46,754 nt of DNA. Source: a virus. This document shows positions 1-46,754 of this stretch, piece after piece. The stretch spans positions 1 to 46,754 of the IMG/VR virus record IMGVR_UViG_3300009788_000150; one strand, written 5' to 3'. The notes below the pieces were generated by a model, which saw only the letters and a list, made by a program, of their open reading frames with translations, did no database searches and was not told the origin of the DNA. The position numbers were made by a program, and so were the translations under genes. Within the stretch, counting starts at the first letter, position 1. The number at the start of each line of letters is the position of its first letter.

Positions 1-189
1 ACCGCCGCCGCCACCACCACCGGGGCCGCTGCCTGACCATCCGCCCTTGCCGCGGCCACCGCCACCGCCTCCGCCAGTCTTGCCGCCGCCCTTGCCGCCG
101 CTGGTCTTGTCGTTGCCTTTGCCGCCGCCCTTGCCGGGACTTATGCGAACTTCACTGTTCGTGAGCCACCACGGGCGCGCGACAGTCAT
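1..189 (-). CDS. Glycine-rich N-terminus of a virion protein, cut by the window edge
   Basis: An ATG at 189 overlaps the stop of the preceding gene (TAATG). The frame then stays open for 63 codons to position 1. The first 20 residues are ordinary (starting MTVARPWW); the rest is almost only Gly, Lys and Ser, ending in a Gly run. Joining position 1 to position 46754 keeps the frame open and leads directly into the DUF2341/lectin-like gene at 45093-46754. This is therefore probably the first tenth of a roughly 616-residue adhesin-like protein and not a separate gene. Gly-rich stretches often serve as flexible linkers. The split at a CCG/CCA-rich repeat looks like an assembly linearisation point. 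Confidence 0.75.
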   Translation of the reverse strand, partial: MTVARPWWLTNSEVRISPGKGGGKGNDKTSGGKGGGKTGGGGGGGRGKGGWSGSGPGGGGGGG

Positions 190-503
190 TACGCATGAGA
201 GATACCGATCACGGCGTCGACTGCGCCCAGACCGATATCCGCCTCTATGGGTTTGGCCCAGATGTTCACCGCAGCAGCGACGCCGGGGAACTTCTCCACG
301 ATGGTCGCCTCGGACCATCCGTCGCCTTTGCCCATAAGCTCCAGCGGCCCTCGGGCGTCGGTGGGCGTAGTGGCATCGGCAGTGGCTTGCAGCGAGACTG
401 GAACCCAGTTCGCCAGCATGATGCTGATGTCTGCCGCGGCATCCGCGGCAGTCAGCCGTGTCCATACCCCAGCGGGGCAGGTAATTCTCGCGTTTCGTGC
501 CAT
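189..503 (-). CDS. Small virion-associated hypothetical protein (104 aa)
   Basis: Starts at ATG 503 after a good AAGGAG ribosome site. No membrane segment or signal. The composition (Ala, Thr and Gly rich, with a CPAGVW start and a C-terminus ending in ISHA) resembles small phage proteins found beside tail and head-decoration genes, but no family name can be given with confidence. It lies between the lysis lipoprotein and the Gly-rich/lectin gene and overlaps the latter by one base, so it is probably co-translated with late structural genes. Function unknown. Confidence 0.8.
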   Translation of the reverse strand: MARNARITCPAGVWTRLTAADAAADISIMLANWVPVSLQATADATTPTDARGPLELMGKGDGWSEATIVEKFPGVAAAVNIWAKPIEADIGLGAVDAVIGISHA

Positions 504-517
504 GTGCTGGCTCCTTG

Positions 518-799
518 TTACTCGCCGGTCTGCCCAGCATCTTCGATGAAGTCCATGATCGTTGCGCAGTTACGCATGGCAGTCTGCGGGTCGACCCCAA
601 GAGCGCTGTAAGCCTGCCGGAGCAGGGTCATGACCGCGGCGGGCGAGACGCCCGGCGTCAGGACGTCAGCCAGCATGGCGCAGTCCCGCATGGCGTTCGC
701 CGTGGGGTGCGCGTTGACGCTGGTCCCTCCGGGGAGCACCATGCCAGAGCATCCGCCGAGTGAGAGGACCAGAGCGCCCGCGAGGAGCACCATCTTCAT
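518..799 (-). CDS. Small lipoprotein downstream of the holin (possible spanin-type lysis protein)
   Basis: 93 residues. The N-terminus is a lipoprotein signal: Met-Lys, a hydrophobic stretch, then the lipobox LGGC, with Cys17 as the predicted lipidated residue. The mature part is about 75 residues with a helical C-terminal half and two further Cys residues. The start ATG at 799 overlaps the stop of the holin-like gene (ATGA), so it belongs to the lysis operon. An outer-membrane lipoprotein next to holin and endolysin suggests an o-spanin-like or accessory lysis role, but it lacks the Pro-rich character of Rz1 and no matching i-spanin is adjacent. The lipoprotein call is firm; the lysis role is inferred from context. 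Confidence 0.75.
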   Translation of the reverse strand: MKMVLLAGALVLSLGGCSGMVLPGGTSVNAHPTANAMRDCAMLADVLTPGVSPAAVMTLLRQAYSALGVDPQTAMRNCATIMDFIEDAGQTGE

Positions 800-984
800 G
801 CGTCATCTCCCTCGCTCTTGAGTTTCGCGGGAGAGGTCCACGAGAGATACATCGCCGCCGCGGCCATGATGCCACCAACGAACTGGTCCCACATGGAGAC
901 GTCTACGAAGTCGCCAGCGATCAGGGCAGCGCCCATGATCCCGAGCCAATGCCGGAGGTTTCCGGCCCATTTTGCATTGTTCAT
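796..984 (-). CDS. Putative holin (62 aa, two hydrophobic segments)
   Basis: The ATG at 984 follows AGGAGAACTGAC, which selects this start over an upstream in-frame Met. The protein has two hydrophobic segments (about residues 12-26 and 34-49) separated by a short acidic turn, and a charged C-terminus containing KLKSEGDD. Size, topology and position directly after the endolysin gene fit a class II-type holin that permeabilises the inner membrane to time lysis. Another small membrane protein (4164-4427) and the 52-aa protein at 42998-43156 are alternative holin or pinholin candidates, so the assignment is by context. Confidence 0.65.
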   Translation of the reverse strand: MNNAKWAGNLRHWLGIMGAALIAGDFVDVSMWDQFVGGIMAAAAMYLSWTSPAKLKSEGDDA

Positions 985-997
985 GTCAGTTCTCCTA

Positions 998-1582
998 TCA
1001 GACCACAGTCTGCAACGCATTGTAGAAGATCATAGCGTAGCCTGCGATCATTGTGCCGTTGCGGCGAACGTCGCCATTGACGATACCGCGCGCGACCGTG
1101 AAGTCTTCCACTGTCGGAACGCGGGGAAGCATGGAAAGGCTTTTGCCCTTGCGAAATCTGCCGCTACGCATACCCTCGAACAACACGACGAGCGCCATGT
1201 CGGGATGCAGCGCAAGCTCCGGGTCATTCTGAAGGTTCCACTTCGCGTAGTTCGTCTTGTGCGTGATCTGCACATAGCCGCGACCGTAGAAACTGTTGCC
1301 GTTGGCATCTGGCCGGGCGTAGTTCCGGCTGATGATGCCTTTGGCGAACAGCCGGGCGACGGCTCGACGCGAGCCTGCGTCGGTCTTGCAGAAACCCTCG
1401 CGCACCGGCTGCATCTGCTGGCCGGTCTCGTGAAAGGCAGTGGCCAGCACGTAGGCTAGATGCGCCCGACAATAACGCTCGTCGCGCCCGAAGTTTACGA
1501 TGGCGGTCAGGCCGTCCACCTGTTCCGGTGTGAGTTTGCCTCTGCGGAACATCGGACGCACACCATTGAAGAAGTCCATCAT
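998..1582 (-). CDS. Endolysin, glycoside hydrolase family 19 (chitinase/lysozyme fold)
   Basis: 194 residues, the usual size of a single-domain phage GH19 lysozyme that cleaves the glycan strand of peptidoglycan. The first catalytic Glu lies in the AFHETG segment (Glu52) and the family signature FYGRGYVQIT is at about 98-107. There is no signal peptide or membrane anchor, so export should depend on a holin, probably the next gene. The start at 1582 (ATGATG) overlaps the preceding stop and has AGGAGG seven bases upstream. T7 itself uses an amidase (gp3.5) and phiKMV a SAR endolysin, so this lysis enzyme is a module exchange. Confidence 0.92.
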   Translation of the reverse strand: MMDFFNGVRPMFRRGKLTPEQVDGLTAIVNFGRDERYCRAHLAYVLATAFHETGQQMQPVREGFCKTDAGSRRAVARLFAKGIISRNYARPDANGNSFYGRGYVQITHKTNYAKWNLQNDPELALHPDMALVVLFEGMRSGRFRKGKSLSMLPRVPTVEDFTVARGIVNGDVRRNGTMIAGYAMIFYNALQTVV

Positions 1583-1998
1583 TTGCTTGCCTCCTGCACG
1601 CGGACCAGCCTGCCGTGCAGACCGTCGATCTGCTTCTGCAAAGCCCGCTCCTGACGCATTAGGTTCTCGGCGTTGATCGCCGCCCGGCGCTCCATGTCAG
1701 CGAGGAGTTCTCCACTCCGTCGCTTCCGGAGTTCGCGCTGCTGTGCGATCTTCGCCTCGGCGTGCCTTGCGAGCACCCGGAGCGTGTCCTTGAACAACTG
1801 GAGGTTCGGCTCCTTGCCGTCCATGCGCCCGATGGCCCGGCACCCCTCGCGGCGAAGCCGGTGGGTGATGCCGAGCACGTCCTGCGGCCACGGTAGCTTC
1901 TGCGAATTGATCAAGGGCTCCTCTTGTGGCACAGGTTCGATAGTCGTTGGCTGCGTGATCGGAACGTCGATCATCGACAGCTTGCTCTCCTTGTCCAT
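1579..1998 (-). CDS. Hypothetical basic coiled-coil protein (139 aa)
   Basis: The ATG at 1998 follows AAGGA at good spacing; an upstream TTG in the same frame is less likely. The first 45 residues are Pro/Glu-rich and probably unstructured. Residues from about 70 on are strongly helical and rich in Arg, Glu, Gln and Leu, with coiled-coil periodicity. No membrane segment is present, so it is not an Rz-type spanin despite lying between terminase and endolysin. Function unknown; a late structural or lysis-associated role is possible from position only. Confidence 0.75.
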   Translation of the reverse strand: MDKESKLSMIDVPITQPTTIEPVPQEEPLINSQKLPWPQDVLGITHRLRREGCRAIGRMDGKEPNLQLFKDTLRVLARHAEAKIAQQRELRKRRSGELLADMERRAAINAENLMRQERALQKQIDGLHGRLVRVQEASK

Positions 1999-2018
1999 AG
2001 TCATTCCTTCCGTGGGTT

Positions 2019-3815
2019 TCAAAAGCGCCGCCGATTACGGTTGAACGCATTGGGGGAACGGTTCCGTCCGAGCATCATGTCGTTCCACCCGGCGGGTGTG
2101 CGACCGTTGCCCAGAGGGTTTCGCATCATCTTCTCGTAGGCCGCGCGTTTCGCCGCCTTGATCTGCTGGTCCTCGTCGACCTTGAGACTGTCGATCCAGT
2201 GCCGACAAGTGCCTGCAACGGCGTCGAGCCTGTCGTCGTGAGTGAGGGCACCGCGCTCGCGAGTGATACGCGATAGCTGATACCAGAACGAGTATGATGT
2301 CCTTTTGCTGATCGGATAGTCCACAGTGGCTTCCCAATCCTTGGCCAGCAGACCCTCGTCCACCACCAGACGCCCAGCGCCGATGATCGGCTCCAGCGTG
2401 TCGATGATGCGGAGTTCCTTCTGGCCGGTCTCCCACACGTCCACGATCTCGCAGGCGTGCTCCTTCTGTAGGAGCGGCGTCCAGACCGCACTGAGTGCGC
2501 CCTTGCCGTAGTTCTCCTCGATATCGACCTGATGAGGCTTCCACTCGACGGCGATCTCGGTCAGCATATCCAGACTGCTGTGATCGAGCCCGCCGGGCAC
2601 GCCGCCCTCGTCTACGAGGAATATCTTGCCCCCGAGCATCTTGGATACCGCGTAGGCGGTCTCATCGCCGTTCTGCCCGCCACCGGCAGGATCGACATAC
2701 ATGTGCGTCGATACGAATGGCGCGAAGTCCTCACCGAAGCCAGAGGCCCTATAGTAGTGGTCCGTGATCGGCCAGTCCGCGGGTGTGTGAACACGCTGCG
2801 GCGGGGAGGGCTGGAAGTTGATATGCAGCGGTGCGCGATCACGGCTGATGTGCATGAAGACGATCTTCGCCGACTTCAGCGGGAACCGCTCTGCATCACT
2901 CAAGCGCGTATCGAGCATATGCTGCAACTGGAAGTATGCAGCGCCCTGATCAATCTCCTTGGCGATCAGAACGTCCTCGGGTAGGAGCACGGGGTCCGTG
3001 GCCTGCCCGCGGCTGCTCATAGGCCCGCCTCCAGTTCGGAGCGTCGGGTCTTTAGCCACTGCTGCGGCGATGCTGGGAGCTAGGTGCTCTCCGTAGTTGT
3101 CCTGCTCCTTCTGGGTCGGATACCGGCCCGGCCAAATGCGGATGACGTAACCACGGCTGTAGAGGCCGTTGTAAACGCTGTCGATGCTCTGGGGCGTGCC
3201 CAAGTAGATGATCTCGCCCAGCGAGCAGATCGAGATGAAATCTCGCGTCAAGTGCACGAGGCGAGCACGCTGGACCTCCGTCATGGAGTTCTTGCTGCTC
3301 TCGATGTCATCCGCGATCAGGAGGTCGGCGCGCTTGCCCTGCAAGTTCGACGTGATGCCGACGCAAGCCACGGACGGCGACTTCTCCGGTCCCTTCAACT
3401 CGTGATGGATGTCGAAGGCTTTGACAGATGCACGGTCCCCCGTAGAGCGGTCTGGGCGCAGGCATTCGAGTTCCTCCATGCCCATGATGATCTGGATGAT
3501 CCAGCCGCTGATCTCTGTGGCCATGTCGGAGCCGCTGCTGATGATCAACACGCGGGTCGTAGGGTCTTGTATCTGCCTCCACACAGCATAGGCTGCGGTG
3601 ATCGTTGTCTTCGCTTGACCACGTTGCGCCTGTATCATGCGATACTGCGGGCCGTGCTCAAGGAAGGCTGCGATGTCAAGCTGCACGGCAGTGCATTTGA
3701 AGCCCATCAGGCCCTCAATGACATCGAACAAGAAGGTGCTGAACTCGGCATACTCCTTCTGGAGTAGCTTGAGTTCAGCCCATCTCTCACCTGCCGTCCA
3801 CTGCCGCTCAGCCAT
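2019..3815 (-). CDS. terL: Terminase large subunit (TerL, T7 gp19-like)
   Basis: 598 residues, the size of T7 gp19 (586). The N-terminal ATPase has Walker A AQRGQAKT (63-70), Walker B LLIADDIE (165-172) and the coupling motif YLGTPQS (204-210). The C-terminal RNase H-like nuclease has MYVDPAGGG with Asp375, an acidic IEEN segment near 432, and a late THDDRLDA acidic motif. It pumps DNA into the prohead and cuts concatemers at terminal repeats. It overlaps the small-subunit gene by 8 bases with no strong ribosome site, implying coupled translation. The gp19-type motor is consistent with a linear genome with direct terminal repeats, even though the contig itself looks circular. Confidence 0.97.
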   Translation of the reverse strand: MAERQWTAGERWAELKLLQKEYAEFSTFLFDVIEGLMGFKCTAVQLDIAAFLEHGPQYRMIQAQRGQAKTTITAAYAVWRQIQDPTTRVLIISSGSDMATEISGWIIQIIMGMEELECLRPDRSTGDRASVKAFDIHHELKGPEKSPSVACVGITSNLQGKRADLLIADDIESSKNSMTEVQRARLVHLTRDFISICSLGEIIYLGTPQSIDSVYNGLYSRGYVIRIWPGRYPTQKEQDNYGEHLAPSIAAAVAKDPTLRTGGGPMSSRGQATDPVLLPEDVLIAKEIDQGAAYFQLQHMLDTRLSDAERFPLKSAKIVFMHISRDRAPLHINFQPSPPQRVHTPADWPITDHYYRASGFGEDFAPFVSTHMYVDPAGGGQNGDETAYAVSKMLGGKIFLVDEGGVPGGLDHSSLDMLTEIAVEWKPHQVDIEENYGKGALSAVWTPLLQKEHACEIVDVWETGQKELRIIDTLEPIIGAGRLVVDEGLLAKDWEATVDYPISKRTSYSFWYQLSRITRERGALTHDDRLDAVAGTCRHWIDSLKVDEDQQIKAAKRAAYEKMMRNPLGNGRTPAGWNDMMLGRNRSPNAFNRNRRRF

Positions 3816-4164
3816 TCTCGACGAGCGCCAGCTTGGTCAGGGACGACAGATTAGTGCGCTTGGCCCTACGTGCCGCAAGGCGCTCCTCAGTCGCAGACAG
3901 CTTCTCGACCTCTTCGGTGTCATAGGAGATGTCGTTGTCCTTGAGGAACTTCGTCACGGCAGCGAGCATGGCGGGGTTAGGCATGATGTTGTCTCCCATC
4001 AGGAGGGACAGCATGTCCTCTCCCAAATCCGCGGTGACTGTTGCATCAAGTCCGTCAACGGCGTCCAGTCGCTTCTCGTAGGTGGCAAGCACCTTCTCGA
4101 ATACGCGAGCAATCCTGTCGTGCAGGTTGCCCATCGTGTGTTCTTTGGCTGATCCTTTTGCCAT
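3808..4164 (-). CDS. terS: Terminase small subunit (TerS, T7 gp18-like)
   Basis: 118 residues, directly before and overlapping TerL, as gp18 and gp19 are arranged in T7. The start ATG at 4164 overlaps the stop of the membrane-protein gene (TGATG) and follows a GAGAGG ribosome site, so longer forms were rejected. The protein is helical: helices near 10-30 and 55-75, then a Lys/Arg-rich C-terminal helix with a cluster of basic residues around 95-105 suited to DNA contact. Sequence similarity alone would not identify it; size and position make the assignment. Confidence 0.8.
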   Translation of the reverse strand: MAKGSAKEHTMGNLHDRIARVFEKVLATYEKRLDAVDGLDATVTADLGEDMLSLLMGDNIMPNPAMLAAVTKFLKDNDISYDTEEVEKLSATEERLAARRAKRTNLSSLTKLALVENG

Positions 4165-4427
4165 CAGGTGAACCTCTCTAGGATGAACCACAAGAGGCTG
4201 ACAACGAGCGGGATGACGAGCGCGATCCCGAGCATCTTGCCCTTGAATTTCTCAAGGGCGATGATACGCTTTCGCATGTCTTCATTCGTCTCGCCTTGTC
4301 GAGCCTCGTTACGGTCGATACGGTCGTCCTGCCGTGACTGGTGAGTGAGGATGTTCTTCACATCCCCAGCGATCTCACCGACCAACAGCAGGAGCTTGGT
4401 GTATCCGGGGTCTTCGCGTGGTGCCAT
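4164..4427 (-). CDS. Small C-terminally anchored membrane protein (XhlA/holin-accessory-like)
   Basis: 87 residues. The first 60 form a charged, coiled-coil-like segment with many Arg, Asp and Glu residues. A single hydrophobic helix (about 64-82, rich in Ile, Leu and Val) then ends in a short tail. This N-coil/C-anchor layout is that of XhlA-type hemolysin/holin-accessory proteins and some class III lysis proteins. It lies between the tail-fibre region and the terminase genes; T7 places its Rz-type spanin gene 18.5 between its terminase genes. A lysis role is plausible but not shown. Start and stop both overlap their neighbours. Confidence 0.7.
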   Translation of the reverse strand: MAPREDPGYTKLLLLVGEIAGDVKNILTHQSRQDDRIDRNEARQGETNEDMRKRIIALEKFKGKMLGIALVIPLVVSLLWFILERFT

Positions 4428-4753
4428 TACTCGGCCAACACAAACAGCGCGTCCATGTCCTCCTCGGTGATACCGAGAACTGCGACGAGTTCCACGATGA
4501 TTTCGTCCTGCCGGGCAATCGCAGATGCAACTGCCCAGTCTTCCTTGACGGCGGAAGGCGGTGCACCGTTCATGTGCTGTTGCACCGCAGCCAGATGGCC
4601 CGCGGAGCGCAGTGCGCGCACGAGCCTCAACTTGGTGACTTCCTCGGGCGGATGAACAGCGTCATGCTCGCGCTGTTCCACCACCGTGAGTGGAACGATC
4701 CTGCGCGTCAGAGGCCCAGTGCCGGTCCGTCTCCATACTGCTTTCATCGACAT
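4427..4753 (-). CDS. Hypothetical protein after the tail fibre (108 aa)
   Basis: The start at 4753 overlaps the tail-fibre stop (TAATG) with GAGG a suitable distance upstream, and its stop overlaps the next start, so it is embedded in the late operon. The N-terminal third is Arg-rich, the middle helical, and the C-terminus acidic with Glu/Asp and Leu/Val. No signal or membrane segment. Its position after the tail fibre would suit a tail-fibre chaperone or assembly factor, but no family motif is visible. Function unknown. Confidence 0.75.
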   Translation of the reverse strand: MSMKAVWRRTGTGPLTRRIVPLTVVEQREHDAVHPPEEVTKLRLVRALRSAGHLAAVQQHMNGAPPSAVKEDWAVASAIARQDEIIVELVAVLGITEEDMDALFVLAE

Positions 4754-6045
4754 TAGAGTGCCCTCTTATAGAGTTTCACGGTGCCGCCGTCCATGCTAGA
4801 AGTGTCGAAGGCGATCTTCGCCTTGAGAACCTTCTGCGCGGCCATTATCCATGTGCCCGACCACTGGTTGTCGAGATCATCGTTGTCCCGTTGCATGGCA
4901 CCAGTGACGAAGTGGACAGCGAGGGAGGAACGCACGGTCGGCAAAAACAGGAACCCGGATGGGGTAGCCGAAGAGTTTAGGTTCGCCGCCGCCCAGCGTT
5001 CGCCCTGATAGGCAGCAGCCGTCTCGCCGTAGAAGTCTATGGTGCCTCTAGCCTGACCACCATCGTTGTTCGACCACGAGTTGAAGTCCAGCATATACTC
5101 GAAGCCGTCCACGAAGTTGCTGGTTTCAGCAGAGGCCAAGATGCCGTCGCCCCCGAAGTCATACACGTTCTCCACGAAGGTCCACGCGAGGCCCACAGAG
5201 GGCAGAGCGGCGATCTCCGCCTGCACATACTCCGTGGTGGCGATCTGGGTCGTGTCGGTGCTCGGAGCAGCCGTAGGGGCCGCAGGCGTGCCTGTGAGCG
5301 TCGGAGACGCCAACGGTGCCTTGGGCGCGATACCAGCAACGATCTGGTCGTCCACATATTTCTTTGGGGCCGCGTGATCGTCATGCGTCGGAGAGGTTCC
5401 AACCTTGAGCTTCGCTAGTCCAGTCATAGCCACGGAGCCGTCCAGCAACCACGCCGCACCCGCGCCTGCTCCGTCCACGTAGTCTTTCGTGGCAAGATGG
5501 GCGGCTAGAACCGGAGTGATACCGACCTGCACAGCCGTGAAGTCCACGGAGCCATCCTTCTTGACGTAGTCCGTGAGGTTGATCGACGCCGCGGAAGCCG
5601 CAGCAGCGACCTCGGAGGCCAGTGCAGCGATGGCGCTGGTGTTCGCACTGACTGCGCCAGCGGCGGCTATGGTCGCCTGTGCCGTTACGTCGGTGCCGTC
5701 GATGCGCCCGTCGAGCAACTCCTGCATCAGCATGAACTGCTGCTTGAACTGGATCATCAGGTTGCGCCCGGTCACAGACCCGCCGGTCTCGAAGTCCACT
5801 TCGAACGCGGTCTTCGACACGGTGCGCTCCACAACCACTTCGTCGTCGACGTCGAGGCTCTCGGTCACTCGCACGACGAACTCGCTGTCGAAGGTGAATG
5901 TCCGGTAAATCTGGTTGCTACTGCCGTCGAGTTCCCCGACAACGTAGACTGCTATATCCGCCTCCTCCAAGTAGCCCAGTCCTAGGGACAGGGTGAAGGT
6001 CTGCGCGCCACCCGCGTAGGTGAACTGGTTTGTGCTGTAAGCCAT
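4753..6045 (-). CDS. Tail fibre protein with T7 gp17-type N-terminus
   Basis: 430 residues. Residues 1-135 match the T7 tail-fibre N-terminal domain that docks on the tail tube: a YSTNQFTYAGGAQTF-type start and a GRNLMIQFKQQFMLMQELLDGRI helix. The shaft (about 135-275) carries repeated collar-like motifs KDYVDG, KKYVDDQI and TTEYVQ separated by Ala/Pro/Thr stretches. The C-terminal 150 residues form a compact tip that probably contacts the receptor. It is shorter than T7 gp17 (553), with most variation expected in the tip. Ribosome site GGAGGGCC precedes ATG 6045. A promoter-like CTATAAGAG lies in its last codons. Confidence 0.9.
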   Translation of the reverse strand: MAYSTNQFTYAGGAQTFTLSLGLGYLEEADIAVYVVGELDGSSNQIYRTFTFDSEFVVRVTESLDVDDEVVVERTVSKTAFEVDFETGGSVTGRNLMIQFKQQFMLMQELLDGRIDGTDVTAQATIAAAGAVSANTSAIAALASEVAAAASAASINLTDYVKKDGSVDFTAVQVGITPVLAAHLATKDYVDGAGAGAAWLLDGSVAMTGLAKLKVGTSPTHDDHAAPKKYVDDQIVAGIAPKAPLASPTLTGTPAAPTAAPSTDTTQIATTEYVQAEIAALPSVGLAWTFVENVYDFGGDGILASAETSNFVDGFEYMLDFNSWSNNDGGQARGTIDFYGETAAAYQGERWAAANLNSSATPSGFLFLPTVRSSLAVHFVTGAMQRDNDDLDNQWSGTWIMAAQKVLKAKIAFDTSSMDGGTVKLYKRAL

Positions 6046-6068
6046 CCTTGGCCCTCCTGTTGGGTGGT

Positions 6069-6092
6069 GGGCCGGAGCGCTTGCCCCGGCCC
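6069..6092 (-). promoter_or_regulatory. Intergenic GC-rich hairpin before the tail fibre gene
   Basis: GGGCCGG at 6069-6075 pairs with CCGGCCC at 6086-6092 over a 10-base loop, in the 52-bp gap between the large internal protein and the tail fibre. There is no T run on the minus strand, so it is not a simple intrinsic terminator. It may be an mRNA stability or processing element. Confidence 0.5.
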
Positions 6093-6097
6093 GTCGT

Positions 6098-9000
6098 TCA
6101 GTTGAAGATACGACTGGCGAAGTAGGTGCCCGCGAACGGGAGGGCCTTCAACGCCTGCATGTCGTAGTAGTCCGGTTCTCCGGCTGCTGCGGTGAGCAAC
6201 GCTCCGGGTGCCCGCCGCAGACTGTCGGCCTGAGTGAACACGGGCGGAACCACACTCGCGTGATGCCCGAACGGATTGATCCGATAATCCTCCAGACCCA
6301 TGATAGTCATCGCGGGGTCTGTGACCATCGGTATCCAGCCGGTCATGTTGTTGTAGGTGAACGCGGCCACACTCCGGTCTGTTTGTGAGCGGTCTCTTCC
6401 GTCGATCACATCTCGGACATTGACTGCGATCATAGCCGTGGCCATGCCGAAGCTGATGGCCGCGAAGCCCTGCATGTCCAGGTGCCGCGCGTTGCGGATG
6501 AACTGCTTCTGGAACGCCTGCATAGGGAACGTCATCAGATGGGTCATGACGGAGCCCCAGCCCGTGTGCATCCATGCATCCTGCTCTCCAGCGAGGGACT
6601 TCTGCACCGTCTGGTTCATGTTCCGGGCCATTGACGCGCCAAAGGTCTCCCGTAGTTTCGGGTTCCAGTCCTTGAGGTTCAGTTCCTTAACGTGCCCCTC
6701 CGGGTGGAAAGTGATCAGGCCGTCGTCCACCATGCGCTGGATACCATCCAGTTCAGCGCGCCCGAGGCCGAAGTCGTCCTCAAAGCGTGTCAGCATCGTT
6801 TCGTAGTCGCCCTCTTTGAGCGTCCGCATCACCTTGTCGATCATACCCAGCGTAGCGATCTGCTGCTGGTATTTCCGCACATGGTTAAAGGCACTCGTGT
6901 AGGACTGAACGAACGCGCCGTTGCTGGACAGCGCACTCACGCGCTTGAGCCACGAGTTCTTCGCGTTGTTGCTTACGTCGTCCATGTCGAACCACTCGGC
7001 GAAGTAGGTTTGATCTCGACCGATGTCACCCGTGACATACGCCACGTCCTTGAGCAACACCCGGTTGGCCTCACGCATCTGCTTATCCCACAGAACCATA
7101 GGTCCACGGCGATAGAAGTTTCGGGCGCCAACCTGCCCGATGATCGCCCCGGTCTCACCAAGCTGAGTGATGCCGAGCTTTTCCAGCAGGCCAAGGTTCG
7201 CGAGGCGTTTGGCCGTGGCCACGAACTGCCCCACGCCCACGTTCGTCACGCCATCGAAGAAGCCGTGTGTCGGCCCTGCGTTGAAGTGACTGAACATAGC
7301 TTGCAGGAGATCGGTCTCCATGACCTCCTCGCCCAGCGCGCGTTGCTCAGCCTGTGCGGCCTTGATGAACGTAGAGCGCTGTGCCCGGTTGGTGATACCT
7401 TGCCGGGCGAGAGCAGCCGCTCCAGACATTTGCCGCGAGTATCGCTGCCATGTCCGGTGCATGTCCTGCTCCATCATGTCGACGAGCTTGATGTCCTCGC
7501 CCTTCGAGTTCTTGACAGCGATCCCGAGATCAATCTCGTTCCGCGACTTCGCGAAGCCTTCCTTGGCCCGATCCTCGACACTGCCTACAAGGCGTGTCAT
7601 CAGGTTCTTGACCTCGGCGTCGTTCAGGCCAGACATGCGCAGGCTCTCGGCCATGAACTCACGACCGTCGCCGGACAGCAAAGTGAACACACTGCTGTCC
7701 AGATCGTTCTCGCGCGCGAGCGCGCGATGAATAACAGCCTTGGCGACCTTGTTCGCGTCCTTGCCTAGGTCCATCCCAGCAGAGCGGTAGCCTGCGGCCA
7801 TCGCCTCCTCTAGGTCCAACCTGCGAACACCGTTCGCGAGCAACGCTTCGATGCTGGCTCCATCCCAACGATAGGGATTGTAGCCCCGGCGCTCCGGCAA
7901 GTGCTCGAAGCCGTCAACAGCGTGTTGCCCGGCTTCGCCCTTGCCGATCTTGAATGCCTCTTTGCCTGCCGCCTCGTAGTTGTCCGCGGCCTCGACAACG
8001 TGCCGGTTCCTGCGGGAAGTCCGGCCCATTGCGCGGTCAGACATTTCCAGCATAAGCTCGCGATTGAACGCTCGCTTGCCAGCGCTGCTGATGTTATAAC
8101 CGGAACCGAGAAAGCTGCTGTTGTTCTCCGTGGCCCATTTATGCATCAACGGGTTAATCTTATCGCCGATGTGCGTTTGGATGCGCCTGTGGAAGTTGTC
8201 CATGATTACGGAGGCAGTGGCACGTCCGCGGCCTATGCCGCTCGCGCTCTCGAAGACATGGCTGCTCAGGAAGTTCAGCGTGGAACTCTGGCTCTCGTAG
8301 AGCCGCACAAAGTTGTCCACACCGAAGCGCCCGAGCTTGCTGTGCGCGAGCTTTGTCCACGCACTGCGCGCCAGTTCTTGCTTCTTTTCGAGAAAGCCGC
8401 TCTCGTAGCGGATACGGTCGGTCCTGTCGATGATCTCAGCCTCCTCGCGGCCAATAGGCCCTAGCGGGTCATTGAGCACGCGCTGGGGTCTACCTCCGGT
8501 TCCGGTAGCAGCAGCACCCAGACTTCGGGGTTGCTCACCACCGATCACGGTTGCGCCCGTTTCGGGGTCGCTAAACACGTTCTGCACCGGCTCTGTCTCG
8601 TCGCCCTTGGCGGTGAAGAGGTTCACTTCGTCAGGGGCCACGGTCTCGTTGGAGTTAAGGCCGTTGTCGATGTCCGGCGTCTCCTTGAGGTTCGGGTCAT
8701 CACGCCGCACGCGGTCGAGGAACTCTTTCTCAGCCTCGATTGCGTGCAGCCGCTTGCCAGTGTTCGCCACGCCACCGAGCGTGCCGCCCAAGATGGTGGA
8801 GGCCAGCAGGATCGCCGCGAGGTTCTCCCATGTAGCGGTTTCCTTGGTGGTGAACTCGCCAACACCCACGAGGGCACCGCCTTGCACACCAGCGTTGATG
8901 CCCGCGACGGTGGAAGCCAGCCGCTCGCCTGCCTTGTAGGTCAGGCCCATACGCTGGCTGAGTTTGATCGTCTTCTGCGTCACCTTGGCGGCACCATAGG

Positions 9001-9550
9001 CACCACCGGACGCGAGGAACAGGGGAGCGTCGATGTCCAAGAACGCGCCGACCAAGTGCGCCAGCCCAGAGCCGGGCATCTGCACGGCCATGCGCTCCTG
9101 CCGATCAAGCTCGTCCACGTAGCGCTGGTGCGCACGCATAGCTGCGGGCAGGTTGGGCTCGTCTTGGATATCGTCGATCATGTGGCGGTCGAGCCGCGGG
9201 TCCGCGTTCTTGGCGAACTCCCGCTTGTCGTAGCCATCCGCATCCTCGCGAAGGCCGACCAGCCCGGTCCAGCCCTCGTCTTTGATCTTTCGGTAGATCG
9301 GCGCAACTGCGGTGAACTCCAGCACGCCATCGACTACGTTGCCGAGTGTGCTCTGCTGGGCCTCGGCTACGTCACGCTCTGTGTGCGCCCGAGTGCCGGG
9401 GATGTCTACCAGTGCAGGGCTGGCGTCTGCGGCCTCCCGCTCGTCCTCTGTGATCTGAGCAGCCGAACGAAACGAGCCCGGCGCTGTGGAAGCCTCGGGC
9501 ACTAGCAGCGTCGTGTCGATGCCCGTCTCGGGCAATTTCGCGTGTGCCAT
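6098..9550 (-). CDS. Large internal virion protein (T7 gp16 position, 1150 aa)
   Basis: Second of the two giant internal core proteins and the one immediately before the tail fibre, the place of gp16 in T7 and gp37 in phiKMV. It has no lysozyme-type transglycosylase motif; that domain is in the upstream neighbour. Several Gly/Ala-rich hydrophobic stretches, around 165-190 and 230-265 and near the C-terminus, could help form the ejected channel across the membranes, as known for T7 gp15/gp16. The rest is helical. ATG 9550 follows GGAGAGCCAC. Role by position: extension of the DNA-ejection tube. Confidence 0.85.
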   Translation of the reverse strand: MAHAKLPETGIDTTLLVPEASTAPGSFRSAAQITEDEREAADASPALVDIPGTRAHTERDVAEAQQSTLGNVVDGVLEFTAVAPIYRKIKDEGWTGLVGLREDADGYDKREFAKNADPRLDRHMIDDIQDEPNLPAAMRAHQRYVDELDRQERMAVQMPGSGLAHLVGAFLDIDAPLFLASGGAYGAAKVTQKTIKLSQRMGLTYKAGERLASTVAGINAGVQGGALVGVGEFTTKETATWENLAAILLASTILGGTLGGVANTGKRLHAIEAEKEFLDRVRRDDPNLKETPDIDNGLNSNETVAPDEVNLFTAKGDETEPVQNVFSDPETGATVIGGEQPRSLGAAATGTGGRPQRVLNDPLGPIGREEAEIIDRTDRIRYESGFLEKKQELARSAWTKLAHSKLGRFGVDNFVRLYESQSSTLNFLSSHVFESASGIGRGRATASVIMDNFHRRIQTHIGDKINPLMHKWATENNSSFLGSGYNISSAGKRAFNRELMLEMSDRAMGRTSRRNRHVVEAADNYEAAGKEAFKIGKGEAGQHAVDGFEHLPERRGYNPYRWDGASIEALLANGVRRLDLEEAMAAGYRSAGMDLGKDANKVAKAVIHRALARENDLDSSVFTLLSGDGREFMAESLRMSGLNDAEVKNLMTRLVGSVEDRAKEGFAKSRNEIDLGIAVKNSKGEDIKLVDMMEQDMHRTWQRYSRQMSGAAALARQGITNRAQRSTFIKAAQAEQRALGEEVMETDLLQAMFSHFNAGPTHGFFDGVTNVGVGQFVATAKRLANLGLLEKLGITQLGETGAIIGQVGARNFYRRGPMVLWDKQMREANRVLLKDVAYVTGDIGRDQTYFAEWFDMDDVSNNAKNSWLKRVSALSSNGAFVQSYTSAFNHVRKYQQQIATLGMIDKVMRTLKEGDYETMLTRFEDDFGLGRAELDGIQRMVDDGLITFHPEGHVKELNLKDWNPKLRETFGASMARNMNQTVQKSLAGEQDAWMHTGWGSVMTHLMTFPMQAFQKQFIRNARHLDMQGFAAISFGMATAMIAVNVRDVIDGRDRSQTDRSVAAFTYNNMTGWIPMVTDPAMTIMGLEDYRINPFGHHASVVPPVFTQADSLRRAPGALLTAAAGEPDYYDMQALKALPFAGTYFASRIFN

Positions 9551-9574
9551 GTGGCTCTCCTGTGAATAAGGTGG

Positions 9575-9597
9575 CCCCCGACCGTTGTGGCCGGGGG
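9575..9597 (-). promoter_or_regulatory. Intergenic hairpin between the two large internal virion genes
   Basis: On the minus strand CCCCCGGCC pairs with GGTCGGGGG (nine pairs including one G-U) around a 5-base loop. It lies in the 53-bp gap before the 1150-aa gene. No T tract follows, so it is more likely an mRNA processing or stability element than a terminator. Confidence 0.5.
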
Positions 9598-9603
9598 ACT
9601 TAG

Positions 9604-12600
9604 TTAGAACTGCCTCTCGTTCGCAGCCATGTAGGCAGCGCCTACGGCGGCGAGAGGTAGCTCGATGCGCTCAGACAAGTGTCCGTTTGGCATCTCGATC
9701 TGCGCGTAGAGATGTCCCTGCGCGTCGACGAAAGTCTGGAAGGGCCGGACATTCCGATGCACAGCCGTGCTGCGCTCCATGATGGCCAAGCCCTCGTCGA
9801 TGTCACCGATCATGCCGAACAGCCCTTCACTCAGCACGTCCTGTATCACGCCGGGGAGGCGCTCTGCGGGAGCGAACTGACCGATGAACTGGTGCTCAGC
9901 CTGCACGGCCTCAGTCTGGAGATAGGCCAGCACCGCGAGATGCGGTAGGTTGGCCTTTTCAAACTGGTTGGCCCGGCCACCAAACATTTCGAATTTGATG
10001 TTCCGGTCGAGTTGCACGAAGTTGCCGCCGATGACGGCAGCGTTTTTCTTGACGTTCTCCACGGCGGTGTCCACCAGCAAGTGCGGCTGCACCGAAGGGG
10101 TCGTGCGGAACAGCCGCGCAACCTCTTTCTCGACGGCCATGCGATAGTTGTCCCGCGTATCCACGCCGTTGGCCCGTGCCTGCTCGGATGGTAGAGTGAG
10201 CAGTTCGTCACCGACGTCCACGTCTCCAGTTAAGTTTGCCTGAAACTGGAACCAGCCGTGAGCGTCGTCGAACTCAAGTTGGTCAGCGATGGCGTCGGCG
10301 ATCAGGACTTGCGTCTCTTGCGCTTTGGCGAAGCCGGTCGCTGCACTCTTTGTGACCATAGAGGTCGAGAGGTCGCCCACGCCTTGGGCGATGATGCCGC
10401 TCTGTCCGGCCATCTGGTTAATGGCGTTGACAACGACACGTGCCTTCTCTGTGAGGTAACTCTGCGCCACCGTCGGGTTGATCTGCACCATCGCGTTGTA
10501 GCGTTCGACCATACCGACGATATCCTTGTCGGGGTTGCCGTCCTTATCGAGCAAGGGCCGCAGGGCGATAGCACTCTCGCTGTCGCGCATGTCGGGATCG
10601 ACAGCACCCAAGTCAGAATACATGGTGTTGATCTCAGCGTTGACCGCCTGATAGTAAGCAGCCTCGGCCTCCGGGCCTCCACCCGCCTTGCGGAAGGCTT
10701 CCTCGTGCGGCTTGTTCCGGCGAGCGGTCTCCTTCTTAAAAGCGCGCCGCTGGAGTTCCTTCGAGGAAAGATCGCCTACGTTGCCCTGAGCGATGTGCAA
10801 GTCGATCTGCGCCTCTTCCTTCGTCCACTTGGTGTGGGCGGGGATGCTAGTCGTGTAAGAGTTGAACAGCTTCGTGCGCGCGGCAGCGTTGCCCGCGTCC
10901 TTGACTGTGATACCCAATTCCTGCACGAGCCTGTTGCGCTCCTCCATGACGGCGACCAGCGCCTTCTGCCGAGTGTCTTCGGAGACAGCCGGATTGTCGA
11001 GGAGAACATCATACTGTGCCAAGATCGGCATCATAGCCAACTGCAACTGATCAGCCAGTGCGGCCTTCCGCTGACGCTCCGCATCCGTGTGCGCAGCCTT
11101 GGCGGAAGTTCTCTGAGCGGTGACAATCGAGTTCGTCACAGCGATCTCGTGGTTGACCATAGCCTTGTCGCGCAGAACGCCATACTCGGCCAGCACGGCA
11201 TCGCGAGCAGCGAGCCACGGGCCTTCCTTGATCTTGCCAGTGATAAGCTCTTGGTCGAGACCATTGAGGATTGGACCCGCCCGTTTCCATGCTTCTACGT
11301 CGACGGCCTTGTTGACCCGAGCCAGTTCCGATTGCGCTAGATTATAGGCTTCCGCGCCAGTCGGAACTTCCATCTTCTTCATGCGCGCTTGGAACTTCGC
11401 CCAGTAGCCCACAGACTGCTTCTTGTCGGGGAGCGCGTCGTAGTTGCGCCCAGCCTTCAGCCACTTGTCCATGTTGCCCGGCCCGGCGTTGTAGCCGATA
11501 GCCGCAGCCTCAAGGTCGCCACCGGCTCGCCTGACGTTCATGGCCCAGTAGTCGCGGCCTACGCGGGCGTTGTCTTCCATAGAGCCATCAGAGGGCTTGA
11601 TCCCAAAGCCGGGATCGGCCAGCGTCAGCGGCACGACTTGCATCTCGCCGATAGCCTGATCGCCCTTGTTCGCGCCACCCGGTATGACCGGGCCGACAGC
11701 GTAGGGATCATTGCCGCTCTCGATGAACTTGATGATATCCTGCGTGGCCACAGCCAGTGCGGGCAGATCATTGCGTGCTTGGGCAGCCCCAATCACAGCG
11801 ATCTGGGTCTTGCCTGCGGTGGTATAAGGGTCCATCGCAGACGAGTAAGCCGCCTTCATCTCGGCGTCAGTCACGTTGATGCCGTGGTTCGCCTCGATTT
11901 CCATCGTGCGTTCTGCGGCCTCATCGGGATCGACACCACCTTGCTTGATTTCCGTTTCCAGCGCCCGGTGCGCGTTGAACCGGGTCTCGTCATACTCAGT
12001 GCGTAACCGGGTCTGATACTGGGTCTCCGCGTTCTCCACGCGGTTCAACTGTTCCGTCGTGAACTCCTCGAAGACACCCGCCACCTTGAGCAAGTCGTAG
12101 GCTCGCGGGTTGTCGTTCGTGAACGCGAGCACGACGCCTTCGGACACCGCAGCCAGCCTGCGTTTCTCACTGAGGCCCGCGGAGGCGGAACCTTCGCCGC
12201 CCTGAGCGAAACTCACGAGGGCACCTAGGCTCTGCGTATCGCGGCTCATGATGTCGATACCGCGTAGGAGTGCGCTGTATCCCTGATCTTCAAGGAAGGC
12301 AGTGTGCTCCAGAGTGTGCGCGGCTACAAGTTCCGGCATCTGTGCGGTCATGTTCTCGCGGATCAGTCGGGCCGTGCGTGGGTCTTGTCCCTCGACGGCT
12401 TCCTCCAGCATTGCCACCTGCTTCGCCCGGAAGGCATCGGGCTCCAGCGCGTAATCAGCCTGCGCGATCTGCTGTTTCTGAGAAGCCGCCATAGAGGCGG
12501 AAATGGTCTGAGCGGTCATGATGCGGTGGCCCTGCAAGGCCCACTTGTCCGCACCCGCGACCTCCAGCTTCTCGAAGCTCTCGCCCTGAGTAGCCGCGAT

Positions 12601-12825
12601 AGCGCCATCCATCAACTGCGCCTCGTGCTGGGTATTGGCCGTGGCCTGAAGCCGCTGGCTCGCCCACTTACCCAGCGCGGCGTTGATCGCGCCGGTCATA
12701 CTCTTCGGCTGTGAAGGCATCACTGGGGTTCGCAAGCCGGGGCCTTTGATGCGGATCGGGTCGATCTGTCCCGCGCCCGCGAGGTTATCCTTGGCGACGG
12801 CGCGTAGTCCAAGATTTGATGCCAT
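9604..12825 (-). CDS. Internal virion protein with lytic transglycosylase domain
   Basis: 1073 residues. A soluble lytic transglycosylase domain lies at about 360-460: catalytic Glu369 in the FIESGNDPYAVGP segment, GEMQVVP near 393-399, and AAIGYNAGPGNMDKWLKAG near 441-459. Such virion enzymes open peptidoglycan locally during DNA entry. Flanking regions are long and helical. In T7 this domain is on gp16; here it is on the protein in the gp15 position, the arrangement known for phiKMV gp36. AGGAGGCCAGC precedes ATG 12825. The next gene downstream (6098-9550) is the other large core protein. Confidence 0.93.
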   Translation of the reverse strand: MASNLGLRAVAKDNLAGAGQIDPIRIKGPGLRTPVMPSQPKSMTGAINAALGKWASQRLQATANTQHEAQLMDGAIAATQGESFEKLEVAGADKWALQGHRIMTAQTISASMAASQKQQIAQADYALEPDAFRAKQVAMLEEAVEGQDPRTARLIRENMTAQMPELVAAHTLEHTAFLEDQGYSALLRGIDIMSRDTQSLGALVSFAQGGEGSASAGLSEKRRLAAVSEGVVLAFTNDNPRAYDLLKVAGVFEEFTTEQLNRVENAETQYQTRLRTEYDETRFNAHRALETEIKQGGVDPDEAAERTMEIEANHGINVTDAEMKAAYSSAMDPYTTAGKTQIAVIGAAQARNDLPALAVATQDIIKFIESGNDPYAVGPVIPGGANKGDQAIGEMQVVPLTLADPGFGIKPSDGSMEDNARVGRDYWAMNVRRAGGDLEAAAIGYNAGPGNMDKWLKAGRNYDALPDKKQSVGYWAKFQARMKKMEVPTGAEAYNLAQSELARVNKAVDVEAWKRAGPILNGLDQELITGKIKEGPWLAARDAVLAEYGVLRDKAMVNHEIAVTNSIVTAQRTSAKAAHTDAERQRKAALADQLQLAMMPILAQYDVLLDNPAVSEDTRQKALVAVMEERNRLVQELGITVKDAGNAAARTKLFNSYTTSIPAHTKWTKEEAQIDLHIAQGNVGDLSSKELQRRAFKKETARRNKPHEEAFRKAGGGPEAEAAYYQAVNAEINTMYSDLGAVDPDMRDSESAIALRPLLDKDGNPDKDIVGMVERYNAMVQINPTVAQSYLTEKARVVVNAINQMAGQSGIIAQGVGDLSTSMVTKSAATGFAKAQETQVLIADAIADQLEFDDAHGWFQFQANLTGDVDVGDELLTLPSEQARANGVDTRDNYRMAVEKEVARLFRTTPSVQPHLLVDTAVENVKKNAAVIGGNFVQLDRNIKFEMFGGRANQFEKANLPHLAVLAYLQTEAVQAEHQFIGQFAPAERLPGVIQDVLSEGLFGMIGDIDEGLAIMERSTAVHRNVRPFQTFVDAQGHLYAQIEMPNGHLSERIELPLAAVGAAYMAANERQF

Positions 12826-12837
12826 GCTGGCCTCCTG

Positions 12838-12981
12838 TTACTTGTAGCGGTCAGTGCTTGGTGCGCGCTTCTTCAGGGGGTGTTCCTTCATCAGCTTGTT
12901 GAGCTTCCGAATGGCCTCATTCTTGTGATGCTGCCCACGCGGACTTTGCCGTGGCGGGAAAGCTTTCTTTGCCACTGCCAT
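12838..12981 (-). CDS. Small basic protein in the virion operon (47 aa)
   Basis: ATG at 12981 with CAGGAG upstream; stop TAA at 12838, eleven bases before the ribosome site of the next gene. It fills the gap between two internal virion genes. It is very basic, with clusters such as KK, HHK and KKR, and one predicted helix around residues 20-35. It may bind DNA or another virion protein; no family recognised. Easily missed because of its length, but start, ribosome site and tight spacing support it. Confidence 0.75.
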   Translation of the reverse strand: MAVAKKAFPPRQSPRGQHHKNEAIRKLNKLMKEHPLKKRAPSTDRYK

Positions 12982-12993
12982 GTTGTTCTCCTG

Positions 12994-13605
12994 TTAGCTG
13001 TGGAAGTTGGTGGTCTCCCACCAATCTACTTGGGGGCTACCGAAGATGGGGTTGTCTCCGCCGAACAGAGTGCGGTCGCCTAGTTTGTCACCCGCGGGCT
13101 GGTTCCTGTCGAAGTCGTCGAGTAGGTTGCCGCCGATGCCGACTGCTGCACTGAGTATAGACGGGCGCGGGTGCACCTGAATGTCCTTGCCCATGATGGT
13201 GCCGACATTGAGGTTCACGCCATCTTGGAAGTGCTGGCGCATCTCTCCGCGATACCGAGCCTTGCGTGCAGCCTGCGCGTTGAGCTCCGACTGTCGAAGG
13301 CCCCGCATGGTTGCGTCGACCGACCCGCCCTGCACCCCAGCGGCGGCAGCGGAGACCGTGGCTGCGCCCTGGTCTCTAGCTGCCTGCTTCTGTAGATCGA
13401 AGCTGAGCCGCATGGTTGCGTCACGAGTGGAGACTTGGTTGAGCGTGATAGTCCTGCGCTCCATCGCTGCCGTGATCTCCAGCATCCTGTTGCGATACTT
13501 CTGCAACGAGGCAGCAAGAGAGGCGGCAGTTCCTTGGTTGATGAAACCCGTGATGCCTTGTCCGACACTGAGGCCCATCTGCGCATACATCGGATTGATA
13601 GTCAT
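12994..13605 (-). CDS. Internal virion protein A (T7 gp14-like)
   Basis: 203 residues when started at ATG 13605, which overlaps the stop of tail tubular protein B (ATGA). T7 gp14 is 196 residues. Follows tubular protein B and precedes the two large core proteins, exactly as gp14 does. It begins with a Met/Gly/Ala-rich hydrophobic stretch (about 5-30), followed by a long helix rich in Arg, Gln and Ala. gp14-type proteins are ejected into the outer membrane at infection. Identification rests on size, order and composition. Confidence 0.82.
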   Translation of the reverse strand: MTINPMYAQMGLSVGQGITGFINQGTAASLAASLQKYRNRMLEITAAMERRTITLNQVSTRDATMRLSFDLQKQAARDQGAATVSAAAAGVQGGSVDATMRGLRQSELNAQAARKARYRGEMRQHFQDGVNLNVGTIMGKDIQVHPRPSILSAAVGIGGNLLDDFDRNQPAGDKLGDRTLFGGDNPIFGSPQVDWWETTNFHS

Positions 13606-15953
13606 GCTACGCGCTTCCCTCTCTTGAATACCTGCCCCCGCCATTCGATCTCAAGGATCGAGATCGGGCGGATGCCATCATTGGCTGTCAGGGTAAGCTC
13701 CGACCAGTCGGTCTGCTCGCCCCAAGGTATCACGAACTCGCCGGACCTGATGCCGATCCCAAGAGGGTCGTCAGGGTCATTGTCCGTGATTATGCGACTG
13801 TTATCGTAGGTCTTGTCTGCGGCACGATACTTCGACGACAGGGTGGACTGCATGGAGCCACTGTCTGCGAAGTGCACGGTGAAGTCCGTGGGGATCAGCC
13901 GCGAGGAGGCGACTGGCCGACCGTCGCGGTCCGTGATGAATGGCATGGTCGGCTGGACGCTCTGTATGTATTCGAGCCCAGCCACCACGACTGCGGCGGC
14001 GGGCACGTCCTCTTCGGCGAAGGTGTAGACGAAGGGACCACTTCCGCTCTTACTGTCCTCGACCACGCTTCTGCCGGGGTTGGCGCAGCCGGTGTGCTGT
14101 GCGAACGTGGCGTCGTCGTAGTCCAGAGTAACTTGGAAGCTGCCATCGGCAACCTCGTCAGTATAACGGTCAAGAGTGACGCGGAACCCGATGTCGTGGT
14201 TCACGAAGTCCATGTCGAGCTTCACGAGAACATAGGATGTCCCGTCGCGCAACATCATGTAGACTGCGGCGTTGTCCCAGAAGACGTAGTGCACGTCATG
14301 CGGCAAGGTCCACTTACTCCATGCAGACTGCTTCTTCTCAACGCCCTCCCACAGATACTTGTAGACATAGACCGTCTTGGTGGCCGTGGGGTCGTCAGTT
14401 GTCAGCAGTGCTGTGTAGAAGTTCGTGCTCGTGGCGATGTTAGTGATCTCGCCCTTGAGGTAAGTGGTCACGCTCTCCGTGATGTTGTCCGCACCATTGG
14501 TGTTGATCTCGTCCGATGCGAAGAACTCCTTCACGCCTGCATGTGTCCCAATGGTGAATGGGAACAGGATCGTGCGCCCGGTGCTCGAAGGTCGAGCAGG
14601 ACCGGCCATCTCGAAGTCAGTCGTGAGCACCATGCTCGCGTTCTTGGGCGTCAAAGCGACGAGACCCGGAACGATGAACTGATGGTTGTCCGACATAAGC
14701 ATCAAGTCGCGGTCGAAGGGAACCTGCCAGCGCAGATCGACTTCGCTCTCGGTCGTCGAGGCGATGTCAAGCGGGTCGCTGTCGCTCTCGACCACAACGC
14801 TCTTGCGGTAGAGATCGGCCGGAATATTGGATCGCGACGTGCTCCAGTTAGGCCCCGCCGTGAAGGATAGGCGCGACTGGAAGCCGCCTATGTCTGTGAT
14901 CTGGAAGCCGACGAAACTCGGGTGCGGGTTGCTGTCCGCGTCCCCGACCTGCCGGGACTTCCATACATTGCGCTGGAAGAAGAACGTGTCGCCGATCTTG
15001 AACAGCACATGCGGCATGGTCGTGAGGTCGAGTGAGACCGCCTCCTCGGCGTTCACCCACTCGCGCCAAGTTCCGTCCGTGCCGAAACCGGCACCTACTG
15101 TCTCCTCGTCCGAAACAGCAAAGCGCATGTAAAAGTCGTCGTCGGTTTTGTTCTCGCCTTCGACCTTCACGAGCGTGCCGTGAGGCGCGATCTTCACGAG
15201 GTCTTCGATCTTCTTTGCCGTCTTGTTGTGCTGCCTAAGCACAAGGCCGTCGTCACCGTCTTCCACCGTGATGGTGAAGTCATGTGTATCATCTGTGATC
15301 AGAGCGACGTTGTTGGACACGATGATCGTTGTGCTCGCCTTGAGGTTCGCGTCGTTCTCCAAAGAGTTGGCGTGCACTGTGATCAGTTGCTCCATGATGT
15401 CGTTGCCGTTGACCCGATCCGGGTCAGTGTCGGGGATGTTATAGGCACCATCGGCCTCGACGTCATCGTCGTATGTGATCTTGATGAACATATCGCGTCC
15501 AAAGCTACCGCCCAAGCACTGCACGAGCCCTTGGCCCAGTAGGACGCCGCTCGTGTCGATGAAGGCGTCTTCGAGGACAGTCACATTCGGATTGCTCACA
15601 TAGATCGTGTCGTCATACACATGGAAGTGCATGTCAGAGCCCACATAGTCGGTGGCGTCTTGATCCTGCATGTCCACGGTGTATTCCGTGCCGTCCGTGT
15701 CCCACACCTGTAGGACGCCCGCCGAGTAGCCAACGATGTATTTCACGCCGTCTATCTCCACGTCGTCGAACGCCTTGTCGACGGCGATGCTTGGGATGAT
15801 AGCGACCTCCTCGGCAGCAGGCCGGGAAGTCAAGCCTTGCACCACGTCGCTGTGCATGTTCAACTGCTCGGATACTTGGCCGCGCAGTCTGACGCGAGGC
15901 TGCTGCTGGCTTACGCCTTGCAGCACCGAGCCGAGTGATCCGGTTCTGGACAT
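13602..15953 (-). CDS. Tail tubular protein B (T7 gp12-like nozzle)
   Basis: 783 residues (T7 gp12 is 794). Starts at ATG 15953 after AGGAGACAGTTC; the longer frame upstream has no ribosome site. The N-terminus with SLGSVLQGVSQQ is the familiar gp12 opening, which reads along the lines of LxQGVSQQP in this family, and a beta-rich, Asp-rich body follows. It forms the nozzle at the tip of the stubby tail and holds the fibres. Follows tubular protein A by 13 bases and overlaps the gp14-like gene. Confidence 0.93.
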   Translation of the reverse strand: MSRTGSLGSVLQGVSQQQPRVRLRGQVSEQLNMHSDVVQGLTSRPAAEEVAIIPSIAVDKAFDDVEIDGVKYIVGYSAGVLQVWDTDGTEYTVDMQDQDATDYVGSDMHFHVYDDTIYVSNPNVTVLEDAFIDTSGVLLGQGLVQCLGGSFGRDMFIKITYDDDVEADGAYNIPDTDPDRVNGNDIMEQLITVHANSLENDANLKASTTIIVSNNVALITDDTHDFTITVEDGDDGLVLRQHNKTAKKIEDLVKIAPHGTLVKVEGENKTDDDFYMRFAVSDEETVGAGFGTDGTWREWVNAEEAVSLDLTTMPHVLFKIGDTFFFQRNVWKSRQVGDADSNPHPSFVGFQITDIGGFQSRLSFTAGPNWSTSRSNIPADLYRKSVVVESDSDPLDIASTTESEVDLRWQVPFDRDLMLMSDNHQFIVPGLVALTPKNASMVLTTDFEMAGPARPSSTGRTILFPFTIGTHAGVKEFFASDEINTNGADNITESVTTYLKGEITNIATSTNFYTALLTTDDPTATKTVYVYKYLWEGVEKKQSAWSKWTLPHDVHYVFWDNAAVYMMLRDGTSYVLVKLDMDFVNHDIGFRVTLDRYTDEVADGSFQVTLDYDDATFAQHTGCANPGRSVVEDSKSGSGPFVYTFAEEDVPAAAVVVAGLEYIQSVQPTMPFITDRDGRPVASSRLIPTDFTVHFADSGSMQSTLSSKYRAADKTYDNSRIITDNDPDDPLGIGIRSGEFVIPWGEQTDWSELTLTANDGIRPISILEIEWRGQVFKRGKRVA

Positions 15954-15966
15954 GAACTGTCTCCTG

Positions 15967-16560
15967 TTAAGTTGGCTGTCGAGCGCTGGCCCGGTTGACT
16001 GGGTGATAGCGCGTGCGGAACCACAGGCCGTGCGAACCACTGAGCATGTTCACGTCGGCGTTCTTCAGGTGCTCCCGGCTAACTTTGTCGAAAGCCAGCG
16101 CTGCCATGCGTTCATAGCGGTCGAGTTTCGGCTGCGAGCCATCCTGATCCACGTAGAAGTCGTGCCGGGCGAGTGCTTTCAGGTAGCCCTGCACACTCGG
16201 GGGCATCTCTTCATACGGAAGTTCGTAAACGACCCTGCACTTGACGTCTTCGCCGATCACGAAGGTGGCGTCAGTCAGGTTGTAGAGCCGCAGGTTCCGC
16301 ATGACATAGACTTTGCTGTGATCGAAGGGATCAAGGTGCATGATGTCCGAAGAGAACGGCACTTCGCCCTCCGCATTCTGTTGCAGGGTGACGACGGTCC
16401 GGTTGAACCACCAACCCGCGGACTGAAACTCCCGATTGATCTCGTCGTATTTCACACTCGCCGCGATGTAGCGCGGGTGCGATGTGTCGTTCGCCGTGAG
16501 GGCGTCCATTCCGATGGAGGCCAGCATAGCATTGATCACTGACAGTTTGGTAACAGCCAT
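15967..16560 (-). CDS. Tail tubular protein A (T7 gp11-like adaptor)
   Basis: 197 residues (T7 gp11 is 196), starting at ATG 16560 with AGAGGAGCC upstream. The family start pattern is visible: a KLSVINAMLASIG segment (residues 5-17), then REFQSAGWWFNR (about 51-62). The C-terminus contains the LKALARHDFYVDQDG helix region. The protein forms the ring joining portal to nozzle. It is the first gene after the capsid terminator. Confidence 0.93.
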   Translation of the reverse strand: MAVTKLSVINAMLASIGMDALTANDTSHPRYIAASVKYDEINREFQSAGWWFNRTVVTLQQNAEGEVPFSSDIMHLDPFDHSKVYVMRNLRLYNLTDATFVIGEDVKCRVVYELPYEEMPPSVQGYLKALARHDFYVDQDGSQPKLDRYERMAALAFDKVSREHLKNADVNMLSGSHGLWFRTRYHPVNRASARQPT

Positions 16561-16602
16561 TGTGCTGGCTCCTCTGTTGAAAAGTGCATAACGAATAGTC
16601 GC

Positions 16603-16634
16603 AAAAAAGCCCCGTGCACCGAAGTGCACGAGGC
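16603..16634 (-). terminator. Intrinsic terminator after the major capsid gene
   Basis: On the minus strand an 11-bp stem (GCCTCGTGCAC with GTGCACGGGGC, one G-U) closed by a TTCG tetraloop is followed by six T residues (the A run at 16603-16608). It sits directly after the capsid gene, the same place as the main late terminator T-phi after gene 10 of T7. It probably lowers expression of tail genes relative to capsid. Confidence 0.93.
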
Positions 16635-16681
16635 CCGACACAGGAGAGAACTGTGTTCCTACCTCCCCGCAGGGAAGCGTA

Positions 16682-17650
16682 TTAGGTGATCCACGTCACG
16701 GAGCCGCAGGCGCCCGGCAGGCGATTGCTGACACCGAAGGACAGGAAGCTGTCGATGAACCACGAGCGCTCCACCTTGTCGAAGAAGACGTCGCTCGAAA
16801 GCGGGATCGTCTCACCGGCAAGCAGGGCCTTCGGGTGCATGATGATCGCGGCAAGCTGAGCCTGCGCGGCGGTCATGTCGTAGGCGCTGGAGTTCGAGGC
16901 GTTCGACAGAAGATGCGTCACGGCAACGCCGTCAGTGGCCATCCGGTTCGTCATGATGACGGGGACGCCCATGAGGGACTTGAATTTGCCGGTGGCGAAC
17001 TGGCCGTTGTCCGTGGAGAAGTCACGGTCGATCAGCTTGTCGTTGTTGAGGATGACGGCATACTGGGTCGGGTTCACGAAGATCGCGCACTCGTCCGTGT
17101 CCATGTCGTCAGTCTGCATCTCGACAACGATGCCTTCGATGGCCGTATACAGCAGGTCCGGATCGTTCTGATCCAGAGCGGCACTCAGGGCAGTGGTCTT
17201 GCCCGCGCCGAACGCGCTGTTCAGGCTCGTCGGTGCACTCAGCAGAGCGCCCTTCGCGGCCTGAATGAGGAACGCCTCGTCGAAGAACTTGGCGATTTCC
17301 TTGCCGTGGTCGATGGCAAGCTCCTGACGGGCATTGAAGTCAGTCTGGAACTCGTTCAACTGCGAGCGGTTGTCGCGCGCGAGGATCAGAGTGTCGACCG
17401 TGACCGACGCCTTGCCGAACTCGGTCTGCGAGACCTCGGGCCGAACGCCCGCTGTCAGGGCCAGCAGGTCGGTCTTGCCGACGCGCCGGTTGATGAGAGT
17501 GTCAGTGCCACGCACCGGCTTGACCGGCACGAACTTGCGCATGATCGACTTCTTGGCGAACTGGCTGTCGACAGTGCCGCCATACTGGTCGATCATATCA
17601 GCGCGAGCAAATTCACTGAGATGTGTGCTATCGACGGGTGGGTTGGCCAT
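16682..17650 (-). CDS. Major capsid protein (T7 gp10-like, HK97 fold)
   Basis: 322 residues (T7 gp10A is 345), between scaffold and a strong terminator. Typical capsid features: a soluble alpha/beta protein; a DNRSQLNEFQTDFNARQELAIDHGKEIAKFFDE segment split over about residues 92-125, corresponding to the spine-helix region; a C-terminal half with VNPTQYAVILNNDKLIDRDF and GVPVIMTNRM-type strands. AGGAGGCCACA precedes ATG 17650. No obvious slippery heptamer near the end was seen, so there is no evidence for a gp10B-type frameshift product. Confidence 0.95.
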   Translation of the reverse strand: MANPPVDSTHLSEFARADMIDQYGGTVDSQFAKKSIMRKFVPVKPVRGTDTLINRRVGKTDLLALTAGVRPEVSQTEFGKASVTVDTLILARDNRSQLNEFQTDFNARQELAIDHGKEIAKFFDEAFLIQAAKGALLSAPTSLNSAFGAGKTTALSAALDQNDPDLLYTAIEGIVVEMQTDDMDTDECAIFVNPTQYAVILNNDKLIDRDFSTDNGQFATGKFKSLMGVPVIMTNRMATDGVAVTHLLSNASNSSAYDMTAAQAQLAAIIMHPKALLAGETIPLSSDVFFDKVERSWFIDSFLSFGVSNRLPGACGSVTWIT

Positions 17651-17664
17651 TGTGGCCTCCTACG

Positions 17665-18552
17665 TTAGATGCCTTGTGCTCGACCTCTATGGCGAGCGGC
17701 AGTTATTTCGTTGAGCACTGGGTCGCCCTCTTGAGCGCCCTCGCGATGTGCCTTGGTGAGTTCCGCAACATAGTCCTTGCGGGAAGTCGAGCGCGATGAC
17801 CCGGCTGTGCCAGCGTCCCCACTGATGGGTGCGCTGCCAGTGGCGGTGTCAAGCGTCGTGTTCGCTTCATCCGCATTGTATTTCGCAGCGATCTCTGCGA
17901 CGGCGAAGCGCGCCTGCGCCCCACCCGCGTCGATCATGCCACGGTATTCAACCAAGTCAGCATCGGGAAGATTAGTCTTGCCCCATGCCGTCATCTTGGC
18001 CCAGTTATCCTCGCCGCCCGCAGCGTCCTTGATGTCCGCTACGATCTGGGTATTGCGAGCTTTCTTGTCGTTCACGAAAGTCGTGATCCCGGCCAGAATA
18101 AGTGTGGCCTTTGTCTTGCCGACCTTTTCCTCAAGGCCAGCCATGTCGATCTTCGAGAGGTCGCCCTCCTGAACGGCGTCGAACAGGAGCGCCTTGGCCT
18201 CCAGCGGAGACACGTCGGCGTTTTGCAGCATGGTGAGCACGCTGTCGGCTACGTCATGTCCGGTCGAACCCCACTCGTCAGTGTTCAGAGGAGTGTTATC
18301 CTTCTCGGCTTCCGCAACCTTGTCCGCGGCTTCCTTGTCGCTTACCGCCTTGGCCTCCGCCGCTGCCTTCTCGGCATCCGTGGGAGGAACAGGGGCCGGT
18401 TTCTTGTCCGGCTCCGGGGGAGCATTGGGTGCTGGCGCAGGAACGGCATTCCCGGTCGTGCCGGTCTTGTCGTCGTTACCGTCAGTGGGTCCGACGCCTT
18501 GCGCCTTCGCCGCTGCCGTGGCTGCGGCTGCTGTCTCTTCTGGGGTGGCCAT
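17665..18552 (-). CDS. Capsid assembly scaffolding protein (T7 gp9-like)
   Basis: 295 residues (T7 gp9 is 307), lying between portal and capsid. The first 100 residues are very rich in Ala, Pro, Lys, Glu and Thr and should be disordered; the middle is helical; the C-terminus is short and basic (RHRGRAQG), fitting electrostatic contact with capsid. Removed from the prohead on packaging. ATG 18552 follows GGAGAGATAA. Confidence 0.92.
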   Translation of the reverse strand: MATPEETAAAATAAAKAQGVGPTDGNDDKTGTTGNAVPAPAPNAPPEPDKKPAPVPPTDAEKAAAEAKAVSDKEAADKVAEAEKDNTPLNTDEWGSTGHDVADSVLTMLQNADVSPLEAKALLFDAVQEGDLSKIDMAGLEEKVGKTKATLILAGITTFVNDKKARNTQIVADIKDAAGGEDNWAKMTAWGKTNLPDADLVEYRGMIDAGGAQARFAVAEIAAKYNADEANTTLDTATGSAPISGDAGTAGSSRSTSRKDYVAELTKAHREGAQEGDPVLNEITAARHRGRAQGI

Positions 18553-18563
18553 TTATCTCTCCA

Positions 18564-20132
18564 TCATGGCTGGTCAGCCTGAACCGCCGCCTCGCCGCCC
18601 GCTTGGGCGACCTTGGCTTGGGCCTCGGCATTGAGCAGTGCTTGCTGCTGCTGCATCTGCGCCTCTTGGTTCGCCTGCATCTCTTCCTGAGTATACATGA
18701 AATCCTTGAGGGCCACAGTGCGGTTCGTGAACACGAAGCTCGCGAACAGCAGCGGGTTGATCGTTGCACGCAGTTCCTCGGGAACCGCTTCGAGCATCTG
18801 AAGATCACCAATCGCGAGACGCAGGTTGTCAAGCTGACCCTCACGGGACAGGCTCTCCAGCCCGGTCACAACGATGACCTCGAATAGCTTGGCGAAGCCG
18901 CCGAGTTCCGCTTCCAGATCGACCTTGGCGATGGCATACTCGCTCTCGCGCTGTTGCCATTCCAGAGCCAATCGAGAATAGAGGCCCCCGTAGGCGCTCT
19001 CCAACTCGCGTGCGTTAAGGCGTATCTCCTCGGCGGTCACACGCTCTGCGTCACGGGTGCTCGCGCTGTTGAGCAAGAACGCCTGTGACAGATCGCGCTC
19101 CCACTTGCTGATAGTTTCCAGCATTATGCTGATGTCGCCACGCTTGCCGATCTCCGGCACCGTGATGTCACCTTCATTACCCTGATGGTAGCTTCCGCGA
19201 AGTGAGTTGTTCATCTCTTCGACGTCGATGGTGCTCCCCGTGCGAACAAGGAACTTGATGTCAGCGATGGCGGCCATCAGGTCGATCATCGCCTCAGTCA
19301 GGACGTCGAGATTGTGGAACGCGATTGCGTTGTCTTCCACCAACCCCCGACCGTAGTGCTCGCCGCGTGCGAGCGTCCACGTCAGAGGCAGGACAGGTAG
19401 ATCGAGGTCAGTGTAGTGCCTCGGCTTGTCGATCATCACGTTGTCCGCGGCCTGCTGGAACGCCCAGCGTTTGCCCTCCAGCTTGTAGTGGCTGTAGAGT
19501 GTCACGTCGGTGTCGGCAAGGTAGTCGGGCTTCACGGAGAGCATCATCCGCCGGACAGGCTCAGGAAGGTTCCCGAACTTCTTGTTGTCCTGCAAGATAA
19601 GCTCTCGCATATCGCCTTGGATACCACGCCGGATGCAGAAGTCGCGCACGCCGTAAACGACACGAGTGCCATCGAGCATCCGCTTGATGATCGCGTTGCC
19701 GGTGATGATCATGTGCTTCACTGCCATCACGGCCATCGGCCTGTAGGCAGTCATTTGAAGGGATCGCATGGCGACCTGCTCAATGCGAGCGGTCGAGGAG
19801 CGGACGACTTCCGCGAGCTTGCCAGCACCCTCCTCGCCGACCTCCGCCTCCAATGCAACTTGCGCCTCGGGTGTGAGGGCGAGTGTGAAGAACGGGCGAT
19901 CATGCGGGAACATGGTGTCGGCGATGCGGTTGCTCAGGTGATTGACCAGACGGGCACCGACCACGACGTGGCCTTTCTCTGCCTCTTGGTTCGCCTGAAC
20001 CTTCGTATCCATCGTGATACTCGGGATCGTCCACAGTCCATACTGCTCAGAACGCGAGATCAGGTCTCCCTTCTCTCCGTCCATCTCCGACCACAATGTG
20101 GACAGAGCGCTGTCATGCACTGGGTGAACCAT
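18564..20132 (-). CDS. Portal / head-tail connector protein (T7 gp8-like)
   Basis: 522 residues (T7 gp8 is 536). Family features: an early segment on dose limitation to PFFTLALTPE (about 79-88), GNAIIKRM (about 143-150), and a central ARGEHYGRGLVEDNAIAFHNL region (about 256-276). The C-terminus is a long Gln/Ala-rich helix, which should lie in the crown or barrel inside the capsid. Forms the 12-subunit ring for DNA entry. The start is four bases after the preceding stop and has only a weak ribosome site, suggesting coupled translation. Confidence 0.95.
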   Translation of the reverse strand: MVHPVHDSALSTLWSEMDGEKGDLISRSEQYGLWTIPSITMDTKVQANQEAEKGHVVVGARLVNHLSNRIADTMFPHDRPFFTLALTPEAQVALEAEVGEEGAGKLAEVVRSSTARIEQVAMRSLQMTAYRPMAVMAVKHMIITGNAIIKRMLDGTRVVYGVRDFCIRRGIQGDMRELILQDNKKFGNLPEPVRRMMLSVKPDYLADTDVTLYSHYKLEGKRWAFQQAADNVMIDKPRHYTDLDLPVLPLTWTLARGEHYGRGLVEDNAIAFHNLDVLTEAMIDLMAAIADIKFLVRTGSTIDVEEMNNSLRGSYHQGNEGDITVPEIGKRGDISIMLETISKWERDLSQAFLLNSASTRDAERVTAEEIRLNARELESAYGGLYSRLALEWQQRESEYAIAKVDLEAELGGFAKLFEVIVVTGLESLSREGQLDNLRLAIGDLQMLEAVPEELRATINPLLFASFVFTNRTVALKDFMYTQEEMQANQEAQMQQQQALLNAEAQAKVAQAGGEAAVQADQP

Positions 20133-20135
20133 AGC

Positions 20136-20420
20136 TTACAGGCCCCCAACCGAACTTGCGGATGGGCCAGCGAGGGATGCGGCCTTCTGGCGCGCAGCCA
20201 GAGAGCCCTTGCCGCGCTTGGCGTCCTTGTCAGCCTTGGCCAACCGGACCTCGGCATCTGTGGTCTCACTCGGCGGCTTCGCCTGAGCGGCGGCGGCTGC
20301 CTTGTCGGCCTGCTTCTTTGCGGCTTTGCGTTGCTTCGCGGCGGTCTGCTTCTGAGCGACCGTTCCGCCCACCGCAGCAGCTACGGCTGCGATGGCGACG
20401 ATTGTGGTGATTGCGGCCAT
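20136..20420 (-). CDS. Small Ala-rich virion-associated protein before the portal (94 aa)
   Basis: Residues 1-22 are hydrophobic (Ala, Ile, Val, Gly), followed by a Lys/Ala-rich helix and a C-terminal KRGKGSL...GPSASSVGGL tail. Position before the portal and a basic body with a Gly/Ser tail recall T7 gp7.3, a small virion protein needed for adsorption, but similarity is compositional only. GGGAGCC precedes ATG 20420, and the gene overlaps the acetyltransferase-like gene by 40 bases. A minor tail or head component is the best guess. Confidence 0.75.
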   Translation of the reverse strand: MAAITTIVAIAAVAAAVGGTVAQKQTAAKQRKAAKKQADKAAAAAQAKPPSETTDAEVRLAKADKDAKRGKGSLAARQKAASLAGPSASSVGGL

Positions 20421-20833
20421 TGGCTGGCTCCCATCAGTCTGTGGCTCGTCTCCGAAGGGGCGAACCCCTTACGATGGAGCAGCCTGTCAGTCGAGGGCGA
20501 GCTTGTTGAAAGTGTGCTAACACGAACCTCGTCGACATTGAGGTCGCGGCCAGCTTGGATGAATGCGTCGAGTAAAGCGATGCCACTACGGTCCTCGGCA
20601 TACCAGCCGAACTCCTGTAGCACGGTCCAGTCACGCATGAGGTCGTCCACCACCATGCCGCCGATGAAGCCGCGTGCCGATACGAATATCACACCGTCGT
20701 CGATAACCCATGTAACCATGTCGATAACCTTGGCAACATTGATCGGGACGTCGTAATACTCGTCGTTGAAGCGCTCGATTTGCTTCACTATGCGGGTGGT
20801 GTCAGCCAACTCGGCTCGCCTTACATCCGCCAC
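20381..20833 (-). CDS. GNAT-like N-acetyltransferase
   Basis: 150 residues. The layout fits the GNAT fold: an N-terminal strand/helix opening with RRAELADTTRIVKQ, central strands with a GGMVV segment, then the helix and strand around residues 78-110 (GIALLDAFIQAGRDLNVDEVRVST) and the KGF segment near 122-124 typical of the last strands. The classic acetyl-CoA loop R/QxxGxG/A is only partly recognisable. Starts at GTG 20833 with GGGAGGCGCTG upstream. GNAT genes occur between RNA polymerase and portal in several phiKMV-like phages; the substrate is unknown. Confidence 0.65.
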   Translation of the reverse strand: MADVRRAELADTTRIVKQIERFNDEYYDVPINVAKVIDMVTWVIDDGVIFVSARGFIGGMVVDDLMRDWTVLQEFGWYAEDRSGIALLDAFIQAGRDLNVDEVRVSTLSTSSPSTDRLLHRKGFAPSETSHRLMGASQWPQSPQSSPSQP

Positions 20834-20861
20834 CAGCGCCTCCCGCTTGTCGGAGGAGCGC

Positions 20862-21068
20862 TCATGGGAGTTGGAACAGGTGCCTCTGGTAGACGGCCCG
20901 CGTTAGGCGATGCTCTAGGATAGAGCGGAACTCGTCCTGCGCGCACCTGTAGCCGATGTGCCACTGAGTGCTGTCTTGATCGAGTGTCATCGGGGTCAGG
21001 GCCGTCAAGAGCTTGCCAAGCAAGTCCTCACTGATCGGCCCCAACGCCCGTGCTGTCAGTTTCGTCAT
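20862..21068 (-). CDS. Hypothetical protein (68 aa)
   Basis: ATG 21068 follows GGAGGCCCAC; longer starts lack a ribosome site. Helical, mildly acidic in the middle and basic at the C-terminus, with no membrane segment. Second gene after the internal phage promoter, so expected to be expressed at middle-to-late times. Overlaps the preceding gene by 41 bases in another frame. No family recognised. Confidence 0.7.
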   Translation of the reverse strand: MTKLTARALGPISEDLLGKLLTALTPMTLDQDSTQWHIGYRCAQDEFRSILEHRLTRAVYQRHLFQLP

Positions 21069-21210
21069 GTGGGCCTCCGGGGTTCTGTATGTCAGATACG
21101 AGTGCACTGCCTAGGGCGGCTGCTACTTCGTGGGGGATCGGCACGCCTCGACCGACACATTCGGCAGCGAGGATGATTTTCTCCTCGACCGATAGTTCGG
21201 CATACGACAT
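21028..21210 (-). CDS. Hypothetical protein, first gene after the internal phage promoter (60 aa)
   Basis: ATG 21210 follows AGGAGAACAACCAA. Residues 1-40 are helical, the last 20 are polar with Pro, Gly, Asp and Thr and probably disordered. It is the first reading frame downstream of the promoter at 21258-21283, with a leader of about 55 bases. No family recognised. Confidence 0.7.
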   Translation of the reverse strand: MSYAELSVEEKIILAAECVGRGVPIPHEVAAALGSALVSDIQNPGGPHDETDSTGVGADQ

Positions 21211-21257
21211 TTGGTTGTTCTCCTATTTCGGTGCACAGTATGCTGCGCTTGCGCGCG

Positions 21258-21283
21258 TGTGCTCTTATAGCGACCGCCTAACT
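21258..21283 (-). promoter_or_regulatory. Phage RNA polymerase promoter for the head and tail genes
   Basis: A 26-bp sequence identical to 42487-42512. Read on the minus strand its core is GGCGGTCGCTATAAGAG, which parallels the T7 consensus core (a CG pair, TC, then CTATA followed by purines). It overlaps the stop codon of the RNA polymerase gene by two bases and points toward the structural genes. Two exact copies at the only two places where a phage promoter would be expected support the call; transcription start is predicted just after CTATA. Confidence 0.85.
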
Positions 21284-23774
21284 ACCCGAAGAAGTAGTCC
21301 GACCGGAGCACTTCCTTGATATTAAAGGAACCTTTCGCAGGCGGTTCGGGTAATTTTATGTCGTGGCGCTCCTCGTGCTCGCGCTTGAACTCCGCGAGCC
21401 AGTCAGTGTCCTCATGGAGTTGCACGAACGTCTCTCGGATGATGCGGTGCATGGCGTCAACCCGTCCAGCGTGACAACCGAAGTCGTCGTGGATCATGCT
21501 GAAGCAGTCGATGTCCTCTGCCATACAGGCGTTCACTACCATCATGAGATGCGTGGCGTCTATGTGGTGCACGAGGTTAGGGCTACTGCCTTGTCGCTGC
21601 CTCCGCGCACACAGGACGTCCGTGTCGGTTGCCATCCTGATATACATCGTCCCCGCAATCTGAGTGCGGAGCTTCACGGTCTCGTAGTGGAACGAGGCTT
21701 GATACACAGGGAACCCAAGAGGGCTGGTGTATTCTAGCGCGTGGTTTTCCTTGGCGAGGATCACACTACACTTCTGCACCCAGTCCATTGCTTCGCGTGC
21801 TGCGATCACGATCTCACTGATGCTCGCCCAGAGCACGGGTGTGAGGTAGATCGACTGCCGGAAGTTCGTGCGCTTGGAGAAGAACTTCGGACAGGTGTCC
21901 ACGAGCCAGCGAAAGATGCTCTCGGTGCAAGCCTGTCGGGTGCTGCCGTAGGGCAGGGTCATCACGGGCTTCTTGCTGAGCTTCCGGGGCATGGCTTCAT
22001 CGCCGAGTGACGCGAAGAGGCTGAGCCAATTAGATGCTCCAGCGTGATCCTCGTCATTGAGGGAGCGTAGACCACGCAGTTTTCGAGTGGCAACATCCGC
22101 CACTCGCTGGTAGATGTCCTCGGGAACATCGCCTGAACTAAGGTTGACAGCCGCGGCCCCAACGGGATCGCGTAGCATGGCGCTGAAATGCTGAAGCCCA
22201 TTGCACGATCCGTCGAGCGCAATAGGAAGACTGGTCCGGTAGTCCGGCCCAAAGTCCGTCGCTGCCGCATACTCAAAGCACCACGCAAGGAACTGCCACG
22301 GCTTGTCGCATCCTCCCCAATGGGATCGCTGCCCAACCGGGTCCGCAGCAATAGCCATCCATAGAGAATGCTGCCGATCAACCCATGCGACACGAGCATC
22401 ATAGCCCACTTTATCGTATCCATACTTGTTCGCGCCGTGGACTTTAAGCCAGTAGAGCCCCCGATCACCCAGAGGCTCGGTGCGTCCAAATAGCAAGAGA
22501 GCCTTGCTGTGATCGGTGCCTTGAGGAGACAGGCCAGTTGTTGCGCAGTAAATGCGCCCCCGGAAGTCGCACGTAAAGACATAGTAGAACCTCTCCTTGT
22601 CTTTCATTGATGCTGCTATGCGCATGGTCCTGACCAGTGCGCGGTTCTGTGCCTGCCTCTCGGCCTCCATGCTGTGCATCTCGCGGGCGATCAGCTTCCA
22701 ATCCATGAAGGCCCGGCGGCGTGGGTCTTCCTCGGCCCAGTCGGAAGGCGTCTCGTCATCCTTCACTGGGCACGGCGGTATCTCGTAGGGCTCCGCCCTC
22801 GGCATCCCGATCTCAAGGTTCTTCTGCCACACATCGCGCATGACAGCCTCAACGCGGTCGTTCAGACGCCAAGGCGTGGCTTGCAGCCCGTTCACCGCCG
22901 AGAGCACCTTGGGCATCACAGCGGCCTCTGCGCGCTTGCTACGCCCATCCTTCCGCCAGCGGGCGCTGCTGCGCTTGATCAGGGGCGTCATGTCCCGCAG
23001 CCTAGGCGACCAGAAGCCGCCCTCGAAGGCCCCGGACCAGTCAGCAGGCGGGATCAGGCAGGGCATCCGGTCAGGGCAGGCCAGCGCACCCATCTCGTCG
23101 TGCTTCTTCACCCATTCGAGACATTGTTGCGTGGGCACCACGTAATTTGTTCGTTTGTTACCCTTGCGCACTATTTCTATCTCGAAAAGATCGCAGACCT
23201 CCATCGCTAGGCTGACACACAGCGCGCCGATCTTCACGCGATCCGTTTGCGACCATTCTTTCCACTTCATCTTCTTCTCTCGCGCGCCCTGCACCATGTT
23301 CCTGTGAATGTGCCGGTAGTTCTTGGTGCGACCGTCTTCCAGCCTACGCACGATAGCGTCGTAGTAGTCTTTGTGCGATGTCTGGAACTGGGCGAACCTG
23401 ATCTCGTCCTCGATCATGGCTCCGATGCCGTGCGTGAGATTCGTTATGCCCTTACGGTTCTTGCCCACGGAATACGTGAACACCGCTGCAATGATGTGCC
23501 GCATAGTGAACAGCGCCATAGCATCCGTGTTGACGCCCGCGATGAGCTTCGCCTGCGGTATCCGCCGCCGTCGAGGCAGCAGACTGCCGTCGAGGTAGTT
23601 CTGGATGTGCTCACTGATCTGCAACACATAGCCGCGAAGCATCCGGCTACCTGCGCTGGTCTCAGTCTCTCGGCCTCCCTCGATTGCTGCCTGTTGCTGG
23701 TTCCGGTAGCGGTCGACGCCCCGGTAGATCATTTCGTGTTCCCAGTCTAGCTGGTCTCTCAGGGTGGCGTTCAT
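21282..23774 (-). CDS. Phage single-subunit DNA-directed RNA polymerase
   Basis: 830 residues (T7 883). All catalytic positions of T7 polymerase are present: Asp521 in DGSCNGLQHF (T7 Asp537), Arg597, Lys601 and Tyr609 in the RKLSKKPVMTLPYG region (T7 Arg627, Lys631, Tyr639), and Asp763 in IHDDFG (T7 Asp812). The C-terminus ends in an aromatic SDYFFG tail, like the DFAFA foot of T7. It transcribes the late genes from the 26-bp promoters. It lies after the replication genes and immediately before the virion genes, the phiKMV-type position, so host polymerase must reach 20 kb into the genome to express it. Confidence 0.98.
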   Translation of the reverse strand: MNATLRDQLDWEHEMIYRGVDRYRNQQQAAIEGGRETETSAGSRMLRGYVLQISEHIQNYLDGSLLPRRRRIPQAKLIAGVNTDAMALFTMRHIIAAVFTYSVGKNRKGITNLTHGIGAMIEDEIRFAQFQTSHKDYYDAIVRRLEDGRTKNYRHIHRNMVQGAREKKMKWKEWSQTDRVKIGALCVSLAMEVCDLFEIEIVRKGNKRTNYVVPTQQCLEWVKKHDEMGALACPDRMPCLIPPADWSGAFEGGFWSPRLRDMTPLIKRSSARWRKDGRSKRAEAAVMPKVLSAVNGLQATPWRLNDRVEAVMRDVWQKNLEIGMPRAEPYEIPPCPVKDDETPSDWAEEDPRRRAFMDWKLIAREMHSMEAERQAQNRALVRTMRIAASMKDKERFYYVFTCDFRGRIYCATTGLSPQGTDHSKALLLFGRTEPLGDRGLYWLKVHGANKYGYDKVGYDARVAWVDRQHSLWMAIAADPVGQRSHWGGCDKPWQFLAWCFEYAAATDFGPDYRTSLPIALDGSCNGLQHFSAMLRDPVGAAAVNLSSGDVPEDIYQRVADVATRKLRGLRSLNDEDHAGASNWLSLFASLGDEAMPRKLSKKPVMTLPYGSTRQACTESIFRWLVDTCPKFFSKRTNFRQSIYLTPVLWASISEIVIAAREAMDWVQKCSVILAKENHALEYTSPLGFPVYQASFHYETVKLRTQIAGTMYIRMATDTDVLCARRQRQGSSPNLVHHIDATHLMMVVNACMAEDIDCFSMIHDDFGCHAGRVDAMHRIIRETFVQLHEDTDWLAEFKREHEERHDIKLPEPPAKGSFNIKEVLRSDYFFG

Positions 23775-23775
23775 G

Positions 23776-24189
23776 TCATCCCTTCACTAGCTTGGCGGCA
23801 CGTCGTTTGGCCTTGGCTTTGGCCAGCCGCGCGAGCCGCTTGTCGTTCTCCGTCTTGTGCAGCGGGTGGATCAGCCCGCGCCGACCGGGCGCGGACCACT
23901 GCGGTGTGCTGTGTAAGTCCAGATAGTCGATCATGCGGTGCAGCCACGCCAGAGCGTCGTTGCCCTTTCCCGCGCCACGCTGGGCAGCACGGATGATCTT
24001 GCCCTCCATACCGTTGCAGTGCAGACAGAGCACGCCCCGGATGAAGCCGGTGTCGTGGTCGTGGTCGAGCGCGGGCTTCTTCTTGGTGGTGCCCCCGCGC
24101 AAGGGTGCATGGCATAAGGGGCATTTATGCTCCTGCTGTCCCATTATGAACACCCGGACCTTCTCAATCTGCCTGTGGCTTATCTTCAC
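23776..24189 (-). CDS. Recombination endonuclease VII-like (HNH, Zn-binding)
   Basis: 137 residues. A zinc site is formed by CPLC (Cys23, Cys26) and CLHC (Cys55, Cys58). The DHDHDTG motif (42-48) gives the beta-beta-alpha metal nuclease centre, followed by RGVLCLHCNG typical of the family. It resolves branched DNA before packaging, the task of T7 gp3. Starts at GTG 24189 with GGAGG six bases before it, overlapping the preceding gene by 26 bases. The C-terminal 30 residues are a Lys/Arg/Ala helix. Confidence 0.94.
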   Translation of the reverse strand: MKISHRQIEKVRVFIMGQQEHKCPLCHAPLRGGTTKKKPALDHDHDTGFIRGVLCLHCNGMEGKIIRAAQRGAGKGNDALAWLHRMIDYLDLHSTPQWSAPGRRGLIHPLHKTENDKRLARLAKAKAKRRAAKLVKG

Positions 24190-24400
24190 TGGGAGCCTCC
24201 ATCAGTCGCGCCATGATCTCGGGCACATAGATATTGCGCACACCGTCTGCCGCGGAGCGCAGAGCTTCATACTTGGCGGGACAACCCCGGTCCTCCCGTG
24301 CGTAGTCCGCTTGCATGTCGAGTGCATCGGCGATCTCGTTGAACACCAGCCCAACGAGTTTCTCGATCTGCCCGACTACTCCCTTGTTCTCTCCGCTCAT
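24164..24400 (-). CDS. Hypothetical protein (78 aa)
   Basis: ATG 24400 overlaps the stop of the Tad2-like gene (ATGA). Helical with alternating hydrophobic and charged residues, an acidic C-terminus and one Cys. No membrane segment. Lies between the Tad2-like and endonuclease VII genes. No family recognised. Confidence 0.72.
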   Translation of the reverse strand: MSGENKGVVGQIEKLVGLVFNEIADALDMQADYAREDRGCPAKYEALRSAADGVRNIYVPEIMARLMEAPSEDKPQAD

Positions 24401-24624
24401 AGGACTGCCCAGTCTTCAGACAGCAGATCGGTCTGGCTGGCAAGCCACGGAACGAGATCGCCCTGAGCGGTGCTCATGTAGATATATGGCAGCGTCATCT
24501 TGCTGAGCGGGGTGGGTTCCTGTAGTTCCAGCCACATATCGTCACCGTTCCAGCCCGTTCGCGTGACCCGTAGCCCGGCTTTCATAGAGTGCAGGGCTTC
24601 TCCGAAGGTGTAGTCGCCAATCAT
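24397..24624 (-). CDS. tad2: Tad2-like anti-Thoeris protein (DUF2829)
   Basis: 75 residues. The DUF2829 pattern is clear: an FGEAL start (7-11), MKAGLRVTRTGWNG (14-27) and the C-terminal VPWLASQTDLLSEDW (58-72). Tad2 proteins of this family form oligomers that bind and sequester the cyclic ADP-ribose-type signal made by Thoeris ThsB, stopping ThsA activation. The start at ATG 24624 overlaps the exonuclease stop and has GAGAGGAG upstream. Members without tested activity exist, so the defence role here is inferred from the family. Confidence 0.85.
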   Translation of the reverse strand: MIGDYTFGEALHSMKAGLRVTRTGWNGDDMWLELQEPTPLSKMTLPYIYMSTAQGDLVPWLASQTDLLSEDWAVL

Positions 24625-25712
24625 GTCAGTATCCTCTCCTCTCTGAGCCACGCGAGAACATCCCGTGGGTCTTTGTTGCGCCGCATCCATAGCAGCAGCA
24701 TGTCACCGAATAGTGCACGGGTGGCCGTCGTGGGCTCCTGTGTGCGAAAGTCGATGAACGCCTTTTCACCATCGAAACCGGCATCCATGAAGTGGAACAA
24801 ATCACGAACGACAACGTAGCATTGCTTGTCGTTCATGCAGTCATCTAGCAAGGCAAAGGTCAGAATAGCGCCGACCGGCTTAGTCTTCCGTCCAGCAGCC
24901 ATCATGGTCTTGAAGGCGTTGTCCCAACGGTCCGTGCCACGGGCAGCCTCGGCCTTGTCGCGCAGCTTGGCGAATGCCGTTGTCTCCACGTCGAACTGCC
25001 ACATAGCCTCCTGACTGATGCACGGCAGTCCTTGGATGTTGTCTGCCGCGTCGCCCATCAAGCACTGCGCCCAGAAGAACTTGGTGCCCCAACCCTTCAA
25101 GGTCTTGCTCGACTTCGTGTCGTCGATCCAGAGGCAGCCGAAGCTGTCGCCGACGCAGATAACCTCCTCAGTGTCGAAATCCCAATGGAGGCCGGGAACC
25201 ATGCGCAGGTCTTTGTCTTTTGACACGATGATCGACAGATGGCCCAGTCCATCCCGCACGGCGGCGTAGTTGGCTTGGGCCATTCCATCGTCTGCTTCTT
25301 GATCAAGGTGAACCATGCTCGGGCAGGAGGAGCCAATGAAATGGCGCACTGCATCCAGAAACTCTGGTCGCTCCCGGTCAACTCGGTTTCCTTGGTATGG
25401 GAGTGTGACGGCTTGATCATTGCGTCCACCTTTGTTCGACCCACTCGGCGTGATGTGCGCGATATAGGTCTCGGAAGCGGTCATCTTGCGCAGATGCTCG
25501 AAGCCGCGTTTCGTTCTGGCGCACATCTCCTCGAACGTCTTGCGAGGCTTGATGCCCTGCAACTCGTCCTTGGTCTCCGCTGATGCCTGATAAGACATGA
25601 AGTCAGCGTCGATGTGCGCCACCCGGCCCGCTACCGTATCAGGGTAGCGGACCTCGACCGAATGATCCGCGAGTTGCGCATCAGTCAGGCCGAAACGGGA
25701 GGCGATACTCAC
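24621..25712 (-). CDS. 5'-3' exonuclease (FEN/T7 gp6-like)
   Basis: 363 residues (T7 gp6 is 300). Metal-binding motifs of the FEN family are visible: HIDADFMSY (33-41), DQEADDGMAQ (137-146), SKDKDLR (164-170) and GDAADNIQG (220-228). It removes RNA primers, degrades host DNA ends and feeds recombination. Starts at GTG 25712 overlapping the preceding stop (GTGA) with only a weak ribosome site, so translational coupling is likely. It ends within the Tad2-like start. Confidence 0.93.
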   Translation of the reverse strand: MSIASRFGLTDAQLADHSVEVRYPDTVAGRVAHIDADFMSYQASAETKDELQGIKPRKTFEEMCARTKRGFEHLRKMTASETYIAHITPSGSNKGGRNDQAVTLPYQGNRVDRERPEFLDAVRHFIGSSCPSMVHLDQEADDGMAQANYAAVRDGLGHLSIIVSKDKDLRMVPGLHWDFDTEEVICVGDSFGCLWIDDTKSSKTLKGWGTKFFWAQCLMGDAADNIQGLPCISQEAMWQFDVETTAFAKLRDKAEAARGTDRWDNAFKTMMAAGRKTKPVGAILTFALLDDCMNDKQCYVVVRDLFHFMDAGFDGEKAFIDFRTQEPTTATRALFGDMLLLWMRRNKDPRDVLAWLREERILT

Positions 25713-26695
25713 GACACGCCAAGCTGGTCGAAGATGGCCTGAGCAGCCGCCGCAGCATCGTCAGTGATCGGCGGCGGGTTGGCCTCATCTACGATCACCT
25801 TGTCGGCGTGAGTGCCGACTACGTTATCCGGGGCGACTGCCGCCACAGCTTGCGTGGCCATGTCAGCCTGGGCCTTGGCCTCCCCAGCAGCCGCAGCCGC
25901 ACGGGCCTGCGCTTCGCCGGAAGGCAGATCGGCCTCTCCGGTGTCGCCGGGCATCTCCAGATCGTCGACACCGTTGAGCATAAGCTCCAGCGGAGAACCC
26001 GCGAAGTCCAGAGCGTTCTCGACGATATCCTGTTGCAGCCAGTTCTTGCTCTCCTGAACCTCGACGCCATCGCGCTTGACCGTGCGGGTGCCGTCGATGA
26101 ACACGCTCTGCCACTGCTCCGCCGTGGGCTGATCCCACAGAAGCAGACGGTGCGGGATCGTGCTCTCGGGGATGTCGAACGACATCATCTCCCCGGTGGC
26201 CGGGTTCGTCATCATGGGTGCGCCGATCAGGTAGTTGAAGTCGGCGTCCTTCATGTTCGCGTAGGTGACGTCCTTGCCGTCGCGATCCTTGCCGGGGGCG
26301 TGCACGATGTCGATGAGGAAGCCCTCGTCGAGCATCTGCGGGAAGTTGTTGATCCCGTCCCGACCGTATTTCATCTTGTTGAACAGCTTGATGAACCCGC
26401 TATTCTCCGCGCTCTTGATCGTGAGCTTGACGCCGATCACACCTGTGATCTTCTTCATCTCGCCCTCGATCTCGACCTCACGGCAGTGCTTCGGGCCGTT
26501 AAGCTCGAGGGTGAAGCGCGCTTCACGGCAATCCGCCTTGGGCTTGCCTTGGAACGCCTTCTGCGGGCGCTTACCCACTTCGGTGTATCCGACGAACCGT
26601 GCGAAGGTCTTCCCGGCAGGTGTCAGGTCGTTCTCGAACACGGTCGTCTTGGTCTGGTCATTGGTTGAGGCTTTCGCCTGATCCAATAGGGTCAT
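25709..26695 (-). CDS. Putative single-stranded DNA-binding protein (by position)
   Basis: 328 residues, started at the second of two close Met codons because AGGAG is eight bases from it and only two from the first. Residues 15-235 form a beta-rich domain with many Lys and Arg residues. Residues 235-328 are Ala, Glu and Asp rich and likely flexible, as in the acidic tails of SSBs. It lies between DNA polymerase and exonuclease, where phage SSB or helper proteins often occur. No diagnostic OB-fold motif can be read by eye. Certain as a gene, tentative in function. Confidence 0.6.
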   Translation of the reverse strand: MTLLDQAKASTNDQTKTTVFENDLTPAGKTFARFVGYTEVGKRPQKAFQGKPKADCREARFTLELNGPKHCREVEIEGEMKKITGVIGVKLTIKSAENSGFIKLFNKMKYGRDGINNFPQMLDEGFLIDIVHAPGKDRDGKDVTYANMKDADFNYLIGAPMMTNPATGEMMSFDIPESTIPHRLLLWDQPTAEQWQSVFIDGTRTVKRDGVEVQESKNWLQQDIVENALDFAGSPLELMLNGVDDLEMPGDTGEADLPSGEAQARAAAAAGEAKAQADMATQAVAAVAPDNVVGTHADKVIVDEANPPPITDDAAAAAQAIFDQLGVS

Positions 26696-26706
26696 GTGCA
26701 TATCTC

Positions 26707-29001
26707 CTATGCGGCTTCGTAGTGGTGTAGGTTCAGCATGTTCGGGCCAGTCTCCGCATCTACGGGGAAAGGCACCGGACAGTTGATGCCGAACTTGAGT
26801 TTAAGAAGCTGTGGCACAGCCTCCATGATCTTCTTCATGCCGGGGATAACAACAGCCACCACACTCGGGTGCATGTCGACCCAGACACAATCGTGCACGG
26901 TGTTTACCAGCAGGGCCAAGCCGCCGAAGTTGTCGGTCGCCACGAACCACCGCCAGAGCACTCCAAGTGTCATCTGCACGATCTCTCCGCCAGTGCCCTG
27001 CACCGGGTAGTTCTTCATCTCCGGCGGCGAGAAGCTCTCAGTGATGCCGCGCTCTCGCTGCCATTTCTGTGCATCCCACGACCGCCACTCATAGAGCGTG
27101 CCGGTGGGGGCCTGCCACTGCCCTTTGCGGAACGGTCGCCAACCACGCTGGCCATCGCGGAACCATTCCGCCGACTTGACCACCGCCATCTCGACGGCGT
27201 TGTTGAACGCCACCACTCCGGGGTATTCCTTGTCCTCCTCGACCATCAGGCCCTTGACCTCCTCAACGGGCATTCCGGTCTCGTCGGAGATCGTGGTAGC
27301 GCCTGCGCCGTAGGCCCGCTGGAAGCTGAAGATTTTGCACCGCGTGCGCTCTTGCTTCCACCACGCGAACTCCTCGTAGTCCTCGTCCTTGCACCAGTAG
27401 AGCGCGTCCACATAGCTGCACTTATTCTTGAGCGCCACGCGCTTGCAGTGGAAGTCGATCCGGTTGTTCAGATCGCGGCAGAGGTTCTTGTCGAGCGAGA
27501 GCAACCCTTGGACCACGACCTCAAGCTGGCTGTAGTCAAGCTCGCCCATGACGCCGCCCTCGAACCTGCTGATGAACATCGCCTTCACGTCACTCTTGTC
27601 GCCGCGAGGGATATTCTGCATGTTCGGGTCGCTGCTCGCGAGCCGGGTGGTCACGGTCGTGTTGTGGTTCAGCTTGTGATGGATGATCCCATCGGGTCCG
27701 ATACAGGTGAGCATCCCCGATAGGTTGCCCTTGTCGTCAGTCTTGACGTAGTAGGTGCCGATCTCCTTAACGAGTGCGCTGTATTCCTTGAGCGTCTGGA
27801 GGAACGGGATGTCGCGCTTGAGGATCACGTCCATGACCTCTTCGCCCGTGCCGTAGCAGGCATTGCCCGCGCCGTCGAGACGGGCTGTCTCCCACTCCTT
27901 TCGCCCTTCGGTATAGCCGGGCATGTCGTAGAAGAAGTCCTGTATCTTCGTCTTCTTCTCGCCCCAGCCCTTGGCGTTCTTGAACTTGGGCTCGCCGATC
28001 TTCTTGCCCGACACGTAGCAGTCCTGTGGCCGCCAGCCATACTCAGTCTTCTCGGCCCACATCTGCTTGCTCTCGCTCCACACAACATTGTCGTATGCGG
28101 TGTCGACAGCTATGCCGTTGAACAGCGGCCACTTCACCGTGGCCACCAGCCGGGCGTCCTTGCCCGTAGACGGGTCGATGTAGGTAGCCGACTTCTCGTA
28201 GCGGATACGCCCACCGAAGATGATCACGCTCTTGTGGATCGGGCTCGTCCACGAGAAGCCGACCTCTGCCGGGATCGACGTCGTGTATTCCGCCAGCGCC
28301 ACAGTGGCGGTGGCTTGCTTCACGGCCAGCTTGCCTAAGTCCTCGCGGGCTCGGGCGCGGTCGACCATGCAGCCGTTAAACTCCATCTCGGTGGTGGCGC
28401 ATAGACCGTCCATCCGCGAGTGGATCGCCGCGGTCATGCCCAGCGCCTCGGCTTCCGCGATCTGACCGAGATAGATCAGTTCCGTGTTGCCGATGTCCCC
28501 GGAGTTGCGTAGCTCCTCCTCGGTGCCGATCAGGTAGTCCTCGACCAGCGCCGGGTCGATGTCAGAGGTATGCACCCCAGCGTTCCAGAACTCCTTCATG
28601 CCGTCGATCTTCTTGCGACCGCCGTAGCTCTCGATGATCTGATCGAGGCTGCACATCTGATACTTGCGCGCCTGTGCGCGGAGCAGATACTCCGCATACT
28701 GGCAGCACCAGACGCGCCCACCGCGCTTGTAAAACGCCTTCAGGCTCTCGTTGCCGACGACCATTTCGTAGAGCAGATCGAACTTGATGTTGAAGCCGAC
28801 AAGCACGTCTACGTGATCGGGGATGTCGAGCGGCCTGCGCTCGCTGTCAGCCTTGTCTTTGTGGTAGCGCATTGAGCACCGGGGATCGCCCTCGACCTTC
28901 CACCCGCGCATGACCACGTAGTTCCGGTCGTCGAACGGGTTGGCCGTGCGCTTCCGGCTCTTGTGTATCTGGGTCTCGCTGTCGAAGACCATGTAGGTCA
29001 T
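26707..29001 (-). CDS. DNA polymerase, family A (T7 gp5-like)
   Basis: 764 residues (T7 gp5 704). 3'-5' exonuclease: Exo I VFDSET with Asp7 and Glu9, Exo II GFNIKFD with Asp75. Polymerase: DPNMQNIPRG (458-467), motif A LDYSQLE with Asp489, motif B helix through KIFSFQRAYGAG with Tyr564, and motif C VHDCVWVD with His703 and Asp704. Start ATG 29001 overlaps the stop of the small upstream gene and has GGGAG eight bases before it. A longer middle segment (about 230-400) between exonuclease and palm accounts for the extra length. Confidence 0.97.
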   Translation of the reverse strand: MTYMVFDSETQIHKSRKRTANPFDDRNYVVMRGWKVEGDPRCSMRYHKDKADSERRPLDIPDHVDVLVGFNIKFDLLYEMVVGNESLKAFYKRGGRVWCCQYAEYLLRAQARKYQMCSLDQIIESYGGRKKIDGMKEFWNAGVHTSDIDPALVEDYLIGTEEELRNSGDIGNTELIYLGQIAEAEALGMTAAIHSRMDGLCATTEMEFNGCMVDRARAREDLGKLAVKQATATVALAEYTTSIPAEVGFSWTSPIHKSVIIFGGRIRYEKSATYIDPSTGKDARLVATVKWPLFNGIAVDTAYDNVVWSESKQMWAEKTEYGWRPQDCYVSGKKIGEPKFKNAKGWGEKKTKIQDFFYDMPGYTEGRKEWETARLDGAGNACYGTGEEVMDVILKRDIPFLQTLKEYSALVKEIGTYYVKTDDKGNLSGMLTCIGPDGIIHHKLNHNTTVTTRLASSDPNMQNIPRGDKSDVKAMFISRFEGGVMGELDYSQLEVVVQGLLSLDKNLCRDLNNRIDFHCKRVALKNKCSYVDALYWCKDEDYEEFAWWKQERTRCKIFSFQRAYGAGATTISDETGMPVEEVKGLMVEEDKEYPGVVAFNNAVEMAVVKSAEWFRDGQRGWRPFRKGQWQAPTGTLYEWRSWDAQKWQRERGITESFSPPEMKNYPVQGTGGEIVQMTLGVLWRWFVATDNFGGLALLVNTVHDCVWVDMHPSVVAVVIPGMKKIMEAVPQLLKLKFGINCPVPFPVDAETGPNMLNLHHYEAA

Positions 29002-29183
29002 TTGCGCACTCCCTTCATGAAGTCCACGCAATCCACGGGTTCGGATGCGCGGCGTTCCTGTCTCTCCTGCTCCTCCTCCATCGCTTCCACCATATCGCTC
29101 CGGGGAAAAGTCTGCTGGCGCTCGGCGTAGGCGATCTGAGCAGCCGTCGATTTCGCCCAGTAGGCTCTATTCAGGTTCTTCAT
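28998..29183 (-). CDS. Hypothetical charged helical protein before DNA polymerase (61 aa)
   Basis: ATG 29183 follows TTGGAGACC. It is helical with a run of Glu, Gln and Arg (residues 31-44). Overlaps the ligase gene by 17 bases and the polymerase start by 4, so its translation links the two. A polymerase accessory role is possible but unsupported. Confidence 0.72.
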   Translation of the reverse strand: MKNLNRAYWAKSTAAQIAYAERQQTFPRSDMVEAMEEEQERQERRASEPVDCVDFMKGVRK

Positions 29184-30054
29184 GGTCAGGTCTCCAATGC
29201 TGGAAGGTTGGTTGTCGCAGCGCGTTGTAGCTGTCGTCACGTTTGTATTTCACGGTGGCCCATGCGGGTGCCCAGCCCATCGTCCATAGGTCTCTGCGCT
29301 CTGCGTGAGTAAGTTTGCCGGGACCGACCCCGATCTCTTTGCCCTGCCAAATAGCGTTGATGCGGCCAACCATGCCGAGACGTTCGCCGTTCTGGCTTAG
29401 AGCCTCCTCATAGCCCGTGACCCACACTTCCGTGGTCGGGTCCAGCACATTCTTCTGGTAGCCCCATGTGCGCTTACCGGGCTGCCAAAGTTCGTCACAG
29501 GAGCGCACCACTGCGCCCTCGGGTGTAAAGCCCTCGCGGCTCGCCACCATAGCAGCCAGCGCCGCGTCAAGCTCCTCTTGCGTGTCGAGCATCAACTGCG
29601 GGATCACCCGCCACCCCGGCGACTTACCCATGCCGCGCATAATGCCCGATATGTTGGCAATCCGGCCCCCGAACCCACGGTCCTCGTTGTAGTCGTGGAT
29701 CACGGCATCGAAAATATTGAGCACCAGATCGTCGTTCTGCTCTTGTCGACGCACATGACCGCTTACGTCCTTGAAGGGCATACCTCTCTCAGTGTGCGTG
29801 ACCTCGGCCACAATGCTGATGTCCACTCGGCGGTTCATGCTGTCGCCTATAGCCCAAGCGAGCACGGACACCTGATTGTGGATGCTGGGCTGCGGCTTGT
29901 TCTGCCGTGACCGGCACGCCCAGCCGGTTTCACCATTGTGCTGAGTGGCGAAGTTCATCAGCGTAGGCACGCCGTCGAGCTTCTCGCTCACCATCACGGG
30001 AAACACCAGCTTCTTCGGGTCGTAACCTTTGGCGAGTTGAATGACGCTGCTCAT
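29167..30054 (-). CDS. ATP-dependent DNA ligase
   Basis: 295 residues, short but typical of minimal phage ligases. Adenylation motif I is SEKLDGVP with Lys25; Glu84 lies in AEV (motif III area); EGAVVR (180-185) is motif IV; WGYQK with Lys201 is in the motif V area; and TVKYKRDD lies near the end. Seals nicks left by primer removal, together with the exonuclease. ATG 30054 follows AGGAGG and overlaps the HD gene stop. The oligonucleotide-binding domain is small. Confidence 0.9.
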   Translation of the reverse strand: MSSVIQLAKGYDPKKLVFPVMVSEKLDGVPTLMNFATQHNGETGWACRSRQNKPQPSIHNQVSVLAWAIGDSMNRRVDISIVAEVTHTERGMPFKDVSGHVRRQEQNDDLVLNIFDAVIHDYNEDRGFGGRIANISGIMRGMGKSPGWRVIPQLMLDTQEELDAALAAMVASREGFTPEGAVVRSCDELWQPGKRTWGYQKNVLDPTTEVWVTGYEEALSQNGERLGMVGRINAIWQGKEIGVGPGKLTHAERRDLWTMGWAPAWATVKYKRDDSYNALRQPTFQHWRPDHEEPE

Positions 30055-30641
30055 CCCAGCATCCTCCTGTAGGCAGTGTAGACCTCCAGCATGACACCCT
30101 TGGCCATCCGCCAATCCCACGCCTGCATTTTCTCGTCCGGTAGGATGATGTCCGGAGTGTGCGGCCACGGGTCTTCCGCAGTTGTGAACAAGTCCCTCTT
30201 CTCCCACATCCACGCTCTGTTGTCATAATACTTGATCAAATGCGGGTCGCAGTCAGGAATTTCGAGTGCGACCTTAATGGCTGCAAAAATTCTCCATTCA
30301 ATTCTCTTGAACTCCGGCATCCCCGACTTTAGCGGGCGCTGCATGTCGCCGACATAGGCTTCCGCCGCGTCGTGCATCAGGATCGCGTATTGATCGCGAT
30401 ACGGCACGTTGTCCTCGTGCGCCATCGCGGCGCATTGCACTGAGTGCTGTGCTACGCTGATCGGCTCGTCGGTGTGCCCGCCGAAGCGGTTCACTTGCGC
30501 GAGGGCATGAATGAGAGCCTCTGCGTTGACTTCCTCTGGCCGTGGATCGAGCGGGTAAAAGCGACCCGCGCGCGTTTGCTGCCACGGCCCGCGATCCGGG
30601 TCCGTCTCGAACCCGGCCTTGGTGTCGTCATACTGGGTCAT
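30051..30641 (-). CDS. HD-domain phosphohydrolase (YfbR-like nucleotidase family)
   Basis: 196 residues. HD signature: QHSVQCA (His in the first metal motif), then MHDAAEAYVGDMQRPLK with the HD pair near residues 89-90, and a later Asp in the C-terminal helices. YfbR-type enzymes dephosphorylate deoxynucleoside monophosphates. The gene overlaps the DUF5664-like gene on one side and ligase on the other, suggesting a dNTP-pool role, but related HD proteins act on other nucleotides including signal molecules. Confidence 0.82.
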   Translation of the reverse strand: MTQYDDTKAGFETDPDRGPWQQTRAGRFYPLDPRPEEVNAEALIHALAQVNRFGGHTDEPISVAQHSVQCAAMAHEDNVPYRDQYAILMHDAAEAYVGDMQRPLKSGMPEFKRIEWRIFAAIKVALEIPDCDPHLIKYYDNRAWMWEKRDLFTTAEDPWPHTPDIILPDEKMQAWDWRMAKGVMLEVYTAYRRMLG

Positions 30642-30987
30642 TCTTGTGCTCCTGTGGTGGTTGCGTGTTGAACGGTTGCCGCAGGTCAGGGTTCGCCCGG
30701 AGCATCAATTCCAGCACGAATAGGTTGCACACGATCTCGTGCGCGAGATGCAGGATGAAGCTCTCTTTATCATGGGTCTCACCCTTGTCCCGCGCTCGGC
30801 GGTGCCTCCGTGCGGCGGCGTCATAACGCTGGCCAGCGTTGGGAACCTTGACCCAGCTATGGGCCTCATACTTGATCTGCCCGTAGTCGAGCGTGTCGTT
30901 CACGGCCTCCAGAGCGCGGGGCATACCGCACTCCAAAAGTGTGGGGTCGGATTTCCCACCATCGGCTTTGAACTGCTGGCTGTTCAT
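30628..30987 (-). CDS. DUF5664-like protein (dATP/dGTP diphosphohydrolase N-terminal type)
   Basis: 119 residues. Recognisable traits are the opening KADGGKSDPTLLE, the middle YGQIKYEAHSWVKV segment, then RYDAAARRHRRA and the ESFILHLAHEIVCNLFVLELML helix with conserved His and Glu. These match small phage proteins of the DUF5664 group, often named dATP/dGTP diphosphohydrolase. Likely substrate is a deoxynucleotide. AAGGAG precedes ATG 30987; start and stop overlap its neighbours. Confidence 0.68.
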   Translation of the reverse strand: MNSQQFKADGGKSDPTLLECGMPRALEAVNDTLDYGQIKYEAHSWVKVPNAGQRYDAAARRHRRARDKGETHDKESFILHLAHEIVCNLFVLELMLRANPDLRQPFNTQPPQEHKNDPV

Positions 30988-31517
30988 GCGATCAACTCCT
31001 TGTAGAGATCATCCTCGGTGCTCACCACGGCGTCGGCCAGCCCATACATCACGTCCCAGCGGTCGTAGTCCGCGTCGAGGTAGATGATGGTGCGCTTGCC
31101 AGCGCCGATACAACGACCGAGTTCAAGATGTCCACTCTTGCCCGCAGGGAGAACCAGCACCGCGTGTGTGCACTCGTCAAGGTGCTTGGCGTCGAAAGTT
31201 TGCACGTTGCGGGCAGCGTAGCCTTTGAGGGCAGTTGCATAGTCGTCTCCTCGGTTCATCGAGTAGGTGCGCCAGTAGTCGTCGGCCTCGGGGCCAGCCG
31301 CATACCAATCGTCGAACACTTCCCACTGTGGTAGCGCCAGCCGCAATACCCTGCCCAGATCGGGGACCGTCGGGTTTCGGAGGCTCCCGATCAGGTAGAC
31401 CTTGCGCCGCACGGGGTTCATCAACTCTGGCCACTTCCAAAGGCTGGTGGGCAAGTAGTCCGTCGAGGGTGCCGTCCTGCGCCCCAGCCTCTCGGGCAGT
31501 TGTGGATAATCTCTCAT
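30984..31517 (-). CDS. Nucleoside 2-deoxyribosyltransferase-like protein
   Basis: 177 residues. The core begins at about 38 with RRKVYLIGSLRNP (Rossmann-like strand and loop), continues with DDWYAAGPEADDYW (69-82), a central ARNVQTFDAKHLDECTHAVLVLPAGKSGHLELG (102-134) containing the active-site HLE-type motif, and a strand TIIYLD. Such enzymes transfer deoxyribose between bases or hydrolyse deoxynucleosides and their phosphates. The first 37 residues are Pro/Arg-rich and extra. ATG 31517 overlaps the preceding stop. With HD and DUF5664 neighbours it forms a nucleotide cassette. Confidence 0.8.
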   Translation of the reverse strand: MRDYPQLPERLGRRTAPSTDYLPTSLWKWPELMNPVRRKVYLIGSLRNPTVPDLGRVLRLALPQWEVFDDWYAAGPEADDYWRTYSMNRGDDYATALKGYAARNVQTFDAKHLDECTHAVLVLPAGKSGHLELGRCIGAGKRTIIYLDADYDRWDVMYGLADAVVSTEDDLYKELIA

Positions 31518-33151
31518 CTCCACGCCCTTCCTTTCTTGATGGTTAGGATCGCGCGTTTTGCGTTCGGATACGTCACGATCAAGGAATGGCTCCACGACGA
31601 TAGGCCCTTGTTGTAGCCCATGTCCAGCAGGGCGTAAAGCCCGCAGGTGTAGACGCCATCGACGATGCCCGCGGTGTGCGTATGGCCGGTGTTGGCCTTG
31701 CCCACTGTCCGCAGGTTCTTCGGTGCGCCGCGCGCTCCGTTCGGGCCGAGATGCCCGTGAAGCCCCGCTTGGATCGTGTCGAGGATCAGGTAGCTGTCAT
31801 CCTCGTGCACCATCGTCACGTTGCCCAGCAACTCCTCGTTCATGTAGCATTGAAGCGCGAAGGCGAAGGGCCGGGGCTTCTCGCCCTTGTCGATCATCAT
31901 GTGGCAGTAGTAGTTCAGACGGTGCCAGAACTTGACGTTCGTGGCGTCCATTAAGGCGGTGTGATTGCGAAGCCAGATTTCGACCGCTTGATCATGGTTG
32001 GATGTGACCACGATGCTCTTGCACCAAGGTCGATACCCAACGTCACCAAGGAAAGCGGCGCTGCCCGCGAACTCAGCCTCAACGCTGTCGGTTCCTTTGA
32101 CCCGCATCTCGTGCAGGAAGTGACCGTCCTTGATGTTGTGGTGGTTGCGCGCGGAGAAGTCGATTGTGTCATGGAAGAACTGCTCCCGTGGTTCGAGTTG
32201 GTCGAGGATGCCGTGCTTCTCGAACACGGACAAGAGGATCGCCGGGTCGCGCTTATCCCAATGGATGTCGCCGTGGGTCACGGCCTGCACGCGCTGGTTC
32301 GGGAACACAGCGGTCGGCGTGAAATACTCGTTCAGGTCGTAGAAACTGCCGTCGTTCTTGGCGTTCAACTGCCTGACCCACCAAGTGCCTGCGTCATCGA
32401 CCTCCACGATCACCGCTCCGAAGACGTGGTGGAAGTCGGCAACCTGACCAGCGGTCTTCTCGATGTAGTTCCGCTGGGTCACGGCCCCGGTCGTATAGAG
32501 CATCTTCGTGGGGAAACCCTTCATGGTCGGCACGCTCTCCATCGCCATCTTGGCGTGCGGGATGATCGCGCTGTCCTGCCGGGTATAAGTCTTGAACTGT
32601 GTGAGGGGGAACTTCATTGTGGGGATCACGTTCAACTCCCCGCACCACACAAGATCACTCGCAAGCTGAAGGCTCTCGTCGCTCACATAGGGCGCGATGG
32701 CCGGATCGAACCACAGGCGCTCGCCCTCTTGGGTATCAGCGCCGGGCTTCACCGACTTCTTACCGTGGCTCGCCTTGTTATAGGTGAACTGAGAGATGTG
32801 CAGGTCCGCGCCACGATGAGCGCAGAAGTTCTCTAGCGCGCGGAGGAAGTTCTCATGCACCTTGGTGTTGCTCTGGGCAGACGTGAACACCATCGTCTGG
32901 TTCGTCGTCCACTGCCTGCTCACGTCGGCACTCTCGATCACGCCGGGCGTCTCGATGTCCTCTTCATCATCAGCGGGCGAAGTGTTCACTGCCGGGGAAC
33001 TCGCCGGATACAGCCGGTCAAGCTGGTCCCACAGCGAAGCATTGCGAAAGCCGAAGCCAGCTTTGCGCAACTTTATTGCTGTGTCTTCTCGTGTGCGGCA
33101 AGTTTCGCGCGCTTCACGCACATGGTGATCCATCGGTTTCGGTTTTCTCAT
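31514..33151 (-). CDS. Calcineurin-like metallophosphoesterase with extra N-terminal region
   Basis: 545 residues. Metal motifs in order: THGDIHWDK with Asp295 and His297, the HDTID segment near 327-331, SNHD (384-387), GLHGHLGPNG (463-472) and the final GHTHT (489-493). This is the metallophosphoesterase set (GDxH, GNHD-type, GHxH). The first 80 residues hold a charged helical segment and an Asp/Glu-rich linker. Overlaps helicase by 38 bases; ATG 33151 follows GGAG. A DNA, RNA or nucleotide substrate is possible; placement beside helicase suggests nucleic acid. Confidence 0.82.
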   Translation of the reverse strand: MRKPKPMDHHVREARETCRTREDTAIKLRKAGFGFRNASLWDQLDRLYPASSPAVNTSPADDEEDIETPGVIESADVSRQWTTNQTMVFTSAQSNTKVHENFLRALENFCAHRGADLHISQFTYNKASHGKKSVKPGADTQEGERLWFDPAIAPYVSDESLQLASDLVWCGELNVIPTMKFPLTQFKTYTRQDSAIIPHAKMAMESVPTMKGFPTKMLYTTGAVTQRNYIEKTAGQVADFHHVFGAVIVEVDDAGTWWVRQLNAKNDGSFYDLNEYFTPTAVFPNQRVQAVTHGDIHWDKRDPAILLSVFEKHGILDQLEPREQFFHDTIDFSARNHHNIKDGHFLHEMRVKGTDSVEAEFAGSAAFLGDVGYRPWCKSIVVTSNHDQAVEIWLRNHTALMDATNVKFWHRLNYYCHMMIDKGEKPRPFAFALQCYMNEELLGNVTMVHEDDSYLILDTIQAGLHGHLGPNGARGAPKNLRTVGKANTGHTHTAGIVDGVYTCGLYALLDMGYNKGLSSWSHSLIVTYPNAKRAILTIKKGRAWR

Positions 33152-34418
33152 CAAACTTGTCTCCGTTCATGACCATAGGGATGTCGCTGTAGCGCACCCT
33201 CTCCGGATCGTAGTTGACTGTTGCGCGCGGATCGCCGGGAGCACCGGGCCTACGCAGTTTGTTCTTCGGCATACCGAGATACCGGACGCCGTTGAGGTTC
33301 GGGTCATTGCTCGCGCCGATCATCAGCATGAAGTCACACGCTCCCTGCTTGCCGGTCTTGCTGTCCTTGAGCATCCCCAGCGTCGGCCACATCAGGCCGT
33401 CGCCGTCGTTACTGATCTGCGAGGTAGCGAGGCCGATTAAGTCGTGCTTGACTGACATAGTTCGACCCCATTTATACATCTCCTCAAGCTGAAGATCAGT
33501 TCGCGCCATATCGCCAAAGCCTCTGATGTGGTCGATCATATCGTAGACCACGATGCCTGCGTTGTTGCGCTCTATTATCTGTTCCACTGTGAACGCATCG
33601 CGTCCGTGGACATTGACGACCCGGATGCGATTTGCGTCGCCCATCTTGGCTTGGTATGCACGTTTAAGCATTCCTCCTCGGCGAAGCGTTCCCAACTCAG
33701 CAAGGGAACCTCCGATTGCCGCCTGATACAGGCGAGGGATAATTCTCTTGCCCGGTCCTTCGTTATTAAGCCAGACACAAGTCTGTCCTTCAGGTAATTG
33801 TGCAGCGAGATTTGTAACTTCGCTTGCGATGAATGTAGTCTTGCCCTTATCCGGTCGCGCTGCAACGATCCCAAAGTCGCCGCCGCGTAGACCTCGCATA
33901 GAAGTGTTGAGTGCTTCAAGTCGCCAATGCAGTCCGGAGTTGTCGAGTTCTTCGTCGAGGAGATCATGGATGTCATCGGTAACATAGTCGATCTCTGTAT
34001 GAGATCGGTCCGCTTTGAAGCAGTCGAGGCTTTTGCTGATCTCGCCATGTATGTCTGGCAGTTCCCCCGCATCATATCGAGCGACAAGGTTGGCCAATTC
34101 AGTGCCGAGACGTAGTTCCAGCAGCGTGTCCAATATCCCATCACGTAGTTCTCCCGATAAGCTCTGCTGCACGTTCTGAAGGATTGCCTCGTAAGCGATG
34201 ATCGTTTCTTTCGCGAGTGTCGGGTGCCATGACCGGAACATCGGCATGAACACCTGCATGTTCACACGGTCGTGATCAGGGAACCGTTCGAAATATCGGC
34301 CGAAATCGTTCAGCAGTGCGAGGGTCTGCGGGTCCAACGAACTGTCGGGCACTCGGCCCTTCAGCCGCATGAAATCCTCCTTATGCCGTAGCATCTGGAG
34401 CAAGTGCAGGTCGATCAT
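33114..34418 (-). CDS. Replicative DNA helicase (DnaB / T7 gp4 C-terminal type)
   Basis: 434 residues. RecA-like core from about 165: Walker A ARPDKGKTT (187-195), Walker B IVVYDMIDH (289-297), and the H3-type ATSQIS (331-336). The first 160 residues are helical and replace the primase half of T7 gp4. Start ATG 34418 was chosen because GGGGAG lies just before it; it overlaps the micropeptide stop. The P-loop has Ala instead of the first Gly, as in some phage DnaB relatives. Works with the primase at 34713-35465. Confidence 0.94.
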   Translation of the reverse strand: MIDLHLLQMLRHKEDFMRLKGRVPDSSLDPQTLALLNDFGRYFERFPDHDRVNMQVFMPMFRSWHPTLAKETIIAYEAILQNVQQSLSGELRDGILDTLLELRLGTELANLVARYDAGELPDIHGEISKSLDCFKADRSHTEIDYVTDDIHDLLDEELDNSGLHWRLEALNTSMRGLRGGDFGIVAARPDKGKTTFIASEVTNLAAQLPEGQTCVWLNNEGPGKRIIPRLYQAAIGGSLAELGTLRRGGMLKRAYQAKMGDANRIRVVNVHGRDAFTVEQIIERNNAGIVVYDMIDHIRGFGDMARTDLQLEEMYKWGRTMSVKHDLIGLATSQISNDGDGLMWPTLGMLKDSKTGKQGACDFMLMIGASNDPNLNGVRYLGMPKNKLRRPGAPGDPRATVNYDPERVRYSDIPMVMNGDKFDEKTETDGSPCA

Positions 34419-34519
34419 TTTGCTCCCCAATCCTGTGTTAGAAGTGCGACCCATATTACGACGCACACAACAAAGGGGGAGGCTAGACCTGTGGCGATGA
34501 TTACGTCCGATAAGGTCAT
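34415..34519 (-). CDS. Membrane micropeptide between primase and helicase (34 aa)
   Basis: ATG 34519 follows AGGAGACACAC and the stop TGA overlaps the helicase ATG. The peptide is almost entirely one hydrophobic helix (about residues 5-28, rich in Val, Ile, Ala and Leu) with a short polar tail ending DWGAK. Good ribosome site, perfect start-stop coupling on both sides and a coherent membrane helix make it a probable gene. Function unknown. Confidence 0.68.
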   Translation of the reverse strand: MTLSDVIIATGLASPFVVCVVIWVALLTQDWGAK

Positions 34520-34716
34520 GTGTGTCTCCTGCCCGCACCGTCACGCGGGTCTACAAATGAGTATTCCCATGTTATGTCGCCGGAGCAGCCTCTATGACCC
34601 ACTTCCCGTCTCCACACCCTAGCCAGCCACACTGTGTAGACGGGCGTCCGCACGGGATGCCACGCGAACCACTGATGCCAGAGGGTTGACGCTTGTTTTG
34701 TGTGCTTCCAGATCAT
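34516..34716 (-). CDS. Hypothetical Trp-rich small protein (66 aa)
   Basis: ATG 34716 overlaps the primase stop and has GGAGAGACACAC upstream. Unusually rich in Trp (7 of 66), His and Arg. No clear membrane helix. The stop overlaps the micropeptide start. No family recognised. Confidence 0.68.
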   Translation of the reverse strand: MIWKHTKQASTLWHQWFAWHPVRTPVYTVWLARVWRREVGHRGCSGDITWEYSFVDPRDGAGRRHT

Positions 34717-35465
34717 GTGTGTCTCTCCAGATGTGCGATCAGGTCTGCACGATGCAGAGCCTTGGGGTCAAGGTCAGTTACTATCCGACTAACTGACACG
34801 GGGTAGAGCGCCATGCGTTTACGAAGGCTGATCCAGCCCTTGTTCCCGGCTTTGTCGCCGTCGAACCAGCCGATCACCTTGGGCTTCGCGATCTCTCGCG
34901 CTTGCTCCGGGCTCACACTGGTGCCTAGAACGGCCACAGCGGGCCACCCCACGCGGGAGATGGCGATGGCTGATAGGATGTCCTCCACTACGACGAGGGG
35001 GCGTGATGGGTTTCCTGTGGCCCAGTAGAGTGCACCACGACCAAACAAGCGGTATTTGGGGCGTTCTCCTCGAACGGCTCGCCCCAGCAGTCCATTGTCC
35101 GATAACGGAATGAGAACTCTCTGACTTCCTTCGTGCCAACGGAAATGGTATGTGTCATTTGCGATCTCCGGTTGCAGCCCGCCAGCGAGCACCCATTGAA
35201 GCGCTGCTGACGGGCCGTCCATCAAGGCCACGGCGTCGTCGGGCATCGTCTTGCTCGAAGCAAGCTCGTGGATAGCCCTGCGCGTGGCCATGATCTCCTT
35301 GATACTGCGTTCTCCGTGCGGCTCCCACTCTCGCTTATCACAACGGAAGCAGAACATCGAGATGCCGTTCGCGTTGTTGCTTGCAAGCGCGCTGGCATCA
35401 TTCCCGCAGCATTGTATCTTCTGCTTCTGTCCGATCCGAAGGCTTCGGGCGATTTGCTGCCACAT
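34713..35465 (-). CDS. DNA primase (T7 gp4 N-terminal type, separate from helicase)
   Basis: 250 residues. Zinc-binding cysteines are Cys19/Cys20 and CFRC (Cys39, Cys42). The Toprim core has VVVEDILSA with Glu161 and GWFDGDKAGNKG with Asp202 and Asp204. It makes RNA primers for lagging-strand synthesis. In T7 this is fused to helicase; here two small genes separate them. ATG 35465 follows AGGAGGAACGTC. The first 68 bases overlap the upstream gene in a different frame. Confidence 0.93.
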   Translation of the reverse strand: MWQQIARSLRIGQKQKIQCCGNDASALASNNANGISMFCFRCDKREWEPHGERSIKEIMATRRAIHELASSKTMPDDAVALMDGPSAALQWVLAGGLQPEIANDTYHFRWHEGSQRVLIPLSDNGLLGRAVRGERPKYRLFGRGALYWATGNPSRPLVVVEDILSAIAISRVGWPAVAVLGTSVSPEQAREIAKPKVIGWFDGDKAGNKGWISLRKRMALYPVSVSRIVTDLDPKALHRADLIAHLERHT

Positions 35466-35799
35466 GACGTTCCTCCTGCTGTGCAAGTTCCTCTGATGCC
35501 TCGCGGTCGAGGTAGTAGGCGACCGAGTAGGTTGAGACGTGCACGATGTTCGCCACGCCGCCGATCCCGTATGGATCGCCACCACGAAGATCGAAGATGA
35601 TCTGCTCCGGGTGCTTGGCGCGAGTGACTGCCGCTGTGGCGATCACGCGAGTGCCCATGATGTCAGCCCGCAGACCGTGATCGGCGAGATAACGCGACAG
35701 CTTGTAAATGGCATCGGGATCGCCGTTCACCATCGCGCGATACACACTGGCCGCAAGAAATTGCAGGCGAGTGTCTTCGAAGATGCGTCGAACTTGCAT
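35398..35799 (-). CDS. Hypothetical protein overlapping primase (133 aa)
   Basis: ATG 35799 follows AGAGGAGAGAGCC; longer versions lack a ribosome site. It is soluble, alpha/beta, with a Gly/Val-rich segment (about 75-95, including GGDPYGIGGVANIVHVST) and an acidic/basic C-terminal tail that lies in the overlap with primase. No family recognised. The 68-base overlap constrains both C- and N-termini. Confidence 0.75.
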   Translation of the reverse strand: MQVRRIFEDTRLQFLAASVYRAMVNGDPDAIYKLSRYLADHGLRADIMGTRVIATAAVTRAKHPEQIIFDLRGGDPYGIGGVANIVHVSTYSVAYYLDREASEELAQQEERHVAANRPKPSDRTEAEDTMLRE

Positions 35800-35938
35800 G
35801 GCTCTCTCCTCTAGGTTAAAGGCTCGGGGTGACGGGGCTCCGTCTGCGATGAGCCGTTCCCGTCTGTCGCATCCCCGCATACGCCTAGGTCGTAACTAGG
35901 CTTTTATCACGCCGTAAGATAGGGCGCGCAGGTAGTAA
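35800..35938 (-). other. Intergenic region with a hairpin and a degenerate promoter-like element
   Basis: 139 bp without a gene. GCCTAG (35883-35888) and CTAGGC (35896-35901) form a 6-bp hairpin, followed on the plus strand by TTTTAT (terminator-like for that strand; no plus-strand gene is nearby). On the minus strand GGCGTGATAAAAGCC partly resembles the phage promoter core but lacks CTATA, so it is not called a promoter. It probably serves as a leader for the primase operon. Confidence 0.4.
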
Positions 35939-36310
35939 TCAGGCCAGCGGATCGGTCTCGTCGACCGGGGCCGGAGCCGGAACGGCAGCCAGAGTGACCG
36001 GCGTCGGGCCGACAACCTCGGTGCCCGCCACGCCGTAAGTCTGGCGCGAGGGCTTGACAAGCCGATTGTTCTTGACGGCGAAGTTCAGCGCATTACGGAT
36101 CGACTGCTGCGAAGCAACCTCGATCCCCATGCGCGTGGCAACGGCCTCGATCTGGCTGATGTTCAGGGCGGCAACGCCTTCCTTGGCACCAGCTTCGACG
36201 ATACCGGCATAGATGTCGACGTTCGGGTTGACGATGCCACCGCTGGTCATGCGCTTGGCGAGATCGACCGGAAGGTCGGATACATCGGTGAAGTCAAACA
36301 AGTTGGTCAT
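35939..36310 (-). CDS. Hypothetical protein with possible winged-helix body (123 aa)
   Basis: ATG 36310 follows an AGAAAGAGAGC ribosome site. The protein has an acidic N-terminus, a helical middle (residues 40-90, with ISQIEAVATRMGIEVASQQSIRNAL resembling a helix-turn-helix spacing), a basic KPSRQTYG segment and a Pro/Ala/Val-rich tail ending in acidic residues. DNA binding is a guess from the helix pattern. Stands alone with gaps on both sides, so it may have its own regulation. Confidence 0.75.
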   Translation of the reverse strand: MTNLFDFTDVSDLPVDLAKRMTSGGIVNPNVDIYAGIVEAGAKEGVAALNISQIEAVATRMGIEVASQQSIRNALNFAVKNNRLVKPSRQTYGVAGTEVVGPTPVTLAAVPAPAPVDETDPLA

Positions 36311-36365
36311 GTTAGCTCTCTTTCTCTCAGGTGTCGTGATGCTCTAGCTCCTTGGCTGCATCGGA

Positions 36366-36388
36366 GGGCGCACCACACGGATGCGCCC
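36366..36388 (-). promoter_or_regulatory. Hairpin in the gap between two early genes
   Basis: GGGCGCA (36366-36372) pairs with TGCGCCC (36382-36388) over a 9-base loop in the 88-bp gap 36311-36398. No T tract follows on the minus strand, so an RNA processing or partial pause site is more likely than a terminator. Confidence 0.45.
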
Positions 36389-36398
36389 AGTGTTGCAG

Positions 36399-37046
36399 TC
36401 ATCCGCGCTCGGGGGTCATTGGCCAGTTGGCGGGATTATGGTGCGCCCGTTCGTCGAACTTTGGCGCAGCCTTGTCGACCGGCCAGCGCACTGCGGTATC
36501 CATCGCCTCCGCAAGCCCGCCGGTCACGATCTCGTCCATGCTGATCTGCACTACACCCTCGGGGAGAGGAGCAGCCGGGTCGACCGGCCACGGCGTGGCT
36601 TGCATGATCTCGCGCAGCCCGTGATCCACGGTGTCGACAGCGTTGACGACTTCCGGCTGGGGCACGATGAACTTGTTCGGGTTCCCTTCACGGAACACCC
36701 AGAACTCGCCTGTGAAAGGATCGAGTATATACTGGTCGAGACCGAGAGCCTCGTCCTGCGTGACAGCGTGCACACAGCCGAGATACGCATGACTGCCGTC
36801 GCTGCCATACTGCGTGACGTATTGCTTGTTGCAGGCAGTGATCTCCTGCCAGTGCACCGCTCTGTCGCTCAGGCAGAACGACTTCACACGTCGCCAATGT
36901 AGACGACTTATGATCCAGAGCGTCTCGAATGTGCCCCAGTAGAAGCCGACCCGCCGAACGAACGTGATCCCAGAAGAGGCCATGTAAGTCTCAAGGCTCT
37001 CCGTATCATTGAAGTCCGTGGCGTCCAGTCCGAATAGAACTCGCAT
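36399..37046 (-). CDS. Hypothetical early protein (215 aa)
   Basis: ATG 37046 follows CAGGAGAGACACC. A mixed alpha/beta protein rich in Trp, Phe and Val. The N-terminal 120 residues look globular and the last 60, Pro- and Asp-rich, flexible. Contains three Cys residues but no metal pattern. No signal peptide. Lies between the serine protease and the replication genes. No family recognised. Confidence 0.8.
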   Translation of the reverse strand: MRVLFGLDATDFNDTESLETYMASSGITFVRRVGFYWGTFETLWIISRLHWRRVKSFCLSDRAVHWQEITACNKQYVTQYGSDGSHAYLGCVHAVTQDEALGLDQYILDPFTGEFWVFREGNPNKFIVPQPEVVNAVDTVDHGLREIMQATPWPVDPAAPLPEGVVQISMDEIVTGGLAEAMDTAVRWPVDKAAPKFDERAHHNPANWPMTPERG

Positions 37047-37072
37047 GGTGTCTCTCCTGTGTCAGGTGGGGT

Positions 37073-37717
37073 TCAGTCATCAGTGAACTCGGCAGAGCGG
37101 CCCATAAGCTCGCAGATGCGGGCGGCTGGAGCCATGTTGCTCACGTTACCAAAGGGCTGTGGACCCGATACGATCAGGCCGACCACATTACCGTTTATAT
37201 CGAACACCGGCGCACCAGAGCTACCAGGGCCAGCGGCGATGTTCAAGGGGACTACGATGTTGCCGCGCCAAACGACCCGCTTGCCTGCCACACGTCCCCA
37301 AGAGTGAAAGTCGCGCAAATCTTTGGGGCTGGAGATCGAGTAGACCTCCTCCCCGATCTCGACCTTGGAGCAACGCAGAGGGGCCGGGGCACGCGAGATC
37401 ACTTCGTCGAGCTTCAGCAAAGCGATGTCGCTTATCTCATTAGTCCACAACACCTTCACTACGGATTGGTCGATGGTCAGCACCGGGCCAGCCCTCACAC
37501 AATGAGCGGCGGTCAGGAAGTAACCATCCCCAATGTGAACACCGGAGCAGTGGCCCCGGCCAATGGCGATGTAGACCTGTGCCGGTTTGTCGTAAGTGAC
37601 CTCCACGGCGGGCTCCCAATATTCGACCGCCTCGACGGGAGCCGTGGATAGCGTGAGGTTGTAGATGGTGGCGCAGAAAGAGAAGAATACGGCGGAAGCA
37701 ATAAGGGCGACTTTCAT
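37073..37717 (-). CDS. Secreted trypsin-like serine protease
   Basis: 214 residues. Residues 1-28 form a hydrophobic signal or anchor. The S1/trypsin-like triad is readable: His72 in FLTAAHCV, Asp97 in SDIALLKL, Ser167 in GPGSSGAPVFD. Length after the signal (about 185) fits a minimal trypsin-fold enzyme. Started at ATG 37717, which overlaps the preceding stop; a Met four codons upstream has no spaced ribosome site. It would act in the periplasm or at the membrane. Very unusual for this phage group; it could process envelope proteins or block superinfection, but no target is visible. Confidence 0.88.
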   Translation of the reverse strand: MKVALIASAVFFSFCATIYNLTLSTAPVEAVEYWEPAVEVTYDKPAQVYIAIGRGHCSGVHIGDGYFLTAAHCVRAGPVLTIDQSVVKVLWTNEISDIALLKLDEVISRAPAPLRCSKVEIGEEVYSISSPKDLRDFHSWGRVAGKRVVWRGNIVVPLNIAAGPGSSGAPVFDINGNVVGLIVSGPQPFGNVSNMAPAARICELMGRSAEFTDD

Positions 37718-37890
37718 GGCGTTTTCCATCCTTTGGTTGCATGGAGTTGATACAGCTTGCCCTCAGTCCCCTCGTCCTCACGGAACTCGAAGCGCGGCAA
37801 TAGACTGCCGAAAGGCTGCCCGCGCTTGAACGAGGGCTTTCGGGGTCGCGGAATAGGGTAGCCTCCGCGAGGCTTCTGCTGGTTATTCAT
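37714..37890 (-). CDS. Hypothetical Pro/Arg-rich protein (58 aa)
   Basis: ATG 37890 follows GAGGAGAGAATGAA and overlaps the upstream stop. Very rich in Pro, Arg, Lys and Gly, probably disordered at the N-terminus (RGGYPIPRPRKPSFKRG). The stop overlaps the protease start. No family recognised. Confidence 0.7.
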   Translation of the reverse strand: MNNQQKPRGGYPIPRPRKPSFKRGQPFGSLLPRFEFREDEGTEGKLYQLHATKGWKTP

Positions 37891-38273
37891 TTCATTCTCT
37901 CCTCGTCGACGCTGAAGTGCAGCGCCTTGGCATTCACCCGAGTGGCATGCACCCAGTTCGTGTCGACCTCCCATCGCAGCGCGTTCGCAACGATGCTGTC
38001 CTTGATGCTCGCGTGTATCCTATCGACATCCGCTTCGGGCACACAGACCTCTACAGTCCACGCTTCCTCGGGCATCATCGCACCGGGATAAGTCTTGCGC
38101 GAGATGTCTGCGCCCATCACCCAGAACCCGTGTTCCACACGACTTGTGCATCCGCCGGTCAGCCAGCAAACCATCTCAGTCACACAGCGCTTGAACGCAT
38201 CAATGCTGTGCACCCGGTGATCTCCAGCTTGGGGTCGGATCAGACCCACAGTGTAGCTCAGGATGTAGTGCAT
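37887..38273 (-). CDS. Hypothetical early protein (128 aa)
   Basis: ATG 38273 was chosen because GGAGG lies five bases upstream and it overlaps the preceding stop (TAATG). A compact alpha/beta protein with four Cys and several Trp and His residues. No signal. Part of the overlapping early operon. No family recognised. Confidence 0.75.
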   Translation of the reverse strand: MHYILSYTVGLIRPQAGDHRVHSIDAFKRCVTEMVCWLTGGCTSRVEHGFWVMGADISRKTYPGAMMPEEAWTVEVCVPEADVDRIHASIKDSIVANALRWEVDTNWVHATRVNAKALHFSVDEERMK

Positions 38274-38473
38274 TACGGCCTCCATGCTATGACGGCGGTC
38301 AGTGTCGCCGACAGATCGTTGAGCAGCAAGCGCTCCTCGGCGGTCCCGAGTAGCTCAGCATCCCATTTGTCGCGCAGCCATTGCACATCAGAGCGCAGGC
38401 TGACCATCATGGAATACGGCAGGCCCTCACCGCCGAAGTTGGTGATTGCTTTCCTCGCGTGATTGCTGGTCAT
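38273..38473 (-). CDS. Hypothetical protein (66 aa)
   Basis: ATG 38473 follows GCGAGGACACAG and overlaps the micropeptide stop (TGATG). Residues 15-66 are helical with charged and Leu-rich heptads. No membrane segment. No family recognised. Confidence 0.7.
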   Translation of the reverse strand: MTSNHARKAITNFGGEGLPYSMMVSLRSDVQWLRDKWDAELLGTAEERLLLNDLSATLTAVIAWRP

Positions 38474-38577
38474 CACTGTGTCCTCGCTATCGCGTCGATC
38501 ATCATTACGCCCCAGCCACCCATGCCCATGAAGAACCCGAGTAGCAGGACAAGCGGGTATCCGATGCAACGGGTCAT
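38473..38577 (-). CDS. Membrane micropeptide, copy 2 of a tandem pair (34 aa)
   Basis: Begins MTRCIGYPLVLLLGFF, then a Gly/Met-rich stretch and a short polar tail. One membrane helix. The first 15 codons nearly repeat those of the gene just upstream (38574-38687). ATG 38577 has GGGAGGCG upstream and overlaps that gene's stop. The N-terminal Cys4 is conserved between copies. Function unknown. Confidence 0.72.
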   Translation of the reverse strand: MTRCIGYPLVLLLGFFMGMGGWGVMMIDAIARTQ

Positions 38578-38687
38578 TTCATCGCCTCCCAAGCGGATGC
38601 GACAAATAACCCGGCCCCTTTACCAAGGCCGACTATTAACACGAACCCGAGTAGCAGCGTGAGTAGGTATCCGATGCAACGGGTCAT
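38574..38687 (-). CDS. Membrane micropeptide, copy 1 of a tandem pair (37 aa)
   Basis: Begins MTRCIGYLLTLLLGFV and forms a single hydrophobic helix, then a GKGAGL segment and a short amphipathic end. Nearly identical at the 5' end (DNA and protein) to the next gene, so the two arose by tandem duplication. ATG 38687 overlaps the upstream stop (ATGA), with GGGAA as a weak ribosome site. Confidence 0.72.
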   Translation of the reverse strand: MTRCIGYLLTLLLGFVLIVGLGKGAGLFVASAWEAMK

Positions 38688-38941
38688 GACCGTGATTCCC
38701 CCGACATAGCCGCGATGAACCTCTTGCGATTAAAGCCTCGCCGGACAACCACTCCGTCGTCGTCCTTTACGGTCGGATTATCGTCCTCCAGACTGTAGCA
38801 TAGAACCTCGGCAAAGCGCTTGATCGCCGTATGTATCTTCACGAACTCCTCGAAAGACACATCTGCATCGCCGATCATCTCGTCGATCACAGCATCTCTC
38901 GCGCTCACGAGTATATTGTAGTGCTTTCGTGTCATGCTCAT
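38684..38941 (-). CDS. Hypothetical protein (85 aa)
   Basis: ATG 38941 follows GAGGACTGACC. Residues 1-50 are helical with hydrophobic faces; the middle is acidic (EDDNPTVKDDDG), the end basic (RRGFNRKRF). Soluble. Coupled to the micropeptide pair by start-stop overlap. No family recognised. Confidence 0.74.
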   Translation of the reverse strand: MSMTRKHYNILVSARDAVIDEMIGDADVSFEEFVKIHTAIKRFAEVLCYSLEDDNPTVKDDDGVVVRRGFNRKRFIAAMSGESRS

Positions 38942-38943
38942 GG

Positions 38944-39210
38944 TCAGTCCTCCTCTCGGGCATCCGCATAAGCGCGGTATGAAGTGCTGAACGGTCCAGT
39001 CGGATCGCTGTCAGGCAAGTATCCGGGCGAGCACGCCCACCAATACCAGCCGGGTTGCCAGTCAGGTGCGCAGGCGTCTTCGATCAGGCTGTCAGTCCAA
39101 AAGACCTCGAACGATCCATACGCCTCGCCATCCTCGTGAATGAACTGTGCGTAGCCAGCATGGTCATCGAACACCTTGGCTTCCTCGGGCCGCGTTCCGC
39201 CGATCTGCAT
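38944..39210 (-). CDS. Hypothetical acidic protein (88 aa)
   Basis: ATG 39210 follows AAGGAGGACTGACA. Rich in Asp, Glu, Trp and aromatic residues (a WYWWACSPGYLP stretch), strongly acidic overall. Small acidic early proteins in T7-like phages often inhibit host proteins by DNA mimicry, but there is no direct evidence here. No membrane segment. Confidence 0.74.
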   Translation of the reverse strand: MQIGGTRPEEAKVFDDHAGYAQFIHEDGEAYGSFEVFWTDSLIEDACAPDWQPGWYWWACSPGYLPDSDPTGPFSTSYRAYADAREED

Positions 39211-39212
39211 TG

Positions 39213-39326
39213 TCAGTCCTCCTTGTGAAGCTCCTGCAAGTAGAGCACGTAAGCGAGGATCACAGGTGCCGCGATGACAAATGCGATCAACAATCTGCTC
39301 GCGATCCATGCGGTGAGATAGCTCAT
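39213..39326 (-). CDS. Membrane micropeptide (37 aa)
   Basis: ATG 39326 overlaps the previous stop (ATGA), and its stop lies just before the next ribosome site, which its last codons encode. One membrane helix (about residues 11-29, rich in Leu, Ile, Ala and Val) with Arg11 before it and a charged QELHKED tail. Function unknown. Confidence 0.7.
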   Translation of the reverse strand: MSYLTAWIASRLLIAFVIAAPVILAYVLYLQELHKED

Positions 39327-39514
39327 GTCAGCCACGGCTGGCGTTCTTGCAGCGTGGCGCGCAGAACGATCATCATATTCGGATCGTTGAACAGCCCGGA
39401 GCGCTTGGCTACTCTCACCCAGCGCTCAAGTCGGCGGGTGCCCAGCCTTCGGATCATCTGCCCCATCGGCGACGTTCGGGCTGCATAGGATGCCCGCAAT
39501 ATGTCGGTCTTCAT
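39323..39514 (-). CDS. Hypothetical basic protein (63 aa)
   Basis: ATG 39514 follows AGGAGGAACGCGAC and overlaps the preceding stop. Arg-rich (RRLGTRRLERWVR) and helical, so nucleic-acid binding is conceivable. No family recognised. Confidence 0.72.
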   Translation of the reverse strand: MKTDILRASYAARTSPMGQMIRRLGTRRLERWVRVAKRSGLFNDPNMMIVLRATLQERQPWLT

Positions 39515-39705
39515 GTCGCGTTCCTCCTGCGCAGGTAGTGCAAGGCAATCGCTAGTTCCAGCAAGGTGGCGTGCCTGAGCTTTAACAGGAAGCGCAAGCG
39601 CTCACGCTGGACGTTTAGTTCACCCCATTGTCGGGTGGCACGCGCATTGCGGCACACAGCGATCACGATCTTGATGCGTTCGCATACTCTGATGTTCAGG
39701 GTCAC
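39511..39705 (-). CDS. Hypothetical basic protein with GTG start (64 aa)
   Basis: Starts at GTG 39705, overlapping the upstream stop (GTGA), with GCGGAG upstream. Highly basic, helical, with many Arg and Leu residues. The stop overlaps the next ATG. No family recognised; nucleic-acid or membrane-surface binding are both possible. Confidence 0.68.
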   Translation of the reverse strand: MTLNIRVCERIKIVIAVCRNARATRQWGELNVQRERLRFLLKLRHATLLELAIALHYLRRRNAT

Positions 39706-39971
39706 AACGCTCTCCGCTGCTTGGCTGCGTTCATGCGCACGGCGCGCTGGTAGCGGTCAGAGAATAGCTTCTCCAACTCGGGCTGTGTGCCGGTCAGCAC
39801 GACAGTCATCTGCTCATGCGGTGCCGCGATCACGGGCGCAGAGCTATACACCTTGCGATACTCATTCACGCCCTGCGTAAAGCCCTCGGTGGGCCTAGGG
39901 AGCATCTCCCTGCGTTCACGCACTACGGGCACCTGCCCATAGGGCGTGCTGGTTATGTGTTGCTGCTGCAT
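39702..39971 (-). CDS. Hypothetical protein, first gene after the 39.97-40.44 kb gap (89 aa)
   Basis: ATG 39971 follows GGGAGAGCGCT. A Gln/Pro/Arg-rich N-terminus, then a middle strand-rich part (MTVVLTGTQPELEKLF) and a basic C-terminal helix. It is the first gene after the hairpin-rich noncoding stretch, so its expression could depend on that leader. No family recognised. Confidence 0.75.
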   Translation of the reverse strand: MQQQHITSTPYGQVPVVRERREMLPRPTEGFTQGVNEYRKVYSSAPVIAAPHEQMTVVLTGTQPELEKLFSDRYQRAVRMNAAKQRRAL

Positions 39972-40439
39972 AGCGCTCTCCCGAGTATGGCCTCCCAAAT
40001 TCCCAGCAAGAACGCCTTGGAAGCCTCGAATGCAGGCGTTCGCTGCCTATCAGACCGGATGCGCAAGGCACTATTGTGGAGCGGTCATTTCTCACTCGCT
40101 CGGCGCTGATGCGCAGGCATTGGTGAGCCTATGCCGATCACGGTTGGCAGGGTGCTGCCATCCGGTCAGATAGATAGCGAGTATGATGAAGCGGTCAGGC
40201 ATTGCACCTGAGAACACTATGGCCTTCAGCCTATGGTCGGGCTGACGCGACCGGCAATCACATACACGGTGGCCGGTGCTTCTTCATGTGGAAAGGCTCA
40301 TACTGCGGATGACTAGTCACATCGGGCAGTCTACCCGATCCAGCGCTTGTCGCTCCGCTTCATGATATTCGGTATCGAGGGTCGGGCAATCAAAGACGGC
40401 CCGACCCATTGGGAGTTTCACCCGTTCATATGCTGCCTA
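39972..40439 (-). other. Hairpin-rich noncoding region (468 bp)
   Basis: No convincing gene on either strand. At least five hairpins occur: GCTGCC/GGCAGC at 40432-40448 (over the stop of the next gene), a perfect 9-bp GGGTCGGGC/GCCCGACCC at 40379-40407, ATCGGG/CCCGAT at 40321-40339, ACCGGC/GCCGGT at 40250-40277, and CGG-TGGCA/TGCCA-CCG at 40141-40164 with one mismatch. GCTGCCTATCAG recurs at 40042-40053 and 40432-40443. None has a T tract. It may be a leader with processing sites or a small structured RNA. Confidence 0.6.
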
Positions 40440-40958
40440 TCAGGCAGCCTTCGCCTTGATGGCGGTCACGATGTTCGCGACATTGGCCATTGCCTCGGGA
40501 TCGAAGACGTCGCCCTTCTTGCCCTTGGCGCTGCGCGTGGCAGCCTTCTCATAAAAGGCGATCAGTTCGTCCACGAAGTTCATGGGCTTCTTGATCGGGG
40601 GCTCCCGGAACGTCCACCATTGCGTATTCGCAATGTGGCGCATATCCAAGTCGGCACCCTTTACCTTGCCACCGACGACGGTCTTGTCATCCTCGTTCAG
40701 CACGAAACCCAGCAACTTCGCCGAGCACGCCCATTGAATGAGAGCGTTCTTGCGAACACCATCACCCAATTCGGCGATCAGCTTGTTGACTTGACGCAGC
40801 GGGATGCGCACGTCATTGCCAGCAGCCCAATCGGCAGCGACCGCCACGAGGATCAGGTGAACGTCAAGCTGGAGTGTATTGCTCCGACCAGTCACGTTCT
40901 CGATAGCCTCGTCGATAGCAGCCTCGCCTTTGAGGGTCTTGAAGTCGATCTTCGGCAT
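40440..40958 (-). CDS. Conserved-looking early protein (172 aa)
   Basis: ATG 40958 follows GAGGAGAGACTGA. It begins PKIDFKTLKGEAAIDEAI; helical, with a WACSAKLLGFV segment and a Lys-rich GKKGD stretch near the C-terminus, ending in an Ala-rich helix. Similar N-termini (KIDFKTLKGE) occur in small proteins of other podoviruses, from memory; no function is known. Preceded by two strong hairpins. As one of the first genes expressed it is a candidate host-takeover protein. Confidence 0.82.
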   Translation of the reverse strand: MPKIDFKTLKGEAAIDEAIENVTGRSNTLQLDVHLILVAVAADWAAGNDVRIPLRQVNKLIAELGDGVRKNALIQWACSAKLLGFVLNEDDKTVVGGKVKGADLDMRHIANTQWWTFREPPIKKPMNFVDELIAFYEKAATRSAKGKKGDVFDPEAMANVANIVTAIKAKAA

Positions 40959-40995
40959 TCAGTCTCTCCTCGGTATGTATTGGTCTATCGGTCAC

Positions 40996-41054
40996 GGTAT
41001 GACCGAACAGTCATACCCCATTGCGCACCAGAGGGTTCAAGAATGGTGCGCAAT
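40996..41054 (-). promoter_or_regulatory. Two strong adjacent hairpins in the leader of the 172-aa gene
   Basis: Hairpin 1: GGTATGAC (40996-41003) with GTCATACC (41010-41017), 8 bp, 6-base loop. Hairpin 2: an 11-bp perfect stem, ATTGCGCACCA (41020-41030) with TGGTGCGCAAT (41044-41054), 13-base loop. They are 2 bases apart and have no T tracts. T7 early mRNAs are cut by RNase III at intergenic hairpins; these could be equivalents. Confidence 0.65.
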
Positions 41055-41060
41055 CAGGTA

Positions 41061-41135
41061 TCACTCAATATCTACCGCCGTTATCATCAGCACGGCAGCC
41101 AGTAACAGCACGGCAGCAGCCATGAGCCCACTCAT
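41061..41135 (-). CDS. Possible membrane micropeptide (24 aa)
   Basis: ATG 41135 overlaps the stop of the 80-aa membrane protein (ATGA). The peptide is one hydrophobic helix (Ala, Leu, Val, Met) with an acidic VDIE end. There is no well-spaced ribosome site, so it would rely on reinitiation. Tentative. Confidence 0.45.
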   Translation of the reverse strand: MSGLMAAAVLLLAAVLMITAVDIE

Positions 41136-41374
41136 GCCCGATACCCATACTTGTCCTTCGGGAAGACGGTCATAAACAGCCATACACAACTGGCAAACCA
41201 GAGTATGGTGTAGATGAACATGCCAGCCTTCACCCCAAACAGGGATGTCAGGCACCACAGTATGAACATACCGATCAGATAACCGGCAACAAAGCATGTC
41301 GCTATGATGCCAGTGTATGCGCAAGCCGTCCCCGCTTTACGGGCAAACTCACGCTTTGTCATGTTGATCTTCAT
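41132..41374 (-). CDS. First early gene: two-helix membrane protein (80 aa)
   Basis: ATG 41374 follows GGAGGA at good spacing, ruling out the Met eight codons upstream. Basic N-terminus (KINMTKREFARK), two membrane helices (about 13-43 and 48-70), and a Lys-rich end; topology is probably N-in/C-in. It is the first protein gene after the gene-free regulatory region, so among the first made. Early membrane proteins can act in superinfection exclusion or membrane takeover; no family recognised. Confidence 0.82.
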   Translation of the reverse strand: MKINMTKREFARKAGTACAYTGIIATCFVAGYLIGMFILWCLTSLFGVKAGMFIYTILWFASCVWLFMTVFPKDKYGYRA

Positions 41375-41387
41375 GCGTTCCTCCATA

Positions 41388-41457
41388 GTTAACACCATGA
41401 AAGATCACCATTCAGTGCATAGGGTGGTTGTAGAGGGTAGTCTTTCAGGGTGTTAAC
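41388..41457. repeat. 17-bp inverted repeat upstream of the first early gene
   Basis: GTTAACACCATGAAAGA at 41388-41404 is matched by TCTTTCAGGGTGTTAAC at 41441-41457, one mismatch, with a 36-bp centre. It lies 14 bp upstream of the first early start codon. It could be a long-range mRNA hairpin controlling translation or a double operator. Confidence 0.7.
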
Positions 41458-41504
41458 CCTTGCCCGTTAGCATCGCGTCATTATCCGCATCGCTACACAG
41501 CGCC

Positions 41505-42060
41505 ACCCGGTTACAGCCTAGGGTTTCCGCAGGGTTAGTGCGGCTAGGGTGTTCGGGTTCGGTGCCGGGCTATCGCAACCAAGTCTAATCCGAAGCTGTT
41601 CGCTGCCTTGCGGAGGGTGTGTTCGCCGTGCCAGTGCCGTTCTAAGTGTTAGCGGCTATTCTGGCGAAGTCTTGGGAACACCCTTTGATCCGCTTGGCAC
41701 TACTGAGCCGCGCTTGGATTAGGTGTATGATTGCTTTCCTAGAGGATTGCAGAGCGAGACCGGGGCCTCGCTTGTCGCAGGTGCCGTGACTAGCTGGCCA
41801 TCGCAACACTGTGACCAGTGTCGCGAATTATGCCAGCTAGGGTTCACACCCTTGCTGCAATCCAAAGAGGGTATCCGCTCTCCCTTGGCCTCGCATGGCC
41901 ACCCTTCCGGGGCGGGTTCGTGGGGGATGGCTTGCCAGCACACCACCGAAATCCTCTAGGCTTCGCGGCACCATATCCGCTGGGTTTGCCGTCTCGCCGT
42001 GTAAGGGCTTCGGGCTATAGGTTGCGCCGGGCAATCGAGTAAGCGGCGCTATAGGCTTGG
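41505..42060. ncRNA. Candidate large structured RNA
   Basis: No gene-like frame on either strand, but dense nested complementarity. Domain I: ACCCG/CGGGT, CCTAG/CTAGG and CCGCA/TGCGG (41505-41558). Domain II (41585-41722), a nested rod: CTAATCC-AAGC with GCTT-GGATTAG, TGCC-tt-GCGG with CCGC-tt-GGCA, AGGGTGT/ACACCCT, TTCGCC/GGCGAA, GCCGTT/AGCGGC. Domain III: GGATTGCAG/CTGCAATCC (41744/41855) enclosing AGCGAG/CTCGCT and a long arm CTAGCTGGC/GCCAGCTAG with TCGC-ACACTG/CAGTGT-GCGA. Others: TGGCC/GGCCA (41886/41897), GCGCC/GGCGC (42024/42045). G-U pairs in domain II favour the plus strand, a pair in domain III the minus strand, so the strand is left open. Family unknown. Confidence 0.6.
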
Positions 42061-42194
42061 CCATCGCTGACCGGGTGTTGCAAGTAAAGAGCGCGTAGGG
42101 TGTAACCTGCTAGGAACAGGGTAGTTAGGCACGGCATTTGCCGCACCACCCTTCTCCCATAGTTGCACCTGATTCGCAAAGCCTTTATAACTGA

Positions 42195-42424
42195 TATGCA
42201 CTAAATGCGTATGGTGTAATGGTTTACACAGTGTATGCACTAATTGCATACTATGTGCACAAGTAGTCGTAGGCTTCCCAAAGAAGCCGTAGACGGATTG
42301 TGCGATAGTTTATGAGAGTTTATGAACAGAGTGAATAACATAGTTTATGAATAGATAGCTTATCCGGGCTATTACTATGAGTATAAGCGCGAAGCGTTGT
42401 AGACTATGAGATCAGATAGCTTAT
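42195..42424. repeat. AT-rich iteron-like repeats (possible origin or operator array)
   Basis: AT-rich island in a GC-rich genome. TATGCACTA occurs at 42195-42203 and 42234-42242 (and again at 42664-42672), each followed by a similar TTGCATA/ATGCGTA arm. AGTTTATGA occurs at 42307-42315, 42317-42325 and 42342-42350. GATAGCTTAT occurs at 42354-42363 and 42415-42424. No gene is present. Such clusters mark replication origins or repressor sites; neither is proven. Confidence 0.6.
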
Positions 42425-42486
42425 ACACTGCTGCGCAGGTGGAACAGATACAGACCCGGATCGCCTAGGATCGCCGGGATACCGCA

Positions 42487-42512
42487 TGTGCTCTTATAGC
42501 GACCGCCTAACT
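42487..42512 (-). promoter_or_regulatory. Phage RNA polymerase promoter at the start of the early region
   Basis: Identical over 26 bp to the element after the RNA polymerase gene, read on the minus strand with core GGCGGTCGCTATAAGAG. It points into the gene-free region and the early genes. In T7-like phages a phage promoter near the left end can also help replication initiation and genome entry. Confidence 0.82.
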
Positions 42513-42526
42513 CCCAGAGGGCTGGG

Positions 42527-42562
42527 CAGGGAGGCCAGCAGGGAGGCCAGCAGGGAGGCCAG
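42527..42562. repeat. Three perfect copies of a 12-bp tandem repeat
   Basis: CAGGGAGGCCAG repeated three times without spacers, 15 bp upstream of the phage promoter at 42487-42512 (in the sense of transcription). T7 and relatives carry short tandem repeat arrays next to their terminal repeats; this may be the analogue. Confidence 0.85.
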
Positions 42563-42747
42563 CGAGATCAAAGGGGATGCGGCCCGGATCGAAAGGGGAT
42601 AGCTCGCAGCGCTTGCACACGGTTGACCACAGAGCGGAGAGTGATCGACCGCGCTGCACTCGGTATGCACTATCTTTGACCCGGATAGACGCATGTGCGC
42701 ACGGGTTTACAGTGAGAGCCGGGCCGGGGTATGGGGAAACCTCGCGA

Positions 42748-42775
42748 GCTATACCTTGTAGATACCCCCACGCAA
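42748..42775 (-). promoter_or_regulatory. Weaker sigma70-like promoter
   Basis: Minus strand TTGCGT (42770-42775), 16-bp spacer, TATAGC (42748-42753). It is downstream of the stronger one at 42824-42852 in the same orientation, giving a tandem arrangement like the T7 A promoters. Moderate match only. Confidence 0.45.
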
Positions 42776-42823
42776 AAATCCGTTGCTTTTCTAACAAAGT
42801 ATGTCCTCGTATGCGCGAAACGA

Positions 42824-42852
42824 GTTATACTCTCGATGTGCAACAAGTTCAA
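42824..42852 (-). promoter_or_regulatory. Sigma70-like early promoter
   Basis: Minus strand TTGAAC (42847-42852), exactly 17 bp, then TATAAC (42824-42829). It overlaps the last codons of the final late gene and faces the early region. The spacing and -10 match are good. It is the best candidate for host RNA polymerase entry. Confidence 0.6.
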
Positions 42853-42986
42853 CGAGTGTTGCACACTGAGAATACAACCGTTTGCGTTTTTAGTTCTCGC
42901 CTGCTTCTCCCCAAGGCAGGTCCACATACACCGTCGCACCAGAAGCCACTTGCGTGCTTCCCGTCCTTGTGTAGTTTCTTTGCCAT
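42849..42986 (-). CDS. Hypothetical small late protein (45 aa)
   Basis: ATG 42986 follows GGAGG five bases upstream. Basic and Cys-containing (WCDGVCGPALGRSRREL). It follows the 52-aa membrane protein by 11 bases. Beyond it is the gene-free region, so it is the last gene of the late transcript in the circular map. No family recognised; short, so moderate confidence. Confidence 0.6.
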   Translation of the reverse strand: MAKKLHKDGKHASGFWCDGVCGPALGRSRRELKTQTVVFSVCNTR

Positions 42987-42997
42987 GCGGGCCTCCG

Positions 42998-43156
42998 TTA
43001 CCTCAAGTGCTTGGTCTGAGCACGGCGTTCCCGCCATGAACGGAAAGTGCGCCAGAAGTGCGTGAAACTGCGGTATATCGTCCACAGTCCAACCAGCAGC
43101 AGAACTCCGCCGAGAGTTAGCAGAGCCCCGGTTGTGATAGTTGCCAGATAAAGCAT
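42998..43156 (-). CDS. Small membrane protein, late operon (52 aa)
   Basis: ATG 43156 follows AGGAGGCACAGG. One long hydrophobic helix (about residues 3-27), then an amphipathic, very basic end (RTFRSWRERRAQTKHLR). Stop TAA is just before the next ribosome site. N-out/C-in single-helix proteins of this size include pinholins and small virion or envelope proteins. Its late position makes it an alternative holin candidate, apart from the endolysin cluster. Confidence 0.72.
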   Translation of the reverse strand: MLYLATITTGALLTLGGVLLLVGLWTIYRSFTHFWRTFRSWRERRAQTKHLR

Positions 43157-43166
43157 CCTGTGCCTC

Positions 43167-43973
43167 CTAGTTCTCGTTCACGACGAACGTCATCTGAGCG
43201 TTCACAGCAGCAGTTGAAGCCGGAACGCGCGCGAGGAGCGCTACATCGGTGAGCGGTGGAAAGAAGATCGGTTCCTCGAAGTGAAACTGCACGTCGTTGA
43301 TGGCAGCGTTCAGTTCAGCCACCAATCGCACGGCTTTGATCTCCGTGGTGTCCATAAGGATGTCATTCCGCTGTAGCAGCAGGAAATCCACAACCTTGGT
43401 GCTCGCTACGAACAAGTGGATGCCGCTCAAATACCCGCGCTGACCTACGCCGAACGTAAAGGCTGCGATCTGGGTCTGGCCCTCGGGGAAATCGGTCGAC
43501 AGAATGGTTGCCCACTCCTGTCCAGCCGTATCCTCGATCACAATCGCGGCGGCGTGCGAGCCGGTGTTCATATCCGCGGAATACACGCCCACGTCGGAGA
43601 CGAAAGCGCGGTAGACGCGCATGAATAGCTGGGTGGTCGGAGCGGAGGCCAACGCGCCCGCTGTAGCCACCGTCTCGGAGACCTGCGCACCATCCGGGCC
43701 GATCCCGATGAAGGTCACAGCGCGGGCTCCTGTGCCCGCTGCGGTGTCAGCCGCGTTTCCGCCTGCCTTGATCCGCATGGCCACGGCATCCGCGGATTTC
43801 GGGGTGTGATAAATGCCGTCGTCGGAGACTACGCCGAACGTAGTGCCCACAGCCGGGTTATGCCCGAACTTGAAGATGGTCTCCAGCCCGTGGTTCTCTC
43901 CACCAGCAATGAGCATCCCCTGATCGTTCATGAAGTCCTTCTCGAACTGCCCGTATCGAGTGATATGCGTCAT
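43167..43973 (-). CDS. Putative virion decoration or head/tail accessory protein (268 aa)
   Basis: ATG 43973 follows AAAGGAGGTCGAC. Beta-rich, with Ala/Thr/Gly-rich strands and few charged helices, the look of a capsid decoration or fibre protein. Contains GHNPAVGTTFGVVSDDGIYHTP near residues 33-54 and a C-terminal PLTDVALLARVPASTAAVNAQMTFVVNE region suggesting a jelly-roll. Lies in a block of three such proteins after the lectin gene. No family name can be assigned. Confidence 0.78.
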   Translation of the reverse strand: MTHITRYGQFEKDFMNDQGMLIAGGENHGLETIFKFGHNPAVGTTFGVVSDDGIYHTPKSADAVAMRIKAGGNAADTAAGTGARAVTFIGIGPDGAQVSETVATAGALASAPTTQLFMRVYRAFVSDVGVYSADMNTGSHAAAIVIEDTAGQEWATILSTDFPEGQTQIAAFTFGVGQRGYLSGIHLFVASTKVVDFLLLQRNDILMDTTEIKAVRLVAELNAAINDVQFHFEEPIFFPPLTDVALLARVPASTAAVNAQMTFVVNEN

Positions 43974-43996
43974 GTCGACCTCCTTTCCTGTGAAGT

Positions 43997-44042
43997 GGCC
44001 CCTCTAGCCTATCGCCTTATCGGTGCGGAGCTAAGAGGGGCC
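43997..44042 (-). promoter_or_regulatory. Strong hairpin between two late virion genes
   Basis: On the minus strand GGCCCCTC-T-TAGC pairs with GCTA-GAGGGGCC (12 bp with one bulge) around a 21-base loop, in the 109-bp gap. No T tract follows, so transcript processing or stabilisation is more likely than termination. Nothing else is seen in this gap. Confidence 0.6.
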
Positions 44043-44082
44043 TTTCACCGCAATTTCTGCGTATAAACGCGGAATATACGGA

Positions 44083-44646
44083 TTAGACGTCGCTGAGCTT
44101 GACCCATTCGAGCCAAATCTCGCCGGTGACAGGCAGAGCGGTCTCGCCGCTCGCAGCCCATGTGTCGGCGACGTTCAGGAAGACGGCCTTGACGCCAGCG
44201 GCCTCGTTGACGATGTGCCCGGCGGTCGCCGAGACAAGCGTCTTGACCTCCGCTGTGCCATCGCAAACCGCGACCTGTGCGGTCAGGATGTCTTCCCAAG
44301 TCGCGGTGGTCATCGTGGCGACCGCGCCGACCACGATCACGGACCCGAGCGAAAGCTCAGGAGTGTCGTCGTCGATGTTGCCGTCAGCGGCGGTCATGGC
44401 GATGTTCATGCCAGCGACCTTCAGCGAGTGCACGCCGGTCGGGAAGGTGTAGACCAGTTTGCCGACGCCCAGCGCGGCCCCGCCTGCGATGGCGGGGAAC
44501 ACGGTGTCGAGGGTCAGCTTGGTCACATAGTGATGCCCATCCGCGGTGAAGTGCTCCGCGACCACGCCAGTCGGCACGGTGCCGATCTGCACGGCCTTCG
44601 GGCCGTAGCCGTTGGGCCGATACCGGATGTTGTCTGCATAGCTCAT
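44083..44646 (-). CDS. Putative virion decoration protein (187 aa)
   Basis: ATG 44646 follows GGAGGATATACT. Beta-rich with Gly, Ala, Thr and Val; opens SYADNIRYRPNGYGPKAVQIG, then alternating strands and TATWEDILTAQVAVCDGTAEV. Ends in a WLEWVKLSDV strand. Resembles head-fibre or decoration subunits in composition only. Confidence 0.78.
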   Translation of the reverse strand: MSYADNIRYRPNGYGPKAVQIGTVPTGVVAEHFTADGHHYVTKLTLDTVFPAIAGGAALGVGKLVYTFPTGVHSLKVAGMNIAMTAADGNIDDDTPELSLGSVIVVGAVATMTTATWEDILTAQVAVCDGTAEVKTLVSATAGHIVNEAAGVKAVFLNVADTWAASGETALPVTGEIWLEWVKLSDV

Positions 44647-44670
44647 AGTATATCCTCCATGCAGCCGCTA

Positions 44671-44979
44671 TTACGCGGACGTGGTGCCGGTCGTGTCGAA
44701 GATGACCTCGGACCCGCCAGCGTGAACGTAGATGTCGCCGCCTGCGGTGCTCTCGGCCCACAGTTCCAGCGTGGTCTCGTTCGCCTTCAGAACCTTGACG
44801 GCCAGACCCTCGCCTTCGACCTGCGGCAGTGCGGTCGGCGTCTCACCGCCGGTCACAAGACCGACTTCGAGATCGTCCAGAGCCGACAAGATGGTGAACT
44901 CGTCGCCACCGAGTGCGTCGGCAACGGCTTCCAGAGAAGTGTAGGTGGCCGCAGCCAGTGTAACTTTCGTGACAGACAT
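44671..44979 (-). CDS. Putative small virion protein (102 aa)
   Basis: ATG 44979 follows AAAGGAGAC; 19 extra codons upstream lack a ribosome site. An entirely beta-like pattern: VTLAAATYTSLEAVADAL, then LPQVEGEGLAVKVLKANETTLELWAES and VHAGGSEVIFDT. It looks like a single small beta-sandwich, typical of decoration proteins. No family name. Confidence 0.76.
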   Translation of the reverse strand: MSVTKVTLAAATYTSLEAVADALGGDEFTILSALDDLEVGLVTGGETPTALPQVEGEGLAVKVLKANETTLELWAESTAGGDIYVHAGGSEVIFDTTGTTSA

Positions 44980-45034
44980 AGCTGTCTCCTTTCTGTGCGC
45001 GGGGTGTGCGCGATTAGTTAGAGGGCAAAGTGCC

Positions 45035-45069
45035 AAACAAATGCCCGGAGAGCCCGTAAGCCCTCCGGG
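45035..45069 (-). terminator. Terminator-like hairpin after the lectin-like gene
   Basis: On the minus strand CCCGGAG and CTCCGGG (45063-45069 with 45044-45050) form a 7-bp stem around a 12-base loop, then CATTTGTTT. The T tract is broken, so termination may be partial. It separates the adhesin-like gene from the three small virion genes. Confidence 0.6.
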
Positions 45070-45092
45070 TAGTGGGTCTCAATATCGAGGAG

Positions 45093-46754
45093 TTAGGTAA
45101 TAGTCACGAAAGTGGCGTTGTTATCCACCATCGCGTATTCGGCTGCGATCCAGTCAGCGGACAGCACACCGTTGTAAAGATAGGCATAGGCGATTTTGCC
45201 GTCCATTACAGCACTCGTGCCATCTTGGCGGGCCATGCGCATGGTATCCATGTCGGCTTCCACCGCAACAGGGCTCGCATCAGTCACATTGATCGCTCCA
45301 TTGATGTAGAGCTTCTTGTGAGTGGTGCCGTTCCACACGCCGTGGAACCTGTTGAAGGCTCCCGTGATCACACTGACCGTGGCAACCAAGTGCCCGTTGT
45401 TCGTGTCGAACAGAGACATCTTCTCGGTGAAGTCGGTCCCCTTCTGCACGATGGTCGCGCTGGCGTTGTCGCCAGACGCATAGTAGGACACGCCGTCGTG
45501 GTCAGCGAAGCCGTTGATCGCGTCGAAGGCTACCGTGCCTCCGATGGTAAACGTGGTGCGACTGGGCATACTGCCCTTCGACCAGTTGCCAGCGTTGGGG
45601 AAGATAGTCACAGCGCCACCGCCTCCGGAGAGTGCGAGGTCTTTCGGTGTCCATTTCTGCAACTGCCCGTCGTCGGCAGTGTTCCGCGTGGTAAGCTGGT
45701 AGATAGCTGCCCCATCGAAGGCCAGACCGGCCATGCGCCCGAGGGACTGAAACTCGCCGAACAAGTCCAGGAACAATGTGCCATCAACAGACACACGCGA
45801 GACGTTATCGTCGACGCCTGTTCCGGCGTCGCCTACGATCCAGTAAGACTGCGAACGCGGCCACCAAGTGAAGCCCTTGGCCTCCTCGATAGCAACAGAC
45901 ATAGTGATCGTTTCGAGCAGCGCGCCGGTGGTCTTGTTCAACCTGTAGATATCGGTGCTACCACCCGGCCCTGCTACATTGTCGACCGCGTGTATCTCCC
46001 CGTCCTTCTCAGTGATGGATGAGATGACAATCGAAGTGCTGGTCACGACGAACGCGCTGATGATCGGGATGCCTGCCGTTGTGGTGTCGAACAGGGCGAT
46101 GGCCTGCTTGACCCCGGCGTCCTGAACAGGGACGTAGAGCACGCCACTACTGTCGATGAACCCATCGCCCAATGTGTCGTATCCAGTTGTGCTGAGTTCC
46201 GTGTTCACATCTCCGGCCGGATCGGCATTTGAAGTCGTGATCGACGGCGTGCCGAACGGCGTGGCGATCTTCTCAATCTTGTTGGTGTCCATGAAGAAGA
46301 AGTCGCCAGCGGCGTTGAGCGCCACACCCTTGCGGTTCGCAATGGTGCCAGTGCTTTCAGCGGCGATGTCGAACGTGAACGCATCGTTATGAACTGTGAC
46401 AACGCCACCGTCGGTCTCGTCGCGCATAGAGACGCCTGCGAGCCAGCAGAAGTCGAAGTTCGCGAACACGTTGTGATGTCCGTTGGGATCATCTGGAACC
46501 TCGTGCGCGGTCGCGTCCGTGGCTGCAATGATGACTTCGGTTGCCTCGCTGCTTGAAAGCGTAGCCTTGCACCAGACCGAGCCAGTCTCGTTCACGGTGT
46601 CGATATCGTGAATGAGATGCGGTATGATCGTCGAACCGCCGCTGTCGTAGATGCGGACATTGATCCCGCCCTCTACGACATCGGTCCAGAACCCGGCAGG
46701 CATACCGGCGAGGTCGACATACAAGGGGAAGTCGGTCAGTGTAGAAGCCTGCGA
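45093..46754 (-). CDS. DUF2341/lectin-like virion protein, 5' end cut by the window edge
   Basis: 553 residues from the window edge to the stop at 45093. It opens with LTDFPLYVDLAGMPAGFW and NVRIYDSGG, the DUF2341 pattern. The middle (about 130-360) has repeated beta strands with a GLAFDGAAIYQLTTRN-type blade, propeller-like. The C-terminal 180 residues form a concanavalin/LamG-like fold with KKLYINGAINV and DGKIAYAYLYNGVLSADWIAAEYAM. A cell-surface glycan adhesin, decoration or spike role fits. The frame continues across the contig ends into 1-189, giving a Gly-rich N-terminus and about 616 residues. A TTG at 46724 is not the real start. Confidence 0.88.
   Translation of the reverse strand, partial: SQASTLTDFPLYVDLAGMPAGFWTDVVEGGINVRIYDSGGSTIIPHLIHDIDTVNETGSVWCKATLSSSEATEVIIAATDATAHEVPDDPNGHHNVFANFDFCWLAGVSMRDETDGGVVTVHNDAFTFDIAAESTGTIANRKGVALNAAGDFFFMDTNKIEKIATPFGTPSITTSNADPAGDVNTELSTTGYDTLGDGFIDSSGVLYVPVQDAGVKQAIALFDTTTAGIPIISAFVVTSTSIVISSITEKDGEIHAVDNVAGPGGSTDIYRLNKTTGALLETITMSVAIEEAKGFTWWPRSQSYWIVGDAGTGVDDNVSRVSVDGTLFLDLFGEFQSLGRMAGLAFDGAAIYQLTTRNTADDGQLQKWTPKDLALSGGGGAVTIFPNAGNWSKGSMPSRTTFTIGGTVAFDAINGFADHDGVSYYASGDNASATIVQKGTDFTEKMSLFDTNNGHLVATVSVITGAFNRFHGVWNGTTHKKLYINGAINVTDASPVAVEADMDTMRMARQDGTSAVMDGKIAYAYLYNGVLSADWIAAEYAMVDNNATFVTIT

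Follow-up and report, generated by a model that had tools for sequence, protein, structure and literature searches.

A candidate structured leader RNA near the genome end of a T7-like phage, ahead of its early genes

Genome context of the gene-free stretch

The window analysed here is the whole of a 46,754-base IMG/VR virus record. Genes identified on its minus strand encode a T7-like RNA polymerase, DNA polymerase, DnaB-like helicase and primase, together with a head-tail adaptor, major head protein, an internal virion protein with an endolysin domain and the large terminase, and the phage is a T7-like relative of the Autographiviridae. Among annotated genomes, the nearest belong to Autographiviridae that infect alphaproteobacteria, including Paracoccus, Rhizobium and Agrobacterium phages. 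The helicase is approximately 65% identical to the closest record (L014) and is matched equally well by a contig of a Pseudorhodobacter genome (L102); in the closest relative (L100) it is 65% identical. Other relatives of the helicase sit in large bacterial contigs of Bradyrhizobium (L104, 504 kb) and Pannonibacter (L105, 1.5 Mb), which suggests integrated T7-like phages; the phrog_1448 gene described below was absent when searched for in these two contigs. The one tRNA call by ARAGORN, a tRNA-Thr at 31904-31999 on the plus strand, lies inside the minus-strand DNA transfer protein gene and is probably spurious.

A 1.77-kb gene-free stretch (41399-43166) separates the last late gene (43167-43973) from the first early genes. 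The features that frame it are as follows.

42730-42797, minus strand: conserved genome-terminus motif, alignable in relatives
42195-42211 and 42234-42250, minus strand: two near-identical 17-bp repeats, each containing TAGTGCATA
41132-41398, minus strand: first early gene, from the ORF list, for a predicted membrane protein of 88 amino acids (codon-usage z 5.0)
40440-40958, minus strand: early gene of the phrog_1448 family (E 8.4e-24)

A GGAGG at 41380-41384 suggests that the first early gene starts at the ATG at 41374. The phrog_1448 family was seen in 31 phage records, and its gene, located in 45 fetched loci, served as the positional anchor for relatives. Ahead of this gene in the window lies an 11-bp perfect hairpin (ATTGCGCACCA/TGGTGCGCAAT; 41020-41054), possibly an RNase III-type processing site. 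The 160-nt window at 40961-41120 gave the top over-stability of our genome scan (z -6.7), and excess folding directly 5' of the phrog_1448 gene was also seen in many relatives.

The terminus motif aligns in L004-L007, L009, L012, L016, L035, L038, L040, L053, L100 and L101, and is thus common to many relatives while the remainder of the gene-free stretch differs. In Rhizobium phage Palo, whose terminal repeat was defined by PhageTerm as 1-260, the motif is found where that repeat starts. Alignment would put the physical left end of the phage's linear genome near 42760, and the start of the candidate RNA approximately 600 nt inside this end and upstream of the first early genes. Just beyond the predicted end is an inverted repeat with 22-nt arms (42824-42878), overlapped by a minus-strand promoter-like match (TTGAAC-N17-TATAAC). 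Near the predicted inner edge of the terminal repeat, GCAGGGAGGCCA occurs three times at 12-bp spacing (42526-42563), and relatives carry different short-repeat zones (ATAGATA, CCCGGAT) in the matching area.

All three copies of TAGTGCATA in the window (42672, 42242 and 42203) are on the minus strand and inside the gene-free stretch, and the repeat zone at 42195-42250 is predicted to be the likely promoter/operator region of the leader. A consensus sigma-70 promoter was not found on the minus strand of the window, a point against the leader RNA proposed below. No terminator was found between the candidate RNA and the first gene, and the RNA would therefore begin at the 5' end of the early operon transcript, as its leader.

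Predicted folding and the choice of strand

An earlier note on this DNA had proposed a large structured RNA at 41505-42060, built of nested, stacked helices, and had asked for its stability to be compared with shuffled controls. Fold stability was accordingly compared with dinucleotide shuffles on both strands. These predictions confirmed that the RNA structure is genuine in the modelled folds, with the gene-free stretch forming several strong domains, listed here in 5' to 3' order of the minus strand.

42100-42171, minus strand: hairpin at the 5' end of the candidate leader (z -4.0 on minus, -2.9 on plus)
41950-41960, minus strand: 5' side of a possible perfect 11-bp helix with 41738-41748, read from the sequence
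41744-41863, minus strand: branched cloverleaf-like domain (z -7.5 to -7.8 minus; 0/406 shuffles as stable)
41839-41852 (GUGA loop), 41792-41838, 41774-41790 (weak) and 41753-41772, minus strand: arms of the branched domain in the predicted fold
41585-41722, minus strand: rod of consecutive helices, 138 nt (z -3.3 to -3.4 minus, -4.2 to -4.4 plus)
41440-41584, minus strand: 3' hairpins between the rod and the first gene (z -2.5)

The branched domain has a minimum free energy of -69.0 kcal/mol on the minus strand and -60.3 kcal/mol on the plus strand, where it is likewise more stable than all shuffles (z -5.4; 0/406). It is closed by a 9-bp helix, GGAUUGCAG/CUGCAAUCC (41855-41863 with 41744-41752), and holds four arms, more than the three-way junction first described; one arm is capped by a GUGA loop of the GNRA type on the minus strand, and arms 1 and 3 are weak in the centroid fold. 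Alternatively, the domain may be closed by the perfect 11-nt complement that links 41950-41960 to 41738-41748, in competition with the 9-bp stem. The cloverleaf topology might suggest a tRNA, but this reading was dropped, as ARAGORN is silent there and the domain has neither a T-loop nor a CCA end.

Both domains recognised earlier thus fold far better than dinucleotide shuffles, the rod with its consecutive helices doing so on either strand. The range itself needed adjustment: structure reaches to about 42171, and the connecting stretches at 41865-41960 (z +0.5) and 41965-42100 (z about +2) were no better than shuffles, indicating separate domains in a row instead of a single compact fold of 550 nt. 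Over the entire 41505-42060 region z was -4.5 on the minus strand and -2.2 on the plus strand, and over 41480-42180 it was -6.1 and -2.4, the latter pair from 20 shuffles only. A genome-wide scan of the minus strand in 160-nt steps had a mean of -0.94 and a standard deviation of 1.29, so that the windows here, at -5.4 and -6.7, place the gene-free stretch among the extremes of the genome; the other extreme windows are 40961-41120 and 3681-3840. The stretch could alternatively be a fast-evolving, GC-rich leader with strong inverted repeats and no selected RNA, in keeping with those parts of it that fold at chance. We regard this as rather unlikely for a 120-nt domain with a z of -7.5 that none of 406 shuffles equalled.

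Folding beyond chance on both strands, in a stretch near the terminus with repeated palindrome-like motifs, may also be read as the action of inverted repeats at the DNA level, whether as binding sites or in starting replication, extruding hairpins or processing the ends near the terminus, with the RNA fold irrelevant. This explanation is unlikely in our view, as protein sites do not resemble a set of branched, nested helices with a GNRA-capped arm.

The earlier note left the strand uncertain, with some wobble pairs favouring plus, opposite to all genes, and for the rod this leaning stood: its minimum free energy is -60.4 on the plus strand against -48.3 on the minus strand, and its wobble pairs (0 G-U against 5 A-C when read on the minus strand) also favour plus. 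Because G and T abound on the plus strand, G-U pairs are cheap there. Once corrected for composition, stability favours minus for the whole region as well as for the 5' hairpin and branched domain, and the sole plus-strand promoter-like match (42223-42252) is directed away from the candidate RNA. A functional plus-strand RNA, antisense to the early operon, is therefore distinctly unlikely. The minus strand is the gene sense, and gene direction, position and the gene-sense rhizobial analogue described below all point to it as the likely functional strand.

Coding potential and searches for known RNAs and homologues

Open reading frames inside the stretch had codon-usage coding scores of -0.14 to -0.24, below those of real small genes (+0.03 to +0.36), and none matched a Pfam family; a hidden protein gene was rejected on these two results. 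The Rfam search of the whole window at gathering thresholds returned no match in the region, GOLLD and ROOL included, and at E values up to 5 over 40900-43200 it returned chance eukaryotic matches only, again without GOLLD or ROOL. Membership of these two classes is thus not supported, and a tRNA island is also absent nearby. On the relatives, Rfam identified tRNA and hammerhead only; a Type II hammerhead ribozyme match above the gathering score lies in the early region of L016 (5258-5321).

ROOL RNAs often lie near tRNA islands and form an RNA-only cage, and GOLLD RNAs, often >800 nt, also lie near tRNA islands, rise in expression during lysis and form an RNA cage (PMC12286853). The window RNA resembles ROOL in being large, multi-domain, phage-borne and approximately 600 nt long, but differs in its location in an early leader, without a tRNA island or Rfam match; with GOLLD it shares the character of a large ornate phage RNA, again without an Rfam match.

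No homologue of the window RNA was found by blastn, nhmmer or covariance models in viral_contigs, the phage collection or the fetched relatives. The DNA of the region had the terminus motif alone in common with the phage collection and fetched relatives, and a protein-anchored search for close relatives using 43167-43973 and 40440-40958 found none. A loose DNA pattern built from the branched domain had unrelated contigs among the matches listed. Covariance models were built for the window branched domain (R1), the rod of the rhizobial RNA (R2) and the core of L037/L040 (R3), and gave no cross-clade match; R2 against the window gave nothing with default filters and at most 6 bits with filters off. 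An exact 16-mer is common to L040 and the rhizobial RNA, and a 16-mer scan for additional rhizobial-type RNAs recovered the known two and unrelated contigs only. An apparent 200-nt element common to the relatives was rejected, as it consists of AT-rich ATAGATA-type repeats. The papers searched for structured RNAs in phages of this group yielded nothing relevant. The lack of a homologue is consistent with the unselected inverted repeats considered above, and the covariation evidence that follows comes from the leader RNAs of relatives and not from the window RNA.

Leaders of relatives and interpretation of the window RNA

Many of the 45 anchored loci keep a long gene-free stretch from the terminus to the early genes, and the three closest relatives (L100, L016 and L101/L017) retain the terminus motif within it. 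Most loci have tandem sense-strand promoters of host type (TTGACA, 16-18 nt, TAnnnT), and GCTTGACA promoters near the leaders were in sense orientation in 18 of 41 loci and antisense in 1. Among approximately 43 sequences near early genes, windows with z < -3 were commoner on the gene-sense than on the antisense strand, a trend that was modest and not universal. The closest relative (L100) has a gene-free leader of equal length in which excess folding was not found, a further point for unselected repeats, and the L016 leader showed local excess folding only.

In Cuernavacavirus phages of rhizobia, a gene-sense leader of about 500 nt at the same position has strong compensatory changes.

L012 1470-2044 (also L043, L227-L230), gene sense: Cuernavacavirus leader RNA, with covariation; absent from Rfam 15

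Carriers of this RNA are RHEph02/03/09, RHph_TM33, I38 and N37. Two-sided changes were found in 36 of 193 consensus pairs, a strong signal drawn from three effective sequences only. Its alifold z ranged from -4.2 to -10.6 and covarying pairs were 2 to 3 times the shuffled number, relative to column-shuffled controls that, here and in the two clades below, do not preserve dinucleotides. In its rod, 97.8% of cells were paired and 6 pairs had changed on both sides, against 2.3 when shuffled and at most 2 when slid. Leaders of the Paracoccus-phage clade, whose signal sits just downstream of TTGACA promoters, gave z values of -7.6 and -8.5 with 17 and 22 covarying pairs (10 and 12 when column-shuffled), and the L037/L040 leader gave -6.9. 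These Paracoccus-clade and L037/L040 signals were almost as strong on the antisense strand, which fits a role of the inverted repeats as DNA, but in Cuernavacavirus both stability and wobble pairs (33 G-U against 17 A-C) favour the gene sense. Selected RNAs occupying the same slot in other clades also argue against unselected repeats in the window.

Copies of AGTGCATA/GTGCATA lie directly upstream of the covarying RNA in RHEph03, I38 and N37, and in L045 the motif overlaps a TTGACA promoter. This upstream AGTGCATA motif, a trait of the Cuernavacavirus leader, is present in the window as two copies at 42195-42250, and the shared TAGTGCATA-type motif ties the window RNA to those of its relatives by context, not by sequence. 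The Cuernavacavirus and window leaders are further alike in lying before the first early gene in gene sense, and in the order of branched domain, rod of approximately 140 nt and gene; this common order was judged by eye and is no evidence of homology. They differ in having no detectable sequence similarity and, as far as known, in their hosts.

An early structured RNA is supported by the fold excess, the lack of coding signal, the gene-sense position and the covarying RNAs that relatives carry in this position. The original proposal of a large structured RNA in the early region thus held in its folding, non-coding character and position, and the plus strand it suggested is not favoured overall. 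On balance, the stretch probably encodes a structured leader RNA without coding function that host RNA polymerase makes as infection begins, and whose sequence evolves quickly while selection keeps its place and fold. The leader would extend for approximately 680 nt on the minus strand, from about 42175 to 41500, bounded by the repeat-rich, promoter-like zone at the left genome end and by the first early gene. It would be the first RNA that host polymerase makes upon genome entry, and it would fold as separate domains (5' hairpin, cloverleaf-like branched domain, rod and 3' hairpins). In our view its likeliest role is a task at the RNA level at infection onset, for which selection keeps the fold. 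Such a task could be carried out in cis, affecting how the early transcript is processed or elongated or how stable it is, or in trans, by a released RNA that acts on the host. Relatives would retain an RNA at the same position as its sequence turns over.

In bacteriophage HK022, host RNA polymerase makes early transcripts that begin with put RNAs, small stem-loop pairs that bring about processive antitermination. The window RNA would likewise be a structured RNA opening early phage transcripts, and by description it differs in having several domains and a predicted length of about 680 nt. In T7, a gene-free leader lies between the terminal repeat, tandem early promoters and the first gene, and RNase III-site hairpins precede genes. 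The window shares with it a gene-free leader near the terminus and hairpins ahead of genes; we know of no large covarying RNA in the T7 leader. HK022 put and the T7 leader are offered as functional comparisons only.

A broader reading, possible but doubtful at present, is that T7-like phages of alphaproteobacteria possess large leader RNAs of an undescribed class, constant in position and quick to change in sequence. Such an RNA would be what the infecting genome makes first and would act in trans on host targets such as RNA polymerase, nucleases or a defence system, and the window RNA would be a highly divergent member of the class. If so, this phage group would open infection with a large folded RNA instead of a protein, and an RNA would fill the slot where fast-evolving takeover functions are expected. 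It is important to note that the Cuernavacavirus version, with real compensatory changes, cultured rhizobium phages and no entry in Rfam 15, can be tested directly at the bench.

A separate hairpin lies just upstream of the rhizobial leader RNA and of the AGTGCATA motif in four phages, among them Palo, where the AGTGCATA/GTGCATA motif stands beside it. Its flanks and loop are conserved and its stem is rewritten in each of these four phages.

L012 1482-1505, L227 109-132, L228 37-59 and L011 1069-1092: rewritten-stem hairpin
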